Positions 1 to 64,000 of a DNA stretch of 64,000 bases are shown piece by piece (positions within the stretch are counted from its first letter, which is position 1; each line of letters opens with the position of its first letter). Origin of the DNA: Terriglobia bacterium (GTDB lineage Bacteria > Acidobacteriota > Terriglobia > Terriglobales > Acidobacteriaceae). The position numbers were made by a program, and so were the translations under genes. Location of the stretch: positions 248,001 to 312,000 of the forward strand of contig JAIQFD010000002.1 in NCBI GenBank assembly GCA_020073495.1, read 5' to 3'. The notes under the pieces were generated by a model. The model did no database searches. It saw only the letters and a list, made by a program, of their open reading frames with translations, and was not told where the DNA came from.

Positions 1-855
1 TTCCTTAAAGGGGCTCTTACCTTCGCGGACTTCGTCACCACTGTCAGCAAGAAGTACAGCCAGGAGATCCAGACCGCCGAGTACGGCTTCGGCCTGGAAG
101 GCGTGTTGCGTGGCCGTGCTGCCACCGTCACCGGCATCCTGAACGGCGTGGACTACGACCAGTGGAGCCCGGAGAAAGACAAGTTCATCAAAGCCAAGTA
201 CTCGTCCGAGGACCTGAGCGGCAAGGCGGAGTGCAAGAGGGACCTGCTGGCGGAATTTGGCTGCACCGGCGCCAACGTCGACCTGCCCGTCATCGGCATC
301 GTGTCGCGGTTCGCGGCGCAGAAAGGGTTTGACCTGATTTCCCAGATCGCCGACCGCCTGGCTCGCGAAGAGCTGATCATCGTCGCCCTGGGCGCGGGCG
401 ACAAGGAGTACGAGGACCTGTTCCGCCGCCTCAACAAGCAGTTCCCGCAGAAGATCGCGGTCAAAGTGGCCTACGACAATGCCATCGCGCACAAGATCGA
501 GGCCGGGGCCGACATGTTCCTCATGCCCTCGCGCTACGAGCCCTGCGGTCTGAACCAGATCTACAGCCTGAAGTACGGCACCGTGCCGGTGGTGCGCGCC
601 ACCGGCGGCCTCGACGACACCATCGAGCCCTGGGACGCCAAGGCGGGCAAGGGCACTGGCTTCAAGTTCAGCGAGTACAGCGGAGAAGCGCTGCTGCTTA
701 CCATCCACCAGGCGCTGGCCGCGTTCAAGGATAAGGCCGGCTGGCAGAAACTCATGCGCAACGGCATGGCGAAGGACTTCTCCTGGAACAACTCCGCGAA
801 GGAGTTTGTGCGTGTGTACGAGCGCGTGCGGCAGACGCGCTCGGCTGCCGCCTGA
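1..855 (+). CDS. glgA: Glycogen synthase, C-terminal part (5' end outside window)
   Basis: C-terminal 284 residues of a GT5 glycogen/starch synthase, which transfers glucose from ADP-glucose to the non-reducing end of alpha-1,4-glucan in the cytosol. The frame is open from base 1, so roughly 200 N-terminal residues lie outside the window (family length about 480). Visible are ILNGVDYDQW in the interdomain region, GIVSRFAAQKGFDLI at the start of the C-terminal Rossmann domain, and the donor-site block RYEPCGLNQIYSLKYG followed by TGGLDDT, with the conserved Glu of GT-B synthases. The gene converges on the next one, with a single base between the two stop codons. Confidence 0.95.
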   Translation, partial: FLKGALTFADFVTTVSKKYSQEIQTAEYGFGLEGVLRGRAATVTGILNGVDYDQWSPEKDKFIKAKYSSEDLSGKAECKRDLLAEFGCTGANVDLPVIGIVSRFAAQKGFDLISQIADRLAREELIIVALGAGDKEYEDLFRRLNKQFPQKIAVKVAYDNAIAHKIEAGADMFLMPSRYEPCGLNQIYSLKYGTVPVVRATGGLDDTIEPWDAKAGKGTGFKFSEYSGEALLLTIHQALAAFKDKAGWQKLMRNGMAKDFSWNNSAKEFVRVYERVRQTRSAAA

Positions 856-856
856 G

Positions 857-1303
857 CTAGCAGAGGAATCGGCCGACCGGCAGCATTTCCTTCGCTCCCG
901 AGGTCGAGAGCAGCACGGGCAGGTCCGCGAAGATCGAGACCAGGATCCCTCCGATCCTCCACAGCCGCGCCTGGTTGTCGCTGCCGATGAGGAAGGGCAC
1001 AACCCCAGCGTCCTGGCGCCTCAACAAGGCCGCCATGATCCCCCACTCGATCCACCGCACCGGGGCATAGACCTCCAGGTACATAAGCGTGGGATTCCGG
1101 GGGACCTCCAGGTGCGCCATCCCGCCGACCACGAAGACACCGATCCCGAAGAACACGCCGATCACGACCCGCAGCGCGCCGTAGCCCAGCGCGGCGCGGA
1201 AGGTCCGCTCGTATCGCAGTAACCCGACTCCCACGTAGCACCACATGACGTAGGCGAGGAATTTCAGAGCAATGTAGATAACGAACCCCCAGCCAGAGTC
1301 CAT
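857..1303 (-). CDS. Small integral membrane protein of unknown function
   Basis: 148-residue protein I cannot assign to a family. Hydrophobic stretches suggest about four membrane segments, starting with GWGFVIYIALKFLAYVMW at residues 4-21, followed by a GVFFGIGVFVVGG segment. Its ATG lies in a TGATG overlap with the stop of the upstream amino-acid permease, so it is translationally coupled and is the last gene of the symporter-permease operon. A role linked to transport is possible only by context. Confidence 0.75.
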   Translation of the reverse strand: MDSGWGFVIYIALKFLAYVMWCYVGVGLLRYERTFRAALGYGALRVVIGVFFGIGVFVVGGMAHLEVPRNPTLMYLEVYAPVRWIEWGIMAALLRRQDAGVVPFLIGSDNQARLWRIGGILVSIFADLPVLLSTSGAKEMLPVGRFLC

Positions 1304-2706
1304 CACGAAGGTTCCCCCAAGGTCCCCCCGCCGGGGTGTTCGACAGAACGCTTCCGCCGGGCGAAGAAGTAGAAGATCGGTATGCCGGCCGCGATGATGA
1401 GCGATCCGGCGATCGAGTTGCGCAAGTTGTCCAGGAACGTGTAGTACAGCAAGACTCCCGAAGACGCGATGAACACTGCCGGAACAACGGGGTAGCCCCA
1501 CATGCGATAAGGACTGGTGTCGCCGCGTCTGCGGAAAACGAACACCGTTCCCGCCGCCGCCATGTAGATCAGCCACTCGGAGAAGATGGACAGCGAGAAC
1601 AACTGCTTGAAAGTGCCCGCGAGCAGGAGCAGCAATATCGCCATGATGGCCTGCACCACGATGGCCGTCGAAGGCGTCCGGAAGCGCGGATGGACTTCCG
1701 CCAGCGCGCGGAAGAAATAGCCGTCGCGAGCCATGGCGAACGCCGGCCGCGCCCCGCTCATCACCGTTCCGTTCAGCGTCACCAGCATCGAGACCGCGAT
1801 CCCCACCGAAAGTGCCGCGGCGCCCCAGGCGCCGAGCACGGCTTCGACCGCGTCCGCCGCGGGACGCTTCGAAACCGCTACCACCGCCGCCGGCATCACG
1901 TACTGCACCGCCGCGTTCACCGCCATGTATAGCCCGATCAGCACGGCCACACCACCGATGAGACCGATGGGAAGATTCCGCTCCGGGCGGCGCACTTCGC
2001 CCGAAACCATGGTCAGGTCGTTCCAGCCGTCGTAGGCCCAGAGCGCCGCCACCAGCGCCGCCATGAATCCCGCGATCCCGCCCTGCGCGCCTTGGAAGCG
2101 GGTCGAAAAGTTGCCGATACTTCCGCGTACGTAGCTGAACCCGACGGCCACGATGGCGCAGATCATGGCCACTTTCAGGATGGTGAAAACGAGCTGGAAG
2201 TCCGCCGCTTTCCGGATCCCGATGTAATTCAGGCCGGAGATGAAGAGGGCGCAGGAGATCGCCACCACCTGCTCGTAGGTCACGGGCAGCGGCGCGAACA
2301 CACGGGACGGTAGGAAGGAGAATACGGAGAATTCGCCCAGCGTGCGCACGATCCCGGCGGTGACGGTGGCGATCGAGGCCGGCTTGGCGATCATGAACCA
2401 TGTCCAGCTGTTCAGGAAGCCGAACAATGGGCCGTAGGCGTCGCGCAGGTAGGCATACTCTCCGCCGGTCTGCGGCCTCAGGGCGGCCAGCTCGGCATAG
2501 GTCAGCGCCCCGAAGAACGACAGGACTCCGCCGGCGATCCACGCCAGGTACACCAATCCGGGAGAGCCGACCGCCTGCATCATCTCGGCGGGGACCAGGA
2601 AGATCCCGCTGCCAATGACCGTGCCCACCACGATGGCAGCGGCGTGCCCGGCGCCAAGTTCGCGGGGAAGCTGCCGTTCGCTGGCAGCTCCTCCTGGCGT
2701 GCTCAT
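1303..2706 (-). CDS. APC-family amino acid permease
   Basis: 467-residue transporter of the amino acid/polyamine/organocation superfamily, expected to have about 12 membrane helices. The helix-1 signature VVGTVIGSGIFLVPAEM is at about residues 21-37, followed by GGVLSFFGALTYAELAALRP and the periplasmic GGEYAYLRDAYG block typical of L-type exchangers. I start at ATG 2706, not further upstream, because it overlaps the stop of the symporter gene by ATGA and the protein then begins with an ordinary short cytoplasmic tail. It is the middle gene of a three-gene operon. The substrate cannot be read from the sequence. Confidence 0.9.
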   Translation of the reverse strand: MSTPGGAASERQLPRELGAGHAAAIVVGTVIGSGIFLVPAEMMQAVGSPGLVYLAWIAGGVLSFFGALTYAELAALRPQTGGEYAYLRDAYGPLFGFLNSWTWFMIAKPASIATVTAGIVRTLGEFSVFSFLPSRVFAPLPVTYEQVVAISCALFISGLNYIGIRKAADFQLVFTILKVAMICAIVAVGFSYVRGSIGNFSTRFQGAQGGIAGFMAALVAALWAYDGWNDLTMVSGEVRRPERNLPIGLIGGVAVLIGLYMAVNAAVQYVMPAAVVAVSKRPAADAVEAVLGAWGAAALSVGIAVSMLVTLNGTVMSGARPAFAMARDGYFFRALAEVHPRFRTPSTAIVVQAIMAILLLLLAGTFKQLFSLSIFSEWLIYMAAAGTVFVFRRRGDTSPYRMWGYPVVPAVFIASSGVLLYYTFLDNLRNSIAGSLIIAAGIPIFYFFARRKRSVEHPGGGTLGEPS

Positions 2707-4118
2707 GTCCTTTGTCTTTCCCCCAGCATCAGGCTGGCAATATACCCGACCGCGAAGGTGACCGCCGAACCGATCATCACGTACCAGGTCCAGGGCACCT
2801 TGGTTCCCAGCCACAGGTACACGTTGAGAACGAATCCGCACAGCATGCCGAGCATCGCGCCGCGCTCGTTCGCCGCCTTGGTCAGCAGGCCAAGCAAAAA
2901 GACGCCCAGCATAGCGCCGTACGCCACCGACGCGATCGAAAGCCCGACCTCCACCACGTGTCCGCCGCGGCGCGACAGAAGCGCCAGCGCGAACAACACG
3001 ATCGCCCAAACGATGGTGGCGAAGCGCGAGACGCGCACCCGTTCACGCTCATCGGCGCCCGGATTGCGCCGCAGGTAGAAATCCACGATCGAGGTCGAAG
3101 ACAGGGAATTGAGCGCCGCGCTCAGGTTCGACATGGCCGCCGCCAGGATCGCCGCGATCAACAGCCCCGAGATCCCGTGCGGCATCTGCTCCACGATGAA
3201 TCGGGGAAAGATACGGTCGGCTCCAAGGCTGGCGATGAATCTGGTACCGCGGGCATCGAAGCTGTAGTACGCGAACAGCATCACCCCGATCACGAGGAAG
3301 AGCGTGAACTGGAACAGGATGACCACCCCGCTGGCCAGCAGCGCCACCTTCGACTGGCGCTCGTTCTTAGCCGCCAGGAGCCGCTGCACCATGAGTTGAT
3401 CGGTGCCGTGGCTGGCGGTCGTGAGAAATGTTCCGCCGATGAGCCCGGACCAGAATGTGTAGGTGCGGAAGAAGTCTGGCGTGAAGTCGAACACCCGGAA
3501 CTTGCCCGCCGCCGACGCGACCTGCTGCGCCGTCGTCCAGCCGCCCACCATGTGCAGGATGGTGTAGAAGCCGACCAGCGTGCCGCCGACATAGATGGCC
3601 AGTTGCACCACGTCCGTCCAAATCACCGCCGCCATCCCGCCTTCGAACGTGTAGATCATGGTCAACGCGGTGATGATGGCGATGGAGGCCACATCGCCTG
3701 TCCCGAGGGCGATCCCCACCACGATGGACACGGCGAACACGCGCACCCCCTCCGCCGCAGCTCGCGTGACCAGGAACAGCCCCGCGGTCAGCGAACGCAG
3801 CCGTTGCCCGAAGCGGCGGTCGATGAGCTGGTACGCCGTAAACATTTCGCCGCGAAAATACTGGGGGATGAAGATCAGGCTGATGATGACTCGGGCCACC
3901 AGGTACCCAAAGACCACTTGCAGGAAGCCCAGGTTGGTCTCGAACGCCAGTCCGGGGATGCTGATGATGGTGAGCGTCGAGGTTTCCGCGGCGACGATGC
4001 TGAGCGCGATCGCCCACCAGGGCACGTTGCGGTCGGCCAGGAAGTAGTCGCGCAGGGTGCGCTGCGATTTCCGGTAGCGCAGCCCAAACAGCGTGATCCC
4101 CGCCAGATACGCGGCCAC
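2703..4118 (-). CDS. Sodium:solute symporter (SSS family)
   Basis: 471-residue member of the solute:sodium symporter family, inner membrane, about 13 helices. RDYFLADRNVPWWAIALS followed by AAETSTLTIISIPG is the diagnostic SSS helix 1-2 region, and FEGGMAAVIWTDVVQ is the later conserved block. The first usable start codon in frame is GTG 4118, but this clips the first membrane segment. The natural N-terminus would begin at the CTA codon 4142-4140, 12 bases after a strong GGAGGAG ribosome site (4161-4155); no ATG, GTG or TTG lies between the in-frame stop at 4175-4173 and 4118. It is the first gene of the operon, divergent from the sugar-kinase-like gene at 4249. Confidence 0.88.
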   Translation of the reverse strand: MAAYLAGITLFGLRYRKSQRTLRDYFLADRNVPWWAIALSIVAAETSTLTIISIPGLAFETNLGFLQVVFGYLVARVIISLIFIPQYFRGEMFTAYQLIDRRFGQRLRSLTAGLFLVTRAAAEGVRVFAVSIVVGIALGTGDVASIAIITALTMIYTFEGGMAAVIWTDVVQLAIYVGGTLVGFYTILHMVGGWTTAQQVASAAGKFRVFDFTPDFFRTYTFWSGLIGGTFLTTASHGTDQLMVQRLLAAKNERQSKVALLASGVVILFQFTLFLVIGVMLFAYYSFDARGTRFIASLGADRIFPRFIVEQMPHGISGLLIAAILAAAMSNLSAALNSLSSTSIVDFYLRRNPGADERERVRVSRFATIVWAIVLFALALLSRRGGHVVEVGLSIASVAYGAMLGVFLLGLLTKAANERGAMLGMLCGFVLNVYLWLGTKVPWTWYVMIGSAVTFAVGYIASLMLGERQRT

Positions 4119-4248
4119 GATCAGCAGGTCTGTGGTGTCTAGGCGGTGGATCCGCTCCTCCCGATTCGAGACTCAACCAGAAACTAGAAATGAGAAACTG
4201 GAAACTGTAAGTGTCCGGATTCTCGCATACCTGTGATAGAAACTCCCC

Positions 4249-5175
4249 GTGGGCTACTTCCTGGGCATTGACGGCGGGGGTACCAAGACGGACTGCGCGG
4301 TGGGCGACGAGCACACCATCCTCGGGCGGGGGTCCGCTGGCACAGCGAAGCTGTCGCGCGTGAGCGAGGAGCAGGCCGGCGTCAACCTGCGCGCCGCCAT
4401 CGAGCAAGCCTGTGCCGCCGCCGGGATAAAGCCCGCGATCCTCGACCGTACCTGCTACGGCCTGGCCGGAGCTTCGAATCCCAAGAATGCCGACGCCGCT
4501 CGCCGTCTCATCGCTGCGACCGTAGGAGGGCAGATCGAGTTCGTCGGCGACATGGCTATCGCCCTCGAAGCGGCATTTCCGGCGGACTCTGGCGTGGTCG
4601 TGGTCGCGGGGACCGGTTCGATCGCCTACGGACGTAACGAGCGCAACGATACCGCGCGCGCCGGTGGCTGGGGCCCGGTTGTCTCCGACGAAGGGTCTGG
4701 CGACTGGATCGGGCGCGCCGCCGTCTCCTTGGCCCTGCGCGCACACGATGCCGGCGAGACCACCAGCTTCCTTCCTGCCATCATGAACACCTGGCATCTC
4801 GCCACGTACGACGACGTTGTGCGCTTCGTCGGCTCGACTCCGCCGCCTGACTTCGCCGCACTGTTTCCGCACGTTGCCGAGCACGCGAATCAGGGCGACG
4901 ATCTCGCCCGCGGCATCTTGCTGCGTGCCTCCGGAGAGCTCGCCGAGCTCTGCCACATCGTCCTGCGCCGCCTGTGGCCGAACGAGAAGGCCTCCACCGA
5001 GGTTGCCATGTGCGGCGGCATTTTTCGCAATTCGGCGATCATCCGGGAAGCCTTCACCGAAGTGGTCCGCAGCCGCCGGCCGCATGTGCGCGTCAGTCTC
5101 AGCGAACGCGAACCGGTCGAGGGTGCGCTCGCGGTCGCCCGTCGCAAGGCTCGCCCATCGAGTATTTTCGGCTGA
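4249..5175 (+). CDS. BadF/BcrA-family ATPase, N-acetylglucosamine kinase-like
   Basis: 308-residue ASKHA-fold protein of the BadF/BadG/BcrA/BcrD family, in the subgroup that includes N-acetylglucosamine kinases. The phosphate-1 motif FLGIDGGGTKTDCAVGD is at residues 4-20, the phosphate-2/adenosine region VVVAGTGSIAYG at about 117-128, and GGWGPVVSDEGSGDWIG follows as in GlcNAc kinases. It lacks the Fe-S cysteines of the dehydratase activators. The start is GTG 4249. The next gene begins two bases after its stop. The divergent symporter/permease operon suggests amino-sugar or cell-wall fragment use, but the substrate is an inference. Confidence 0.85.
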   Translation: MGYFLGIDGGGTKTDCAVGDEHTILGRGSAGTAKLSRVSEEQAGVNLRAAIEQACAAAGIKPAILDRTCYGLAGASNPKNADAARRLIAATVGGQIEFVGDMAIALEAAFPADSGVVVVAGTGSIAYGRNERNDTARAGGWGPVVSDEGSGDWIGRAAVSLALRAHDAGETTSFLPAIMNTWHLATYDDVVRFVGSTPPPDFAALFPHVAEHANQGDDLARGILLRASGELAELCHIVLRRLWPNEKASTEVAMCGGIFRNSAIIREAFTEVVRSRRPHVRVSLSEREPVEGALAVARRKARPSSIFG

Positions 5176-5176
5176 C

Positions 5177-5992
5177 ATGCGCGATACCCCCCATCGCGAT
5201 CACAGTGCCGCCCCACGCCAGGCGCGGGTCGCTCCCGCGGAAATCGCCCGCTTGGAGCAACTCCTGCAGAGCCAGTCTGCCGACGTGTTGCGCGAGGCCG
5301 CCGCGCACCCCGGCATGAATGAAGACCTCACGTTGTCTTTGCTGGCTCGCCGCGACCTCCCCTTCGGGGTGGTCGAAATACTGGTCAAGAATGCCAGCGT
5401 GATGAAGCACCGCAAGGTGGTCTCCGCGATCGTGGGCCACCCGCGCACCCCCCGCCACGTCTCGCTTCCCATGGTGCGCATGCTGTACGCCTTCGAACTC
5501 ATGCAGGTCGCATTGACGCCGGCGGTGGCGCCCGACATCAAGCGCGCTGCCGAAGATCAGATTGTCCAGCGCCTGGAGACCACGTCCATGGGCGAGCGCT
5601 TGACTCTCGCCAAGCAAGGCTCGAACCGCGTGGCCGAGGCGCTGCTCTGCGATCCCGAGACCCGCATCGTCGAAGCCGCGCTGCTCAACCCGCGCATGAC
5701 CGAGGCCAGCATCGTCAAAGCGCTGGGCCGCGATAGCGTTCCCGTGCACTTCGTGGAGCGGGTCTGCCGCCACTCCAAGTGGTCGTTGCGTCGCGAGATC
5801 CAGCTCGCGCTGCTGAAAAGCCACCACACGCCGCTCGGCCGCGTGCTCGCATTCGTGCGGTCGTTTTCCAGCCACACTATCCAGGAGATTCTTAAGCACT
5901 CGCGCCTTCCGGCGACCGTCAAGATGTACCTCTTTGAAGAGCTGAGTGAGCGCGAAAAACGGCAGAATTCCTCATCGGAAACTTCCGGCTGA
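5177..5992 (+). CDS. Helical-repeat protein of unknown function
   Basis: 271-residue cytosolic protein without signal peptide or membrane segment. It is built of short alpha-helical units (VLREAAAHPGMNEDLTLSLL, VAEALLCDPETRIVEAALL, RREIQLALLKSHHTPLGRVL) that look like a HEAT or leucine-rich variant solenoid. Such proteins usually bind other proteins. It is probably co-transcribed with the kinase-like gene, one base upstream, and faces the uvrC stop codon 14 bases downstream. I know no precise function. Confidence 0.75.
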   Translation: MRDTPHRDHSAAPRQARVAPAEIARLEQLLQSQSADVLREAAAHPGMNEDLTLSLLARRDLPFGVVEILVKNASVMKHRKVVSAIVGHPRTPRHVSLPMVRMLYAFELMQVALTPAVAPDIKRAAEDQIVQRLETTSMGERLTLAKQGSNRVAEALLCDPETRIVEAALLNPRMTEASIVKALGRDSVPVHFVERVCRHSKWSLRREIQLALLKSHHTPLGRVLAFVRSFSSHTIQEILKHSRLPATVKMYLFEELSEREKRQNSSSETSG

Positions 5993-6006
5993 TTCCGGTC
6001 GATAGT

Positions 6007-7833
6007 TCAAGATGCTGCGGTGGTACGGAAGTATTCGAGAATGGCCTCGGCCTGCTTGCCATTCACCACGGCCGACAGCGCCGCCGCGTCCGCCTGCTGG
6101 ATAGCGCGCACGCTGCCGAAGTGTTGGAGCAGCCTCTTCGACGCACGTGCCCCGATGCCGGGGATCTCCAGCAGCTCCGTACTGCGGTCGCGCATCTCGC
6201 GCCGCTTGCGGTGGAAGGTGACAGCGAAGCGGTGCGATTCGTCGCGGATGAGCTGCACCAGGTGCAACACGGGCGAGTGGCGGTCGAGCGCCACGGGCTC
6301 GTTCTCCTGCCCCTGGACGTAGATGATCTCCTCGCGCTTGGCGATCGCGGCCAGCGGCTGGTTGATGATCCCAAGCTCCTCCAGCGCCGCCGCCGCCGCG
6401 TGCAACTGCCCGATGCCGCCGTCGACCAGCACCAGGCTGGGCATCTTTCCCTTGTCCGCCTGCACCCGCCTGTACCGCCGCCCCACCACTTCGCGCATCG
6501 AGGCGAAGTCATCCACGCCCTCCACTGTGCGGATGATGAACTTCCGGTAGTCCGACTTCTTCATCTTGCCGTCTTCCCAGACCACCATGGACGCCACGGT
6601 CTCCGCGCCCTGAAGGTGCGAGATGTCGAAACACTCGATGCGCCGCGGCAGCGCGGGCAGTGTCAGCGCGTCTTGCAGCGCCTCCTGGATGGCCTTAAGG
6701 GCCGGCTTCATCACTCGGAAGCGCTGCTCGTACGACTGCTTCGCATTCTGTCCTGCCAGATCCACCAGCGACCGTTTCTCGCCGCGCTGGGGAATCACGA
6801 TCTCGACCTTGGCCCCACGCTTCTCCGCCAGCAGCTCCTGCAACGTCTGCCGGTCTTCGAAATCGACCGGCACATAGACCGTGCGCGGGACGTACTGCTG
6901 ATCGAGATAGATTTGCTTCAGGAGGGCAGAGAAGAATTCCCCGGGATTGAAGCTGGCGCCGTCGGCGAGCATCGGCAAGTCTTCCCAGAAGAACTCGCGC
7001 CGGTCCACGATCCGCCCGCCGCGCATGTGGAAGGCATTCACCGCGAGCATGGTGGCCTCGAAGTGGTAGCCGAAGACGTCGGCATCGTCGCCCACGGCCG
7101 CCGCGATGCGCTGCTTGGCCCCAAGCTGCTCGACGGTCGAGATCAGGTCGCGGTACTTTGCTGCGCGCTCGTATTCCTGCTGCGCTGCCGCCTGGTCCAT
7201 GCGCTCGCGCAGCGAGCGCCCCAGGTCCGAGTGGTGCCCATCCAGGAACAGCCGGACGTCTCGGACCGCCTCGGCGTACGTCTCGTGGGTGGTCAGGTTC
7301 TTCACGCACGGTCCCAGGCAGCGCTTGATGTAGTACTGCAGGCAGGGACGTTGGTGGTAGCGCGTCAGGTCCACGGTGCACGAGGGCACCAGAAAATTGC
7401 GGTGGATCACGTCAGCCAGCCGCCACGCAAGGTTGCCTGGGAAGTAGGGGCCGTAATAGACACTCCCGTCTTTCTTCAGCCGCCGCGTTACGTACACGCG
7501 GGGGAAGCGCTCGCCCAGCGTCAGCTTGATGTAGGGGTAGGTTTTGTCATCGCGCAGCAGAATGTTGAAGCGAGGTTTCTTCTGTTTGATGAGGTTGTTC
7601 TCGAGCGCCAGCGCCTCTTTTTCGTTGTCGACGACGATGTACTCGATATCGACCGCTTCGCGCAGCAGGGAACCGGTCTTGGCGTCCTCCTGCGCCCCCT
7701 CGAGAAAGTACGATCGTACCCGCGCCCGCAGGCTCTTGGCCTTGCCGACGTACACCACCTCTCCCGCGGCGTTCTTGTACAGATACACCCCGGGCTGGGG
7801 GGGCAGTTCCCGGATTTTCTCTCTCAGGTCCAT
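6007..7833 (-). CDS. uvrC: UvrABC excinuclease subunit C
   Basis: 608-residue UvrC, which makes the 3' and 5' incisions around bulky DNA lesions in nucleotide excision repair after loading by UvrA/UvrB. Domains in order: GIY-YIG nuclease (PGVYLYKNAAGEVVYVGKAK, residues 14-33), UVR motif for UvrB contact (about 205-240), RNase H-like C-terminal nuclease with CFDISHLQG and VLVDGGIGQL, and terminal helix-hairpin-helix (LLEIPGIGARASKRLLQHFG). Length and order are normal. It is transcribed alone; upstream is a perfect GGCCGGCC direct repeat/palindrome at 7847-7868. Confidence 0.98.
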   Translation of the reverse strand: MDLREKIRELPPQPGVYLYKNAAGEVVYVGKAKSLRARVRSYFLEGAQEDAKTGSLLREAVDIEYIVVDNEKEALALENNLIKQKKPRFNILLRDDKTYPYIKLTLGERFPRVYVTRRLKKDGSVYYGPYFPGNLAWRLADVIHRNFLVPSCTVDLTRYHQRPCLQYYIKRCLGPCVKNLTTHETYAEAVRDVRLFLDGHHSDLGRSLRERMDQAAAQQEYERAAKYRDLISTVEQLGAKQRIAAAVGDDADVFGYHFEATMLAVNAFHMRGGRIVDRREFFWEDLPMLADGASFNPGEFFSALLKQIYLDQQYVPRTVYVPVDFEDRQTLQELLAEKRGAKVEIVIPQRGEKRSLVDLAGQNAKQSYEQRFRVMKPALKAIQEALQDALTLPALPRRIECFDISHLQGAETVASMVVWEDGKMKKSDYRKFIIRTVEGVDDFASMREVVGRRYRRVQADKGKMPSLVLVDGGIGQLHAAAAALEELGIINQPLAAIAKREEIIYVQGQENEPVALDRHSPVLHLVQLIRDESHRFAVTFHRKRREMRDRSTELLEIPGIGARASKRLLQHFGSVRAIQQADAAALSAVVNGKQAEAILEYFRTTAAS

Positions 7834-7846
7834 CGTTTCTGTCGCA

Positions 7847-7868
7847 GGCCGGCCGACCCCGGCCGGCC
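7847..7868. repeat. GGCCGGCC palindrome pair upstream of uvrC
   Basis: Two copies of the self-complementary octamer GGCCGGCC separated by GACCCC, in the 200-base gap between the divergent uvrC and TPR genes. It can fold as a hairpin on either strand. It may be a protein-binding site or a stable structure; nothing proves function. Confidence 0.4.
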
Positions 7869-8039
7869 GTGCAGAATGGTTCGCCGTTCGTCAGGGACTT
7901 CCTTCTATGCTACCAGCCGCCCGAGCGCTGGCGACGCAGCTTGCACCCCGGTCACTTCGCCCGGCAATGGATGACTATTTTTCTTTCTCGTGCTCAGAAC
8001 AACTTTTTGTCTCCGCTGGCCTTTAGAATATGAGTGACC

Positions 8040-9188
8040 ATGTTGCGGCGTCTCTCCATCCTGTTCTGCCTGGCGGCAACTCTTGCGTCAGCGCAGCAAC
8101 CTGCGCTTAGCGGTTCCGCGCCCGGGTGCGCCAACTTACCCCACCTGCCCCGAACCACCCCGGACGACACTCCTGATCAGAAGGAAAAGAAGAGCTTGAA
8201 GCAACGCGTCAAAGACCAGTTCGCCGATGGGTGCACGCATGTGTTCTTGACGAGTTGCTGGGGGAAGCAGGGTGACGATTCCCCGGCGACAGTTCCCGCC
8301 CCGGGCGTTCCGGAATCGAAGGACAAAGACAAGGCCACTCCACCCGACAAGCAACAGACCGCCGATCAGAAGCAGACAGCTTCCGCTCAGAGCGCTCCCC
8401 CGGCGAAGCCGGCTTCCGACTTGAGTTTCCCCGAAGAGCAATCCCGTCGCGCGCAGGAAGCGGCACAGGGTCAGCAGCAATATCCGGCGCACATCTCATC
8501 CGGAAGCAGCTCGAGCAAGGAAACCTACAACCCGCCTCCCAGCAAGCCCACGTCGGGAGAGATCGATGTCATCGAGATGCGCCCCTACAATCCGCACAAG
8601 GCGGAGAAGGACGTCGAGGTGGGTGATTACTATTACAAGCGTTCCAACTATAAGGGAGCGATCGGCCGCTACCGCGAGGCCCTGGACCTCCGGCCGGGCT
8701 ACCCGCTGGCCACGTTCAAGCTCGCCGACGCGCTGGAAAAGGATAAACAGATGGAAGAGGCCGCCGTCTATTACAGCGAGTACGTGCGGCAGTTCCCCGA
8801 CGGCTCGCAGGTTGCGGCTGCCAGGGAAGCTCTCGCGCGGCTCGCCCCCCTCATCCGGGCGGACGCCGCACGTTTGAAGCAGGCCGAGGTGGATCACGAT
8901 CTCCGGGCGGGTGAGGTGTTGCTCGTGCAGAAGAATTTCCCCGCAGCGGTGCAGCGCTTCTGCGATGTGGCCCAAGTCGATCCCGACAACGCCCGCGCCA
9001 TCTTCCGCCTGGCACAGGCGCTCCAGGCGACGGGCGAGTTCTCCGCCGCCTTCCAGAACTACCAGACCTACCTCAAGCTGGATCCAGCCGGCGACTTCGC
9101 CCCTGACGCCCAGCGCGAGATGCAGCGTCTTGCTCCCCAGGTGCAGCAGGGGAAGGTTACTTCTCCTTCTTCAGAAATCCGCCCGTAG
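8040..9188 (+). CDS. Exported tetratricopeptide-repeat protein
   Basis: 382-residue secreted or periplasmic protein. A Sec signal peptide (MLRRLSILFCLAATLASA) favours ATG 8040 over GTG 8034. A low-complexity Pro/Lys/Gln linker covers residues 70-165, then TPR units begin at VGDYYYKRSNYKGAIGRYREAL and continue as YPLATFKLADALEKDKQMEEAAVYY and later ARAIFRLAQALQATGEFSAAFQNYQ. TPRs scaffold protein complexes, for example in envelope or secretion machinery. Its 3' end overlaps the convergent lipoprotein gene by 32 bases. Confidence 0.85.
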   Translation: MLRRLSILFCLAATLASAQQPALSGSAPGCANLPHLPRTTPDDTPDQKEKKSLKQRVKDQFADGCTHVFLTSCWGKQGDDSPATVPAPGVPESKDKDKATPPDKQQTADQKQTASAQSAPPAKPASDLSFPEEQSRRAQEAAQGQQQYPAHISSGSSSSKETYNPPPSKPTSGEIDVIEMRPYNPHKAEKDVEVGDYYYKRSNYKGAIGRYREALDLRPGYPLATFKLADALEKDKQMEEAAVYYSEYVRQFPDGSQVAAAREALARLAPLIRADAARLKQAEVDHDLRAGEVLLVQKNFPAAVQRFCDVAQVDPDNARAIFRLAQALQATGEFSAAFQNYQTYLKLDPAGDFAPDAQREMQRLAPQVQQGKVTSPSSEIRP

Positions 9189-9789
9189 ATGCATTTACCG
9201 CGATCTTCAGCTTGTAGTTGGTCGGCGTGTCTCCGTAAATGACGTGCCAGATCAGCTCGTTGCTCTTCCCGTCCCAGTCGAGCGTGTAGATGATGGGAGT
9301 GCCTGGAGCCTTCTTCAGGAACGCGTCTCCACCCTTTTCCTGCGCCGCTTTGTAGGCTTGGTCGCTGTCCGTCTTCAGGAAGTTGACGTCAAACGGCTGG
9401 GTCGACGTGTTCGAGGGATTGAAGGAGTCGTCGGGACCGAAGGAGATGCCGCGCTCGGGCATGTTTTCTCCGCTGCCGCCGCTCCAGGTGTAAGGCTTCA
9501 CCGCGCGCTTCCCCGGCGAGGCGAACCACGCCAGCCAGATCTCGGCCTTGCCCTCCGCGCCCGACGAACCTTTCGTGGGGACGGATTGCAGCCGGAAGGG
9601 TTTCGCGTCCGGCGCCCAGATCCGCGCCGTGGTGTACATCCTGTAGAAAGCGGTCCGCCCCGTCTCAAACTCAGGCGCCTTGCTCTGCGCCGCCGTCGGC
9701 TTCGACGGGGTTTCGGATGCGGGCTTCTGCGGTTCCGACGAACATCCGGTTAGCAGCGCCGCAAGCAATAGGAGAGCCAGCTTTCTCAT
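9157..9789 (-). CDS. Lipoprotein of unknown function
   Basis: 210-residue predicted lipoprotein: MRKLALLLLAALLTGCSS carries a lipobox (LLTG-C, Cys16) for lipidation and membrane anchoring. A Ser/Pro/Ala-rich spacer follows, then a beta-rich domain with IIYTLDWDGKSNELIWHVIYG and a lysine-rich tail. No catalytic motif is visible. It overlaps the TPR gene tail-to-tail by 32 bases and is divergent from the DinB-like gene. Confidence 0.85.
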   Translation of the reverse strand: MRKLALLLLAALLTGCSSEPQKPASETPSKPTAAQSKAPEFETGRTAFYRMYTTARIWAPDAKPFRLQSVPTKGSSGAEGKAEIWLAWFASPGKRAVKPYTWSGGSGENMPERGISFGPDDSFNPSNTSTQPFDVNFLKTDSDQAYKAAQEKGGDAFLKKAPGTPIIYTLDWDGKSNELIWHVIYGDTPTNYKLKIAVNASTGGFLKKEK

Positions 9790-9815
9790 ATCTACCGTCC
9801 GTATAATGCCTTGTC

Positions 9816-10403
9816 GTGCCTGCGCGCATACGCGTGCAGTCCGACGCTATTCTATTTGACACCACCGAGGCCGGTATGGATTTTTGGCTGCAACGCGCGC
9901 TGCAGGAAATCGATTCCGTCACCGGAGGTATCTCCAACGAGCAGATGATCTGGCATCCCGCGGAAGGGAAGTGGTCCGTGGCGCAGATCCTCGAACACCT
10001 TTCCGCCACGTTCCGCACCAGTGTCTCCGCGCTGCGCAAAGCATTGGATAGCGGCCAGCCGCAAGCCGGCCGCGGCAGCTTTGTGAAGTGGCTCTCCACC
10101 CGAGTCGTCGCCGACCTCGGCTACTTTCCCTCAGGGCGGCCCGCGCCCAATTTCAGCCTCCCCAAAGGTGCTCCGCCGGATCAGGTCGCGCGCGAGATCC
10201 GCGAAAACCTCGTGGCCATGGACGGCGTGCTTGCCGACCTGGAGCGCAAGTTTGGCGCCGGCGTGAAGCTCGCTGACCACCCCGTTCTCGGGCCCTTCAC
10301 CGTCACCGATTGGCGCAAATTCCACTACCGCCACACTCACCACCACATGAAGCAGGTCATCGCCCTGCGAGGAAGATTGCCGGCCGCCAGCGGGCAGACG
10401 TAG
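9816..10403 (+). CDS. DinB-fold protein (DinB_2 type)
   Basis: 195-residue protein with the four-helix bundle pattern of DinB/YfiT-like proteins. WSVAQILEHLSATF near residue 53 carries the first histidine and FHYRHTHHHMKQVIAL near residue 170 the C-terminal histidine cluster; together they form the usual three-His metal site. Family members are metal-dependent thiol transferases or hydrolases. The start is GTG 9816 or ATG 9876; the latter (MDFWLQRALQEID) matches typical N-termini better, so the first 20 residues are uncertain. Confidence 0.8.
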   Translation: MPARIRVQSDAILFDTTEAGMDFWLQRALQEIDSVTGGISNEQMIWHPAEGKWSVAQILEHLSATFRTSVSALRKALDSGQPQAGRGSFVKWLSTRVVADLGYFPSGRPAPNFSLPKGAPPDQVAREIRENLVAMDGVLADLERKFGAGVKLADHPVLGPFTVTDWRKFHYRHTHHHMKQVIALRGRLPAASGQT

Positions 10404-10423
10404 CGGGATTCCTCCCTTACCGG

Positions 10424-11773
10424 CTAGTCCAGACCGTAGGCGTGGATCTTGTTGAGAAGGGTCTTGTAGGAGATTCCCAGGCGCTGCGCGGCGTTGGCCT
10501 TGTTCCACTTGCACTCCCGCAGGGTGGCTTCGATCTTGGCTCGTTCCACCGATTCGACGGCCTTCGAGGATGTTTCGGCCAGCGATTCGCCGGCTGCCGC
10601 GGCCGCCCTCACGTTCGCCGACAGCCCCAGCGCGGCGGCATCCAGTTCGCCATCGTTCAGGATGGCGGCACGTTCGATGACATTCTGCAGTTCGCGCACA
10701 TTGCCCGGCCAGTTGTGCGAACGCATGGCCGCCAGCGCGCTGGGCGCGAACTTGAGCCGGGGCTTCTTCAGTTCCCGGCGGAACGATTCCAGGAATCGTT
10801 CCGCGATGAGCACCACGTCGTCGCCACGCTCGCGCAACGGCGGGATGCGGAGAGGGAAGACCGCCAGCCGGTAGTAGAGGTCGCGGCGGAAGGTCCCGGC
10901 CTGCACCGCGGCTTCCAGATCGCTGTTGGTGGCGGCGATCACGCGCACGTCGGCGCGGAACGGTGCGGTGCCCCCCAGGCGATCCACCACTTTCTCCTCC
11001 AGCACCCGGAGCAGCTTTGATTGCGATGACGCGGGCAGGTCACCGACCTCGTCCAGGAAGATGGTTCCCCCGTGCGCCAGTTCGAATTTGCCGGCCGCGC
11101 GCCGGTCGGCGCCGGTGAACGCACCGCGCTCGTGGCCGAATAACTCGTTTTCCACCAGGCTCTCGGGGATGGCGGCGCAATTCAGTGCGACGAACGGTTT
11201 CTGGGCCCGTCCGCTGACCTGGTGGATGGCGCGCGCGAACAGCTCCTTGCCGGTGCCGCTTTCGCCCAGCAGCAGCACCGTGCTCTCGGTCACCGCGATG
11301 CGCTGCATCTCGCGCGCTGCCGCCTGGATGCTGGAGTGCTCGCCGATGATCCGGGGGAAGCCGGCGCGCCGCGAGAACTCTTCTTTCAGCACCAGGTTCT
11401 CGCGCAGCAGTTGTTGCCGCTCGATGGCCCGGCGCAGCAGGTGTTTCAGGTGCTCCAGTTCGATCGGCTTCTGGATGAAGTCGAAGGCGCCGTCGCGCAT
11501 GGCGGCCACGGCGTCGCTGATGGTGCCGTATGCGGTCATGACCACCACCGGCATCGCGGGGTCGACGTCCAGGGCCCCTTGGAGCACGTCCATCCCCGAG
11601 CCCGAGGGCAGCTTCAGGTCGGTCAGCACGGCGGAGAACCCCTGCCGCTCCAGCGCAGCGAGGGCCTGGGCCAGGTTCGATGCCGGGGTCACTTCATACC
11701 CCATGCGCCGCAGTGCTGTTTCCAGCATCTCGCGCAGCTCAGCCTTGTCCTCGACCAGCAGGATCGTGTCCAT
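10424..11773 (-). CDS. NtrC/PilR-type sigma-54 response regulator
   Basis: 449-residue transcription activator. Receiver domain at residues 1-115 with acidic pocket VED (7-9), phosphoacceptor Asp52 (VLTDLKLP) and Lys in VVMTAYGT; AAA+ sigma-54 interaction domain with Walker A LGESGTGKELFAR, the sigma-54-contacting GAFTGA loop and Walker B GGTIFLDEVGDLP; Fis-type helix-turn-helix at the end (NKANAAQRLGISYKTLLNKI). It activates sigma-54 promoters after phosphorylation, probably by the kinase at 12469-13797. Its start lies just after a terminator-like hairpin and has no clear ribosome site. Confidence 0.95.
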   Translation of the reverse strand: MDTILLVEDKAELREMLETALRRMGYEVTPASNLAQALAALERQGFSAVLTDLKLPSGSGMDVLQGALDVDPAMPVVVMTAYGTISDAVAAMRDGAFDFIQKPIELEHLKHLLRRAIERQQLLRENLVLKEEFSRRAGFPRIIGEHSSIQAAAREMQRIAVTESTVLLLGESGTGKELFARAIHQVSGRAQKPFVALNCAAIPESLVENELFGHERGAFTGADRRAAGKFELAHGGTIFLDEVGDLPASSQSKLLRVLEEKVVDRLGGTAPFRADVRVIAATNSDLEAAVQAGTFRRDLYYRLAVFPLRIPPLRERGDDVVLIAERFLESFRRELKKPRLKFAPSALAAMRSHNWPGNVRELQNVIERAAILNDGELDAAALGLSANVRAAAAAGESLAETSSKAVESVERAKIEATLRECKWNKANAAQRLGISYKTLLNKIHAYGLD

Positions 11774-11778
11774 AAGGG

Positions 11779-11810
11779 AAAAGCCCCCAGGCAGGTGCGC
11801 TGCTGGGGGC
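11779..11810 (-). terminator. Terminator or attenuator before the response regulator
   Basis: On the minus strand an 8-bp stem GCCCCCAG/CTGGGGGC (11803-11810 with 11783-11790) and 12-base loop are followed by TTTT and then, six bases on, by the regulator ATG at 11773. It lies after the coiled-coil gene stop. It could terminate pilD-kinase transcripts, attenuate regulator synthesis, or hide the regulator translation start. Confidence 0.6.
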
Positions 11811-11826
11811 GACGGCCTCTCGAATT

Positions 11827-12402
11827 CTAGTCGCCGACCGAGCTCGAGAGCCCGGCCTTGCGGATGTCCTCGCGGATTTTCTCTATTTCCGCGTTGGCAT
11901 CGGCCAGCTGCTTCTGAAGGTCCTCGATCTCCTTGTTGTGCTTGTCGGTCTCTTCCTTGTATTTCTGCGGATTGTTGAGCAAGGCGTTGCCGGCGTTCGT
12001 GTACCAGTCGATGCTGTGCAGCTTGAACTCGCGGTTGGAGACCTCGATGTTGCGCTGGATCTCGGCGACCTTTTTCTTCTTCTCGGCGATCTTGGCCCTA
12101 AATTCCGCCGCAGCCTTGTCCCGTTCGTCGGCGGACATCTCCTTCTCCTTGCCCTTGGCATCCTTCGCCGCGGCGCCGGTGTCGGCAGGCACCGCGGAGG
12201 CCTCCGCGGGGGTAGTGGTAGTGGTGGTGGTGGTGGAGCCGACATCATCATTCGTCCACACCTTGGAGGTGGGGGAAGTGGGCTTCTGCTTTTCTCGCTG
12301 CTTGCGCGCATAGTCGCCCAGCGACACTTCCTGCTGCGCCCACGCATTCGCCGCCATCCCGATCAACAGCCCTGCCAGCACGACGTACAGAATCCGCTTC
12401 AT
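11827..12402 (-). CDS. Exported coiled-coil protein in the pilD/kinase operon
   Basis: 191-residue exported protein. Signal peptide MKRILYVVLAGLLIGMAANAWA, then a threonine run (eight Thr after VGS) and Ala/Pro spacer, then a charged helical region from about residue 95 to the end (MSADERDKAAAEFRAKIAEK, then EIEDLQKQLADANAEIEKIR) that should form a coiled coil. ATG 12402 is chosen over 12411 and 12456 because the signal peptide starts there and AGGA is eight bases upstream. It lies between a sensor kinase and its likely regulator. A role in envelope sensing or pilus assembly is inference. Confidence 0.8.
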   Translation of the reverse strand: MKRILYVVLAGLLIGMAANAWAQQEVSLGDYARKQREKQKPTSPTSKVWTNDDVGSTTTTTTTTPAEASAVPADTGAAAKDAKGKEKEMSADERDKAAAEFRAKIAEKKKKVAEIQRNIEVSNREFKLHSIDWYTNAGNALLNNPQKYKEETDKHNKEIEDLQKQLADANAEIEKIREDIRKAGLSSSVGD

Positions 12403-12468
12403 AACGACCATCCTGGTTGTTCCTGGGGTCCCGGAAACAGCACCCCGACTTGCCACTCCCTCTATATC

Positions 12469-13797
12469 TTATCCCTGTTTTGCCGTCGTTGTAGCCAGCT
12501 TTTCCGCGGGAAACGATAGGGTAAACGTCGTGCCACTTTGGTCACTAGTCACCGCGATCGTTCCCCCGTGTTGGCTCACGATGCGGTGCACCAGCGCCAG
12601 CCCCAGGCCTGTCCCCTCGCTCTTGGTGGTAAAGAACGGGACGAAGATGCGGGGCAGCGCCTCGGGCGGGATGCCCCGGCCGTTGTCGCGCAAGGTGAGC
12701 CGCGCTCCCTGGGAGTCGTTTTCGGCCGACGCCTGCACCCGGACGGATCCGCTGTCCCGCGCCGCCTCCGCGCTGTTGCGCAGCAGGTTAGAGAAGGCCT
12801 GGCGGAGAGCCGTCGGGTCGCCGCAGATGGAGAAGCCGCTGGGCACGCCACCGACGTCGAGTTCGACGCCGGCCTCGCGCCCGCAATCTTCCAGCGTCTG
12901 GTGCAGGTCAACGGCCTGAGACGCCAGTTCCTGTGGCCGCGCGAAAGCCAGGAAGTCGGTCACGATGCGCGTCAGGTTACCCGTCTCGTCCACGATCTTT
13001 CCCGCGAATTGCTGCACGGTCTGAGGATCGTTGTCGCCGCGCAGCATCTGGGCATAGCCGGAGATGGTGGCCAGCGAGTTCTTGAATTCGTGTGCGATGC
13101 CGGCCGACATCTCGCCCAGCGACGCGAGTTGCTCGCGCAAGCGCATCTGGCGCTCCAGGGTGGTGATGTCGGTGAGGTCGCTGACCAGGCACGCCGTGCC
13201 CAGAGCCTCGTCCGCAGCGCCGCGCACCGGCGAAAGCGTGATGCCCAGCACACGCTTCTCCCCTGCCGGCGTGGTGTAATCGGCTTCCAGCCGGCGATAC
13301 GCGACGCCATTGCGCGCGGCCGCGGCCAGTGCGCCGGCCAGCGTTTCATCCGCGATCTCGCCCGTCTCTCGCCGCACTTCCGCCACACCGCGGAAGAGGT
13401 CGCGCGCGTGCATCCCGAACGCCGTCCCATATCCCAGGATCTTCCTGGCCGCCTCGTTCGCCTGCCGCACCATGCCGGTGCTGTTGAACAGCAGCACGCC
13501 GCTCGAAAGGTTGGAGAGCACCACTTCGCTTAGGTTCTGCGAGGCCGCGGCCCGCTCGCTGGCCTGCTGGCGCACCCGTTGGAGTTCCTGTTCCTGTTCC
13601 TTCAGCCGCTGGATCACACCGTGATAGGCGGCAAGCTGGAATTCAGGGCCATCCACCGAGGGGCGGCGCTGTTCCGCCTCGCCCGCCAGGTCCTTGCGCA
13701 GACGCCGCATCACGTAGATCCCGAGGACGAACAGGAAGGCGGCGGCGAGAAACACGATCACCATGCGCAAGACCAACGGATTGGTGAGTAGCTTCAT
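12469..13797 (-). CDS. Membrane sensor histidine kinase with PAS domain (PilS/NtrB-like)
   Basis: 442-residue kinase. One N-terminal membrane helix (residues 10-30), a coiled coil (60-85), a PAS domain (about 90-215, SNLSSGVLLFNSTGMVRQAN), a HisKA dimerisation domain with phosphoacceptor His236 (AGIAHEFKNSLATI) and a complete HATPase with N box (FSNLLRNSAEAA), G1 (DNGRGIPPEA), F box (FVPFFTTK) and G2 (GTGLGLALV). It lacks a receiver, so it should phosphorylate a separate regulator, most likely the NtrC-type one downstream. Its ATG overlaps the pilD stop by four bases (ATGA). Confidence 0.93.
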   Translation of the reverse strand: MKLLTNPLVLRMVIVFLAAAFLFVLGIYVMRRLRKDLAGEAEQRRPSVDGPEFQLAAYHGVIQRLKEQEQELQRVRQQASERAAASQNLSEVVLSNLSSGVLLFNSTGMVRQANEAARKILGYGTAFGMHARDLFRGVAEVRRETGEIADETLAGALAAAARNGVAYRRLEADYTTPAGEKRVLGITLSPVRGAADEALGTACLVSDLTDITTLERQMRLREQLASLGEMSAGIAHEFKNSLATISGYAQMLRGDNDPQTVQQFAGKIVDETGNLTRIVTDFLAFARPQELASQAVDLHQTLEDCGREAGVELDVGGVPSGFSICGDPTALRQAFSNLLRNSAEAARDSGSVRVQASAENDSQGARLTLRDNGRGIPPEALPRIFVPFFTTKSEGTGLGLALVHRIVSQHGGTIAVTSDQSGTTFTLSFPAEKLATTTAKQG

Positions 13798-14768
13798 CGG
13801 TACAGGCTCATGTACCAGGCGAACACAGTATTGCCGAAAAAGACTGCCAGCACCGCCATACTCCCCAGGAATACGCCGAACGGCATCTCGTAGCGGCGAT
13901 AGACGATCCGGGCCGACCTCCAGGCGCGTCGTCGCGCTCGCCGCAGGTCTTCATGGGTTCTCACCAGGCGGCGCCGGGTACGCCGCATCCAGACCACCAG
14001 CATGGTCCCGACCCCGAAGAACGTGCCCGTCAACGACGCGGCGAAGATGGTCAGCACCGTGAGCTTGATCCCAAGGAAGGCTCCTACCATGGCCATCAGC
14101 TTCACGTCGCCGAAGCCCATGCCCTCGACCCCGCGCGCGTGGTAATAGATCGCCCCTGCGCCGTAGATGAACGACGCCCCCACTATCGCTCCCAACGCGG
14201 CATCCATCACCGACGCCCACTGCCAGGAGGGGAACGGGATCTTCATCCAGGCCGTCAGCAGCAAGGTCACGGAGTTGTCAACGCGGACGATGGTGCTGAA
14301 GACCATCCCCAGCACCAGGCCAGGGAGGGTCAGGGAGTCGGGCAGCAGCTTGTGCTCGGCGTCGGTAAAGATCAATCCCAGGATGAGAAAAGAAAAAATG
14401 CAGAACTTCAGGGCCGCCAGCGACAGTCCAAAGGCCGCATAACACCCCAGAAACAGGAGCCCGGTCAGCAGCTCCACCACGGCATAGCGCGGCGAGATTG
14501 GCGCCTTGCAGTCGCGGCAGCGGCCACCGAGCACCAGCCAACTTACCACCGGGATGTTGTCGTACCAGCGGATCGGGTGGTGGCACTTGGGGCAGGCCGA
14601 CGGCGGGCTGACGATAGACAGTTCTTTGCGCGACAGGCCTTGCGCGGCCAGTTCCTCGTCGCTGTAGCAGCGCAACGCCAGGCGGTGGATGCACACGTTC
14701 AGGAAGCTTCCCAACAACAGTCCGAACAGGAGTACCGCCGCGCCGAATAAATTAGTCTCAAAGTTCAC
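13794..14768 (-). CDS. pilD: Type 4 prepilin peptidase (A24 family)
   Basis: 324-residue inner-membrane aspartyl protease that cleaves and N-methylates type IV prepilins and pseudopilins. The N-terminal cytoplasmic domain has two zinc-binding CxxC pairs (Cys59/62 and Cys84/87), so the methylase half is intact. Catalytic aspartates are Asp136 in IFTDAEHKLLPD and Asp221 in MGFGDVKLMAMVGAFLG. The C-terminal part is longer than usual, with an Arg-rich loop (RRTRRRLVRTHEDLRRARRR) before the last helix. It is first in an operon with a kinase and regulator, suggesting control of pilin export or assembly. Confidence 0.95.
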   Translation of the reverse strand: MNFETNLFGAAVLLFGLLLGSFLNVCIHRLALRCYSDEELAAQGLSRKELSIVSPPSACPKCHHPIRWYDNIPVVSWLVLGGRCRDCKAPISPRYAVVELLTGLLFLGCYAAFGLSLAALKFCIFSFLILGLIFTDAEHKLLPDSLTLPGLVLGMVFSTIVRVDNSVTLLLTAWMKIPFPSWQWASVMDAALGAIVGASFIYGAGAIYYHARGVEGMGFGDVKLMAMVGAFLGIKLTVLTIFAASLTGTFFGVGTMLVVWMRRTRRRLVRTHEDLRRARRRAWRSARIVYRRYEMPFGVFLGSMAVLAVFFGNTVFAWYMSLYR

Positions 14769-14889
14769 GCTGATTCGCCGGTGCTCAAGGGGGATTTCTG
14801 GCGATTATACGTCGGAAGGCGGGCCAGGCCGGGTTACCGAGGTGGATGACCTCTACGCGACTCCGGGTGTTGCCGAACGGCATTCGGGA

Positions 14890-15711
14890 TCATGGATGAC
14901 GATGAAATACGTGCGTGGCGATGTCCGGCCAGAACTCGCGAAAGGCGTTGGTGAGAGCGTCGCGGCCGAGAGCGAACGCGTATTTCTTGGCGAGCGCCCC
15001 CCCGGTGTGGCTCTTGGGAGGATAGTAGGAGATCGAGATTCCCTGCGCCGCGGCGCGACCGAATACCTCGGCGATGTTAAAGGTATTATGGCCGTGGTAA
15101 TCGCGAGCAATGAGGATTCGTGAGCCGGCGTAGCTGAAACGCTTCCAGAAACCGCCTTCGCCAAGTGCGAAGTAGCGTTCGTCCTCATGGAAGATTGTCG
15201 GCAAGGCGAAGATCACCAGGTAGTTGCCATCCGTTTTGTCGAGGAACCCCCGCCAGTAGTAGCGCCCGAAGCCGGGCATGCCCTTGCCGAGTTCGGGGTG
15301 AGCATCCGTGCCCTCGGCGATGGCCGAAGTGATCCCAACAAACAGAAATGACGAGTAATCGAAGCTGTTCTTGGTGGCGAGTATAAAGCTTTGCTTCGGC
15401 GTGGGTGGCGGCGGGATCGCGCCCGCGCTGACGGCACGGAAGTTGGGCATGATGCCGAGGATTCGTTGGGGTTGCTGCTTGGATGGCGTGGCTGCCTGGT
15501 CCGCTGGCTTCGCGGGCGGTTGGTTCGCGTCGCCGGCGACGCCGGGCGTGCCGGACTGGGCCGGTGGCGGATTCGTCGCCTGGCTTTGCGCCTCGACGGT
15601 TCCGGGTTGCGCGGATTGGGACAGTGCGGAAGGTGCGGAAGGGATGCCGCCCTGCTGGGCAGACGCGCACGCTGCAGGCAAGATGAGTGCTAGCGACAGA
15701 AAGAATCGCAA
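14890..15711 (-). CDS. Exported protein of unknown function, Pro/Ala-rich N-terminus
   Basis: 273-residue secreted protein with signal peptide MRFFLSLALILPAACASAQQ, then a low-complexity Ser/Ala/Pro/Gln spacer to residue 85 and a compact C-terminal domain (FILATKNSFDYSSFLFVGI, FWKRFSYAGSRILIARD, DALTNAFREFWPDIATHVF). I recall similar conserved hypothetical exported proteins in Acidobacteriota but no function. Transcribed alone, with 121 bases to pilD and 104 to the next gene. Confidence 0.75.
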   Translation of the reverse strand: MRFFLSLALILPAACASAQQGGIPSAPSALSQSAQPGTVEAQSQATNPPPAQSGTPGVAGDANQPPAKPADQAATPSKQQPQRILGIMPNFRAVSAGAIPPPPTPKQSFILATKNSFDYSSFLFVGITSAIAEGTDAHPELGKGMPGFGRYYWRGFLDKTDGNYLVIFALPTIFHEDERYFALGEGGFWKRFSYAGSRILIARDYHGHNTFNIAEVFGRAAAQGISISYYPPKSHTGGALAKKYAFALGRDALTNAFREFWPDIATHVFHRHP

Positions 15712-15815
15712 AAATCGACCCTCACACCCTGGTATTCATCGGTCGGAATCGTCGTCCCGATCACCCGGCACCTGAAATTATCTTAGCATCCGCCTCGAAT
15801 CAAGCCTCTCCCGCC

Positions 15816-16289
15816 TCAGTCGCGGAAGCGTAGCAGGTTGCCGTGGAGTTCTCCGGCCCCATCTGCGTTCGGGGGAAGCTCGCCGGTCCATTCCGTCCGG
15901 TTACGATTGACCAGCCGCATTTCAAGCGGGCACATCTTCCAGCCATTGCCGGTGTCCTCGCGCACCGAGAACGCGAATCCCGGCGTGTCCTCGTCCGATT
16001 CAGTGTCCTTCCACTCGAACAGCGTCGCCTCCAGCCCCTCGCTCAACGCCTCGCCGGGCAGAAGGCACAGGACCCAATCGTGAAGCGTGTCGACGGCGTA
16101 CGCACCCGGCTCGACGCCCACGATCGCCTGCTTCACGTTCGCCCCGTGTTCGCGTGCGATCTTCGCGGTGTCGTCGTCGGAGGCGCTGTCAATGAGCAGC
16201 ACCTCGTCGCATGGCCGCAGCGAATCGAGCGTCCTTCCGATTCGCCTGGCGTCGTTCCGGGTGTGGATGAGGGCGGTGATCTTGGGCAT
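15816..16289 (-). CDS. Short GT2-like glycosyltransferase domain protein
   Basis: 157-residue protein with the N-terminal half of a GT-A glycosyltransferase fold: PKITALIHTRNDARRIGRTLDSLRP, then DEVLLIDSASDDDTAKIAREHGA, matching the nucleotide-binding start of family 2 enzymes. The usual DxD metal motif is replaced by WVLCLLPGEAL, and the acceptor half is missing (full enzymes are about 250 residues or more). It may be inactive or a binding protein. ATG 16289 was chosen because the fold starts there. Confidence 0.75.
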   Translation of the reverse strand: MPKITALIHTRNDARRIGRTLDSLRPCDEVLLIDSASDDDTAKIAREHGANVKQAIVGVEPGAYAVDTLHDWVLCLLPGEALSEGLEATLFEWKDTESDEDTPGFAFSVREDTGNGWKMCPLEMRLVNRNRTEWTGELPPNADGAGELHGNLLRFRD

Positions 16290-16351
16290 GAATTGAGGGC
16301 TGAGGCAGCCCGTGTCGAGCATACCGCAGCCCTCGGGTCTCGTCACTCCAG

Positions 16352-17497
16352 CTACTCCTCGCGGCGCTTCAGCACCGGGGGGTTAGTGTCGTCCGGTTGC
16401 GGAGGGCTCTGGTCGTTCGAGTAGTCGTGGACATTCTCGCTGGTCGTCATGGGCGCGCGCGGGCGGCGGCTGTTGCTGGCCGACGGCGTCACCGTCAGCG
16501 GGCTCTCCAGGCGGAAGGCCAGGAGCTGCTCGGGCGTGATGTGGATCTGCTGGCCTTTGGTGGCCGCCTGTACGCCGGTGCCGGCGCCTGCGCCCACGGT
16601 CGCGCCGATGGCGGCGCCCTTGCCCCCGCCGATGATCCCGCCCAGGATGGCTCCGACCGCCGCGCCCCCACCCACCTTGGCCGCCGTATTCTTGCCGCGC
16701 GAGCTCCCCTGGCGCGAGTACTGGTCGGTCTGCACGTTGTAGCGCCGCCCGTTCACGCTGACAGAGGTGAGCTCCAGCGCGATTTCCGACTGGCCGGTGA
16801 AGTGTCCCGAGGAGCGAAGTTGCGCCACGCGGCCTTCGATGTCGGCGCCCTGCGGCAGAATGACCTGGTCACCGATCGAGATTGGCGTATCCAGTGTCGC
16901 GTGGAAGCGGTCGCCGATCTGATTGCGGTCCGAATCGATGGGGTCGATCATGCGGATCGACAAGGTCGTGCCATCGGGGATGGTGACCGGCTTGGGCGGC
17001 GGAGGCGGTGCTGGTGTCTGCGAGACCGGAGCTGTCGCCGGCGCCACGGCGGGCGCCGCCGGTGGGACTGGCGTCATTTCCGCCTGCTGGTACGTACTGC
17101 TGCGCCGCGGCGCAGTGGCTACGTGTCGCGGCGAAGGCTTGCGCGCGGGAGCGGGGGGCTCTGGCGGCTGTGCCTCCTCCACCGGAGCCGGCACAGACGC
17201 TTGCGCCTCCATCACCGTCAGGTTGTTCACCACCGTGCGGACGCCCTCGACCAACGCCGCGTCATTGGCGGCGGCCGTGCGTTCCAGTTCGCTGCCCACG
17301 TTGCCCGACAGCGTCACCACGCCGTTGTTCGCCGAAACCGTGACCTGCTTGGTGGGGACGTTGCCGTCGCCGAGGATCTTCTGCTGCACATCGTTGGCGA
17401 TCTGCACATCGCTGCGGGCGCGGTTGCAGCCCACGTTCACCGCTATTGCGAAAATTAATGTGGCAAGTGCGACGCAGCTCCAGCGTCTGGCGCTCAT
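16352..17497 (-). CDS. BON-domain lipoprotein with glycine-zipper segment
   Basis: 381-residue predicted lipoprotein. Signal sequence and lipobox at [18 protein letters not shown] (Cys24). BON domain at about residues 30-98 ([18 protein letters not shown], then [20 protein letters not shown]), a phospholipid-contacting fold. Pro/Ala-rich linker, then a beta domain ([20 protein letters not shown] onward) and a glycine zipper rich in GGG/AAIGA at about 290-330, which can insert in a membrane. Probably an outer-membrane stability protein of the OsmY/Dop kind. ATG 17497 has AGGAG seven bases upstream. Confidence 0.85.
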
Positions 17498-17697
17498 AGG
17501 TTGCTCCTGGTCAGGACCCTGTGCTTCGATTACCCGGTAGTTTAGATGCGGAGCCGCCGTTTTCGACTGCCTCCGCCCAGGATTTTTCCTGTCCGCACTA
17601 ACCCGCGCGCCGCGCACAAGTTGCGGTTACCCGCTCGGTTACTCTCGGCACTTGGGTTCCACTCTTCCCTGTGATAAACAATCCAGCGGCCAATTGC

Positions 17698-18054
17698 ATG
17701 ATCAACGTGGAAAGATCCGAATTCGACCCCAACGAGGGACGCTGCCAGTACTACGTCCTGCTCAAACCGAATGCCTCGAAAGGGGACGTCGAGGTTCACA
17801 TGCGCGTGCCTGTCGAGGTAGGCATTTCTGTCTCCGAGAGCGGGGACCTGGCCGATCTCAGTTTTATTGTTCCCAAGAAGTACCGCAACGACAACGCCCT
17901 CTCTTTCATCAAAGCGCATCGCGAGTCCGCCAACTACGTGGACCCTCGCGTCTTCATCTCCATCCCCGGACTGACCGGCGATTCCGTCCTCTCCGCCGCC
18001 GCCAATCTCGAGGTCGACGTCGCCGGACGCATCGTGGGCGTGGACATCCACTGA
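17698..18054 (+). CDS. Small cytosolic protein of unknown function
   Basis: 118-residue protein without signal peptide or membrane segment, beta-rich (CQYYVLLKPNASKGDVEVHM, DLADLSFIVPKKYR), ending in a motif (AGRIVGVDIH) like DUF2283-type proteins, though I cannot confirm the family. GTG 17671 is an alternative start. It lies between the divergent BON lipoprotein and the convergent K+ channel gene. Confidence 0.65.
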   Translation: MINVERSEFDPNEGRCQYYVLLKPNASKGDVEVHMRVPVEVGISVSESGDLADLSFIVPKKYRNDNALSFIKAHRESANYVDPRVFISIPGLTGDSVLSAAANLEVDVAGRIVGVDIH

Positions 18055-18101
18055 GGGTGGAAGCGCAGGCCTTCCGGCTTGCGCATTAAGCGCGAACAAA
18101 A

Positions 18102-19151
18102 CTACCCCGGCGCCACCATCGCCGCACCGGACGCCGCGGCATGCCGCGCGCGCTTCAGCTCGCTCACGTCGCCCATGACGATGATGACCGTACTGGCCTG
18201 CACTTGGTGGTTGTCCGGCGGATTGGGGAGAAACGACCCGTCCTCCTGCCGGATGGCCAGCGGCAGCAGGTTGTACCGGTGACGCAGGTCGATGTGCTGT
18301 AGCGTCGTTCCCACCCAGGGAGAGCCCGAGCCGATGTCGATCTCTTCGATGCGCAGCGTGCGCCCGTGTTCCTTCAGCATGACGTCGAGGAAGCCGACTA
18401 CGTGGGGGCGTAGCGCCTCGCTGGCCATGCGCATCCCACCGATGTGGTTGGGCGAGACCGTCGAGTTCGCGCCCGCCTTCATCAACCGCTCGGCAAAGCG
18501 CTGGTCGGTGCAGCGCGCGATGATGCGGATGTTCGGGTTCTTCTGCCGCGCCACCACCGTGATGACCAGGTTGTCTTTATCCGAGGCCAGCGATGCGATC
18601 AGCCCTCGGGCGCGATCGATACCCGCCTGGTCCAGCGTGTTCTCATCGGTCGCGTCGCCGGTGACGTAGAGGACTTCCTTGTAGACCGGATCGTGCTCCT
18701 GCAACTTCTTGATGTTCTCTTCCGTGTGCTCCACCACCACGTAAGGGGTCCCGGTCTTCTGGAGTTCCTCGACGGCGTAGCGGCCGGTGTCGCCCAGGCC
18801 GCAGATGATGTAATGGTGTTTTACCGCTTGGATACGTTTCTGCATCTTGCGTCTCCAGAAGATATTGGTGATCTCGCCTTCGACCAGGAAAGCCGTTACC
18901 ACCGAGAACATGTACACGGTGATGGTTACCCCGAACAGCACCACGAACATGTTGAAGATGCGCAGGGCGGGGCTGTGGCTGGTGTCGACGATCTCCCCGT
19001 AGCCCACGCCCGCCAGGGTGATCACCGCCATGTAGAGCGCCTGCAGGAGCGAGACGTTGCTTCCACCCAGCAGGCGGTAGCCGGTGACGGCCGCCGCCGT
19101 GATGACCACCATCACCAGCAGCGCGTAGGCGAGTCTTCGGCGGATGTCCAT
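18102..19151 (-). CDS. Potassium channel with TrkA/RCK domain
   Basis: 349-residue two-helix K+ channel. Membrane helices at about 7-27 and 66-92 flank the pore loop LYMAVITLAGVGYGE, with the selectivity filter GVGYG at residues 48-52 (Glu instead of the more common Asp after it). A TrkA-N/RCK domain follows (YIICGLGDTGRYAVEEL, about 113-230) and a TrkA-C-like end (LRIEEIDIGSGSPWVG). RCK domains gate the pore with Ca2+, NAD(H) or cyclic dinucleotides; the ligand here is not evident. Divergent from mobA. Confidence 0.92.
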   Translation of the reverse strand: MDIRRRLAYALLVMVVITAAAVTGYRLLGGSNVSLLQALYMAVITLAGVGYGEIVDTSHSPALRIFNMFVVLFGVTITVYMFSVVTAFLVEGEITNIFWRRKMQKRIQAVKHHYIICGLGDTGRYAVEELQKTGTPYVVVEHTEENIKKLQEHDPVYKEVLYVTGDATDENTLDQAGIDRARGLIASLASDKDNLVITVVARQKNPNIRIIARCTDQRFAERLMKAGANSTVSPNHIGGMRMASEALRPHVVGFLDVMLKEHGRTLRIEEIDIGSGSPWVGTTLQHIDLRHRYNLLPLAIRQEDGSFLPNPPDNHQVQASTVIIVMGDVSELKRARHAAASGAAMVAPG

Positions 19152-19329
19152 GTGTGGCGCGGGTCTCGGGGAAGGGAAAGCGAGCGGATTGTAGCACAGC
19201 TTTGCGGGCCTTCCCGCCGGTTCGGCGCGCGCAGAGGCGCTCCCGCTCCGCCTGTCCTCAGTCCCGCTTGGGCGCTGAGTGGAAGGAAAATCAGTTCCGG
19301 AGGCACGCGTCTGGCATTACACTCTCCCC

Positions 19330-19929
19330 ATGCAGGACGTTTCCGCCTTCATCCTCGCCGGCGGCAAAAGCACCCGCATGGGCTCCGACAAAGCCCTGGT
19401 CGAGTTCGATGGAGAAACCCTGCTGTCCCGCGCTCTGCTCAAGGCGCGAACCGTTGCCAGCCGCGCGTGCATCGTCGGGGCGCGCGAGAAGTTCGAGCTG
19501 TTCGGCCCGGTGATTGAAGACCTTTACCCGGAGCGCGGGCCTTTGGGCGGCATCCACGCCGCTCTCCAGGCCAGCAACACCGAGCTGAACCTGGTGCTGG
19601 CGGTGGACATGCCCTTCCTGCCCGAGGCCGCCCTGAAGTACATCGTGGTGCAGGCGTGGGGCTGCGACGCCGTGGTCACCGTGCCCCGGGTTGCAGGCTT
19701 CTACCAGACGCTCTGCGCCGTCTACCGGCTGGAATTCGCCGAGCTCGCCGAAGAAGCCTTGCGCGCCGGCCACAACAAGATCGATCCGCTCTATGCCCGG
19801 ACTTCGGTGCGCATCATTGAAGAGGCGGAGCTGGCCGAAGTTGATATCTTTCCCGCTATGTTCGACAATCTCAACACGCCGCAGGATCTGGAGCGCGCGG
19901 TGCGCACTCAGCCGGCCCGGACCTCATGA
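19330..19929 (+). CDS. mobA: Molybdenum cofactor guanylyltransferase
   Basis: 199-residue nucleotidyltransferase that joins GTP to Mo-molybdopterin to make the MGD form of the cofactor. The N-terminal signature FILAGGKSTRMGSDKALVEF (residues 7-26) binds GTP; ERGPLGGIHAAL and the metal-binding VLAVDMPFLP (about 93-102) follow. ATG 19330 is chosen because the fold starts immediately after it. The stop overlaps the following ABC ATPase start by ATGA. The MobB partner and molybdoenzymes are outside the window. Confidence 0.9.
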   Translation: MQDVSAFILAGGKSTRMGSDKALVEFDGETLLSRALLKARTVASRACIVGAREKFELFGPVIEDLYPERGPLGGIHAALQASNTELNLVLAVDMPFLPEAALKYIVVQAWGCDAVVTVPRVAGFYQTLCAVYRLEFAELAEEALRAGHNKIDPLYARTSVRIIEEAELAEVDIFPAMFDNLNTPQDLERAVRTQPARTS

Positions 19930-20729
19930 ACCACGAACCGCAGCCCTACATCGAGTTCCAGGATGTCTCCAAGGCGTTCGGCGACCACAAGGTGCTGGAC
20001 CACGTCAGCTTCTACGTCCTGCCCGGCGAGACGCTCTGCATCCTGGGCCGCTCCGGCGTGGGCAAGTCGGTCGCGCTGCACAACCTCATTGGTTTTCTCA
20101 AGCCGGATTCGGGGCGCATCATCGTGGCCGGCGAGGACGTCACCGATTTCGGCGAACGTGACATGGAGCGCATCCGCAAGAAGGTCACCATGGTCTTCCA
20201 GAACGGGGCGCTCTTCGACTCGCTCACGGTCGGCGAGAACGTGGCCTTCCCGCTGCGCGAGCGCCGCGACCTCGACGAGGTCCAGGTCTACCAGGTGGTG
20301 GACGGCCTGCTGGAGATGGTCGGCGTCAAGCAGTTCCGCGACCAGTTGCCTTCGGACCTCTCCACCGGCATGAAGCGCTCGGTGGCCATCGCCCGCGCCC
20401 TCGCCGCCCAGCCGGAGTGCATCCTGTACGACGAGCCCACCACCATGGTGGACCCGCTAATGGCCCAACTGCTGGGCGATCTGATCAAGAAGTTAAAGTT
20501 TCAGTTGAAGCTGACTTCGATCGTGGTCACCCACGATATGCGCCTGGCCGAGAAGCTCGCCGACCGCATCGTCTTCCTGCATGAGGCCCGCGCCATCTTC
20601 TTCGGCCCCTACACCGAGATGGAGCGCAGCTCGGAGCCCACCCTCAAGCAGTTCCTCCGCCTCGACGAACTCGTCCTTCCCGGCCAGGAGCCGACCCGCG
20701 ACCAGCCGGGCGCGTCCCCACCGGCCTAG
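19926..20729 (+). CDS. mlaF: ABC transporter ATPase, MlaF (Ttg2A)-like
   Basis: 267-residue ATP-binding subunit similar to MlaF, which powers phospholipid traffic between the membranes. Walker A GRSGVGKS at residues 41-48, Q loop VFQNGALFDSLTVGENVAFP (the NGALFDSLTV text is typical of MlaF), Walker B CILYDEPTTMVDP, H loop VVTHD. The signature is LSTGMKRSVAIARAL, with Thr in place of the usual first Gly. The expected permease (MlaE) and MCE protein do not follow; the AT-rich segment with direct repeats begins 14 bases after the stop. Confidence 0.85.
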   Translation: MNHEPQPYIEFQDVSKAFGDHKVLDHVSFYVLPGETLCILGRSGVGKSVALHNLIGFLKPDSGRIIVAGEDVTDFGERDMERIRKKVTMVFQNGALFDSLTVGENVAFPLRERRDLDEVQVYQVVDGLLEMVGVKQFRDQLPSDLSTGMKRSVAIARALAAQPECILYDEPTTMVDPLMAQLLGDLIKKLKFQLKLTSIVVTHDMRLAEKLADRIVFLHEARAIFFGPYTEMERSSEPTLKQFLRLDELVLPGQEPTRDQPGASPPA

Positions 20730-20787
20730 GACAAGCGAACCACGGGGGCTGGCCCACCCATTCGGCACTCCGAAAACCTCGGGGGTA

Positions 20788-20902
20788 CCCTCAAGGACTT
20801 GATAACGTTAATGATCGGTGAGGGGCGAAAGCCTGGGCCACCCGCCCCTCAAGAATTTGATAAGGTAAATAATCGGTCAGAGGCGAAAGCATGGAACCCG
20901 CC
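20788..20902 (+). repeat. Abutting tandem duplication, about 57 bp x 2
   Basis: Two head-to-tail copies, 20788-20845 and 20846-20902, share CCCTCAAG, TTGATAA, ATCGGT, GGCGAAAGC and a CCCGCC-type end, with roughly one mismatch in five bases. They lie at the left end of the island, just before or inside the doubtful ORF at 20811-21134. Confidence 0.6.
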
Positions 20903-21134
20903 AAGTCTGTGTCAGGAACAAGATTGGTTAATACCCGACACACCCTTGGCGATTGCCACGGAGATGTCCCGGATTGCGTTGGATATGCGGGACAACAGCC
21001 GAGACCTGAAGGAAAAGAAGCAACGGCTCGAAATTCTTGCCAACGCTTTCCTGGGAATCACCGGGCAGGATCAGGAACAAGATTCCACCTCGCAACTGGA
21101 CAAATCAGACAGCGAACCCACTTACACTATGTAG
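20811..21134 (+). CDS. Doubtful small ORF, 107 residues
   Basis: Open frame of 107 codons with a helical, charged central part (ATEMSRIALDMRDNSRDLKE, then KKQRLEILANAFLGI) that reads like real protein, but a disordered start that crosses the tandem duplication and no convincing ribosome site. It may be a small helper of the following gene, or the tail of a gene truncated by insertion. Function unknown. Confidence 0.35.
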   Translation: MIGEGRKPGPPAPQEFDKVNNRSEAKAWNPPSLCQEQDWLIPDTPLAIATEMSRIALDMRDNSRDLKEKKQRLEILANAFLGITGQDQEQDSTSQLDKSDSEPTYTM

Positions 21135-21214
21135 TTGTTACATGAACCGTAGTGAGGCGATCAGATCAAGTTCGCCGAGGTGCTCACCCATAACTCTTGG
21201 CAGGCAGCAAATTC

Positions 21215-21988
21215 ATGAGGGGACTTTTGATAAGAGTCGGAATCGACCAGTCCGAAGAGTCTGGCGATTGGAATGCCCCTGTCAATACCGAGACTAACCG
21301 ATTCATTTTCGTTCCGATCAGAGATCGTTACAACAACTCGGGCTACATCAAGGATGGGGAACGAATTTACGGAAAAGAAGTGCCTTCAGCACTTGCAGAC
21401 TTCGAGCGTGAGTGTGGGGAGAGCAATAACATATGTTTTCAACTCCCTGCTCGGCTACTTCATCAGCCTATGCATCTCGATCCGGATTTTCTGCGCCTGA
21501 CTTACGGCGATGATGGCAAGAGAGGTAGGAAGTTGATGCAGTTCGGCGAGGACGATTTCCTTGTTTTTTATGCAGGGCTAAAGCCGATCTGTGGCGGAAG
21601 ACTGGAGTACGCACTAATCGGGCTGTTTACACTTGCGGGACGACCACTTGATGTCACTCAGGTGCCTGACACGCAGAAGTTGTATAACGCTCATACTCGC
21701 TGGAATTCGGTCAACGCTGGGGACATCGTTGCTCACGGCAAACCCGGAGAATCTGGGTTATTTGCTCGGTGCATTCCAATCGGAGAGTGGCGGAATCGAG
21801 CCTACAGGGTCGAGAGCAATCTACTGAAGCGGTGGGGTGGACTCGATGTTAATGACGGTTACCTTCAGCGCAGTGCTCATTTGCCAGAGTTTCTGCAACC
21901 CAAACGGTTTAGAGATTGGCTCGACGACCAAGGTTTCTCAATGCACCGGGCGCAGTATCAGGCTGGACTCTCGTCGGAGAGCACCTAA
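21215..21988 (+). CDS. Nmad3-like protein (putative nucleotide-modification-associated domain 3)
   Basis: 257-residue protein. It begins MRGLLIRVGIDQSEESGDWN and contains HLDPDF at residues 87-92, GEDDFLVFYAGLKPI at 111-125, a LEYALIGLFTLAG segment, then NAHTRW and DIVAHG, all in the order I know from Nmad3 proteins (start resembling KIILSRVGFDSS, CHLDPD, IFLFFGLFR, Y-LQVGEI, HPH). The C-terminal RWGGLDVNDGYLQRSAHLP block looks specific to a longer subgroup. The family was defined by its association with DNA-modification genes of phages and islands; the activity is unknown. Start ATG 21215; TTG 21197 is less likely. No modification partner gene is visible. Confidence 0.6.
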   Translation: MRGLLIRVGIDQSEESGDWNAPVNTETNRFIFVPIRDRYNNSGYIKDGERIYGKEVPSALADFERECGESNNICFQLPARLLHQPMHLDPDFLRLTYGDDGKRGRKLMQFGEDDFLVFYAGLKPICGGRLEYALIGLFTLAGRPLDVTQVPDTQKLYNAHTRWNSVNAGDIVAHGKPGESGLFARCIPIGEWRNRAYRVESNLLKRWGGLDVNDGYLQRSAHLPEFLQPKRFRDWLDDQGFSMHRAQYQAGLSSEST

Positions 21989-22017
21989 TTCAGCGTTCTG
22001 ACGTTCGATCTACGTTT

Positions 22018-23022
22018 TCATCGAAGCACCTTGTGGATTTGAATGTGCCCGTCACTTCCCATCGAGGCAACGATAGTCCCCATCGTCCAAAATGAGCCAC
22101 GCAAGAGGGCTTCATATTCCGCGTCATTGTCAAATGATGCCTTCGGTCCACATGCTAGGTGTGTATGGTCGTTCAAGGTGTCACCAAGACAGAGGTCTTG
22201 ATTAATGGCTGCCCGAAAACGATACCGTTTGTCAATTACCAGACCTGTATGCGACTTTACATAAAACTCAACGTACGCAATTGGCTGGCCGTTCTCTAGC
22301 TCTGCTTGTTCCTGCTCTTCCCTACGCCGCTGCTCTTTCGCCCTACGCCGCTGCTCTTCCGCCAGATCCACTTCTCCCTGTAGTGCAATCGTTGTGTCTA
22401 CTGCTGCGAGCCGCTGCTTGGCCTGATCGACCAGACTGCTCGCTGGAAACTTAGCGAGGACTGTTTCAAAGTCTGCCTTCGCGCGATCTAGGTATCCATG
22501 GGTCTGAGCATATACTCCATCGTGATAGCAATAAACCGCACTCATCCGCTCGACGTTCAGTTCTCTGGTTCCATCGGGCCATTCAATGCGACCTGCTTTC
22601 TCTTTGCCACCTGGGAGTATAACTAGGTCAAAATCCTTCTCCCCGTTGAGGAATTCAGTACGCCCTACTTTCTTGGTGCCGTCTGGAAGCAGAGTCACGT
22701 CAAAACCCTTCGACCAATCGGGATGTTCCTCACGTCCTGTCTTTACGGTGCCGTCTGGAAGAATCGTCACGTCAAAACTCTTTCCTCCATTGGGGAATTC
22801 ACTGTGCCCTATTTTCTGGGTGCGGTCCGGAAGTATAGTCACGTCAAAATCCTTCCTCCCGTTGGGCTGTTGAACACGAACTATCGTCTTGGTGCCGTCC
22901 TTCAGTGTACGTTCCCCGAACACTCCGGTGCCATCCGGCAAGACCTCATCCTTTGCCTTGTTGCACCCGGTTGATAATCCAACAGCTACCAGAAGCGATA
23001 GGGCGATGATCGTTCGCTTCAT
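22018..23022 (-). CDS. Lipoprotein with 24-residue repeats
   Basis: 334-residue predicted lipoprotein: MKRTIIALSLLVAVGLSTGC with lipobox Cys20. Residues about 54-150 hold four 24-residue repeats of pattern NG-x-K-x-FDVTILPDGT-x-K-x-G-x-x-E, plus degenerate flanking units. These resemble MORN-like or other short beta-hairpin repeats. A helical stretch follows (YLDRAKADFETVLAKFPASS, tetratricopeptide-like) and an Arg/Glu-rich coiled coil (EEQRRRAKEQRRREEQEQ), then a C-terminal beta domain. ATG 23022 was chosen for the signal peptide. Codon use is AT-richer than in neighbours. Function unknown. Confidence 0.75.
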   Translation of the reverse strand: MKRTIIALSLLVAVGLSTGCNKAKDEVLPDGTGVFGERTLKDGTKTIVRVQQPNGRKDFDVTILPDRTQKIGHSEFPNGGKSFDVTILPDGTVKTGREEHPDWSKGFDVTLLPDGTKKVGRTEFLNGEKDFDLVILPGGKEKAGRIEWPDGTRELNVERMSAVYCYHDGVYAQTHGYLDRAKADFETVLAKFPASSLVDQAKQRLAAVDTTIALQGEVDLAEEQRRRAKEQRRREEQEQAELENGQPIAYVEFYVKSHTGLVIDKRYRFRAAINQDLCLGDTLNDHTHLACGPKASFDNDAEYEALLRGSFWTMGTIVASMGSDGHIQIHKVLR

Positions 23023-23669
23023 GGTCCTTCTCCCCATCATGAACTCCAGCAGGGAACTCTGGAGCGAGCAAATTACCAAGGTCATTGTGACCTGCCCCCC
23101 AAAATTTAGTCCAGCGTGAAATGTGACTTCTCCATATAGGATCCCCTGGGGGCTGGCCCACCCTTTCGCGCTGGAAAAGGTTTTGCGGGTGCCCCACCCT
23201 TGTTGCTCGCTCCTTTCGAGCGACAGGGTGGGGATTGTCCTTGCAGTGTGGGTCTTTTCTCCCACCGCAACTCCCTGAAAACAAAGACACGCGCAAAATC
23301 TGGATTTGTATAGCTCTAAGCTATGTCAAGAGCTTTATTTTTCGTGCCCCTAACTCGCTGATCCTGCAAGACAAATCGTTCTGCCCCGCCGCACTCCCGC
23401 CTCTTCGATTTGCTACTCTGGATGTAGCGAGCCTCGCGCCCGCCCCGCTGCCTCCGCAGCCGCCGATCTTTGAAAAACCAGCGCTCTTCCGTGACTTACC
23501 CGGCCCCTGGCTACTAGCTACAGCGACTAACTTCTTTGTTTAACTTATTTTGCAAACTCCGCGTTGCAAACAAAGCGACTTCTGCACAGATGCAACAGAT
23601 CTCAAGCGCTAAGTCCTTTGTTTCAACAGATCACGGTAGGGGGGAGGGGGTCTGAATCTGGACCGTCGC
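23023..23669. other. Gene-free 647-base stretch with repeat text
   Basis: No credible coding frame. It holds the right 16-bp direct repeat (23148-23163), a long hairpin (23192-23233), a CTTTGTTT/AAACAAAG inverted pair at about 23531-23570 and a purine-rich GGGGGGAGGGGG tract near 23641. It ends just before the ribE stop. This looks like a composite of dispersed intergenic repeats. Confidence 0.6.
23192..23233. repeat. Long hairpin, CCCCACCC...GGGTGGGG
   Basis: Outer arms CCCCACCC and GGGTGGGG and an inner stem TTGCTCG/CGAGCGA (one G:T pair) close on CTCCTTT. The motif with GGCCCACCC just upstream looks like a dispersed palindromic repeat, and it recurs in part at 20751-20759. Confidence 0.65.
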
Positions 23670-24311
23670 TCAAAACCCTTCGCTGACCAGCTTCTCCACG
23701 TTGATCTCGCGCGGCGCCTCACCGCGAAGCATTTTCTCCGCGTACTTGGCGATGATGTCGGCCTCGATGTTGACCGGATCGCCGGGTTTGAGCGACTTCA
23801 GGTTCGTCGCCTCGAAGGTGTGGGGGATGATGGCGACCGTCACCTTTGTGCCCTCGATCTGCGCCACCGTCAAGCTGATGCCCTCGATGGAGATCGAGCC
23901 CTTGAAGACCACGTACTTCGCCAGGTCGGCGGGAATCTCGACGTAAAGCCAGAAATCCTCTTTGCCCTCGATGCGTTCCAGGCCGAGGAACATGCCCACG
24001 CCGTCCACGTGTCCCTGGACGATGTGCCCGCCCATGCGCCCGCCGGCCTTCATCGGGAGTTCGAGATTCACCTCGAAACCTGGCTTCAATCGGCCCAGCG
24101 AGGTGCGTGCCAGCGTCTCGGTCGCCAGATCGAACCCGATGCGGTCGGGCTTCAACTCCACGGCGGTCAGGCAGACTCCGCTGACCGCGATGCTGTCGCC
24201 CTTTCTCATCTCTTGGATGAGGTTGTTGGAGGAGACCACCAGGCGCGTGGTGCCGTCGCCGCCGGTCACGCGCAGGACATTGCCGACTTCTTCGATGAGT
24301 CCGGTGAACAT
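23670..24311 (-). CDS. ribE: Riboflavin synthase alpha chain
   Basis: 213-residue trimeric enzyme that dismutates two 6,7-dimethyl-8-ribityllumazine into riboflavin. It shows the internal two-fold repeat of lumazine-binding domains: MFTGLIEEVGNVLRV at the start, SIAVSGVCLTAV in the first domain, and the second-domain counterpart GSISIEGISLTVAQI, with MGGHIVQGHVDGVG between. Its ATG follows directly on the ribD stop, so the two are in one operon. Confidence 0.96.
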   Translation of the reverse strand: MFTGLIEEVGNVLRVTGGDGTTRLVVSSNNLIQEMRKGDSIAVSGVCLTAVELKPDRIGFDLATETLARTSLGRLKPGFEVNLELPMKAGGRMGGHIVQGHVDGVGMFLGLERIEGKEDFWLYVEIPADLAKYVVFKGSISIEGISLTVAQIEGTKVTVAIIPHTFEATNLKSLKPGDPVNIEADIIAKYAEKMLRGEAPREINVEKLVSEGF

Positions 24312-25481
24312 TTATAAGACCTCGTATGGATCGCGAAGATAACCTTCGACTGCGAAATCCTCGCCAAAGCGGTGAAGCGTGATGTTCTTCACGTATGCGG
24401 CTTCGCTGATGCGCCGGAAGCCCATGCCTCCGGCGAATGGGACCGAGCCCGTCCCCGCCAGGATCTTCGGCGCGTAATAAAGGAACACTTTGTCCACGAT
24501 GCCCGAGGCGAGCGCCGCCCAGTTCACCAGCGCGCCGCCCTCGATTAGCAGGGAAGTGATCTCCAGTTCGCCCAGCCGCCTGGCGATCCGCACCAGGTCG
24601 GGACGCCCGTCGTTGGCGGGTCCGAGCGAGACCTGCTCGACGCGGATGCCGTGCTTTTCCAGCGCGCGCTTCTTCTTCTCCTCGGCCAGGGAGCAGAAGA
24701 CCAGGACGTCGTTCTTCGCCGTCTTGACCAGGCGGGATCCCAGCGGCAGGCGCAGCCGCGAGTCCACGATGACGCGCAGCAACGGCCTGCGCCGCGGCTG
24801 GCCGCTGCGGTCGGTGAGCAGGGGATCGTCGGCGACGATGGTGCCAACGCCGACCATGATGGCGTCGCTTGCATGCCGCAGCTCTTGCACGTGGGCGCGC
24901 GCCTGCTCGCTGGTGATCCAGCCGCCGGTGGCGCCTCTCGATCCCAGCGCCGACGGATTGTCGCTCTCGCCCGGTGGCGGTGCGATCTTGCCGTCCAGCG
25001 TCATGCCCGCCTTCAGCGTCACCAGCGGCAGCTTGGTGCGGATGTACTTGGCGAACCACTCGTTGAGCTTGCACGCCTCGGCCTCGAGCACACCTTGTGT
25101 GACCTTGATGCCTGCGGCGCGGAGGCGCGCAAAGCCTTTGCCTCCGACCTGCGGGTTCGGGTCGTGCGTGGCTGCGACCACACGCTTGATACCGGCCGCG
25201 ATCACCGCTGCGGCGCACGGTCCGGTCCGCCCCTGGTGCGGGCACGGCTCCAGCGTGACGTACAAGGTTGCGCCGCGCGTTTTGTCGCCGGCTTGTTCGA
25301 GGGCTAGCACCTCCGCATGCTTTACGCCGTCGTAGGTGTGTGTGCCGCTGCCTACGACATCGCCGGAGGCGTCCACGACGAGGGCGCCGACGGCGGGATT
25401 GGGCGAGGTGAGGCCTACGCCGCTCCGGGCCAGCTCGAGCGCTTCCTGCATGAAGGTGACGTCAGTGGGATGAGTTCTCAC
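24312..25481 (-). CDS. ribD: Bifunctional riboflavin deaminase/reductase
   Basis: 389-residue RibD: an N-terminal cytidine-deaminase-like domain with zinc ligands in HAEVLALE and PCPHQGRTGPC, acting on diaminohydroxyphosphoribosylamino-pyrimidine, and a C-terminal reductase domain from about residue 160 (LVTLKAGMTLDGKIA, VGVGTIVADDPLLTDR, LLIEGGALVNWAAL). GTG 25481 is the start because it overlaps the stop of the 55-residue gene by GTGA and has GGAAG upstream; ATG 25451 has no ribosome site. Confidence 0.95.
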   Translation of the reverse strand: MRTHPTDVTFMQEALELARSGVGLTSPNPAVGALVVDASGDVVGSGTHTYDGVKHAEVLALEQAGDKTRGATLYVTLEPCPHQGRTGPCAAAVIAAGIKRVVAATHDPNPQVGGKGFARLRAAGIKVTQGVLEAEACKLNEWFAKYIRTKLPLVTLKAGMTLDGKIAPPPGESDNPSALGSRGATGGWITSEQARAHVQELRHASDAIMVGVGTIVADDPLLTDRSGQPRRRPLLRVIVDSRLRLPLGSRLVKTAKNDVLVFCSLAEEKKKRALEKHGIRVEQVSLGPANDGRPDLVRIARRLGELEITSLLIEGGALVNWAALASGIVDKVFLYYAPKILAGTGSVPFAGGMGFRRISEAAYVKNITLHRFGEDFAVEGYLRDPYEVL

Positions 25482-25645
25482 TTTCGATCGTCTTCCGGTT
25501 CCGCCACTGCCACCGCGCCGCTGCGCCCTTTGGGGCCGCGACGGACCGGCACAGGGCGATATGCATAGGGCTCGGGAGGTTCTGCCGCTGGCTTGCGCCG
25601 GCGCTTCAGCCATTCGATCAATCGGCGGAATTGTGGGACTCTCAT
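25478..25645 (-). CDS. 55-residue basic protein between ftsY and ribD
   Basis: Small frame starting ATG 25645, six bases after the ftsY stop, and ending in a four-base GTGA overlap with ribD. It begins MRVPQFRRLIEWLKRRRKPA, continues Pro-rich with several Arg, and ends EPEDDRK. The tight spacing on both sides supports a real gene. The amphipathic N-terminus followed by a disordered basic tail could bind membrane or nucleic acid, but I do not recognise the family. Confidence 0.65.
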   Translation of the reverse strand: MRVPQFRRLIEWLKRRRKPAAEPPEPYAYRPVPVRRGPKGRSGAVAVAEPEDDRK

Positions 25646-25651
25646 CTATCG

Positions 25652-26599
25652 CTACGCGAATAAAGATTCCACAAAATCCTCGGCTTTGAACGGCAGCAGG
25701 TCGGTGGCTTTCTCACCGACTCCGACATACCGCACCGGCAATCCGAGCTCGCGCGAGATCGCGACCACCACGCCGCCCTTCGCCGTACCGTCCAGTTTGG
25801 TAAGCACGATGCCGGTCACGCCCGCGGATTGCGTGAACAAACGTGCCTGCTGCAATCCGTTCTGCCCCGTGGTCGCGTCCATCACCAGCAGCGTCTCGTG
25901 GGGCGCACTCGGCACCAATTTGCCGGCGGCGCGCCGCATCTTGTCCAGCTCGGCCATCAGGTTCGACTTGGTGTGCAGGCGCCCCGCAGTGTCCACGATG
26001 ACGTAGTCCGTGTGGCGCGACTTCGCTGCCTGCACGGCGTCGTAGAGCACCGCCGCAGGATCGCCGCCCGGCTTGGTCTTGATGACCTCGGTTCCGGTGC
26101 GCTGGCCCCAGATCTCGAGCTGCTCGATGGCGGCGGCGCGGAAGGTGTCGGCGGCGCACAGGAGGACCGTCTTGCCCTGGGCGCGAAGCGTCTGCGCCAG
26201 CTTGCCGATGGTGGTGGTCTTGCCCGTGCCGTTGACGCCCACCACCAGGATCACTTCGGGCGGCGTTTCTACTGTCCGCACCGGCTTCTCCGCCGCCGTC
26301 AGGATGCCCGCGATCTCTTCCTTCAGCAGCCGCTTCAGTTCGTTGATGTCCTTGATCTGCCGGCGGTCGGCCTTGTCGCGCAGCTTCTCCAGGATCTCGT
26401 GCGTGGTGGTGGTTCCGAGGTCGGCGGCGATGAGCGTGGCCTCCAGGTCGTCGAGCGTGTCGCGGTCGATCTCCTTGCCGATGGAGACGATATCCTCGAT
26501 GCGTTCGGCCAGGCTCTCGCGCGTCTTCGTGACCGCCTGCTTCATGCGGTCGAAGAAACTGGGCTCCTGCTCGATGCTTCCGAAAAGGGTCTGGATCAT
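25652..26599 (-). CDS. ftsY: Signal recognition particle receptor FtsY
   Basis: 315-residue SRP receptor GTPase, which docks SRP-ribosome complexes at the membrane. NG domain complete: N-domain helices, G1 [18 protein letters not shown]2 [13 protein letters not shown]3 [17 protein letters not shown]4 [11 protein letters not shown], and the C-terminal [12 protein letters not shown]. The long acidic A domain of E. coli FtsY is absent, as in many bacteria. ATG 26599 was chosen. The gene for the RNA partner lies in the same window at 39015. Confidence 0.96.
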
Positions 26600-26660
26600 G
26601 AGTGCGTCCCGGTTCCTCAGCGAAACAGTCAATTATACGGAGGTGCGCGACGAAAAGATT

Positions 26661-26747
26661 GAACTGCGGAGATCGCAGAGCACGCAGAGAAAAACCGCAA
26701 AGGCTTTCAATCCCTCTGCGGTCTCGGCGATCTCTGCGGTTAAGTTC
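26661..26747. repeat. Imperfect inverted repeat rich in GCAGAG/CTCTGCGG
   Basis: Left arm about 26661-26689 and right arm about 26714-26747 read as near complements around GCGGAGATCGCAGAG-type text. The element fills most of the gap between ftsY and the HD-GYP gene and overlaps the last bases of the latter. Likely a dispersed intergenic repeat. Confidence 0.5.
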
Positions 26748-28541
26748 TCAGGACTTTGCGACTTGCACGGGCTGAGGAGCGGCGCCGCCGGCGCCAGCTA
26801 CGGCAGGCGCAGCTTCCGGCTGGACCGTAGCTGCACGGCGGATCTTCAGGTCGCCACGCTCGAACACCGCGGTCAGAGCCCCCACTACTTTGGGATCAAA
26901 CTTGGTGGCGGCCAGCGAGTTGATGATGCGCACCACGTACTCGGGGTCCATCGCCGCCTGGTAGGGACGGTTGGTGGTCATGGCGTCGAAGGTGTCGGCC
27001 ACGGTGATGATGCGCGCCACCAGCGGGATCTGGTCGCCCTTCAGTCCATAGGGATAGCCCCGCCCGTCCAGCGACTCGTGGTGCAGCTCGATGCCCGGGA
27101 TCATGTCCTTCAGCATCGTGACCGGGCGCAGGATGGTGGCGCCCTTGGTGGTGTGGGTCTTCATGACCTCGAACTCTTCCGGCGTGAGCGCACCCGGCTT
27201 CTTGAGGATGCGGTCCTCGATGCCGATCTTGCCCACGTCGTGGAGTTGCGCCGAGATCTGGATCTTCTCGACTTCGTGCGGCTCCAGCCCGAGTTCCTTG
27301 GCCAGCAGCACGGAGTACTTGGTAACGCGGTCGGAGTGGCCGCGCGTGTACGGGTCCTTTTCGTCGACCGCGCCCGCGAGCATCTGGATGGAGCCCATGA
27401 ACAGCTCGCGGTTCTCCTCGGCGGCGCGCTTGAGGTCCTGCACGAAGCGCTCCAGGTCCGAGGACATGGAATTGAAAGTATCCGCCAGCTCACCGAACTC
27501 CGTCCGGCTCTTGAGGTGGACGCGCCTGGAGAAATCGCCCTTGGCGATGGCCTGGCTCGACTCGGTCAGGATGTCGAGCGGGCGGGTGATGGAACGCGCC
27601 GCCAGGAAGGAGATGACGATGCTCATCAGCACCGCGAAGATCGCCCACAGTCGCGCTGAGCGCTGCATCTCGAAGACGCCCTGGTAGGCGTCTTTCTGCT
27701 TTTTCTGTGCCACCACGGCCCAACCCAGGGTCTGCGCCGGGCTGTAGGTGCCCAGCATGGGCACCTCTTCCTTGCCCTCCATGACGTTGAACTCGCGGGT
27801 GGCCGCGAACTGCGCCTTGCCACCCTGTTCGGCGAAGTTCTTCACGATCTCGAACCTGGTCATGTCCTGGCCGGTGGCATAAGACGGGTCGGCGGCGGCC
27901 ACCAGGCGTCCCTGATGGTCCACCACGTAGGTGAACAGGCCGCCCTGGTCGGCTTCCCGCAGCCGCTTGATGACAAACTCGAGGTCCACCACCGCGCCGA
28001 TCATCCCCAGGAAGCGCGTATCCACCTTCAGTGGCGCGCTGACCAGCATGACCGTCCTGGACTCCTTGCCGGTGCTCACAGCCAGGGGCTGGCCGGTATA
28101 GTCGCGGCTGTCGCGGGCAGCGGCAAAGGCGCGTTCCAGCTCGCGCTGCATGAAAACGTCGGGAGCCATCCGCCCGGCGGAGATGCCCTTGGCATCCTCG
28201 TTCAGCAGGGTGGCGTAGGCGATGTCGCCGCTGGAAGTCACGAAGCGCTCCAGCAGGGCGCGCAGCTCAGGCGTGGCCACGTGGTCGCCGGTGATGTTGC
28301 CGCCGCTGGCAATCTCCACCGCCGACGAAAAATTCGCCAGCATGGCATGGCGCGACATCTGCCGCAGCTCGATCTGATCGCTCATCGAGCGCGTCACCGT
28401 GTTCTGCGAGAGCATCTCGTTGGTCTTCAGGCGATCGCGGTTGGTGGCCACCACCTTGTCCGCATAGAAGTACAGCGGAACCACGCTGATCAGCACCAGC
28501 ACGGCCAGAATCAGATGAAGGATGGGTATACGTCTGGGCAT
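26748..28541 (-). CDS. Cache-HAMP-HD-GYP cyclic-di-GMP phosphodiesterase
   Basis: 597-residue membrane receptor. An N-terminal helix (7-27) and a second near 297-317 flank an extracellular Cache-like sensor domain (LFTYVVDHQGRLVAAADPSY, APAQTLGWAVV-type end). HAMP follows (RSITRPLDILTESSQAIAKG), then HD-GYP with metal ligands in the HD pair (LHDVGKIGI, about 432-440) and the diagnostic HHESLDGRGYP (about 486-496). This is a canonical active site for hydrolysis of c-di-GMP. The tail is Ala/Pro-rich. It is probably a monocistronic signal sensor affecting motility or biofilm. Confidence 0.93.
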   Translation of the reverse strand: MPRRIPILHLILAVLVLISVVPLYFYADKVVATNRDRLKTNEMLSQNTVTRSMSDQIELRQMSRHAMLANFSSAVEIASGGNITGDHVATPELRALLERFVTSSGDIAYATLLNEDAKGISAGRMAPDVFMQRELERAFAAARDSRDYTGQPLAVSTGKESRTVMLVSAPLKVDTRFLGMIGAVVDLEFVIKRLREADQGGLFTYVVDHQGRLVAAADPSYATGQDMTRFEIVKNFAEQGGKAQFAATREFNVMEGKEEVPMLGTYSPAQTLGWAVVAQKKQKDAYQGVFEMQRSARLWAIFAVLMSIVISFLAARSITRPLDILTESSQAIAKGDFSRRVHLKSRTEFGELADTFNSMSSDLERFVQDLKRAAEENRELFMGSIQMLAGAVDEKDPYTRGHSDRVTKYSVLLAKELGLEPHEVEKIQISAQLHDVGKIGIEDRILKKPGALTPEEFEVMKTHTTKGATILRPVTMLKDMIPGIELHHESLDGRGYPYGLKGDQIPLVARIITVADTFDAMTTNRPYQAAMDPEYVVRIINSLAATKFDPKVVGALTAVFERGDLKIRRAATVQPEAAPAVAGAGGAAPQPVQVAKS

Positions 28542-28719
28542 AATGACGGATGAATTGCGACGGATTGTACCGCGAATCTCTTCGGCCTTAGCGCAAAATT
28601 CACGCCCGCCGGGTTACTAAAGTATTGACCTGCAAGGCTGAGGGAGGCCTCAGGAGCAGATGCGAGCGGGCGGCGCGGGATGCAGGGAATTTGAAGACCC
28701 TGGATGCCGTTTTGGGAAA

Positions 28720-29742
28720 CTAGGCGGAGGTCTGGAAGTTGAGTTCGCCGGTGGCGGGGCGGGTCATCAGCTCGCGGATGGCGTCGCGCGCCGGCTTGCC
28801 CTGGTGCAGGATGGCGTGCATCTGCTGTGAGATCGGCATCTCCACTTTCATTTTGGCGGCGAGTCCCACGGCGGCATTGGTCGTCAACACTCCCTCCGCC
28901 ACCATGCCACGCATGCCGGCGATAATGTCGTCGAGCTTGCGGCCCTTGCCCAACTCCACGCCGACGCTGCGGTTGCGCGATAGGCCGCCAGTGCAGGTGA
29001 GCACCAGGTCGCCCATGCCGGCCAGCCCGGACATGGTCAGGGGCTGGCCTCCGCAGGCGACGGTGAGGCGCGTGATCTCCGCCAGCCCGCGCGTGATCAG
29101 CGCGGCGACCGTGTTGTGACCCAGCCCCATGCCGTCGCAGACGCCGGCAGCGATGGCGATCACGTTCTTCAAGGCGCCGCCCATCTCGACCCCGACCACG
29201 TCGTCGTTGGTGTACACGCGGAATGACGGGTCGCTGAACTCTCTCTGCACGGTGCAGGCCAGCCCGTGGTCGTTGGAGGCGATGGCGACCGCAGTCGGGT
29301 CGCCCTTGGCCACTTCCCTGGCGAACGACGGCCCGCTCAGCGCCCCGATGCGCAAGGGAAACTTCTCGTCCAGGACCTGGGCGATGACCTGGGTCATGCG
29401 CAGCAGGGATTCGTTCTCGATGCCCTTGGTGGCGCTGACGTAAAGCATCTCCGGCCGCAGGTGCGGCTTCATCTGCTGGAAGAGTCGGCGGGTGTGGTGC
29501 GAGGGCATCACGCTGACCACGATCTGCGCGCCGTCCAGCGCCTGCGCGAAGTCGTTGGTCGCTGTGACGCTCGCCGGGACAGGAAGTCCGGCGAGGAACA
29601 ACTCATTGAGATGGTGCGTGTTGATGGACTCGCAGACTTCCTTCTCGTAGGCCCACAGGCGGACGCGGTGGCCGCCCTTTCGGCCGAGAGCAATGCAGAT
29701 CGCGGTACCCCAGGCGCCGGCGCCGATGACCGCGATGTTCAT
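28720..29742 (-). CDS. gpsA: Glycerol-3-phosphate dehydrogenase [NAD(P)+]
   Basis: 340-residue enzyme that reduces dihydroxyacetone phosphate to sn-glycerol-3-phosphate for phospholipid synthesis. Dinucleotide-binding IAVIGAGAWGTAICIALG (3-20), the ALSGPSFAREVA segment, catalytic Lys in ALKNVIAIAAG, and the C-terminal GLAGMGDLVLTCTGGLSRNR. ATG 29742 overlaps the stop of plsY by ATGA, so the product is made next to the enzyme that acylates it. Confidence 0.96.
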   Translation of the reverse strand: MNIAVIGAGAWGTAICIALGRKGGHRVRLWAYEKEVCESINTHHLNELFLAGLPVPASVTATNDFAQALDGAQIVVSVMPSHHTRRLFQQMKPHLRPEMLYVSATKGIENESLLRMTQVIAQVLDEKFPLRIGALSGPSFAREVAKGDPTAVAIASNDHGLACTVQREFSDPSFRVYTNDDVVGVEMGGALKNVIAIAAGVCDGMGLGHNTVAALITRGLAEITRLTVACGGQPLTMSGLAGMGDLVLTCTGGLSRNRSVGVELGKGRKLDDIIAGMRGMVAEGVLTTNAAVGLAAKMKVEMPISQQMHAILHQGKPARDAIRELMTRPATGELNFQTSA

Positions 29743-30428
29743 GCGCGTGTCCTCTTGAGCTCGAGGCGGTTCTCGGTTCCGGCGAGCAGGCGCCGGATGT
29801 TCTGGTGGTGCTTGAGGATGATGAGAGCGGAAGCCAGCGCCATGAGGAGCAGAACTGGTGGTGGGTACTCCTTGCGATTCAGTATGTAAGCAAACAGAGG
29901 AAACGCCGCCGCTGCAGCGATTGAACCGAGAGAGACATACCGCGAGGCAATCACCACCGCAATGAAGATGAGCAACACGGCTCCGATTGCATTTGGGGCG
30001 AGAGCTAAGAAGGCACCGACGCCTGTGGCGACACCCTTTCCTCCGCGAAATCTTAACCACACAGGAAACATGTGACCTAGAATCGCACAAATCGCTGCTA
30101 TCGATCCGGCTAGGTATGGGGCGGGCGGGAATGGCGGGCCGACTGGATCATACATTTGGGTATCCGCTAACAGCTGTGCCCACCCGAGCAATTCATGTCG
30201 AAAGAACCCATACGCAACGATGACTGCCGCGAAACCCTTTGCGGCATCCAGCAGCAGTGTCGCAATTCCCAAGCCGGGGGCTTTGCGTGCAACGTTGGTC
30301 GCTCCGATATTGCCGCTACCGGACGCCCGCACGTCCTCGCCACGGAAGACGCGCATGAGGATGTAGCCGAACGGAATCGAACCGAGCAGATAAGAAACAA
30401 CAGCGATGATGGCGTAGGTACTCAGCAT
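29739..30428 (-). CDS. plsY: Glycerol-3-phosphate acyltransferase PlsY
   Basis: 229-residue integral membrane acyltransferase that uses acyl-phosphate to make lysophosphatidic acid. Three family motifs are visible: GSIPFGYILMRVFRGEDVRA then SGNIGATNVAR, HMFPVWLRFRGGKGVATGVGA, and the last NRKEY...ILKHHQNIRRLL. An extra 20-residue loop (ADTQMYDPVGPPFPPAPY) sits between helices 3 and 4. Base composition is noticeably lower in GC in 29880-30420 than in neighbours. ATG 30428 starts the first helix. Confidence 0.95.
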   Translation of the reverse strand: MLSTYAIIAVVSYLLGSIPFGYILMRVFRGEDVRASGSGNIGATNVARKAPGLGIATLLLDAAKGFAAVIVAYGFFRHELLGWAQLLADTQMYDPVGPPFPPAPYLAGSIAAICAILGHMFPVWLRFRGGKGVATGVGAFLALAPNAIGAVLLIFIAVVIASRYVSLGSIAAAAAFPLFAYILNRKEYPPPVLLLMALASALIILKHHQNIRRLLAGTENRLELKRTRA

Positions 30429-30434
30429 TCCCCA

Positions 30435-30487
30435 GCGGCTAAAGCCGCCTTTTCTCATTGCATCCGAATCGGCACGGCTAAAGCCGT
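30435..30487. repeat. Pair of GGCTAAAGCC palindromes
   Basis: GCGGCTAAAGCCGC (30435-30448) and ACGGCTAAAGCCGT (30474-30487), each a near-perfect palindrome, just upstream of plsY. I associate the GGCTAAAGCC core with dispersed palindromic repeats in Acidobacteriota. Confidence 0.6.
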
Positions 30488-30531
30488 ACCCTGACACGCA
30501 GATTGATGTGCCGAAAGCAAACTGCCAAGTG

Positions 30532-31119
30532 CTAACTGCTCCGTAGCACAAACCGCTCCAGCTTCGAGTACTGCGCACCTTTCGGCGACAGCGTGCTCAA
30601 GTACAAAGAGAATTCGCGCGCGGTCATTGTACCGAACTCGGGTGCGGGCATCTGCGCCAATCGCTCCTGCAAGCGCCGGAAAGTGGGGTTCGCGCGGTCT
30701 TCCTTCATGCGTTGGGGACGCCCCGAGCCCGCGCGGGCCAGGGTGAGGTGAGGCGAGAACGCTCTCCGCTCGCGCTCGATGCCCAGCGGTTCCAGCGCCG
30801 CATCCACTGCACCCGCAAGCCGGGCCAGACGCTCGTCGGCCTCGATCCCGATCCAGAACACGCGTGCAGACTTTGCCGTGGGGAAGAAGCCGGTGCTGCG
30901 GAAGCTTACGTCCATCCTATCGCCTGCGACTCCAGACAGGGCTTCCTTGATCGCCGCCAGCTTGTCGTCGGGCTGCTCGCCGATGAACTTCAGCGTGACG
31001 TGCAGCGATTCCGCCGCCACCCAGCGCACGTCGGGCGCGAAGCCACGCACGCCTTCCATTAAGGTGCGGATCTTGTTCCGGATCTCATCCGGGATGTCGA
31101 GAGCGACGAATAAACGCAT
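30532..31119 (-). CDS. thpR: RNA 2',3'-cyclic phosphodiesterase (2'-5' RNA ligase family)
   Basis: 195-residue 2H-phosphoesterase. It has the two HxTx motifs that give the family its name: HVTLKFIGE (about residue 40) and HLTLARAGSG (about 123). MRLFVALDIPDEIRNKI is the usual start, so ATG 31119 is chosen over 31146. The E. coli homologue hydrolyses 2',3'-cyclic ends and ligates tRNA halves in vitro; the physiological substrate is not established. The C-terminus has FSLYLSTLSPKGAQYSKLERF as in the family. Confidence 0.93.
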   Translation of the reverse strand: MRLFVALDIPDEIRNKIRTLMEGVRGFAPDVRWVAAESLHVTLKFIGEQPDDKLAAIKEALSGVAGDRMDVSFRSTGFFPTAKSARVFWIGIEADERLARLAGAVDAALEPLGIERERRAFSPHLTLARAGSGRPQRMKEDRANPTFRRLQERLAQMPAPEFGTMTAREFSLYLSTLSPKGAQYSKLERFVLRSS

Positions 31120-31121
31120 GT

Positions 31122-31207
31122 GTGATTTGCAATTTGTAATTTGCAAAGTCTGACGTCGCGACGGGTGACCGTTACTTTACAAATCGCAAATTACAAATCA
31201 CAAATCG
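31122..31207. repeat. Inverted repeat of ATTTGYAATTTG units
   Basis: Left arm 31122-31147 and right arm 31176-31207 are near complements (about four mismatches in 26). Units of CAAATCACAAATCG type recur at 62072-62100, so this is a dispersed repeat between thpR and cinA, probably able to form a hairpin in either transcript. Confidence 0.65.
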
Positions 31208-31208
31208 C

Positions 31209-32453
31209 CTACATCAACTTTCGTCGTACCAGGTCCAGCGCCTGCTGCGTGGCCCAGCGCCGGATGCGCTCGCGGTCGCCGGGAAAATGCCGCTCCACCA
31301 CGTCGGTTCTGCTCCCATCGGCGAGGGCGACGTACACCAGCCCGACCGGTTTCGATTCCGAGGCGCCGCCCGGGCCCGCGATCCCCGTCACGCCGACACC
31401 GAAGGTCGCCTTGCACTTCTTCCGGATGCCTTCGGCAAGCGCGATCGCCACTTCCTTGCTCACCGCCCCTTTCTCCTTGATGAGCAGCGGAGGGACATCG
31501 GCAAAGATCTTCTTAAGATCGTTGGAATACACGATCGCGCCGCCCAGGAAGTAACGCGAGCTGCCGCTGACCGAGGTCAGGCGCGTGGCCAGCATGCCGC
31601 CCGTGCACGATTCGGCGACGGCGATGGTGGCGCCCCGCATGTCGAGGTAGTAGCCGACGATCTGCTCCAGCGTCTCGCCGTGGGTGGCGAAGACGAACTC
31701 GTCGAACTCGTCCTCGAGTTCTCCCGCCAGCTCGTCCACGCGCGCCTGCGCCGTTTCCATGGCGTCGGCCCGGCAGACCAGGTGGAGCTGGCACTCGCCC
31801 ACATCCGCCAGGATCGTGGTTCGCACGTCGTCGTACTTCTTGTAGATGGCGGAGGCGCGGCGGTCGCACTCCGATTCGCCCATCATGGCGATCTTCAGCT
31901 CGCGTTTGCCGAGGAATGCGGGCGGAAGGTTTGCCTTCAGTCGCTCGAAGCACTGTTCGTCGAACATCGGTTTCAGTTCCCACGGGGGACCCGGCAGCAG
32001 CAGAAGGATGCGGTTACGCCCTTCGACGGAACGTTCCAGCCACTGTCCGGGGGCGCTTCCGCGCGGGTTGGGCAGCACGAACGCGCCGGGCAGCACGTCC
32101 GCCTGCTGCAGGTTGTTGTCCGGCATCTTTATGCGCCGGGCGGCGAAGCGCTTGTAGAGTTCGGTGACGATCTCGGGGTCGCGCTTCAATTCGATTCCCA
32201 GCGCGTCGGCGACGGCTTCGCGCGTCAGATCGTCTTCGGTCGGTCCCAGCCCGCCCATAAAGATGACGACGTCCGCCCGTTGCATGGCGATGCGCGCCAC
32301 GGCGGTGAGATGCTCGCGGCTGTCGCCCACCACGGTCTTGAAGGCGACCTGGATCCCCAGCGCGTTCAACTTCTCGGTCAAATAAAGGGAGTTCGTATCC
32401 TGGCGGTACGGCGTGAGAAGTTCCGACCCGATGGCAACGATCTCGGCGATCAC
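31209..32453 (-). CDS. cinA: CinA-family protein (NMN deamidase / ADP-ribose pyrophosphatase)
   Basis: 414-residue two-domain CinA. The N-terminal COG1058 domain has AEIVAIGSELL at the start and FMGGLGPTEDDLTREA (MoaB-like fold, reported ADP-ribose pyrophosphatase). The C-terminal PncC domain from about 255 has IAVAESCTGGMLATRLTS, AIVYSNDLKK and GVTGIAGPGGASESKPVG and deamidates NMN in pyridine nucleotide salvage. GTG 32453 gives the classical start IAEIVAIGSELL; GTG 32477 would add eight residues. Confidence 0.94.
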   Translation of the reverse strand: MIAEIVAIGSELLTPYRQDTNSLYLTEKLNALGIQVAFKTVVGDSREHLTAVARIAMQRADVVIFMGGLGPTEDDLTREAVADALGIELKRDPEIVTELYKRFAARRIKMPDNNLQQADVLPGAFVLPNPRGSAPGQWLERSVEGRNRILLLLPGPPWELKPMFDEQCFERLKANLPPAFLGKRELKIAMMGESECDRRASAIYKKYDDVRTTILADVGECQLHLVCRADAMETAQARVDELAGELEDEFDEFVFATHGETLEQIVGYYLDMRGATIAVAESCTGGMLATRLTSVSGSSRYFLGGAIVYSNDLKKIFADVPPLLIKEKGAVSKEVAIALAEGIRKKCKATFGVGVTGIAGPGGASESKPVGLVYVALADGSRTDVVERHFPGDRERIRRWATQQALDLVRRKLM

Positions 32454-32516
32454 ATGGGAAAGGATAGCATTCAGCACTCAGCCCCTGAGAGTCGGCTGAG
32501 ATCCGGCCGCTGCATG

Positions 32517-33572
32517 CTAGTCGAGCAGCGACTTCCCCTGGATATTCCAGGTCAGGTGGTGCACCGCGTTGGTGGTGGCGAGGATGGCGGAGCGGCCTGG
32601 GGCGAAGGCGAGGCCGACCAGGCTGTGTCCGGAGACCACGGTGCTGGCCTGGGCATCGGGCGTGAGCCTCACGATGCCGCGCTTGCCGCCGAGAGAGGCC
32701 GCGACATACAGGTTGCCTTCCGCGTCGAAAGCGATGCCCTGTGGACGTCCGAGGCCGCGGTAGAAGACGCTCGCGCTCCCGTGGGGGTCGACTTTGTACA
32801 CGACATCGAAGCTTGAAGTCGTGGGCCCGGCCACGAACAGGTCGCCGCTCGGGCTGAACGCCAGGTGGTAGGCGGAGATGCTCGGCTCCAGCGTGGCGAA
32901 GACGAAGATCTGCCGGTCGCGCGCGATGCGCCAGATGGTGCCCGTGCGGTCGCCCACGTACAGGTTCTGCTCGCGGTCGAAGGCGATGCCGGTCGCGATG
33001 CCCATGCCCTCGGCGTAGGACGACATCGTCCCGTTCGGCGCTACCCGGTACACCGTCCCGTCGTAGCGCGACGAAACGTACATCTGCCCTTCGCGGTCGA
33101 AGGCGATGGCGGTGGCGTTCATCATCTCGGAGAGGAACGGCTTCACCAGGTAGTTGGTGTCGATCTTGTAGATGGAAACAGGCACCTTCTGTCCGCGCGA
33201 GCCGGAGAAAGTGACGTAGATGTTGCCCTCTGCGTCGAGCGCAGGATTGGCCACCGGGTGCAGGCTCTCGGCGATAGTGACCGCCACCCCGAGGTTCGAC
33301 GGATTGCTGGAGGAGCCATTGGTCGAAACCACTACGGCGCCGGAAACGGCCGTCTCCGGCACGCGCGCGATCAGAAAATCGTCCGAGCTGATGACGATGG
33401 GCGCCTCCAACTCGCCGATCTTCACCCGCGGGCGGTGAAGGTCCGGCGGTTTGAGACCGCTGCCCACGACGCGGAATTCCCCTCCGGGCAGGGCGAACCC
33501 CGGGACCACCGCTTCGATGTGCGGCTTGCCGTTCACGTTCTTCTTGCCGAGCAGGCGATCCGAAATGCCCAT
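32517..33572 (-). CDS. IPT/TIG plus NHL-type beta-propeller protein
   Basis: 351-residue protein without a visible signal peptide. The N-terminal 20-100 region (PHIEAVVPGFALPGGEFRVVG, DFLIARVPETAVSGAVVVST) is an immunoglobulin-like IPT/TIG domain. From about 105 to the end there are propeller blades with recurring AIAFDREGQMYVSSRYDGTV, GIAFDREQNLYVGDRTGTI and GIAFDAEGNLYVAASL, the NHL/SMP-30 type. Such propellers bind proteins or are lactonases; no lactonase residues can be assigned. It is 30 bases after the pgpA stop on the same strand. Confidence 0.85.
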   Translation of the reverse strand: MGISDRLLGKKNVNGKPHIEAVVPGFALPGGEFRVVGSGLKPPDLHRPRVKIGELEAPIVISSDDFLIARVPETAVSGAVVVSTNGSSSNPSNLGVAVTIAESLHPVANPALDAEGNIYVTFSGSRGQKVPVSIYKIDTNYLVKPFLSEMMNATAIAFDREGQMYVSSRYDGTVYRVAPNGTMSSYAEGMGIATGIAFDREQNLYVGDRTGTIWRIARDRQIFVFATLEPSISAYHLAFSPSGDLFVAGPTTSSFDVVYKVDPHGSASVFYRGLGRPQGIAFDAEGNLYVAASLGGKRGIVRLTPDAQASTVVSGHSLVGLAFAPGRSAILATTNAVHHLTWNIQGKSLLD

Positions 33573-33602
33573 GTGTTTTGGATGCGGCGTTCCCGTCCGC
33601 GG

Positions 33603-34103
33603 TTAAAGCAGGCCCAGTCGCAACAGCACCTGGACCACGATGAGAGCGTAAAGCCCGGCTCCGACATCGTCGAGCATGATGCCGACGCCTCCCGGCAATC
33701 GTTCCAGGCGGCGCACCGGCGGTGGCTTCACAATGTCGAAGACACGGAAAAGTATAAAGCCCGCAATCAGAGATTTCCAACGGAGCGGCGCCGCCACCAG
33801 CGCGAGCATCTGGCCGGCAACCTCGTCGATGACGACGAACGAAGGATCATGGCGCCCGCTTTCGCGCTCCACCACGGTGGCGGCGGGGATCCCGACGGCG
33901 GTCACAGCGATCGCGGCCGCCAACGCCGCAGGGATTTGAAATCCCTGGGGGATCTGCCGGGCGGCGAAATACCACAGGACCATGGTCGCCGCCGAAGCCC
34001 ACGTGCCCGGGCCGGGGCGAAGGTGGCCGATGCCGAAGAACGTCCCCACCACCCACGCCCAGTGCGTGCGCTTGGGCGCGGCTTCAGGAGCGGCGTCGCT
34101 CAT
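33603..34103 (-). CDS. pgpA: Phosphatidylglycerophosphatase A
   Basis: 166-residue membrane phosphatase that makes phosphatidylglycerol from its phosphate. Family pattern FFGIGHLRPGPGTWASAA at the start, then the metal-binding FVVIDEVAGQMLAL, and GFILFRVFDIVKPPPVRRLE and GGVGIMLDDVGAGLYA. About four membrane segments. Its start overlaps the yacG stop by 20 bases. Confidence 0.94.
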   Translation of the reverse strand: MSDAAPEAAPKRTHWAWVVGTFFGIGHLRPGPGTWASAATMVLWYFAARQIPQGFQIPAALAAAIAVTAVGIPAATVVERESGRHDPSFVVIDEVAGQMLALVAAPLRWKSLIAGFILFRVFDIVKPPPVRRLERLPGGVGIMLDDVGAGLYALIVVQVLLRLGLL

Positions 34104-34347
34104 GGGTCTCCTTGGAATGACCTTCGGTTCGGCTGCGATCCTGCTCGAATTGGGCTTGCCGGATCTCGGCGTCGCCGATCGCCTCCGGATCGGTGATGGG
34201 GCGCGAGATCACGTACGCCCCGCTCGCCCACTTGCCCAGATCGATCAGCCGGCAGCGCTCGCAGCAGAAAGGGAACTCCGGATCCTTCCGCAGGACCAGC
34301 TTGCGGCAGGTCGGGCAACGCAGGCTGCGTACTCGCCTTCTTGGCAT
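34084..34347 (-). CDS. yacG: DNA gyrase inhibitor YacG (zinc protein)
   Basis: 87-residue small zinc protein. The four cysteines are in CPTCRKLV (residues 10-13) and FCCERCRLIDLGKWASG (about 27-43), matching the C-x2-C...C-x3-C site of YacG, followed by a disordered acidic tail as usual. The E. coli protein binds GyrB and blocks DNA binding. ATG 34347 is chosen because upstream frame text is not homologous. Overlaps pgpA by 20 bases. Confidence 0.88.
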   Translation of the reverse strand: MPRRRVRSLRCPTCRKLVLRKDPEFPFCCERCRLIDLGKWASGAYVISRPITDPEAIGDAEIRQAQFEQDRSRTEGHSKETHERRRS

Positions 34348-34369
34348 GGCTCCCGCTAGCGACTGGCGA

Positions 34370-35863
34370 CTACAACAGGCGCGCGACCAGGTCGTAGTCG
34401 TGCGCTTCGGTGATCTCGCAACGATAGAACCGACCGGCGACCAGTTCGTTATCTCCGGGGTCACTGACAAAAACCGTGCCGTCGATCTCGGGTGCGTGCA
34501 TCTCGGTGCGCCCTTCCCAGAGCAGCTCGGTCTCGCTGGATGGCCCTTCCAGCAGCAGCTCGAACTCGCGCCCGACCAGCCCGCGCTTTTTTCTGCGGCT
34601 GATCTGCTTCTGGATGGACATCAACTTGCGCCGCCGCCGCTCGATCTCCGCGCGCGCCACCTTCTTGTCGAGACCGTGGGCCGTTGCGCCATCCTCGTCG
34701 GAGTAGCCGAAAACGCCGAGCCAGTCGAACTGCGCCTCGCGCACGAAATCGCACAGTTGCTCGAAGTCGCGCTTCGTCTCGCCCGGAAAACCGACGATGA
34801 ACGACGTGCGCAGCGTCAGGCTGGGGATTGTCCGCCGCATCTTGTCGATGGAGCGCAGGAAGATGTCGGCGCCCGCTCCCCGCTTCATGCGCTTCAGCAC
34901 CCCTGGCGAGGCGTGCTGCAAGGGCACGTCGATGTAGGAGCAGATCGTTTCGTGTGCGGCGATGGTCTCCAGCAGCCGCCCCGTGATCTTGTTCGGATAG
35001 GCGTACAGGAAGCGGATCCAGCGCAGTCCTTCGATCCCCGCCAGCTTAGCCAGCAGCAGCGCCAGGCCGTCCTTCAGCTCGAAATCTTCGCCGTAGCAGG
35101 TGGTGTCCTGGCCGATGAGCGTGATCTCGCGCACCCCGTCGCGCACCAGGCGTTCGGCCTCGGCGACCACCGACTCGAAGCGCCGCGAGCGGAACTTGCC
35201 GCGCAGTTGCGGAATGATGCAGAACGAGCAGGGATGATCGCACCCCTCGGCGATCTTGATGTACGCCGAATGCTTCGGCGTGGCCAGCATGCGCGGCGTG
35301 TTCTCGTCGTAGAGGTAGTTGGGCAGGTCGGCGATGGCCCCGTCCCACGACTCCCGCGAGAAACGGCCAGCTTGCTCGCGAGCGTCTCCTTCCGAGCGCG
35401 ACTGCAAGATCATGAACGGGCCCTGGAAGACAGCCGAGGGCGGCTGTCCCACACGGGCAATGCCCGCCGCATCCAGGATCTGCTCCAGCCCTCCCGTACC
35501 GACGACCGCGTCCACTTCCGGGATGTTCTTCTGGATCTCGTTGCGATAGCGCTCGACCAGGCATCCGGCCACGATCAGCTTCTGCGCCCGGCCCGAGAGC
35601 TTGTGCTGTGCCATCTCCAGGATGGCGTCCACCGACTCCTGCTTGGCCGTCTCGATGAAGGAGCAGGTGTTGACCACGATGACGTCGGCTTCCTCTGCGC
35701 GCGGCGTGATCTCCGCCCCCGCAGACGCCAGCAGGCCCATCATGACCTCGCTGTCCACCAGGTTCTTGGGGCAGCCCAGGCTCACGAAGCCAATCTTCTT
35801 CCTGGGCGACACGGCCGCGCTGGACTGCGCGGGCGCCTCCACTGTCAGGGTGTTTTCAGGCAT
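34370..35863 (-). CDS. rimO: Ribosomal protein S12 methylthiotransferase RimO
   Basis: 497-residue radical SAM enzyme that methylthiolates Asp88 of ribosomal protein S12. N-terminal UPF0004 domain with GFVSLGCPKNLVDSEVM and cysteines in VNTCSFIE and VAGCLVERY (auxiliary cluster); radical SAM cluster C-x3-C-x2-C in CDHPCSFC at about 208-215; C-terminal TRAM domain (FELLLEGPSSETELLWEGR). About 25 extra N-terminal residues (Pro/Ala/Ser) precede the domain. It is in the yacG/pgpA run. Confidence 0.96.
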   Translation of the reverse strand: MPENTLTVEAPAQSSAAVSPRKKIGFVSLGCPKNLVDSEVMMGLLASAGAEITPRAEEADVIVVNTCSFIETAKQESVDAILEMAQHKLSGRAQKLIVAGCLVERYRNEIQKNIPEVDAVVGTGGLEQILDAAGIARVGQPPSAVFQGPFMILQSRSEGDAREQAGRFSRESWDGAIADLPNYLYDENTPRMLATPKHSAYIKIAEGCDHPCSFCIIPQLRGKFRSRRFESVVAEAERLVRDGVREITLIGQDTTCYGEDFELKDGLALLLAKLAGIEGLRWIRFLYAYPNKITGRLLETIAAHETICSYIDVPLQHASPGVLKRMKRGAGADIFLRSIDKMRRTIPSLTLRTSFIVGFPGETKRDFEQLCDFVREAQFDWLGVFGYSDEDGATAHGLDKKVARAEIERRRRKLMSIQKQISRRKKRGLVGREFELLLEGPSSETELLWEGRTEMHAPEIDGTVFVSDPGDNELVAGRFYRCEITEAHDYDLVARLL

Positions 35864-35884
35864 GCAATCTTCTTATTCTACCAA

Positions 35885-36727
35885 CTACGCCGGTGCGCTG
35901 GACGCCGCCTCGATGCCGTATTTTTCTGCCAGGAAGCGACGCAGACGGGCTGGAAGGTCGGACGCCAGCTCCTGCCAGGTCAGTGTCTTGCACCGGAGCC
36001 GCAGATCCACCGGGCGCACCGCTCGCATCACCGCATGCCACTCTTCGCGCAAGTCGGGGCGGCGCGCGTCGAGCAGGACGCAGAACGACATCCCCAGCGC
36101 CTGCGCCGCCAACACGTTTCGGATCAGCTGATACGAGAGATATTGCTCGCGCGACTGCGGCAGCGCGCGCCGGTCGAAGACCTCCGGGAAATCGCGATAA
36201 GCTTCAACCACTGCTTTAGCTTTCTGCTGGAAGTCATTCTCCGTCAGCTTCGATTCAATCAGCAGGTCGCCCAGGAGCATGTCCACTTCGGTGCGGTCGG
36301 AGCGGCCATTGGCAAGGGGCACGCGGGCCTTGAAGCCGAATTGTGGGCGCACGTCCGGCGCCACGCCCAGCCGCCGGCATACGCGCCCATCCGCAAACGT
36401 CCGCGGATAGCAGAACACATTCATCAGCAGCGCGTCGGAGCTCATGCAGCTATCCAGTTCCTTCCGTTTACCGCCGAACATGTGCGGCAAGGACTTGCGG
36501 TGCGTGTGTGCCTTCGCCAGCCGCTTGCGCCACGCGGCATCACCCAGGATGGCACGATACGCCGCGTCGAGGAAGTTCCCGTGCAGGCGGCGTTCGTCGT
36601 CAGCCTCGTACACGATCACCGGCGCCTCGCCATAGCTTTCGACGAAGATGTAGTGGTGGGCAGCGGCATACCGTCGGTTGCGCTCGGAGATCTCCCGGCG
36701 GAGTGCGAGGGCAGGGGAAAGGCTCAT
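35885..36727 (-). CDS. PD-(D/E)XK nuclease-like protein (PGN_0703 type)
   Basis: 280-residue cytosolic protein. A central EVDMLLGDLLIESK (147-160) gives Asp149/Asp154 and Glu158-x-Lys160, the D-(D/E)xK catalytic pattern, with a preceding GFKARVPLANGRSDRTEVDM strand-turn and a YLSYQLIRNVLAA helix after. This resembles the PGN_0703 family annotated as putative restriction endonuclease, which I name from memory. It overlaps the transglutaminase stop by ATGA and so is translationally coupled to it. No methyltransferase partner is nearby, so restriction function is unproven. Confidence 0.65.
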   Translation of the reverse strand: MSLSPALALRREISERNRRYAAAHHYIFVESYGEAPVIVYEADDERRLHGNFLDAAYRAILGDAAWRKRLAKAHTHRKSLPHMFGGKRKELDSCMSSDALLMNVFCYPRTFADGRVCRRLGVAPDVRPQFGFKARVPLANGRSDRTEVDMLLGDLLIESKLTENDFQQKAKAVVEAYRDFPEVFDRRALPQSREQYLSYQLIRNVLAAQALGMSFCVLLDARRPDLREEWHAVMRAVRPVDLRLRCKTLTWQELASDLPARLRRFLAEKYGIEAASSAPA

Positions 36728-38916
36728 CGTGGCAGGCCGGAGATCGCCTCGAAGAGTAAAGGCAGCGCGCGGGCGTCCTCCGGCGAGTCGCCGAAGCGGG
36801 CGCGCTCGTAGCGGCGCGTGAATTCCTCCACCGCGCGGCGCAGCGCTGGGTCCTCGATGGTCAGAGTGAACTCGGCGGGCGTCTGTGTCACCAGCTTTCG
36901 CCATCCTCGGCGCGCCACGCGCCGGGTCATGCGTCCGTACCAGATGCTGGCTGCGGCTTGAGGCGCGCGCTCCGGGCGCAGGGCGAGGCGGCGGTCGCGC
37001 CATCCGCGCCACAGCCTGCCCGCATTTACCAACAGCAGAAGCAGCACCACCGCCCCGACCAGCCGTGCTCCGTACCGGCTCGGTTGCGCGCTGACGTTCT
37101 CCGTCGTGTGCCGCGCCCGCTCGATCAGTTGTTCGTAGTGTTTCCGCACCCACAGCCGCGCGCGATCGAACCCCAGGCGCCCGCGCGAGATCACCGTGTT
37201 CGAGACCGTCGCCTGATGCTGGAAGTCGTAGTTGATGATCCACTCGCGCCAGAACTCGCGCGCCGCGTCCAGATACAGCAGGAAGCGCGACCAGGAGGTG
37301 GGCATCTGCTTGGGGTCGGGAGGTGTCGGGTCGAAACTCACCCAGCCGATTCCGGGGAAGAAGACTTCCACCCAGGTGTGGGCGTCGCTGGCGCGGATGA
37401 TGTAGCTCCCGGTGATGCCGTTGAATTCGCCGGTGCGAAAGCCGTTCACCAGGCGCGCCGGGATGCCTTGACTGCGCAGCATCACCGCCATCGCGGATGC
37501 GAAGTACTCGCAGTGTCCCTCTTTGCGCACCAGAAGGAAATCCGCGATCGGGTCCTTGGCCAGCTGGCGCGGCAGCACCAGCGTGTACCCGTACTTGCTC
37601 CGCAGGTATTCCTCGATGGCCGCGGCTTTGTCGAACTCGTTCTTGGCCCCGGCGGTGATCTCCGCCGCCAGCTTCCGCACCCGGGGATCGACCGACGGGA
37701 GCTGCAAATAGTTCAGCGCCACCTGCGGCGGCACATCCCGGCTTGAGGGGCGCAGGGTCGCAGGGTCGGGCTCGTAGATGTTGGAGACGGCGCGGTACGC
37801 GCTTACCATCCGGTCGCGGTCGGAGTTGTAGATGGACCCGGCGTCGTCGGTCGCTATCTCCCGGTACGGCCCGTACAGCAGTTGCGGCTTGGCGGCGACG
37901 AAGAAGACGTTGGTCCCTATGGGCTCCATGAGCACGCGGTAGCGCACAAAGCGCCGCCACCGCGGCGGGGCCGCGATGCCGGCGGCGGTGGCGTCGGACC
38001 GGGTCAGGTCGAAACCTCCCTCGCTGGAGAGATGGAGCACGCGCTGTTGCGGCGGGTTGCTCCAGCGCGTCCCATCGAAGATGCCCAGCGCTACCCCCCG
38101 CCACTTCAGGTCGAAGGCGCCTTGCGTGTCGCCGTCGATCTGGATGTGCATCACCACCTGGCTGGAGCGCTTGATCTCACCGATGTCGCCGAGCTTCACG
38201 TCATCGCTGAAGCCGGTGACCAGCTCGTTGCGCGGCGCGAAGGAACTCAGATAGCGCGCCTGCCAGCGGGGCAGGATGAAGAACAGCACGGATCCTCCGG
38301 CGAAGATGGCCGCCACCAGCGCGACCGCCGTCCCCGAGAGCGAGACCCCCATGCGCCGCACCGCGCCTGCCTCCCGCGCGCGGCTCTGCGCCCCTTCCGC
38401 CGACAGCTTCATCTCCATACTGATAAAGGTGGCTACGGCGAGCAGCAGGAAAACGGAGAAGATGGCCAGGAAGATGGTGTCCACTGTCCACAGCGCCGAG
38501 GCCAGCACCGCGCCGAACGACAGCACGATCAGGTACAGGTGGTCGCGATGGCGCTGCACCGAGAACATCCTCACCACGGTGGCGAACAGCAGCAGGTGCA
38601 CGGTCGCGGTGATGAAGTTCTTGCCGGAGAGTACGTAGAAATCCACGAACCAGAAGACCGCGTAAGCGACGGTCAGCCGGCTGGTCCAGCCCTCGGAGAG
38701 CAGCGTCGTGTCGTGCTTGAGTAACTGCCGGCCGCGCAACAGCAGCGCCGTGGTCACGACGAAGGCTGACAGCAGATCCAGCTTGCCTGTGCTGACCAGC
38801 GTGGCGAAACCGGTCACGATCAACAGGTAGAGCGAGACCTCGAAATAACGCTCCACCGCGGTGCGCGCCGGGACCGGCGCGGGACGCTGGGTCGAGAGGA
38901 TGGACAAGTTCCCCAT
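36724..38916 (-). CDS. DUF3488/transglutaminase-like membrane protein
   Basis: 730-residue membrane protein: about five N-terminal helices (24-200; DUF3488), an extracytoplasmic region, then a transglutaminase-like core with catalytic Cys467 region GHCEYFASAMAVML, His in DAHTWVEVFFP (about 510) and Asp in FDPTPPD (about 524). A further helix (about 617-637) and a DUF4129-like C-terminus follow. Relatives occur beside AAA MoxR ATPases and DUF58 proteins; none is seen here. The ATG lies inside an inverted repeat and has no ribosome site, so the start is uncertain. Confidence 0.85.
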   Translation of the reverse strand: MGNLSILSTQRPAPVPARTAVERYFEVSLYLLIVTGFATLVSTGKLDLLSAFVVTTALLLRGRQLLKHDTTLLSEGWTSRLTVAYAVFWFVDFYVLSGKNFITATVHLLLFATVVRMFSVQRHRDHLYLIVLSFGAVLASALWTVDTIFLAIFSVFLLLAVATFISMEMKLSAEGAQSRAREAGAVRRMGVSLSGTAVALVAAIFAGGSVLFFILPRWQARYLSSFAPRNELVTGFSDDVKLGDIGEIKRSSQVVMHIQIDGDTQGAFDLKWRGVALGIFDGTRWSNPPQQRVLHLSSEGGFDLTRSDATAAGIAAPPRWRRFVRYRVLMEPIGTNVFFVAAKPQLLYGPYREIATDDAGSIYNSDRDRMVSAYRAVSNIYEPDPATLRPSSRDVPPQVALNYLQLPSVDPRVRKLAAEITAGAKNEFDKAAAIEEYLRSKYGYTLVLPRQLAKDPIADFLLVRKEGHCEYFASAMAVMLRSQGIPARLVNGFRTGEFNGITGSYIIRASDAHTWVEVFFPGIGWVSFDPTPPDPKQMPTSWSRFLLYLDAAREFWREWIINYDFQHQATVSNTVISRGRLGFDRARLWVRKHYEQLIERARHTTENVSAQPSRYGARLVGAVVLLLLLVNAGRLWRGWRDRRLALRPERAPQAAASIWYGRMTRRVARRGWRKLVTQTPAEFTLTIEDPALRRAVEEFTRRYERARFGDSPEDARALPLLFEAISGLPR

Positions 38917-38995
38917 CTGGCGATCTGGCCATCGGGCCGAGTTTCAAGGCTTCCGCAAACCCACATTACTCGGCCCGATCACCCGATGGCCAGAT
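38915..38995. repeat. 27-bp inverted repeat over the transglutaminase start
   Basis: Arms 38915-38941 and 38969-38995 (text such as ATCTGGCCATCGGG) are complementary with about four mismatches, spacer 27 bases. The left arm contains the transglutaminase ATG; the right arm ends just before the likely -10 of the SRP RNA gene. It may control both divergent units or be a dispersed repeat. Confidence 0.6.
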
Positions 38996-38996
38996 G

Positions 38997-39004
38997 ATAA
39001 AATA
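38997..39004 (+). promoter_or_regulatory. Likely -10 element of the SRP RNA gene
   Basis: GATAAAATAC around 38996-39005 contains TAAAAT, placed about 10 bases before the predicted RNA 5' end. No good -35 hexamer is seen at 17 bases, where the inverted repeat arm lies. Confidence 0.4.
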
Positions 39005-39014
39005 CTTTTCGTCA

Positions 39015-39113
39015 GGTGTCGGGTCCTACGCGACGCATCCCCGCCAACCCCGCCAGGTCCGGAAGGAAGCAACGGTAACGGGTTCTTGCATGTGCAGTGG
39101 GCTCCCCGATACC
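39015..39113 (+). ncRNA. ffs: Signal recognition particle RNA, small bacterial type
   Basis: About 99 bases. The domain IV core GCCAGGTCCGGAAGGAAGCA (39052-39071) is the invariant Ffh-binding loop. The outer stem pairs GGTGTCGGG at 39015-39023 with CCCGATACC at 39105-39113, with one G:U pair. It carries Ffh for targeting membrane proteins to FtsY, whose gene is at 25652. A T-rich stretch (CTTTTTGTTCTTT, 39117-39129) follows. Fragments of its 3' half are repeated downstream. Confidence 0.95.
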
Positions 39114-39154
39114 TGGCTTTTTGTTCTTTACCGGCATCCGCATTCCGGCGGTAA

Positions 39155-39172
39155 CACATGCAAGAACCCGTT
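39155..39172 (-). repeat. Inverted copy of an internal ffs segment
   Basis: Reverse complement of 39077-39094, exact over 18 bases (AACGGGTTCTTGCATGTG on the minus strand). The pair could fold back on a read-through transcript and compete with SRP RNA folding. Confidence 0.8.
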
Positions 39173-39260
39173 CCGGGTGAGCCGCCAGTCCGCGCTGTCG
39201 CGCGCGGGCTGGCGGCGAGGGCGAAGCGGCGTACGCCGCGCAGCCCTGGGAAGAACGCAT

Positions 39261-39300
39261 CTTGTATGTGCAGTGGGCTCCCCGATACCTGGCTCTTTGT
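39261..39300 (+). repeat. Direct partial copy of the ffs 3' end
   Basis: Forty bases matching 39085-39124 with two differences, including the 3' arm of the SRP stem and the following T-rich tail. There is no 5' arm to pair with, so this is not a second functional SRP RNA. Confidence 0.85.
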
Positions 39301-39394
39301 CTCTGCGGCGCGCGCCGTCTTGCCCGCCACTCGATCCCATAGACTTGGCCGCGTTGATACGTCAGAATAAGGGGTTTATTCAAGGAGAACTTTC

Positions 39395-40393
39395 TTGCCT
39401 AGTCCGATCAGGGCCAAGATCTCGGCACTCGGGACCTACGTACCTCCGCGCCTGCTGACCAACGCCGACCTGGAGAAGATGGTCGAGACCTCCGATCAGT
39501 GGATCGTAGACCGCACCGGCATCCGGCAGCGGCATATCGTCGAGAATGGCCAGGCAACGTCCGATCTGGCGGTCGAGGCGGCGCGGGCCTGCCTCAAAGA
39601 GCGCGGCATCGAGCCGAACGAAGTGGAGCATATCATCGTCGGCACGGTCACCCCCGACATGTTCTTCCCCTCCACGGCCTGCCTGGTGCAGCACAAGCTG
39701 GGCTGTCCCGGCGCCTGGGGCTTCGACATCTCCGCCGCCTGCTCCGCGTTCGTGTATGCGCTGCAGTGCGGGGCACAGTACGTGGCCTCCGGCTCGCACA
39801 AGAAGGTGCTGGTGATTGGCGCCGATGTGATGTCTTCCATCATCGACTACACCGATCGTGCCACATGCGTTATCTTCGGCGACGGTGCGGGCGCGGTGCT
39901 GGTCGAGCCCGCGGACGGCGATGGCCTGGGCATCATCGATTACCTTCACGAAGTGGATGGCTCGGGCGGCTGCTCGCTCTACATGCCCGGTGGCGGCAGT
40001 CTTCATCCCTCCAGCCACGAGACCGTGGACAAGAAGATGCATTTCGTCCACCAGGACGGACAGGCGGTGTTCAAGTACGCCGTGCGCAAGATGGCCGACA
40101 TGTGCGAGCGGCTGCTGGAGCGCAACGGCTATTCCGGCAAGGACATCGACTGCTTCATCCCTCACCAGGCCAACCTGCGCATCATCCGGGCCACCGGCGA
40201 CCGGCTGGGACTGAGGCCGGAGAGCGTCATCACCAACATCGAAGAGTTCGGCAACACCACCGCCGGCACCATCCCACTGGCCATGCAGACCGCGCGCGAT
40301 CGCGGGAAATTGAAAAAGGGAGACCTGGTGTTGCTGGCCGCCGTTGGGGCGGGCTTCACCGCGGGCGCAACCTTGCTGCGCTGGGCGTACTGA
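39395..40393 (+). CDS. fabH: Beta-ketoacyl-ACP synthase III
   Basis: 332-residue initiating condensing enzyme of fatty acid synthesis (acyl-CoA plus malonyl-ACP). Catalytic triad Cys116 ([13 protein letters not shown]), His in [11 protein letters not shown] (about 250) and Asn in [13 protein letters not shown] (about 285). The start codon is TTG 39395 with AAGGAG seven bases upstream. Transcribed on its own after the SRP RNA region. Confidence 0.95.
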
Positions 40394-40462
40394 TGACCAT
40401 CCGCGCGACCTTCTGAAACGGTCGAGTGTTACACTCACCAGTTTTCAACGGGAGCTTATCCT

Positions 40463-41890
40463 ATGCGCACCAACCAAAAGCTTCGATCCGCGCACGTGCT
40501 CGTTCCATTTCTCCTGCTGTCGTTTGCCTTGTCGGTGTTCGCGCAATCGCAGCCCAGCCTGCCGGACGACCTGCAGAAAAAGATCGATGAGATCGCCACC
40601 CAGACTCTTGCCGCTACGGGTGCGCCCAGCGCTTCGATAGCGATCGTCAAGGATGGCCAGATCTACTATGCCAAGGCATACGGCAACGCGAACCTGGATC
40701 CTGCCGTGCCGGCGCGTCCCGAGATGCGCTACAGCATCGGTTCGATCAGCAAGCAGTTCACCGCGACCGCCATCCTCATGCTGGCCGAGCAGGGGAAGCT
40801 CTCGCTCGACGATCCGGTCTCGAAGTTCGTGCCCAAGCTTACGCGCGGCAGGGAAGTGACCATCCGCGAGCTGCTCTCGATGACCTCGGGCTATCAGGAC
40901 TTCTGGCCTCAGGACTACGTCATGCCGATGATGATGAAGCCGGTCACGGCGCAAGAGATCCTCGACCACTGGGCGCGCATCCCCCTCGACTTCGATCCGG
41001 GCACGAAATGGCAGTACAGCAACACCAACTACGTGATCGCGGGGCTGATCGTGGAGAAGGCCGGCGGTATGCCGCTGATGGAATTCCTGAAGCAGCGCAT
41101 CTTCATCCCCCTGCACATGGAGAGCACCGTCAGCATGCACATCGCAAAAGAGACGCCGGCCGACCCGGTCGGGTACTTGAGGTATGCGCTGGGTCCGCCG
41201 CGCCCGGCTCCAAAAGAAGGGAAAGGCTGGATGTTCGCAGCCGGCGAATTGGCGATGACCGCCGCAGACCTGGCGCGCTGGGACATCAGTCTGATGGACC
41301 AGAAGCTGCTGAAACCTGCCTCCTACCGGGTGATGGAAACCGAGGTCCGCCTGAAGAATGGCGTGGGCACGCGATACGCGCTCGGTGTGCGCGTTGGGAT
41401 GGAGCAAGACCACCGTATGCTCTCGCACGGAGGAGAGGTATCGGGCTTTGTGGCGCAGAACGTGGTTTATCCCGACGATCGTGCCGCCGTGGTCGTCCTC
41501 ACCAACCTCGACGCATCTGCGGCCGCGGGTCAGATCGCCAATAAGATCGGCCCCGTGCTCTTTCCAACCCAAGACAAGAACATGGAAGAGCGGCTGCAAC
41601 TGGTTCGCAGGGTCTTCGACGGCTTGCAGCACGGGCAGATCGATCGGGCGCTGTTCACCGACAACTGCAATAGCTATTTCACCGACCAGGCGCTCAAGGA
41701 TTTCGCCGACAGTCTCGGCCCGCTGGGCGCGCCGGAAGATTTCAAGCAGACCTCGCACAGTTTGCGCGGCGGCATGGGCTTCCGCGCCTACACCGTCAAG
41801 TTCAAGGGCGGCAAGACGGTTCGCATCACGCTAAGAGATATGCCGGACGGCAAGATCGAGCAGTACCAGCTGATGGCAGCGACAGAATAG
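40463..41890 (+). CDS. Exported serine beta-lactamase-family hydrolase
   Basis: 475-residue class C-type serine hydrolase with signal peptide (LLLSFALSVFAQ). Motif 1 is S94-x-x-K97 in YSIGSISKQFTATAI; motif 2 is YSNTNYVIAG near 185; the third motif reads LSHGGEVSGF near 317. After the hydrolase domain (about 360) a DUF3471-like C-terminal tail ends GKIEQYQLM. Members are peptidases, esterases or carboxypeptidases rather than drug-resistance enzymes. GGGAG lies eight bases before the ATG. Confidence 0.9.
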   Translation: MRTNQKLRSAHVLVPFLLLSFALSVFAQSQPSLPDDLQKKIDEIATQTLAATGAPSASIAIVKDGQIYYAKAYGNANLDPAVPARPEMRYSIGSISKQFTATAILMLAEQGKLSLDDPVSKFVPKLTRGREVTIRELLSMTSGYQDFWPQDYVMPMMMKPVTAQEILDHWARIPLDFDPGTKWQYSNTNYVIAGLIVEKAGGMPLMEFLKQRIFIPLHMESTVSMHIAKETPADPVGYLRYALGPPRPAPKEGKGWMFAAGELAMTAADLARWDISLMDQKLLKPASYRVMETEVRLKNGVGTRYALGVRVGMEQDHRMLSHGGEVSGFVAQNVVYPDDRAAVVVLTNLDASAAAGQIANKIGPVLFPTQDKNMEERLQLVRRVFDGLQHGQIDRALFTDNCNSYFTDQALKDFADSLGPLGAPEDFKQTSHSLRGGMGFRAYTVKFKGGKTVRITLRDMPDGKIEQYQLMAATE

Positions 41891-41933
41891 AAAAATTTCA
41901 CCGCCGAGACAGACGGCGCCGAAGCACATAAGA

Positions 41934-41954
41934 AGCGCGCCCCTGGGGCGCGCT
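41934..41954. terminator. GC-rich hairpin between hydrolase and fumC
   Basis: AGCGCGCC and GGCGCGCT arms form a strong stem between two convergent genes. T-runs are absent or short on both strands, so it may be a bidirectional but weak terminator. Confidence 0.45.
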
Positions 41955-41956
41955 CT

Positions 41957-41984
41957 GAGTACCAGGTACTGGGTACTGAGTACT
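41957..41984. repeat. GTACTGAGTAC-type intergenic repeat, copy 1
   Basis: GAGTACCAGGTACTGGGTAC and following ACTGAGTAC. Related text recurs at 43416-43446, 43562-43587 and 55681-55715, always between genes. Confidence 0.65.
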
Positions 41985-41987
41985 TCC

Positions 41988-43397
<1,410 letters not shown>

Positions 43398-43415
43398 GGC
43401 TGGCTCCTATGAGAA

Positions 43416-43446
43416 GAGTACTCAGTACCCGGTACTCAGCACTCAG
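43416..43446. repeat. GTACTGAGTAC-type repeat, copy 2
   Basis: GAGTACTCAGTACCCGGTAC followed by TCAGCACTCAG, upstream of fumC. Same family as copies 1, 3 and 4. Confidence 0.65.
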
Positions 43447-43561
43447 AATGAATGAGTATCAAAACAGAGAATTATCGCACCGTGGGGACAACGGGGCACG
43501 GAAAAAGGTTGGACTGCACCCCCTAGCAGTGCTGGACAGCTGCTCCCGCTGATCGCCATTC

Positions 43562-43587
43562 ACTGAGTACCGCGTACTGTGTACTGA
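43562..43587. repeat. GTACTGAGTAC-type repeat, copy 3
   Basis: ACTGAGTACCGCGTACTGTG and GTACTGA, in the ypdA leader. Copies 2 and 3 bracket a 115-base stretch with no feature I can name. Confidence 0.6.
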
Positions 43588-43626
43588 AGCGCGAAAGACG
43601 CGAGTATCATCCAATCCTTCACACAT

Positions 43627-44616
43627 ATGGCTGACCCCGCTTTCGACATCTTAGTCATCGGTGCCGGGCCCACTGGCCTGGCCTGCGCCATCGAGGCGCA
43701 GCGCGCCGGACTGCGCGCCGTCTGCGTGGACAAGGGCTGCCTGGTGAATTCGCTTTTTCACTACCCGGCCAACATGACCTTCTTCACCACGCCGGAGCTG
43801 CTCGAGATCGGCGACATCCCTTTTCCCACGGCGCACCAGAAGCCCACGCGCCAGGAAGCGCTCGAATACTACCGAAAGGTCGCGGAACACTACCGGCTCG
43901 ACGTTCGCCAGTACCAGCTGGTGGGCCGGATCTCCGGCAGCGACGGCGACTTCCACATCCACACCGTGGACCGCCATGGCCGCCCCCACGAGTACCTTGC
44001 CCGCAAGCTGGTTGTGGCCACCGGGTACTACGATCTGCCCAATCTGATGGGCATTCCAGGCGAGAAGCTACCGCACGTTTTCCATTACTACCGCGAGCCC
44101 CATCCCTACTATGACTGCGACGTGATCGTGATTGGAGGCAAAAACTCGGCCGCCATCGCGGCGCTGGAACTGTGGCGCCACGGCGCCCGGGTCACTCTGG
44201 TGCATCGCGGCCCCGGCATGAGTCCCAGCGTCAAGTACTGGATCAAGCCCGATGTCGAGAACCGTATCAAGAGCGGGGAGGTCACGGCCTATTTCAGCAG
44301 CCAGGTGGTGGAGATCCGCCCCGACTGCGTGCGTGTGCAGGCCCCCGAGGGGGAAGTCACGCGAAAGGCCGACTTCGTCTTCGCCCTGACCGGCTACCAT
44401 CCCGATTTTGATTTTCTGCGCAGCCTGGGCGTGGAGATCACCTCCGACGACTGCCGGCCCAAGTGCGATCCGCAGACCCTGGAGAGCAATGTCCCCGGCA
44501 TTTACCTGGCTGGTGTGGTCATCGCAGGCTCCCGGACGAGCGAGATCTTCATCGAGAATGGCCGTTTCCACGGCCGCCAGATCGCTGTGGACGCGGCCGC
44601 GAAACTGGGTGGCTGA
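43627..44616 (+). CDS. ypdA: YpdA-family bacillithiol disulfide reductase-like protein
   Basis: 329-residue FAD/NAD(P)H oxidoreductase of the YpdA family. FAD site ILVIGAGPTGLACAIEA (9-25), NADPH site VIVIGGKNSAAIAALELWRHG (about 165), conserved DKGCLVNSLFHYP early in the sequence and the C-terminal GIYLAGVVIAGSRTSEIFIENG. YpdA regenerates bacillithiol from its disulfide in Bacillus and Staphylococcus; finding it here suggests bacillithiol or a related thiol. Transcribed alone. Confidence 0.9.
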   Translation: MADPAFDILVIGAGPTGLACAIEAQRAGLRAVCVDKGCLVNSLFHYPANMTFFTTPELLEIGDIPFPTAHQKPTRQEALEYYRKVAEHYRLDVRQYQLVGRISGSDGDFHIHTVDRHGRPHEYLARKLVVATGYYDLPNLMGIPGEKLPHVFHYYREPHPYYDCDVIVIGGKNSAAIAALELWRHGARVTLVHRGPGMSPSVKYWIKPDVENRIKSGEVTAYFSSQVVEIRPDCVRVQAPEGEVTRKADFVFALTGYHPDFDFLRSLGVEITSDDCRPKCDPQTLESNVPGIYLAGVVIAGSRTSEIFIENGRFHGRQIAVDAAAKLGG

Positions 44617-44725
44617 CCGGACAGGGGCTCCAGTCACCCATCCCCGGCGATTTGTCCGCGAAAGCACTTGACGACTGCTGTTCTTAGAAAGCAGAATATC
44701 GGGGTGGTAGTGTGAAAGCGGGCCT

Positions 44726-45526
44726 ATGAAAACGACGACCGGACACAGCATCTGTTACCAAGCCCTCGCACTGATTCTCTGTTATCTGTTGTCGCCGCTC
44801 TCGACCTTCGCTGTTCCCCAGGGAGCGCCAGGCGGATCCGCGCAGTCCGCAGGACAGATCACAGCTCTGATCCCCACTGCCACGCGCAACAGCGCCCCGG
44901 CCAAGGTCAAGGACGACGTTCACTGGAACGATCTCATCAAGACCGAGCGCTCGGGCCGCGCCCGCATCGGTCTGACCGACGGCTCCATCTTGAGCGTCGG
45001 CTCCAACAGCGAGCTCAAGATCGTGCAGCACGACGCGAACTCGCAGCAGACCCAGCTCGAGCTGAACTACGGCAAGCTCCGCAGCCGCGTGGTCGCGATT
45101 ACCAAGCCCGGTGGCAAGTTCGAGGTCAAGACTCCGAACGCGGTGGCCGGGGTCGTCGGCACTGACTACGACATCGAATACAACCCCTCGACCGGTGTCA
45201 CGACCGTGATCGTTTACAGCGGGACAGTGATCGTGACCGGTTTTGGCCAGCAGGTGATCGTGCAGGCCGGACAGATGGTGCAGATCACCCAAAACGGGAT
45301 CGGCACGCCGCAGCCCACTCCTCCCGGCATCCAGCAGGGGAGCATTTCTGACACCACCACCGACGAAGGCGGCGGGGGCGGGGCGGGCGGTTCTCACTTC
45401 CTGCGCAATCTCTTGATCGGTCTGGGTGTCGCGATCGTCAGCGTGGCCATCGGCGTCGGTACGACCGGAAGCCACGGCGAGCCGACCCAGACTCCCACTC
45501 CGACCGGCGATGCGGCTAAGAAATAA
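44726..45526 (+). CDS. FecR-domain exported protein
   Basis: 266-residue exported protein: hydrophobic start (ALALILCYLLSPLSTFA), then a FecR-like beta domain (DLIKTERSGRARIGLTDGS, then SVGSNSELKI; FEVKTPNAVAGVVGTDYDIE; VIVYSGTVIV) at about 60-190. A Gly-rich linker leads to a C-terminal membrane segment (FLRNLLIGLGVAIVSVAIGV). No sigma factor or TonB receptor is adjacent, so it is a standalone FecR-type protein rather than a classical anti-sigma regulator. Confidence 0.85.
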   Translation: MKTTTGHSICYQALALILCYLLSPLSTFAVPQGAPGGSAQSAGQITALIPTATRNSAPAKVKDDVHWNDLIKTERSGRARIGLTDGSILSVGSNSELKIVQHDANSQQTQLELNYGKLRSRVVAITKPGGKFEVKTPNAVAGVVGTDYDIEYNPSTGVTTVIVYSGTVIVTGFGQQVIVQAGQMVQITQNGIGTPQPTPPGIQQGSISDTTTDEGGGGGAGGSHFLRNLLIGLGVAIVSVAIGVGTTGSHGEPTQTPTPTGDAAKK

Positions 45527-45547
45527 TCGTTTCGGGAGTACGAAAGA

Positions 45548-45575
45548 CACGCCCGCGGGCGTGCCTTTTGTCTTT
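45548..45575 (+). terminator. Rho-independent terminator after the FecR-like gene
   Basis: Perfect stem CACGCCCG/CGGGCGTG at 45548-45563 followed by CCTTTTGTCTTT. It lies 22 bases after the stop and directly before the convergent glycosyltransferase stop. Confidence 0.8.
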
Positions 45576-46857
45576 ACCCGACCGGCATCACACGGGTTGG
45601 CATGCGAACGTCGGCCAGGAACGGATACAGGCCGATGAACGTCACGATCGCTAATACCAGCAAAAGCCACTGTCCCCAGCGCACGAACCGGTATTCTCCC
45701 CAGTGCTGAAAGACGTACGCGAGGGCAATGCCCAGGGTCATGGCGGCCGGGTAATAGTAGTAATAGAAGGTCAAGTGTCGCGGCACCCACGTCCAACAAA
45801 AGTAGAGAGCGGCCCACCAGGCGAATGCAAAGAAGGTGGCGCGGCTGCGGTCGCGCAGCCAGTGCCACAGGCAGATCGCCAGCGCGATCAGTCCTCCCCA
45901 CATCACCACCGGATTCCCCAGCAGGATGACGCCGCGCCCGTACTCGATGTCCTCCGGATCGGCCTCGTAGGCGTACCACATCGGGCGCCGCGTCGCCGGC
46001 CACTGCCACCAGAAGCTGCTGTACGGGTGCCACCGCTCCACCGTTGCATGCGCGTGCACGATGTCGCGCTGCATGCGCACCAGTCCGGACCAGGACGCAT
46101 TCGGCCCCGGCACCCAGCGCAGCGGGACGAAGGTTGCCGAGTACACGATCACCGGGAGCACGACCAGGCAAACCACCAGGGAGCCCCAGCCGACGTAGCG
46201 AAAAGTTTCCGGTGTGTACCATTCCTCGATGTCTGGCCGGCGCGCGCGGAAAAGCGTACTTCCGGCGTGTTGCAGGATCCGGACGAACACGATCCCAACC
46301 AGCGAGAACGCCCACGCCGCCAGCGCCACCCACTTGCAGGCCATCCCTAAGCCGAACATCAGGCCGGCGATCAGGAGCAAGCGGTTGGATTGTCTCTTAT
46401 CATGTGCGGCCCACAGCGCGCACACGGCGACCATGCCGAACAGCGTGAAGGCAAACATGAACACGTCGAGCATGGCGATACGCCCGGTGACGAACAGGAA
46501 TGCGTTCACCATCGTGAGCAGAGCCACCCAGATCGCGGTGCTTTCGCGGCGGAAGATCAGGCGTGCCCACAAGTAAATACCGACCAGGGTGAGCGAGCCG
46601 AAAATGGTCGGCATCAGGCGCCAACCGATCGGCCGATCCCCCATCAGGCGTATTCCCACAGCGATGAGGTACTTCCCCAGCGGGGGATGTTCATAATTCG
46701 TGTTTGACGAGCGTTCCAGCAACGCGCGAGCGGCTCTGACGTAGTGAACCTCGTCGAAATTCACTTGCTCGGGGTACTGGATGTGGATCAGCAGCAGGGC
46801 TTCCGTTGCAGCGAACAGGACGATGCTGGTGAGAATGACCCGCCGCGACGCGCTCAA
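45574..46857 (-). CDS. Membrane glycosyltransferase, GT39/PMT-like
   Basis: 427-residue GT-C enzyme with about ten membrane helices. The first loop carries the acidic motif FDEVHYVRAARALL (about residues 34-47) and NYEHPPLGKYLIAVGI, as in protein O-mannosyltransferases and ArnT-like enzymes that use polyprenyl-phosphate sugars. The start is TTG 46857 in a four-base overlap with the cyaY stop. The acceptor (protein or lipid) is unknown. Confidence 0.88.
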   Translation of the reverse strand: MSASRRVILTSIVLFAATEALLLIHIQYPEQVNFDEVHYVRAARALLERSSNTNYEHPPLGKYLIAVGIRLMGDRPIGWRLMPTIFGSLTLVGIYLWARLIFRRESTAIWVALLTMVNAFLFVTGRIAMLDVFMFAFTLFGMVAVCALWAAHDKRQSNRLLLIAGLMFGLGMACKWVALAAWAFSLVGIVFVRILQHAGSTLFRARRPDIEEWYTPETFRYVGWGSLVVCLVVLPVIVYSATFVPLRWVPGPNASWSGLVRMQRDIVHAHATVERWHPYSSFWWQWPATRRPMWYAYEADPEDIEYGRGVILLGNPVVMWGGLIALAICLWHWLRDRSRATFFAFAWWAALYFCWTWVPRHLTFYYYYYPAAMTLGIALAYVFQHWGEYRFVRWGQWLLLVLAIVTFIGLYPFLADVRMPTRVMPVG

Positions 46858-47186
46858 GTCAGCGTGACCGCCTGCTCGCCGAGCTGCTCGTTGATCAGCC
46901 GCGCCATCAGGGCCTTTAGCCGCTCGCCCGTCTTGGTGAAGACAAAATCGTTGGCCGCATCCGACCAGTCAAGCTTGAAGCTGGTGGAGAGTGCGGAGAT
47001 CCATATCTGTCCGGTCGCCGACTGCGGCGAGATGACGAACTTCGCCGGCGGGTCTTCGAAGCAGATGTGCAGCGCCCCGGCCTGATCTTCCACTTCGATG
47101 TCGGCCTGGTCCTCAGCCGCCATCAGGCTGCGCTTCAGCGACTCCAGGGCTGCATCGGCCTTGCGCCGGAAATCCTGCTCGTCCAT
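46854..47186 (-). CDS. cyaY: Frataxin-like iron protein CyaY
   Basis: 110-residue protein with the frataxin alpha-beta pattern: acidic first helix (MDEQDFRRKADAALESLKRS), strands DIEVEDQAGALHICFED and KFVISPQSATGQIWISA, then FKLDW and the last helix (ERLKALMARLINEQLG). The QIWIS and following aromatic strand match CyaY/frataxin. It regulates cysteine desulfurase in Fe-S assembly. Its stop overlaps the glycosyltransferase start, but the pairing has no obvious functional link. Confidence 0.82.
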   Translation of the reverse strand: MDEQDFRRKADAALESLKRSLMAAEDQADIEVEDQAGALHICFEDPPAKFVISPQSATGQIWISALSTSFKLDWSDAANDFVFTKTGERLKALMARLINEQLGEQAVTLT

Positions 47187-47243
47187 GGGACAAATTATAG
47201 AAGACAGCTCAGTGCCAAACTACGGACAACCAAAGTCCCCGGC

Positions 47244-48494
47244 CTAAATTACTTTGTCGACTCTTACCTTCGTGAAATACGGCTTGCCGTTGCGAAGTAC
47301 ATATGTGAACCGCAGCCGAGCCTCATCCAGCGCCAATTCGAAAACTCCGTGTTGTCCTGGCTTGATTGAGCGGAAGGTGTTCAACATACCCCAATAGAAT
47401 CGATCCTCTTTTTCGGATTCGTTCGGCTGCTGATTCTCGCTGCTTATTTCCTGCATGACGCGCTTAATGGTTGAAACCACGTCTGGTCGCGCGAGACCTG
47501 CCGTGTCTGCGCCTGCGCTGATTTTGGAGAGCAACTCGTCTGCCCATTCCATTTCCGGCTGAAGGAATCTGTGCCCAAGATCCTGTACATCCTTCGGAGT
47601 GATCCGGATAGTCCAAATCCCGCGCGGTTCCGGACACCCTCCACATGAAGAGAACGACTGGGTTTCCTCTTTGGTCCCGATTCGCAGCATCTTTCCGTCG
47701 AAACGAAACGTGCCGTCGTCCCAAGTGTAGTGATAGGTCTTGATCAACAGCGGCAACGCCTCAAAACCGTTCCATTCCCAAACGCTCAATTGAGCAAGAG
47801 CCGTTCCCCCATGCGCTGATTGAAATGCGTCCACGAGGAACCGCGGATGACCGTTAAACGCCGGCGAGAGTGCCAGGACCTTTCTAACATCTAGCGGACC
47901 GTTGTAGTAGGCGCGACGGGTAAGGTGTACCCATCGGCCGATCTCGTCTCTCTGGGCATAGTGTTTTTCGGCTAAGTCCTTGATGTTCCATCGAGCCCGA
48001 AACCTGCCATTTCGATCGTGCGCTACGACGAAGAAGGTCCCAGTGTCATTGTCCATCCAGTAGTGAGCCTGGGCGACGTAAACGGCTGGCGCAATACGTG
48101 TGACGCTGCCCTCGAAGCAGTAGGTGTGATACTCGAAGAAGTCGCCATATTGGGATTTCACGCCCTTGGGCTTGGGGGCAAAACCATCGAATATGGTCTT
48201 CAATTCACGAGCCGTCGGCGCAGGATGGCTTTCGAGATACGCAGCAGCCCATTGCCCAGCGAGGTTCCAGCCACTTTTCAGGAGTGCTGGGACTTGGTCG
48301 TCATCTAGCTCGACTGGGCCCCCCTTGTCTCCCTTAGTATTCAATTCGTCGAGGATGTATTGGTGCTCAGCCCTTAAGTGAGCAAACGTTTGACCGGACT
48401 GATCAGCATTTGCGAATGCTATTGGGAACAGGGAGAGCAAGACACCCAAGATACCTGCCACAAGGCGACCGGCGCGCAACTGCAAGTTCTTCAT
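47244..48494 (-). CDS. Exported protein of unknown function
   Basis: 416-residue secreted protein with signal peptide (GILGVLLSLFPIAFANA). Folded region has many aromatic residues (FFEYHTYCFEGSVTRIAPAV, AQAHYWMDNDTGTFFVVAHD, YHYTWDDGTFRFDGKMLRIG) and a paired-Cys segment SFSSCGGCPEPRG. No family is recognised. GC is lower than in neighbours, hinting at later acquisition. ATG 48494 fits the signal peptide. Confidence 0.75.
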   Translation of the reverse strand: MKNLQLRAGRLVAGILGVLLSLFPIAFANADQSGQTFAHLRAEHQYILDELNTKGDKGGPVELDDDQVPALLKSGWNLAGQWAAAYLESHPAPTARELKTIFDGFAPKPKGVKSQYGDFFEYHTYCFEGSVTRIAPAVYVAQAHYWMDNDTGTFFVVAHDRNGRFRARWNIKDLAEKHYAQRDEIGRWVHLTRRAYYNGPLDVRKVLALSPAFNGHPRFLVDAFQSAHGGTALAQLSVWEWNGFEALPLLIKTYHYTWDDGTFRFDGKMLRIGTKEETQSFSSCGGCPEPRGIWTIRITPKDVQDLGHRFLQPEMEWADELLSKISAGADTAGLARPDVVSTIKRVMQEISSENQQPNESEKEDRFYWGMLNTFRSIKPGQHGVFELALDEARLRFTYVLRNGKPYFTKVRVDKVI

Positions 48495-48556
48495 GCGGGA
48501 ATGTCCGTACACAGCAGCGCAGAGGTGCGCCTCACGCGGCGCCCGCTGCGTCCACC

Positions 48557-49051
48557 TTAGAACGGAATATCTTCGTCCGTGATACCCGTGGCTTGCGAAG
48601 CCTCTTCGTGTTGCGGGCGCTGGTCCACGTTGCCGGCTCCGGCGGCGGCTCCGGCGGCGGCCCCGGCCCCGGCGCCGCGCGACCGTCCGCCGCCGCCCTC
48701 GTCGCCTTCGCCCCGTCCGCCGCCCAGCAGCACCAGGTTCTCCACCACGATCTCGGTGCGGTACTTCTTTTCGTGGGTGTTCTTGTCTTCCCAGGAGTCG
48801 GTGCGCAGGCGCCCCTCGATGTACACCGTGCGTCCCTTCTTCAGGTACTCGCCGGCGATTTCCGCCGTGCGTTGCCAGGCCGTGATGTTGTGCCACTCGG
48901 TGCGGTCCTGCCAGTTGCCTTCTTTGTCTTTGTAGCGCTCGTTGGTGGCCAGGCTGAATTTCGCCACGGCCGTGCCGTTGGGCGTGTACTTGACCTCGGG
49001 ATCCTTCCCCAGGTTTCCGATCAGGATGACCTTATTGACGCTCTTGGCCAT
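48557..49051 (-). CDS. ssb: Single-stranded DNA-binding protein
   Basis: 164-residue SSB. OB fold at 1-110 (VNKVILIGNLGKDPEVKYTP, VAKFSLATNERYKDKEGNW, GRTVYIEGRLRTDSWEDKN), a Gly/Ala-rich linker and the acidic tip DEDIPF that recruits repair and replication proteins. It coats ssDNA in replication, recombination and repair. Confidence 0.97.
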   Translation of the reverse strand: MAKSVNKVILIGNLGKDPEVKYTPNGTAVAKFSLATNERYKDKEGNWQDRTEWHNITAWQRTAEIAGEYLKKGRTVYIEGRLRTDSWEDKNTHEKKYRTEIVVENLVLLGGGRGEGDEGGGGRSRGAGAGAAAGAAAGAGNVDQRPQHEEASQATGITDEDIPF

Positions 49052-49539
49052 GAGGGCGGCTCCGATCTATGTAAAGTTGCGAGCACTATACCAGTTGATT
49101 CCCCTCGTGGCACGGCTACTCGGCGGCTTTCCTTCGTACCCCTCCCTGCCTGCCTTCCTGTCCTTTGTGGTGAGGTCTTTTGTGTGTTCGCTGAATAGTT
49201 CACCAGCATGTCAAGAAATCGACTGTCACCGCGGCTTTCCCACCACCAGCGGCCCCACCATGCGACGTAAGTCACTGATATAACGAAACTTCCAATCCCG
49301 CTCAAGGTTCTGCCGCGCCGTTTGAACCCCTAATTCCCGCCGTTCGCTACAAAGTCATTAGAAATTAAGGGGTTCCGCTGAAAAAATGCCCGCGTTGGAT
49401 GGTGGGGGCCCCAGCCACGGTCGTTAGTCGAGCCGTGGCGATTGTGTGGGCGTCCGACCCACGCCTTAGGACTGCCGCGACCGGGCGACTGGTCGAACCA
49501 ACAGATTTCAGTCCCAAAAGGGGACAAAAGGTGGAGGAA
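49052..49539 (+). other. 488-base gene-free leader of the dehydratase pair
   Basis: No coding frame. The first 220 bases hold the divergent ssb promoter area; the last 220 bases hold a series of short stem-loops described in the next entry. A promoter for the downstream genes must lie here, but I cannot name a -10/-35 with confidence. Confidence 0.6.
49325..49525 (+). promoter_or_regulatory. Hairpin-rich 5' leader (possible RNA regulator)
   Basis: Successive stems: AACCCCTAATT/AATTAAGGGGTT (49325-49335, 49363-49374), GCCACGG/CCGTGGC (49414-49420, 49433-49439), GTGGG/CCCAC (49446-49450, 49458-49462), GACC/GGTC (49479-49482, 49491-49494) and GTCCC/GGGAC (49511-49515, 49521-49525). The last is three bases from the ribosome site. 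It matches no riboswitch class I know. Confidence 0.45.
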
Positions 49540-51312
49540 ATGAGCACTTCGACGCATCCGGCACCCAGTCAGGGATTGATTCAGATTCAGTCCATCGAAG
49601 ACATGATCCGTCAGCGTGTGACAGAAGAGCGCGCGCGCCTCGAAAAAGAAGCCGGGCTGGTGCAAAAGGAAGTGCATCACTTCCATAAGCCCATCGAGCG
49701 CGGCTTTACCGCCGACCAGCGCCACAAGACCACCCTGCTCTTTGGCGGCCTCACCTGGAAGCACGAAAAGCTGGTCCATGGCGCCCTCGAAGGCCTCGGC
49801 TACCGCTGCGAGGTCGTACCCACGCCGGACGTCAAGGCGTTCCAGCTGGGCAAGGAATACGGCAACAATGGCCAGTGCAACCCGACCTACTTCACCGTCG
49901 GCAACGTGGTGCAGTACCTCCAGAAGCTGGAAGAGTCGGGCATCAAGCGGGAAGACCTGATCAACAACTACGTCTTCCTGACCGCCGGCGCCTGCGGCCC
50001 CTGCCGCTTCGGCATGTACGAGGCCGAGTACCGCCTGGCCCTGCGCAACTCCGGCTACGACGGCTTCCGCGTCATGCTCTTCCAGCAGTCGGGTGGACTG
50101 AATCAGTCCGACGCCGAGGCCGGCCTGTGCATGAACCTCGACTTCTTCCTCAACCTGCTCAACTCGCTGAACATGGGCGACATCATCAACGAAGTCGCAT
50201 ACCAGATCCGGCCCTTCGAGCTGGAAGCCGGCGCCACCGATGCCATGCTCGACGAAGTCATCGACTACATGCACGAAGTGCTGAAGAAGAAGTCGCCGTG
50301 GTCGGTCGAGAAGCAGCTCGGCAAGCTCGGCTCCAAGGTCCCGATGAAGGGCACCGTCGAGTACCTGGGCAAGTTCCTCAACCAGCTCTACAGCGACGAC
50401 TACACCACCGCGCTGGAGCATGTGCGCGGCCGCTACGACTCCATCAAGGTGGACCGCTTCCGCGTGAAGCCCATCGTCAAGATCACCGGCGAGTTCTGGG
50501 CGCAGACCACCGAAGGCGACGGCAACTTCAACATGTTCCACTTCCTGGAGAAGGAAGGCGCGCAGATCATCGTCGAGCCCATCGGCACCTGGATCATGTA
50601 CATGATCCACCAGGTGGTGCAGAAGATCCGCGACACCAAGGGCCTCGAAGAAGGCGCGGTCATGCCTCCGGCGTGGCGCATCGACAAGCAGGCAAAGATC
50701 GAGTGGAGCTACCGCCAGCGCCTGATGAAACTGAAGGCCGCCGAGGTCATCTTCGCCCGCGAGTACCACAAGATCATCGACGCGCTGGGCGGCACGGCCC
50801 ACCGGCTCGTGAACCAGTACGAACTCCAGCGCCTCGGCCACCCCTACTACAACTCGCGCGCGGGCGGCGGCGAAGGCCATCTCGAAGTGGCGAAGAATAT
50901 CTACTACTCGAACAAAGAGCTGTGCCACATGGTGCTCTCTCTGAAGCCCTTCGGCTGCATGCCTTCCACGCAGTCCGACGGCGCGCAGTCGGCCGTGGTG
51001 GCGCACTACAAGGACATGATCTTCCTCCCCATCGAGACCTCGGGCGAGGGCGAGATCAACGCCCACAGCCGCGTGCAGATGGCGCTGGGCGAGGCCAAGG
51101 CGAAAGCCAAGCTCGAGTTCAAGGACGTGCTCGAGAAGCTCGGCAAGACAGTGGAAGAGCTGAAAGCCTACGTGGCCCAGCATCCGGAGATGGAGACCGC
51201 GCTGTATCACGTGCCCAAGTACAAGAGCGTGATCGGCACCGCGGCCAACTTTGCCATCCACGTGGCCGAGAAGATGGGCGCGCAAGTTCCGTACCACGCC
51301 GAAGCGCACTAG
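49540..51312 (+). CDS. 2-hydroxyacyl-CoA dehydratase D (HgdB/BcrB)-like protein
   Basis: 590-residue cytosolic protein of the 2-hydroxyglutaryl-CoA dehydratase component family in the wide sense. Conserved Cys-containing stretches are NGQCNPTYFTVGNVVQYL, LTAGACGPCRFGMYEAEYRL and KPFGCMPSTQSDGAQSAVV, likely [4Fe-4S] ligands. ATG 49540 has AAGGTGG five bases upstream; GTG 49531 is an alternative. It is followed after 47 bases by its putative ATP-dependent activase. Substrate unknown: these proteins include dehydratases, benzoyl-CoA reductases and double-cubane reductases. Confidence 0.8.
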   Translation: MSTSTHPAPSQGLIQIQSIEDMIRQRVTEERARLEKEAGLVQKEVHHFHKPIERGFTADQRHKTTLLFGGLTWKHEKLVHGALEGLGYRCEVVPTPDVKAFQLGKEYGNNGQCNPTYFTVGNVVQYLQKLEESGIKREDLINNYVFLTAGACGPCRFGMYEAEYRLALRNSGYDGFRVMLFQQSGGLNQSDAEAGLCMNLDFFLNLLNSLNMGDIINEVAYQIRPFELEAGATDAMLDEVIDYMHEVLKKKSPWSVEKQLGKLGSKVPMKGTVEYLGKFLNQLYSDDYTTALEHVRGRYDSIKVDRFRVKPIVKITGEFWAQTTEGDGNFNMFHFLEKEGAQIIVEPIGTWIMYMIHQVVQKIRDTKGLEEGAVMPPAWRIDKQAKIEWSYRQRLMKLKAAEVIFAREYHKIIDALGGTAHRLVNQYELQRLGHPYYNSRAGGGEGHLEVAKNIYYSNKELCHMVLSLKPFGCMPSTQSDGAQSAVVAHYKDMIFLPIETSGEGEINAHSRVQMALGEAKAKAKLEFKDVLEKLGKTVEELKAYVAQHPEMETALYHVPKYKSVIGTAANFAIHVAEKMGAQVPYHAEAH

Positions 51313-51359
51313 ACAGTCTGACGACTGAGAACCGACAACCGAGATCGACTGGAGACTGA

Positions 51360-54300
51360 ATGCCGGGACTGACCGAAAAAGCGGATCGCAACAAGCGTTA
51401 CGAGATGCTTTGGATGGGCGTTGACGTGGGCTCGACCACGGTGAAGGTCGTCGTCATCGACGGCAACACCGACGACATTCTCTGGGCGGACTACCAGCGC
51501 CACGACACCAAACAGCCGGAGAAGGCGCTGGAGATGTTGAAGGCCATCGAGGCTGACTTCCCCAACACGCCTCCGGAGAATTTCCGCGCGTTCATCACCG
51601 GTTCGGGCGGCTCGGGCATCTCCAAGCACATCGGCGCGAAGTTCGTGCAGGAAGTCAACGCCGTCTCCCTCGCGGTGGAGAAGTTGTACCCGGAATGCGG
51701 CTCGGTCATCGAACTCGGCGGCCAGGACGCGAAGATCATCATCTTCAAGGAAGATCCAGAGACGGGCAAGAAGAAGAAGCTGCCCTCGATGAACGACAAG
51801 TGCGCGGGCGGCACCGGCGCCGTGATCGACAAGATCAACGCCAAGCTTCGTATTCCCTCCGACCAGCTCTGCGGGATGGGATACAAGGGCCTGAAGCTGC
51901 ACCCGGTCGCGGGCAAGTGCGGCGTCTTCGCCGAGACCGACATCAACGGCCTGCAGAAGCAGGGCGTGCCGCCGGACGAACTGATGGCCTCGCTGTTCGA
52001 ATCCATCATCCAGCAGAACCTTTCGGTGCTGACCCGCGGCAACACTCTGCGTCCGACCGTACTGCTACTCGGCGGCCCCAATTGCTACATCAAGGGCATG
52101 CGCGATTGCTGGAAGCACAACATCCCGAAGATCTGGGAAGAACGCAATTACCCGCTGCCCGAGGGTGTCGATCCCGAAACCCTCATCAAGACGCCGGATA
52201 ACGCGCAGTACTTCGCTTGTATCGGCGCGGTCGAGTTCGGCAAGCAGGAAGATCCCGGCATCGGCTTGTACGTGGGCTACTCCAAGCTGGAGTGGTACAT
52301 CACCGAAGGCCGCAATATCGAAAAAGCCAAGAAGGGTACCGCCCAGGCATTGGCGAAGGACCCCGACGAGCTCGCAGCCTTCAAGACGAAGTTCACGAAG
52401 AAGAAGTTCATCGCCACTACCTTCCAGCCCGGACAGGTGGTGGAAGGCTTCATCGGCATCGACGGCGGATCGACCTCGACCAAGGCTGTGCTGGTCGATA
52501 AGGACCGTAACATCCTTTGCAAGACCTACCAGCTCTCCCGCGGCAACCCCATCGAGGACACGCAGGAAGTTCTCGCCAAGGTCGCCAAGCAAGTCACCGA
52601 TCAGGGCGCGACGCTCAATATCTTGGGCGTCGGCACGACCGGCTACGCCAAGGACATCCTGAAGGACGCGGTCGGCGCCGACGTGGCGCTGGTCGAGACG
52701 GTCGCGCATACCCAAGCCGCGCTTCACTTCTATCCCGACGCGGACGTGATCTGCGACGTGGGCGGACAGGACATCAAGATCATCATCCTGAAGGACGGCC
52801 GGGTTAAGGACTTCAAGCTCAACACCCAGTGCTCGGCCGGCAATGGATACTTCCTCCAGGGCACCTGCGAGGGCTTCGGCTTCAAAGTCGAGGAATTTGC
52901 CGATCTTGCCTTCAACGCCAAGGGCTTCCCACAATTCGGCTACGGCTGCGCGGTGTTCATGCAGTCCGACATCGTGGATTTCCAGCGCCAGGGCTGGAAA
53001 CCGGAAGAGATCATGGCCGGCCTGTGCAACGTGCTTCCCAAGAACATCTGGCTGTACGTTTCCCAGATCCCCAACCTGTCGGCGATCGGCAGCAAGTTCG
53101 TTCTCCAGGGGGGCACGCAGCACAACCTCGCGGCGGTGAAGTCGCAGGTGGACTTCATCGAGTCGCGCTTCAAGGGCAAGGAAGTTCAGCCCGAGGTCAT
53201 CGTGCACCAGCACTGCGGCGAAGCCGGCGCCATCGGCTGCGCCTTCGAGGCAGTGCGCCTGTGGGAGAACGGCAAGACCACGGAGTTTGTCGGCCTCGAC
53301 AACGTCGCGTCCATCACTTTCACCACCACGCGCAACGAGGACACGCGCTGCTACTTCTGCAAGAACAAGTGCCTGCGCACCTTCATCGACGTGAAGACCG
53401 CGGTGCCGAACCCGAGCTACAAGGGCCCGGCCAAGACCAAGGTCCCGCTGGCCGAGGGCGCTCAACGCCTGATCATCGCCACCTGCGAGAAGGGCACGGT
53501 GGAGAACGTCGAAGAGATGCGCGTCATCAAGGGCAACATCGACGCCATCAAGAAGGAGAACCCGAACCTGGTCGAGATCGCGGCCAAGTCGGCGTTCAAG
53601 AGCTACGAGCCCCCGATGGTGGCCGACCCGCTGCCCAAGCTGCAGTTCACGGCAGCGCAGAAGAAGCGTGTGGAACTGATGAAGAAGCGCGCCGAACTGA
53701 AGATCGGCATGCCGCGCGCCCTCAACATGTACAGTTGCGGGCCCTTCTTCACCGCCTACTTTGAGTCGCTGGGCGTGAAGGCCGACAACCTGCACTGGTC
53801 GGAGTTCACCAACGAGCAGCTCTACAAGGAAGGCGCGAAGCGCGGCGCCATCGATCCGTGCTTCCCGTCCAAGGTGGGCATCCCCCACGTGCACAACCTG
53901 CTCTACTCGGTGCACCCCAAGAAGCAGCTCGACATCATCTTCTTCCCCATGATCGACGCGCTGCCCACCTTCCTGGTGAACACGCAGTCCAGCCGCGCAT
54001 GCCCGACGGTCACCGCGACCCCGGCATCGGTCAAGGCGGCCTTCACCAAGGAGGGGAACCTCTTCGCCGAGAAGGGCGTGATCTGGAAAGACACGCTGAC
54101 CTGCCTGGATAATGAGGTCGTCCTTTCCCGCCAGATGTACGACGATTGGAAAGACGTTCTCGGCCTGAGCGAGGAAGAGAACTTCCGCGCCTGCAAGGAA
54201 GGCCTGGCGGCGATGCGCAAGTTCGACAACGACATCATGCGCGCCACAGCCCGCGAGGTCCTCAAGCGCCTCGAGGCCGAGAATCGCCTGGGCATCGTGC

Positions 54301-54944
54301 TACTGGGCCGTCCGTACCACAACGATCCCGGCATAAACCACGAGATCCTGGAAGAGTTCCAGAAGCTCGGCTACCCGGTCTTCTCGCAGGATTCTCTGCC
54401 GCTGGATGACGAGATCATCTGGCGCCTTTTCGGTGACGAAGTGAAAGCGGGCATCATCCAGCACCCGCTCGACGTCTCCGACGCCTGGAAGAACTCCTAC
54501 TCGGAGAACACCACGCGCAAGGTTTGGGCGGCGAAGTACATCGCCCGCCATCCCAACCTGGTGGCCTTGGAGCTCTCCAGCTTCAAGTGTGGTCATGACG
54601 CTCCCATCTACACCGTGATCGAGGAGATCGTCGAGCACTCGGGCACGCCGTACTTCTGCTTCAAGGACATCGACGAGAACAAGCCGACCGGCTCCATCAA
54701 GATCCGTGTCGAGACCATCGGCTACTTCCTCAAGCGCTACCGCGAGGACATGGTGCGCAACAAGCAGAAGCACCTGTCCATCGAGGAGCAGCTCAAGAAG
54801 TTCGAGGAACAGCTCCGCGCCGAGCTGACCACCGCCGACAAGTTCCGGGGGGTGGATCGCCCGGCGGTCGACGCTCTGGTCAACATCGCTCCGCCTCCAC
54901 AGGGCGCGGAGACCGGCGAGCTGGCCCATTTGAGCGGCGATTAA
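51360..54944 (+). CDS. Fused CoA-dehydratase activase (two BadF domains plus DUF2229)
   Basis: 1194-residue protein. Two ASKHA activase domains: first at about 15-310 (WMGVDVGSTTVKVVVIDG, VIELGGQDAKIIIF) with cysteines in MNDKCAGGTGAV and GKCGVFAETD; second at about 360-640 (GFIGIDGGSTSTKAVLVD, ICDVGGQDIKIIIL) with TQCSAGNGYF and FGYGCAVF. Then CYFCKNKCLRTF at 664-675, and DUF2229/HgdB-like parts from about 783 (MPRALNMYSCGPFFTAYF). Homodimeric activases bind one [4Fe-4S] and hydrolyse ATP to drive low-potential electrons; here the two protomers are fused. GGAG is five bases before ATG. Confidence 0.88.
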   Translation: MPGLTEKADRNKRYEMLWMGVDVGSTTVKVVVIDGNTDDILWADYQRHDTKQPEKALEMLKAIEADFPNTPPENFRAFITGSGGSGISKHIGAKFVQEVNAVSLAVEKLYPECGSVIELGGQDAKIIIFKEDPETGKKKKLPSMNDKCAGGTGAVIDKINAKLRIPSDQLCGMGYKGLKLHPVAGKCGVFAETDINGLQKQGVPPDELMASLFESIIQQNLSVLTRGNTLRPTVLLLGGPNCYIKGMRDCWKHNIPKIWEERNYPLPEGVDPETLIKTPDNAQYFACIGAVEFGKQEDPGIGLYVGYSKLEWYITEGRNIEKAKKGTAQALAKDPDELAAFKTKFTKKKFIATTFQPGQVVEGFIGIDGGSTSTKAVLVDKDRNILCKTYQLSRGNPIEDTQEVLAKVAKQVTDQGATLNILGVGTTGYAKDILKDAVGADVALVETVAHTQAALHFYPDADVICDVGGQDIKIIILKDGRVKDFKLNTQCSAGNGYFLQGTCEGFGFKVEEFADLAFNAKGFPQFGYGCAVFMQSDIVDFQRQGWKPEEIMAGLCNVLPKNIWLYVSQIPNLSAIGSKFVLQGGTQHNLAAVKSQVDFIESRFKGKEVQPEVIVHQHCGEAGAIGCAFEAVRLWENGKTTEFVGLDNVASITFTTTRNEDTRCYFCKNKCLRTFIDVKTAVPNPSYKGPAKTKVPLAEGAQRLIIATCEKGTVENVEEMRVIKGNIDAIKKENPNLVEIAAKSAFKSYEPPMVADPLPKLQFTAAQKKRVELMKKRAELKIGMPRALNMYSCGPFFTAYFESLGVKADNLHWSEFTNEQLYKEGAKRGAIDPCFPSKVGIPHVHNLLYSVHPKKQLDIIFFPMIDALPTFLVNTQSSRACPTVTATPASVKAAFTKEGNLFAEKGVIWKDTLTCLDNEVVLSRQMYDDWKDVLGLSEEENFRACKEGLAAMRKFDNDIMRATAREVLKRLEAENRLGIVLLGRPYHNDPGINHEILEEFQKLGYPVFSQDSLPLDDEIIWRLFGDEVKAGIIQHPLDVSDAWKNSYSENTTRKVWAAKYIARHPNLVALELSSFKCGHDAPIYTVIEEIVEHSGTPYFCFKDIDENKPTGSIKIRVETIGYFLKRYREDMVRNKQKHLSIEEQLKKFEEQLRAELTTADKFRGVDRPAVDALVNIAPPPQGAETGELAHLSGD

Positions 54945-54967
54945 CAATATTTGCATCCCGACGGAGG

Positions 54968-55012
54968 CCCCGCCCATCTGCTGAGGGGCTGCGTCCCCTG
55001 AGCCGGGCGGGG
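54968..55012 (+). terminator. Nested hairpin after the activase gene
   Basis: Outer arms CCCCGCCC (54968-54975) and GGGCGGGG (55005-55012), inner AGGGG/CCCCT (54984-54988, 54995-54999). It starts 23 bases after the stop and has no T-run. A transcript-end stabiliser or factor-dependent terminator is possible. Confidence 0.5.
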
Positions 55013-55147
55013 ATTACGGTAGTTACCTTGCTGCCCGAGTTTGGCGGCCGTACCATAGTCAACGATCGGATCGGGGACCCGGCAGCACTTAAAGCATTAC
55101 TTTAAGTTACGCCCGCGCACGGGCCCTCCTTCTTCGGGGTATGGACA

Positions 55148-55261
55148 ATGGATATCTCAATCGTGTCGAGTCTGAATTACTGGACGGTGCTGCTGGCCCT
55201 GTGGATTCCCTTGGCGGGGTGCACCCTGGCCGTTCTCTGGGACGACGAGGCCGAGGGCTGA
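55148..55261 (+). CDS. 37-residue single-helix membrane protein (tentative)
   Basis: ATG 55148, starting MDISIVSSLNYWTVLLALWI and ending with an acidic tail after a PLAGCTLAVLW segment. One membrane helix (about 10-32) and a short charged end are typical of small membrane proteins. The ribosome site is weak. A CCGAGGG/CCCTCGG hairpin (55251-55278) overlaps the stop. An alternative frame from ATG 55141 gives no sensible protein. Confidence 0.4.
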   Translation: MDISIVSSLNYWTVLLALWIPLAGCTLAVLWDDEAEG

Positions 55262-55278
55262 GCCCTCCCTCCCCTCGG
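55251..55278 (+). terminator. Hairpin at the end of the 37-residue frame
   Basis: CCGAGGG (55251-55257) pairs with CCCTCGG (55272-55278), with a second possible stem inside. No T-run. Terminator function is uncertain. Confidence 0.35.
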
Positions 55279-55369
55279 CTCCAGCCCTTCTGCGCCCCAT
55301 ATCCGCCCCGGATCGCCTTTACCTCTCTGCTAGAATAAAGCTGCCTTTCTTGATGTGGGGTTTGTCTTC

Positions 55370-55669
55370 ATGCTGATGGAAGCCGACAAGATCATGTTTG
55401 AGATCTACCGCGAGGAGACTTATACCGGTAAGTATCGCGTGGTCTATTTCACCGAACTCAACGACCAGAACAAGGAATACGAGATCAATCGCGCCCTGTC
55501 GGGCGCGCATTTCTACGACGGCTTCATAAAGAATTACAAGAAGGACGAGGCCAAGGACATCATCGACGGCCTCCTCCGCCGCATGAACGACGGCGAAAAG
55601 CTCACCCCCAACGATATCGAGGCAGCTTTAGGAAGTCACATTCCGATAGGCGACAAGAAGGTTAGCTAG
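55370..55669 (+). CDS. Small cytosolic protein upstream of the ferredoxin
   Basis: 99 residues from ATG 55370; ATG 55376 or 55394 are also possible and the ribosome site is weak for each. The body is MFEIYREETYTGKYRVVYFT, ending in a helical part with IIDGLLRRMNDGEKLTPNDI. No membrane segment or metal motif. I do not recognise a family. It is 52 bases before the ferredoxin gene on the same strand, and copy 4 of the GTACTGAGTAC repeat lies between. Confidence 0.65.
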   Translation: MLMEADKIMFEIYREETYTGKYRVVYFTELNDQNKEYEINRALSGAHFYDGFIKNYKKDEAKDIIDGLLRRMNDGEKLTPNDIEAALGSHIPIGDKKVS

Positions 55670-55680
55670 TCAGCTCGGTT

Positions 55681-55715
55681 GACTGAGTACCGAGTACTGA
55701 GTACTGACCACTGAG
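55681..55715. repeat. GTACTGAGTAC-type repeat, copy 4
   Basis: GACTGAGTACCGAGTACTGA followed by GTACTGACCACTGAG, six bases before the ferredoxin ATG. Confidence 0.65.
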
Positions 55716-55721
55716 GTTTTC

Positions 55722-56102
55722 ATGGCCGAATCCGCGGCAATCCAGAAAGCTCCCGGTCTGGTTCCTGACGAACAGAAGTTCGAACCCCGCTCCAAGGGCA
55801 CGCTCACCGCGCGCAAGAAGAAGCCCAAGGAGCTGGCGGTGATCACGGAATGCTGCACCGGCTGCGCCGGCTCCCCCGCCTGCGTCGAGTACTGCCCGGT
55901 CGAAGACTGCATGTTCTGGGTTCCCGACGAGGACCATCCCCCCTTCGGGCGCATCCAGGTGGACCCGCTACTCTGCATCGGCTGCAAGAAGTGCACCAGC
56001 AAGGGCCCGGACGGCGCTTTCCTCGACGGCTGCCCCTGGGATGCCATCGTCATGGTCGATACCACGGAGGTCGAAAAAGAAGTCGGCCCCATGAAGTACT
56101 AA
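55722..56102 (+). CDS. Ferredoxin-type 2[4Fe-4S] protein
   Basis: 126-residue electron carrier. Cys44/45/48/54/58/63 in ECCTGCAGSPACVEYCPVED and Cys85/88/91/104 in LLCIGCKKCTSKGPDGAFLD and GCPWDAIVM give a cluster set close to 2[4Fe-4S], with an insert in the second motif (C-x2-C-x2-C-x12-CP). The N-terminal 35 residues are basic and unstructured. Being the next annotated redox protein after the activase, it could supply its electrons, though the genes are 0.8 kb apart. Confidence 0.88.
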   Translation: MAESAAIQKAPGLVPDEQKFEPRSKGTLTARKKKPKELAVITECCTGCAGSPACVEYCPVEDCMFWVPDEDHPPFGRIQVDPLLCIGCKKCTSKGPDGAFLDGCPWDAIVMVDTTEVEKEVGPMKY

Positions 56103-59100
56103 GAGCCTGTAACAAGACTCTCACAGGTCATCACCAGCCCAATGTCCGGTTTGTCCGTCACCCGGAACGACATTGCTAAAAGCGCCGGAGCATCGGTGAA
56201 CAGTAGGCCTACTCGCGCAAGCGGTTGTGGATGAAGGACTTGTTCCGCAAATAGCGTCCCGCAGCCATTCTGGATGGAGCAAAGCACTTCCGACGCCGCA
56301 CAACATCTCGGTATAATCCGCGCGACTGGAGCTGGGGATGGCGATAGCCGCAGGATCCCGGTTTGGTCCCTACGAGCTTATTTCGCTCCTTGGTGCTGGC
56401 GGAATGGGCGAGGTCTATCGTGCGCACGACCCGCGGCTGCGGCGCTACGTGGCCCTTAAGGTGCTGACGTCATCCCGCGCGACGGATGCCGACCGACTTC
56501 GTCGCTTCCAGCAGGAGGCGCAAGCCACCAGCCAGCTCAATCATCCCAATATCCTCGCTGTCTACGATGTCGGCCAGCAGGATGGCATTCCTTACATCGT
56601 GTCAGAGTTGCTGGAGGGTGAGACCTTGCGGCAGCGGATCACGCGAGAGCGCCTGCCGCTCCGGCGGGCCATTGAGCTCGCCATCCAGATTGCGCGCGGA
56701 CTTGCCGCGGCTCACGAGCGCGGAATCATTCATCGCGACCTGAAGCCAGAGAACATCTTCATCACTCGGGACGGGCATACAAAGATCCTGGATTTCGGAT
56801 TGGCCAAGCTGGTCCGCAGCGAAAATGCGGCCAAAGAGGGCACAACCCTTACGCTCAACACAGAGGCCGGCGTCATGCTGGGCACGGTGGGCTATCTGTC
56901 GCCCGAGCAGGCGCGCGGTTTGCCCACTGACCACCGCACCGACATCTTCAGTTTTGGAGCGATCCTCTATGAGATGGTTACTGGGTGTCGTGCTTTCCAA
57001 GCAAAGACGGCAGCAGACACGATCGCGAACGTGCTCACCGTCGATCCGCCCCTTCCGTCTGAGAGCGATCACCGCATTCCCACTGCGCTGGACCGCATCA
57101 TTTTGCATGCCCTCGAAAAAGACCCGGACCAAAGATTCCAGACCGTGCGGGATGTGATCTTCGCGCTGGAGGGGATCACCAACATGTCGTCCGCTGTCGC
57201 GGCGATCGTCCCTGGTGCGTTCAAGCGGCGGTGGCCCGCTGCCGTCATACTGATATTGCTGACGGCTGCGGGACTATTGAGTTATCTCTGGCTGCGGCCG
57301 CGCCCTGTGCCGGTTCGCCAAACGGCCGCGCCCGTGCTGCTGCAACGGCTGACGGATTTCGTCGGCATGGAACAGTCACCGGCGGTTTCCCCCGATGGCA
57401 AGGCCGTGGCATTCTCGGGGGGCGCCGGCACGCCGCATATCTGGGTCCGGTTGCTGGCCGGCGGCGCGCCGCTGAAGATAACGCGGGACGATGTGCCCCA
57501 CTTTTATCCTCGCTGGTCGCCAGACTCGGGCTCGGTCATCTACTTCTCTCCTTCGGAGGAGCCGGAGCCGCAGGGTGGTGCGATCTACGACATCCCTGCG
57601 CTCGGCGGAAGCCCCCGGCGCCTGGCCACCAGCTTCACCGGCGGAGACATCAGCCATGACGGAAAGCGGATCGCTTACTTCCGCCGAGAGAGCGATAAGC
57701 CGGAACTGGTGGTCGCGGATCGGAACGGGAGCAACCCGCGCGCGCTGGCCGCGCTGGCTCAGGGCTATGACTACGGTTTTCCGCGGTGGTCTCCTGACGA
57801 TCGGCTGATCGCCTTCAGGCGCGGACGCGTATTCAACTACGACGTCTTTACCATTGCCACTTCGGGAGGCGAACCACGCCAGATCACCCACGATCTCAAG
57901 TTCATGGCGGGATACTCGTGGCTGCCGGACGGCTCTGGCATCCTGTGCAGCTCATCGCGGAATACCACCGCACTTTATTTGCCGAATATGGACCTGTTCG
58001 TAGCCAAGCTGGACGGCAGCCCGGTGCGGCAGTTGACGTTCGGCGATACCAGTTTTCTTGATCCGGACGTGGACAGCAACGGGCGGGTGTTCGTTGCCGA
58101 CCTGCGGCGCGATGTCAACGTGTGGGAATTCTCCATCAACGGATCTCCTGCCGATAACGTGCGGCGGGCCATCCAGGTGACAAATCAGACGGGACAAGTG
58201 CAGACGCCTTCGCTTAGTCCCGATGGTGGCGAAATGGTGTACCTGTCAGAGTCAGGTGGGCATAGCAACTTGTGGGTCATGAAGCTCGATGGCTCGGGAG
58301 AAGTCCGGCAAATCACCTTCGAACAGGATCCCCGAGTCGCAGTGGGAGTGCCGGTGTGGTCGCCCGACGGACGTCATATCACGTTTTTCACGCGGAGGCC
58401 CGGCACGAAGGTCGGCGACCAGTGGGTGGTGGATCCGGACGGTTCGAACCTGCGCCGACTGGTCGCCGAGGGCGGCTGGGCCGCATGGTCGCATGACGGA
58501 AAGTGGCTGTACATTTCACCCCAGGGGCGCGAAGGTGAGCCGTACAGGATCACCAAAGTCCCGGTAGACGGTGGGGAGCCGGTGCAGGTGCGTACCGACA
58601 GCTCGTTTATAGGTTCGGCGCCAGCTCCCGACGGCAAAACCCTGTACTTCCTCCGGATGAGCAGTCGGGCGGGTGGCCAAGAAGTGGAGATTCATCTTGC
58701 TCGACCGGAGGGCGCACCTTCGCAACTCCTTGCCCGGATCCCGGCTCCGCGGCTGCCGCTCTCCTACTTGGTTCAACCCGTGGTTTCGCCGGACGGCAAA
58801 TGGCTGGCCCTTATGTTGGCGGACGGTGTCACCACCAACATCTATCTCCTGTCCACGAGTGGCGGCCCCTTGCGGCAAGTGACTGATTTCGGCAAGACCG
58901 CTACCGAAATCGCCCGGCGGGTTTCATGGTCCTCAGATTCGAAGCACATTTACGCCGCAGTGGCACGCATGGATGCCGATGTAGTTGTAATCATGAATTT
59001 ATTGCAACGCTGATGACCTTTCATCGGCTGGAGTGCTAAGAGTCCAGCGCGACCCGGACGTCATTGGATGCCGATTGAAGGAGGCTGGGAGTGATCAGGC

Positions 59101-59169
59101 ATGCGCCCGCACTTGCAGCTTAAGAACCCACGAGGTAAGCATCCACATGTAGAGTTTTGTTACAGGCCC
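56103..59169. mobile_element. Kinase gene bracketed by 19-bp inverted repeats
   Basis: GAGCCTGTAACAAGACTCT at 56103-56121 is matched in reverse complement by 59151-59169 (17 of 19 positions). The left repeat starts at the base after the ferredoxin stop. No transposase gene or clear target duplication is present. It could be a non-autonomous mobile unit or a repeat pair with another role. Confidence 0.45.
56338..59013 (+). CDS. Membrane Ser/Thr protein kinase with PD40/TolB-like propeller
   Basis: 891 residues. Hanks-type kinase domain 8-280: glycine loop LLGAGGMGEVYRAH, Lys41 (VALKVL), catalytic HRDLKPENIF near 139, DFGLAK near 155, and APE-type region GYLSPEQARG. One membrane helix at about 300-318, then seven or more WD40-like PD40 repeats (SPDGKAVAFSGG, SPDGGEMVYLSES, SPDGRHITFFTRR, SPDGKWLALML) forming an extracytoplasmic or ligand-sensing propeller. 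Such kinases are abundant in Acidobacteriota. ATG 56338 fits. Confidence 0.92.
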   Translation: MAIAAGSRFGPYELISLLGAGGMGEVYRAHDPRLRRYVALKVLTSSRATDADRLRRFQQEAQATSQLNHPNILAVYDVGQQDGIPYIVSELLEGETLRQRITRERLPLRRAIELAIQIARGLAAAHERGIIHRDLKPENIFITRDGHTKILDFGLAKLVRSENAAKEGTTLTLNTEAGVMLGTVGYLSPEQARGLPTDHRTDIFSFGAILYEMVTGCRAFQAKTAADTIANVLTVDPPLPSESDHRIPTALDRIILHALEKDPDQRFQTVRDVIFALEGITNMSSAVAAIVPGAFKRRWPAAVILILLTAAGLLSYLWLRPRPVPVRQTAAPVLLQRLTDFVGMEQSPAVSPDGKAVAFSGGAGTPHIWVRLLAGGAPLKITRDDVPHFYPRWSPDSGSVIYFSPSEEPEPQGGAIYDIPALGGSPRRLATSFTGGDISHDGKRIAYFRRESDKPELVVADRNGSNPRALAALAQGYDYGFPRWSPDDRLIAFRRGRVFNYDVFTIATSGGEPRQITHDLKFMAGYSWLPDGSGILCSSSRNTTALYLPNMDLFVAKLDGSPVRQLTFGDTSFLDPDVDSNGRVFVADLRRDVNVWEFSINGSPADNVRRAIQVTNQTGQVQTPSLSPDGGEMVYLSESGGHSNLWVMKLDGSGEVRQITFEQDPRVAVGVPVWSPDGRHITFFTRRPGTKVGDQWVVDPDGSNLRRLVAEGGWAAWSHDGKWLYISPQGREGEPYRITKVPVDGGEPVQVRTDSSFIGSAPAPDGKTLYFLRMSSRAGGQEVEIHLARPEGAPSQLLARIPAPRLPLSYLVQPVVSPDGKWLALMLADGVTTNIYLLSTSGGPLRQVTDFGKTATEIARRVSWSSDSKHIYAAVARMDADVVVIMNLLQR

Positions 59170-59242
59170 TGATGCTCCTCCTGCTCTCCTCCTGAACGAA
59201 TGCAGCTACCCTAGGCGACTCTCCTGCACGTCACTGCCATCG

Positions 59243-60508
59243 GTGATATCAGTCACCGAGCGCCCCGCCATCCGGTGGCAGGATGGCAGCCGTCTGGAGC
59301 TCCCTGGGGGATGGGATATGGTTGCCTTTGCCGCCACCGAGTTTGCCCCCGCGGCGCGTGCTGACCCCGACGTGCTGGCCCGCCAATCTGCCTACTTCGC
59401 CGGCTCCCGTGTCTTTATCGAGCTGATGGATTATGTCCCCGACATGGTCCTGATCCTGAACTCCGAACGGCAGATCGTCTACGCCAACAAGGCCGCGTTG
59501 CAGGCCGCGCATCGCCCCGATCGCTCCCTCGTCGTGGGCCTGCGGCCCGGTGAGCTTTTCGGCTGCAAGCATGGCCATGAGTCCGAGGCCGGCTGCGGCA
59601 CCACCCGCTTTTGCAGCTGCTGCGGGGCCGTCAAGGCTGTCCTCCAGAGCCAGGCCGGCCGCTCCGCGGTCGAGGAGTGCCGCCTCACCATCGCCGGCGA
59701 ACAGAGCGGCTCGGCTTTGGACCTCAGGATCTGGGCCAGCCCTATGGAGTTCGAAGGCGAGAAGTTCACTTTTTTCGTGGCCGCTGACATCGGGGACGAG
59801 AAACGACGGGAGTTCCTGGAGCGCATCTTCCTGCATGACGTGACCAACACGGCCATGACTCTCCAGGCGATGTCTTTGCTGCTGAGCACGCAGGGTCTGG
59901 GTCCTCAGTCACAGAAAAATGCCGGACAACAGGAGCACGTGCGCCACATCCGTGCTCTCGCCGATCAGCTCCTGGACCAGCTTGACGCGCAGCGCCAGCT
60001 CGTCGCTGCCGAGAACGGCGACCTCCAGCTTCGCATCGCCCCCGTGCGCTCGCTGGAGCTGTTGGATGAAGTTTCCGCTGTGTATCGGCGTCAGCAGGTC
60101 ATGGAAGGCCGCCGGCTGAGGGTTGCTGACGACAGCGTCGACATCCTCTTCCAGAGTGACAAGCGCCTCTTGAGCCGCGTCCTCCGCAACATGGTCAAGA
60201 ACGCCCTCGAGGCTACTACGCCGGGAGAGACCGCCACCCTTGGCTGTCGCCTCGACGCGGACCGGATCGTCCTCTGGGTCCACAACCGGACCTACATGCC
60301 CGAGAACGTCCGTCTCCAGATCTTCAGCCGTTCTTTTTCGACCAAGGGAGCGGGCCGCGGCCTCGGCACTTACAGCATGAAGTTCCTGACCGAGAAGTAC
60401 CTCGGCGGGAAGCTGGATTTCACTTCGACCGAAGCCGGCGGCACGACATTCTACGCGTCCTATCCCGTGACTCTGGCGGTGCATCAGCAAGAGCTTAAGC
60501 GGGCGTGA
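59243..60508 (+). CDS. Cysteine-rich PAS sensor histidine kinase
   Basis: 421 residues from GTG 59243 (ATG 59318 would remove 25). PAS domain at about 55-185 (YVPDMVLILNSERQIVYANK) with a Cys/His insert: C108-K-H-G-H, C118, C124-x-C126-C127. Dimerisation helix with FLHDVTNTAMTLQAMSLLL (His198) and HATPase with N box RNMVKNALEAT and G2 GAGRGLGTYSMKFL; the G1 Asp-x-Gly is replaced by WVHNRTYMP. Cytosolic. Cys-rich PAS kinases may bind an Fe-S cluster or sense redox. Converges on the hemerythrin gene with 14 bases overlap. Confidence 0.85.
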   Translation: MISVTERPAIRWQDGSRLELPGGWDMVAFAATEFAPAARADPDVLARQSAYFAGSRVFIELMDYVPDMVLILNSERQIVYANKAALQAAHRPDRSLVVGLRPGELFGCKHGHESEAGCGTTRFCSCCGAVKAVLQSQAGRSAVEECRLTIAGEQSGSALDLRIWASPMEFEGEKFTFFVAADIGDEKRREFLERIFLHDVTNTAMTLQAMSLLLSTQGLGPQSQKNAGQQEHVRHIRALADQLLDQLDAQRQLVAAENGDLQLRIAPVRSLELLDEVSAVYRRQQVMEGRRLRVADDSVDILFQSDKRLLSRVLRNMVKNALEATTPGETATLGCRLDADRIVLWVHNRTYMPENVRLQIFSRSFSTKGAGRGLGTYSMKFLTEKYLGGKLDFTSTEAGGTTFYASYPVTLAVHQQELKRA

Positions 60509-61181
60509 ACTTCGCCAGGTCGAAGATCCCGAGCTTTTTCTCTAGCTCTCCGACCTTGTCCACCATGCCTTCAAAGCCTTCCTTGCCGAAGAGCTCGTGT
60601 TCTTTTTTCTCGAAGTCCTCGCCCATCGCGTCGTATTCGTTTCTTGAAACGATGGAGTGCAAGGCAGGGAAAAGCACGGTGTCTTCGCGCGCCTCGTGCG
60701 GCCGATACATGCGAACAAAGAGGTTGATGTCGCGGATGACCTGGGCCCCGCGGCGCCTGGCTCCCGTACCGCTGGTGGCTTGCAGGATGCGCGCGGTCAC
60801 GGTGCGTCCGGCCTCGTGTTGCTTGCGGAGAGTGGCTACCAGATCGGTGAGCTTGCCGGCCCTCTCGAAGCGCGGGAACAGGTGGTCCTCTTCCAGCTTC
60901 TCGTGGTAGCTCTCGATAAAGCTCTTGATGATCTCGGCCGCTTGGTTCAAGACAGCAGGGTCGAAGCCGCTCCTCGCGGCGATTCGCCGTCCGCATGCCT
61001 CGTACACCATCAGCACGCGGTTGAGCAGCCCGTGCTCGCGCATGAGGTCCTCAACCGGCGAGACATCCTCTTCTTCGTCTTTTTGCTGGGCGTGCAGCGC
61101 GAGCGATGGTGAGATTGCGAGGCTGCTCACCAAAAGTCCAGTTTGAGTCAGAAAACGGCGGCGGTCACGAGTGTCTTGCAT
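60495..61181 (-). CDS. Exported hemerythrin-domain protein
   Basis: 228 residues. RDRRRFLTQTGLLVSSLAIS looks like a Tat signal (RRxF), so the protein would be exported folded. Four-helix hemerythrin domain with His50 (MREHGLLNRVL), His93 and His100 (YHEKLEEDHLFPRFE), His122 (KQHEAGRT) and the last RMYRPHEAREDTVLFPAL, the full set for a di-iron site binding O2 or NO. The C-terminal part is Glu/Lys-rich helix. Convergent with a putative redox kinase. Confidence 0.88.
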   Translation of the reverse strand: MQDTRDRRRFLTQTGLLVSSLAISPSLALHAQQKDEEEDVSPVEDLMREHGLLNRVLMVYEACGRRIAARSGFDPAVLNQAAEIIKSFIESYHEKLEEDHLFPRFERAGKLTDLVATLRKQHEAGRTVTARILQATSGTGARRRGAQVIRDINLFVRMYRPHEAREDTVLFPALHSIVSRNEYDAMGEDFEKKEHELFGKEGFEGMVDKVGELEKKLGIFDLAKFTPA

Positions 61182-61198
61182 GAATCCTCCACGTCGGG

Positions 61199-62062
61199 TT
61201 ATTTGCGGGTCCGTTCCAGGATCGCGCGTTCTGTCTCTGCGGCCTGTTGCTGGATATGTTGCGGCACGTCGGGCGACGCGCTCTTGTAAGGGCGGACCAC
61301 CGGCAGGTCTTCTGGCTGTCCCACAAGGTACAACGCCCGCAGCGCCTCCCACACCTGCTCGACCGGTGGCGCCAGCACCGCGATCTCCGCCCCATTCTCC
61401 ATCGGCGTCCCCGCCCTTGAGCTGACGGAGACCACGCGTCCGGTGGAGGGAGCGCGGACGTCGTCGTTTCCGATGCGCGCCACCAGCCCGCCCTCCCGCA
61501 CTGTCTGCCCCGGCTTGGCGGCATCGGAGAGCGTGCCGGCGTGCGGCGCTCTTACCGTTACCGGCTGGAGCAGCGCCAGGATCTGCAGCCGCCCGCTGGC
61601 GTCGCCGAAGCGCACCAGCGATAGCGCCGCGTTCCCCCGCACCGTGCTCGAGGCGTCGTTCAGCATTCCCAGCAGTGCCTGGTGGAACTCGGGGCGCGTA
61701 GCGTCCTGTCCCATTACCCAGGCGTCGGTGTTGCGGATCTCTTCCACCGGAGAACTCGCCAGCTTTACCAGCGCCGGGTACCACTGCTGCGCCGACCGGT
61801 CGCCCCGCCCCATGCGCTCTCCCACCTGCACCAGCGCGTGCTGGATGTGCCGCGGCTTGCTGGTATCGGCCAGGTATTGGGAAAGCTCGTTGTCTGTCAG
61901 CGGACGCCCGAACCACGTGCTCTGCCAGAACAGGAAGGGCATCAGCACGATCCCCCACGCCGTCAGCCAGAACAGGATCTTTGTCCGCGTGGACATGTGC
62001 CCGCGCTTCGGCGTAATCGAGTCGGCCAGTGGGGCGTTTTCGGTCTGCAGTTGTTCGCTCAT
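61199..62062 (-). CDS. Membrane protein with HEAT-like repeats and biotinyl/lipoyl-like domain
   Basis: 287 residues: membrane helix at about 29-50 (ILFWLTAWGIVLMPFLFW), helical repeat region 55-150 (IRNTDAWVMGQDATRPEFHQ, ASSTVRGNAALSLVRFGDAS), then a beta barrel resembling the HlyD/lipoyl fold (VRAPHAGTLSDAAKPGQTVR; VRAPSTGRVVSVSSRAGTPM), about 160-225, and a helical tail. The fusion is unusual. It follows the 88-residue gene on the same strand and probably belongs to the ABC/DUF420 operon. Start ATG 62062; GTG 62074 possible. Confidence 0.75.
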   Translation of the reverse strand: MSEQLQTENAPLADSITPKRGHMSTRTKILFWLTAWGIVLMPFLFWQSTWFGRPLTDNELSQYLADTSKPRHIQHALVQVGERMGRGDRSAQQWYPALVKLASSPVEEIRNTDAWVMGQDATRPEFHQALLGMLNDASSTVRGNAALSLVRFGDASGRLQILALLQPVTVRAPHAGTLSDAAKPGQTVREGGLVARIGNDDVRAPSTGRVVSVSSRAGTPMENGAEIAVLAPPVEQVWEALRALYLVGQPEDLPVVRPYKSASPDVPQHIQQQAAETERAILERTRK

Positions 62063-62071
62063 CGTCGACTT

Positions 62072-62100
62072 CACAAATCACAATTCACAAATCACAAATC
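62072..62100. repeat. CACAAATC-type repeat
   Basis: Three CACAAATCA-like units in 29 bases, same family as 31122-31207, in the gap between two co-oriented genes. Confidence 0.6.
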
Positions 62101-62111
62101 GATCATCTCCG

Positions 62112-62378
62112 TCATTCAACATCTGCATCCAACACTCCCGGCTGCTCCAGGTAATGTGATACCGCATACTGCGCCAGCAATGGCGTCTGCAGCTTGATCA
62201 CCGCTCCGCGCCATTCTCCCATGGCATGCGGAGCCCCGGGCGCGTGCTTGCACTCGCCGCTCGACCCATACTCCGCCCCGAACGTGGCGCTCTGGATCTC
62301 GCCGAAATGCTCGATTCGGCGCCACGCTTCATCGCCAACGGTACCGCCAATATCGATTCTTAATCGCACGCTTGCCAT
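62112..62378 (-). CDS. Small protein in the ABC/DUF420 operon
   Basis: 88 residues from ATG 62378, three bases after the DUF420 stop. It reads MASVRLRIDIGGTVGDEAWR... with GECKHAPGAPHAMGEWRGAV and an LLAQYAVSHYLEQPG end. No signal or membrane segment. Coupling to the upstream gene supports reality; I do not recognise it. Confidence 0.55.
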   Translation of the reverse strand: MASVRLRIDIGGTVGDEAWRRIEHFGEIQSATFGAEYGSSGECKHAPGAPHAMGEWRGAVIKLQTPLLAQYAVSHYLEQPGVLDADVE

Positions 62379-62381
62379 AGA

Positions 62382-62804
62382 TCACGCATAGAGCCGATAT
62401 AGCATTATGTAGATCACCACTCCCGTCACCGACACGTACAGCCATATTGGATACGTCCACTTCGCGATCGCCTTGTGCCGGTCGAACCTCTCCCGCAGCG
62501 CGCGGACCAGGGTGACGATCACCAGCGGCACGACCACCGCGGCCAGTACCGTGTGCGTCAGCAGGATCGCGAAATAGACCGGCCGGATCCACCCCTGCCC
62601 GGTGAACCGCACCGACCCGACGTGCGCGTGATAGTAAAGATATGAAGCCAGGAAGAGGGAAGACGAGACCACCGCCGCGATCATCACTCCACGGTGTGCA
62701 GTTCGCCGCCCGGCGCGGATCAATCCGATTCCCGTCGTGATCAACAGCGCACTGGTGGCATTCAGGCTGGCGTTGATGACCGGGAAGATCGCGTAGTCTG
62801 GCAT
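62382..62804 (-). CDS. DUF420 membrane protein
   Basis: 140-residue protein with four membrane helices (INASLNATSALLITTGIGLI, GVMIAAVVSSSLFLASYLYY, AILLTHTVLAAVVVPLVIVT, YPIWLYVSVTGVVIYIMLYR) and HAHVGSVRF between, the DUF420 pattern. The Staphylococcus relative CtaM is needed for maturation of aa3-type oxidase. Its ATG is in a TGATG overlap with the permease stop. Confidence 0.85.
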   Translation of the reverse strand: MPDYAIFPVINASLNATSALLITTGIGLIRAGRRTAHRGVMIAAVVSSSLFLASYLYYHAHVGSVRFTGQGWIRPVYFAILLTHTVLAAVVVPLVIVTLVRALRERFDRHKAIAKWTYPIWLYVSVTGVVIYIMLYRLYA

Positions 62805-63649
62805 CAGGCGGCAGGTTTCGTGCTCCGCCGGTTGGCGATCAGGAACGCGGCCAGGAAGACCACGACGGAAAATCCCGCCAGCACCGACACGCACGTGCTC
62901 ACCGGGAATTCCGCGGCTGCGCTGCCCGGGAACAGCACTGCCCGCAGCCCTTCATTGCCGTAGGTGAGAGGGTTGGCGCGCATGATCCACCGGATCCACC
63001 CCGACGCTCCACTCAGCGGGAACAGTGCCCCCGACAGCAGCCACAGCGGGATCAGCAGCAGGTTCACGATGGCGTGGAACCCCTGGGTCGAGTCCATCTT
63101 CCAGGCGATGGCGAATCCCAGCGCGGTCAGGGAGAACGAAACCAGGACGACGATCAGCGCCACCAGCCCGAATTGCTCCAGGCCGAAATGCACGCCGATG
63201 AACGGCGCGAACACCAGGAAAATGAGCCCTTGTGCCGCCGCCAGCGTCGTTCCGCCCAGCACCTTGCCCAGCACGATCACCGTCCGGCTGATGGGCGCCA
63301 CCAGCACCGACAGCAGGAACCCTTCCTTGCGGTCCTCGATCACCGACATCATGGCGAAGATCGAGGTGAACAGCACGATCATGGTCAGCGCGCCGGGGAA
63401 GAAGTATTCCAGGTAGTGCCCGCTTCCGTCCTTTGCGCGGAACGACGTCCCGAAGCCCGATCCGATCACCAGCCAGAACAGCAGCGGAGACAGGATCACC
63501 CCGATCACCCGGCTCCTCTGCCGGTAGAAGCGCACGATCTCCCGCCACCACAGCGAAGCCGCCGGCAGCAGGATTCCGCTGCTCCCCTGGCGCGTCACCG
63601 CGCGTCTCTGGGCCGTTTCCTCCGCCGCAATGGTGGTGCTATGCGCCAT
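62804..63649 (-). CDS. ABC-2 type permease
   Basis: 281 residues, six membrane helices, DrrB/NatB-like: FYRQRSRVIGVILSPLLFWL, then YFFPGALTMIVLFTSIFAMM with the conserved EDRKEGFL and the later PLWLLSGALFPL. Pairs with the ATPase at the window end and the 71-residue protein between. Substrate unknown; drug, Na+ or a cofactor for oxidase assembly are options. Confidence 0.88.
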   Translation of the reverse strand: MAHSTTIAAEETAQRRAVTRQGSSGILLPAASLWWREIVRFYRQRSRVIGVILSPLLFWLVIGSGFGTSFRAKDGSGHYLEYFFPGALTMIVLFTSIFAMMSVIEDRKEGFLLSVLVAPISRTVIVLGKVLGGTTLAAAQGLIFLVFAPFIGVHFGLEQFGLVALIVVLVSFSLTALGFAIAWKMDSTQGFHAIVNLLLIPLWLLSGALFPLSGASGWIRWIMRANPLTYGNEGLRAVLFPGSAAAEFPVSTCVSVLAGFSVVVFLAAFLIANRRSTKPAA

Positions 63650-63854
63650 TCGCCGCTTTCTTGTCCGAACCGGGGATCAACCCCATCGCTTTCGCCTGCA
63701 AGCCGGCATTCAGCAGGAACACGCCCGCCATCGCCGTCAGGATCAGGCTCATGAACAGCCCGTCCACCGTCTCCAGCCACCCGCTGGCCCCGATCCACCC
63801 GATCCCCGCCAGCGGCAGCAATCCCAGCACGACACTGATCACCAGCATCCCCAC
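63639..63854 (-). CDS. Small membrane protein between ABC subunits
   Basis: 71 residues with two membrane helices (MGMLVISVVLGLLPLAGIGW and LFMSLILTAMAGVFLLNAGL) and a lysine tail. It overlaps the permease start by 11 bases. No family recognised. Confidence 0.7.
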   Translation of the reverse strand: MGMLVISVVLGLLPLAGIGWIGASGWLETVDGLFMSLILTAMAGVFLLNAGLQAKAMGLIPGSDKKAANGA

Positions 63855-63878
63855 GCGATCCGTCCCTCTGCTTATATT

Positions 63879-64000
63879 TTACTTTCTATCGCCATTTCCT
63901 TCGTTCCAGAACCTGTGTCCTGTCCGGTCGATGAACACATCCTCCAGCGTCGGCTTGCTCACCGACACCGACTGGATCTCCCCCGGAAACGCCTCCACCA
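63879..64000 (-). CDS. ABC transporter ATPase, C-terminal end (rest outside window)
   Basis: Only the last 40 codons are in the window (stop TAA at 63881-63879). VEAFPGEIQSVSVSKPTLED followed by VFIDRTGHRF is the standard C-terminus of DrrA/NatA-type ATPases. It should energise the ABC-2 permease 230 bases downstream. Confidence 0.85.
   Translation of the reverse strand, partial: VEAFPGEIQSVSVSKPTLEDVFIDRTGHRFWNEGNGDRK

Follow-up and report, generated by a model that had tools for sequence, protein, structure and literature searches.

In a soil bacterium, an acidobacterium to judge from its relatives, two consecutive genes in the 64,000-nucleotide stretch of DNA analysed here (the window), P1 and P2, on balance probably encode a divergent ATP-driven iron-sulfur reductase that turns esters of glycerol membrane lipids into ethers. 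The lipids concerned would probably be membrane-spanning or iso-C15 ones, built with the help of Tes or Tes-like radical-SAM enzymes. Sequence comparison supports a broader assignment, in which the pair would belong by family to the ATP-driven low-potential reductases of the hydroxyacyl-CoA dehydratase/benzoyl-CoA reductase superfamily. The original prediction had proposed an unknown ATP-driven low-potential reduction; the kind of reductase stands, but "unknown" proved too open a term, the predicted family being PlsA/PlsR-Ger.

The coordinates, strand and lengths originally given for the pair (590 and 1194 aa) were right, and so was the description of P2 as a fusion of two activase protomers with an HgdB-type domain: Pfam BcrAD_BadFG (PF01869) matches P2 in two stretches with an E-value of 5.6e-74, and DUF2229 is present as well (Table 1). 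The mechanical open reading frame of P1 starts at 49399 and has 637 aa. However, the 590-aa product is likelier, because close homologues (e.g. L049 and L052) have the N-terminus MSTSTHP and because AGGTGGAGGAA lies just 5' of the ATG at 49540. P1 had been described as Cys-rich, which it is not really, with 7 Cys in all. We observed no match of P1 to Pfam or to NCBIfam family models, and neither the P1 sequence alone nor a P1 profile matched PDB chains. Alignment with PlsA-type C-terminal domains and partners from B1, the type to which a second system in the window's own genome (G000:C4) belongs, gave an hhalign probability of 99.9 and an E-value of 1.6e-36; this profile comparison makes P1 a homologue of the domain at the C-terminus of PlsA-type plasmalogen synthases.

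Table 1. Positions within the window of the P1–P2 pair, its domains and candidate cluster cysteines, and the two genes downstream.
Feature	Position	Strand	Details
P1	49540..51312	+	590 aa; second HgdB-like half (PlsR-like domain)
P1 C113	49876..49878	+	candidate cluster ligand, GQCNPTYF; C in 93/93 sequences
P1 C152-G-P-C155	49993..50004	+	C152 in 92/93, C155 in 93/93 sequences
P1 C473	50956..50958	+	candidate cluster ligand, KPFGCMPS; C in 93/93 sequences
P2	51360..54944	+	1194 aa; activase x2, Cys linker, DUF2229
P2 activase protomer 1 (PF01869)	51417..52076	+	G000:C2:299417-300076; candidate cluster Cys C148, C187
P2 activase protomer 2 (PF01869)	52452..53231	+	G000:C2:300452-301231; candidate cluster Cys C491, C530
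P2 linker C664-x2-C667-x3-C671...C709	53349..53486	+	four Cys in 67/67 sequences
P2 DUF2229, first HgdB-like half	53700..54398	+	PF09989, E 1.5e-44, residues 781-1013
P3	55355..55669	+	104-aa conserved small protein next after the pair; true start maybe ~55370
P4	55722..56102	+	ferredoxin-like, two Cys clusters; Fer4-type matches below their cut-offs

Cluster cysteines, for which the original prediction had suggested an alignment, are conserved throughout (67/67 P2 and 92–93 of 93 P1 sequences). Besides the linker, all P2 sequences retain C148/C187, C491/C530, C834, C881 and, downstream, C1077. Fourteen of the 15 conserved Cys of the pair are also found in B1 (5/5) and in fused references (6/6, except for C667, which is in 4/6). 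The same four linker Cys recur in all five B1 sequences and in four of the six fused references, the other two being without C667, a pattern that suggests the linker is likely an extra [4Fe-4S] site. In P1, C113 is also Cys in B1 and the fused references, C473 is kept in all 11 of these sequences, and C155 is family-wide. C152 is typical of the P1–P2 clade; its position is occupied by T, S, Q, D and D in B1, and by G, I, G, C, F and R in the fused references.

Members of the PlsA/PlsR-Ger family convert glycerol esters to vinyl or alkyl ethers, and PlsA motifs were reportedly published by Jackson in 2021, as cited in PMC13274423. P1 and P2 together have the domain order of a Listeria PlsA-type protein: two PF01869 domains, DUF2229, and a C-terminal part unnamed by Pfam. 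This shared architecture and the conserved cysteines place the pair in the PlsA/PlsR-Ger family, as what appears to be a divergent split member. P1–P2 forms its own clade, with support of 1.0, at 27–30% identity to PlsA-type references (none of them a validated PlsA or Ger), an identity that is too low to give the substrate. Both PlsA/PlsR and Ger are described as ether-forming by experiment in the available parts of the literature (PMC8788747, PMC11150832, PMC12838417, PMC13274423). No publication treating this clade as distinct turned up in the literature searched; Table S5 of PMC10087280, which lists PlsAR homologues of S. usitatus, may already contain the pair. In a midpoint-rooted tree, B1 is more distant from the clade than are PlsA-type proteins from Listeria, Collinsella, Haliovirga and Acetoanaerobium, a placement that would suit a strict plasmalogen synthase that forms a vinyl ether at sn-1 and not a saturated alkyl ether; moreover, PlsA and Ger are not distinguishable from sequence alone, according to the accessible part of PMC13274423. 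We nonetheless regard a strict plasmalogen synthase as unlikely, given that P2 has two intact activase domains, which the same source ties to alkyl ethers, and that the acidobacterial ether lipids in the cited literature, so far as its text is available, are glycerol alkyl ethers.

We searched structures with a predicted model of P1. All of the Foldseek hits ranked 1–18 were BCR/HAD/DCCP chains; for four the E-value was ≤ 0.001, the best being 1.7e-4, and TM-scores normalised to the target were 0.29–0.45. VIA aligned the model to 3o3n_B with a Z-score of 8.7 and an rmsd of 5.2 over 285 residues, with unrelated chains next at Z 7.2; absence of a family from the VIA list is not read as exclusion. 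By these comparisons the model shares the reductase-subunit fold of 2-hydroxyacyl-CoA dehydratase and class I benzoyl-CoA reductase. The original prediction had likened the pair to double-cubane cluster proteins, and a double-cubane-like enzyme reducing some small molecule or an unknown substrate would share this fold family (7yzm and 6eno in Foldseek; VIA Z 7.8–8.4), would fit the lack of a linked substrate gene at most loci, and would resemble DCCP/DCCP-R in having an activase partner and no known substrate. The likeness does not extend to the cysteines: six Cys hold the [8Fe-9S] cluster of the BzdN subunit, as given in the accessible part of PMC11971306, as opposed to three conserved in the DUF2229 half and four in P1, and the NCBIfam double-cubane model (NF040772) matched neither P1 nor P2 at an E-value of 0.01. 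On these two grounds the double-cubane reading was rejected. The NF040772 model matches the genome's BcrC-like protein at 138 bits, below cut-off. A double-cubane-like reductase is improbable for the further reasons that the activase of DCCP is a separate dimer, whereas both protomers lie within P2 here, and that lipid genes are linked to the pair at some loci.

Relatives of P1 are encoded in 362 stretches of the named genome collection. Of the 80 named loci retained, 75 have P2 downstream of P1 in the same orientation, so the association of the two genes is more than chance. At two of the five loci without P2 after P1 the contigs end soon (L115, L122), and at the other three they run on for 2 to 10 kb (L051, L086, L109). 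The clade is found mostly in acidobacteria; five records of a plasmid collection have distant PlsA-type proteins. No enzyme recurred next to the pair at the majority of the 115 loci covered by a neighbour scan (not all distinct, L035 and L050 being the same place). The usual substrate-linked genes had been predicted to be absent, and this held: no CoA-transferase was recognised among the matches listed for neighbour families common to at least four loci, some of which were covered by Pfam, and no ring-opening gene among those listed for shared neighbours. The most frequent of the neighbours named here was P3 (22/115 loci, and 10 of the 45 named loci having at least 1.5 kb after P2), which matched nothing in Pfam or NCBIfam. 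A glyoxalase-fold VOC protein was found at 12 loci (between P1 and P2 in 11), a radical-SAM gene adjoining the pair (between, before or after) at 9, P4, a possible electron donor, at 9, KorAB at 4 (including L028, which does not count as an A locus), and a Tes-like gene at 4 (including L162, the Tes locus of the window's own genome). The phylogeny and neighbourhood that the original prediction proposed as a check gave a separate clade, no conserved substrate gene, and lipid-linked genes at some loci. Flanking genes scanned in the window encode SSB, frataxin, P3, a ferredoxin and a Ser/Thr kinase. We recognised no lipid gene adjoining P1–P2 inside the window; a tRNA scan found none, and promoter and terminator scans gave no more than chance.

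A Tes-like radical-SAM gene lies beside the pair, on the same strand, at three of the 102 A loci (L112, L114 and L119, with L112 and L119 being sister sequences) and in G384, a case spotted from gene coordinates. The G384 genes run ACP, acyl ligase, one opposite-strand gene, Tes-like gene, radical SAM, TetR, P1 and P2. As a control, 29 radical-SAM proteins from the window's own genome were compared with the 102 A loci: the Tes-like protein matched three, the radical-SAM partner nine, and the others between none and two, with Tes itself cross-matching the same three loci as the Tes-like protein. Nine of 62 control proteins matched at least three A loci, and the other six of these were a regulator and five window genes near the pair, matching close relatives. 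The Tes-like link therefore stands above its peers, though not overwhelmingly. Across 395 genomes scored for the A-type pair, Tes was found in 13/35 A+ and 21/360 A- genomes (p 5.6e-7, kinship ignored), being absent above cut-off from 22 of the 35; the window's own genome encodes Tes at 574 bits (cut-off 450). Four families share A and Tes, with ~2 expected (hand count; 13 with A, 14 with Tes, ~84 sampled). The presence of Tes or Tes-like proteins in 32/35 A+ genomes is partly due to lineage, since such proteins are common (~210/395 genomes, tallied by hand). Within the window's family, the radical-SAM partner is found in 9/10 A+ vs 0/40 A- genomes; it is also found in 14 genomes without the pair, seven of which are without any family member, and 22 A+ genomes are without it.

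B1 tracks Tes better than the pair does (14/19). B1 in the window's own genome may carry out the ether step, and the pair something else. This tracking, the adjoining and co-distributed radical-SAM gene, and the frequency of P3 would be consistent with another lipid or peptide modification that serves the radical-SAM/SPASM partner or P3 and leaves the ether step to B1. We think such a role quite unlikely: five genomes (G196, G248, G338, G344, G413) have the pair and Tes without B1 or a fused homologue, and in G478 (inferred to be E. aggregans; 8% contamination) the pair is the only DUF2229 gene. Alone among 62 genomes of its genus, G478 has two full-length squalene-synthase matches (107 and 100 bits, both under the model's cut-off of 287), and PMC5462960 gives two fdfT copies for E. 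aggregans. G033, inferred to be K. versatilis, has no DUF2229, and tetraesters have been reported for K. versatilis. Ether-bound iso-diabolic acid and brGDGT are described for E. aggregans in the available parts of PMC13274423 and PMC8941075.

Least likely of all, and very improbable, is an enzyme acting on CoA thioesters, that is, a 2-hydroxyacyl-CoA dehydratase or aryl-CoA reductase: the superfamily and generic activase (TIGR00241; 216 bits, cut-off 125) models match P2, and the fold matches HadB/HadC and BzdNO, with likeness to class I benzoyl-CoA reductase and (R)-2-hydroxyacyl-CoA dehydratase extending to the activase and the three-Cys [4Fe-4S] sites (C95/C128/C380 in BzdO, from the accessible part of PMC11971306), but the benzoyl-CoA reductase A/D/Q models (TIGR02259, TIGR03192, TIGR02261) score far below cut-off on P2 and P1 matches none, a CoA-linked gene context was not seen among the shared neighbours listed for P1–P2, with an acyl ligase and ACP near the pair in G384 only, and a separate class I benzoyl-CoA-reductase-like operon, 12–21 kb before the window in the same genome, is there for that role.

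For an ester-to-ether reductase of membrane lipids, the reading that we prefer, architecture, conserved Cys, homology, distribution and gene links were computed; the types of cluster, the path of the electron, and the substrate with its product are predicted. P4, or else a ferredoxin reduced by 2-oxoacid:ferredoxin oxidoreductase, would supply the linker cluster on C664/667/671/709 with one electron. The intramolecular activase pseudo-dimer, with a cluster on C148/C187/C491/C530, would lower the potential of this electron with ATP. From there it would reach the clusters in the first (C834/C881/C1077) and second (C113/C155/C473) HgdB-like half, and an acyl ester would there undergo single-electron reduction, protonation and dehydration to a vinyl or alkyl ether. 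More tentatively, and with rather less than an even chance, the pair may be a third bacterial ether-lipid route beside Elb and PlsA/Ger, in which a split clade with the extra cluster Cys C152 acts together with a radical-SAM/SPASM partner of its own and a coupling enzyme resembling Tes to make brGDGT ethers in acidobacteria (e.g. E. aggregans) without any other family member. Branched GDGTs are widely used temperature and pH proxies, and the formation of their ether bonds in acidobacteria is still treated as hypothetical in the available parts of PMC13274423 and PMC10087280. P1–P2 is a concrete, cloneable candidate for the missing ether step in these climate-thermometer lipids, and would assign a likely function, among acidobacteria, to DUF2229, which Pfam still labels uncharacterised. 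The genus of G478 (g35) offers a natural test, with a pair match in 11/62 genomes, two of the 11 in pieces or in part.

Among known systems, the named comparison is PlsA/PlsR (CPE1195/1194 in Clostridium perfringens; a single gene in Enterococcus, Lactococcus and Bifidobacterium). Through PlsA-type relatives, the pair resembles it in the two activase domains, the Cys linker, DUF2229, the unnamed HgdB-like C-terminal domain and the conserved Cys. By contrast, identity is 27–30% to the Listeria, Collinsella, Acetoanaerobium and Haliovirga proteins, the partner is longer (590 aa) and has the extra C152, and P1–P2 is mostly acidobacterial and near Tes-like genes in some loci. Ger (Thermotoga maritima, Desulfatibacillum alkenivorans) was compared by description, and a control search found that T. 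maritima carries DUF2229. The B1 pair of the window's own genome is the nearer match to Ger by co-occurrence with Tes, but P1–P2 shares with Ger the two activase domains and a proposed role in forming the ether bonds of membrane-spanning lipids.

P1, the 590-aa HgdB-like half of the pair, and P2, the 1194-aa half, are separated by a gap of 47 bases. Pfam assigns P2 two activase domains and DUF2229, in agreement with the original prediction of two fused activase protomers, and its best PDB sequence matches are activators of hydroxyglutaryl-CoA dehydratase, hydroxyisocaproyl-CoA dehydratase, a benzoyl-CoA reductase and double-cubane protein. Activase chains took ranks 1–10 for its AlphaFold2 model (mean pLDDT 80.0, pTM 0.68). 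We observed no match to P1 in Pfam, NCBIfam or PDB sequences. For the P1 model (mean pLDDT 80.6), Foldseek ranks 1–18 consisted only of benzoyl-CoA reductase, 2-hydroxyisocaproyl-CoA dehydratase and double-cubane chains, four of them at E ≤0.001, and VIA gave a best Z of 8.7 over 285 residues, with unrelated chains starting at Z 7.2. Since these Z values are close to the tool's stated background, profile homology weighs more than the fold match. Elsewhere in the window, the opposite strand carries frataxin-like CyaY and SSB genes (46854-49051) a short distance upstream of the pair, and another PF01869 (BcrAD_BadFG) protein of 311 aa (4261-5130) is, at a guess, a sugar-kinase-type relative and not an activase.

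Features of the window and of its own genome (G000; C, contig; L, locus examined)
Feature	Location	Locus position	Strand	Remarks
P1	window 49540-51312		+	purine-rich stretch ahead, fits ribosome-binding site
P2	window 51360-54944		+	purine-rich stretch ahead, fits ribosome-binding site
Radical-SAM partner	G000:C2:474533-475633	L177 9534-10637		unlinked to pair
B1 pair	G000:C4:67570-71927	L029 7571-11928		another fused-activase pair, of 1015 and about 430 aa
Tes and Tes-like radical-SAM genes	G000:C7	L162 11817-16000		in tandem; Tes scores 574 bits against NF045702, Tes-like 326 bits (under the cut-off)
Class I benzoyl-CoA-reductase-like operon	G000:C2:227046-235579	L028 2047-10580

P1 was profile-aligned to PlsA-type C-terminal domains and to the B1 split partner of its own genome, with a probability of 99.9 (E 1.6e-36). 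The cluster-binding cysteines, on which the original prediction depended, were compared by aligning 47 systems (33 of the pair's own type, A; 3 A3; 5 B1; 6 single-gene, fused homologues), a selected subset of those retrieved. These cysteines are conserved, and 14 of the pair's 15 are common to the aligned systems: each activase protomer contributes two, the linker four (of which one is present in only 4/6 fused references), and the DUF2229 half and P1 three each. The fifteenth, P1 C152, occurs in 32/33 A and 3/3 A3 systems and elsewhere in one fused reference alone; the A+A3 clade has support of 1.0 in a FastTree tree. According to the cited parts of PMC8788747, PMC11150832, PMC12838417, PMC13274423 and PMC9702350, PlsA/PlsR convert diacyl lipids to vinyl ethers, and Ger, which resembles PlsA and carries two activase domains, yields alkyl ethers. 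Architecture and cysteines give good support for the pair as a divergent member of this family; its function is inferred. The proposed likeness to double-cubane cluster proteins was not borne out: the HgdB-like halves have three and four conserved cysteines, versus six for the [8Fe-9S] cluster of BzdN, and the double-cubane family model matches neither P1 nor P2, which speaks against a double-cubane protein. In the cited part of PMC11971306, that cluster is otherwise so far known from DCCP only, and the single cubane of BzdO has three cysteines. The simplest cluster count for the pair would be four single cubanes.

Relatives of P1 are encoded in 362 stretches of the named collection, and 80 of these were kept for further examination. 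Their labels are mostly Terriglobia, Bryobacterales and Acidobacteria, with a few Dadabacteria, Zixibacteriota, Neomarinimicrobiota and Acidimicrobiia; P2 follows P1 in 75. Three loci (L051, L086, L109) have a P1 homologue and 2 to 10 kb of further downstream sequence from which P2 is absent. We also surveyed 395 genomes of the phylum with completeness of at least 90%, taking at least 39% identity to P1 as A type and at least 48% identity to the own genome's B1 partner as B1 type. A type was found in 35 (counting G212, G334, G343 and G369, where it is partial or in pieces), split B1 type in 19 and Tes, the radical-SAM lipid-coupling enzyme, above cut-off in 34. In kinship-blind tests, Tes accompanied B1 in 14/19 genomes (p 6.1e-13) and occurred in 13/35 genomes with A versus 21/360 without (p 5.6e-7). 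Tes or a Tes-like protein was present in 32/35 A genomes and about 210/395 overall, and the A–Tes overlap at family level was small (4 families versus about 2 expected, counted by hand). Among 36 named A genomes, from 36 of the 80 loci, a second DUF2229 protein was assigned to B1 in 14, judging by the span of the match and the length of the frame, Tes was found in 15 and both in 12 (p 2.6e-5); G477 was excluded from the B1 count because the span of its extra match is that of A type.

B1 type tracks Tes across the phylum, and B1 is the likelier canonical Ger of the own genome. In G219 a B1 pair directly adjoins Tes on the same strand (L187, G219:C20, 9949-16183), a gene arrangement that supports B1 as a Ger. 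The presence of B1 in the own genome, and its better tracking of Tes, is the weakest link in the ether-lipid reading: the lipid, the position or the condition at which the A pair acts may be another one. The tandem Tes and Tes-like genes point to lipids of the tetraether or membrane-spanning kind in the own genome. Its benzoyl-CoA-reductase-like operon encodes VorB/KorB-like proteins, a BadH-like SDR, BcrC/BcrB-like proteins and a pair of activases, and a Rieske-type oxygenase gene comes next; every match of the Bcr subunit models to it falls under the equivalog cut-off.

The radical-SAM partner, to which no specific NCBIfam name applies, adjoins the pair in one subclade; the own-genome copy lacks an N-terminal extension present in a linked copy. 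In the window's family it is found in 9/10 genomes with A versus 0/40 without, and in genus g80 it goes instead with a fused homologue (6/8 versus 0/19). It also occurs in 7 genomes lacking any PlsA/PlsR-Ger family member and is missing, at the threshold applied, from 22/35 A genomes, indicating that its tie to the pair is strong in some lineages and not general.

Neighbours over 115 loci, 106 of them with P1, were the small protein P3 (22), the glyoxalase-fold protein VOC (12), ferredoxin (9), the radical-SAM partner (9) and a 2Fe-2S protein (6). KorAB and the 2Fe-2S protein lie immediately upstream of P1 in L106, L111 and L117, a placement that suggests a source of low-potential electrons. 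A same-strand Tes-like gene stands beside the pair in L112, L114 and L119 (3/102 A loci), and also in G384, where the genes stand in the order acyl carrier protein, acyl ligase, one opposite-strand gene, Tes-like, radical SAM, TetR, P1 and a two-piece P2. A TetR gene lies immediately upstream of pls in E. faecalis (cited part of PMC9702350) and downstream of a Collinsella PlsA-type gene. The named record L050 (Acidobacteriales) has the A pair next to B1, in divergent orientation. P3 (window 55355-55669) and its homologues form a roughly 100-aa family without a Pfam name, found just after P2 in a minority (10/45) of named loci with enough sequence.

Within genus g35, 11/62 genomes have a P1 match. 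In G478, probably E. aggregans and flagged with 8% contamination, the one DUF2229 gene is the pair's and adjoins P1 and the radical-SAM partner. A full-length squalene-synthase match occurs twice in G478 (at 107 and 100 bits, short of the model cut-off of 287), as in no other genome of the genus; five others have one each. For E. aggregans, cited parts of the literature describe two fdfT copies (PMC5462960), ether-bound iso-diabolic acid and brGDGT, higher at low O2, and a single Tes homologue of 32% identity (PMC13274423, PMC8941075). G033, presumably K. versatilis, has a Tes of 586 bits, and a search of G033 for DUF2229 found none. The K. versatilis protein is the top bacterial Tes in the cited part of PMC8941075, and tetraesters are reported for that species. 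G195 has a DUF2229 match inside a 750-aa frame with P1 absent (C1:695077-695766), and G343 has P1 in two pieces with DUF2229 absent (C7:12531-14245); both are likely remnants of the pair, as if it were undergoing loss in g35.

Among known systems, the comparison is with a Listeria protein that we labelled PlsA-type from its architecture and the cited part of PMC9702350. Its Pfam order is that of P2, two activase domains and then DUF2229, and its C-terminal part, like P1, has no Pfam name; what P2 and P1 divide between them is there a single protein.
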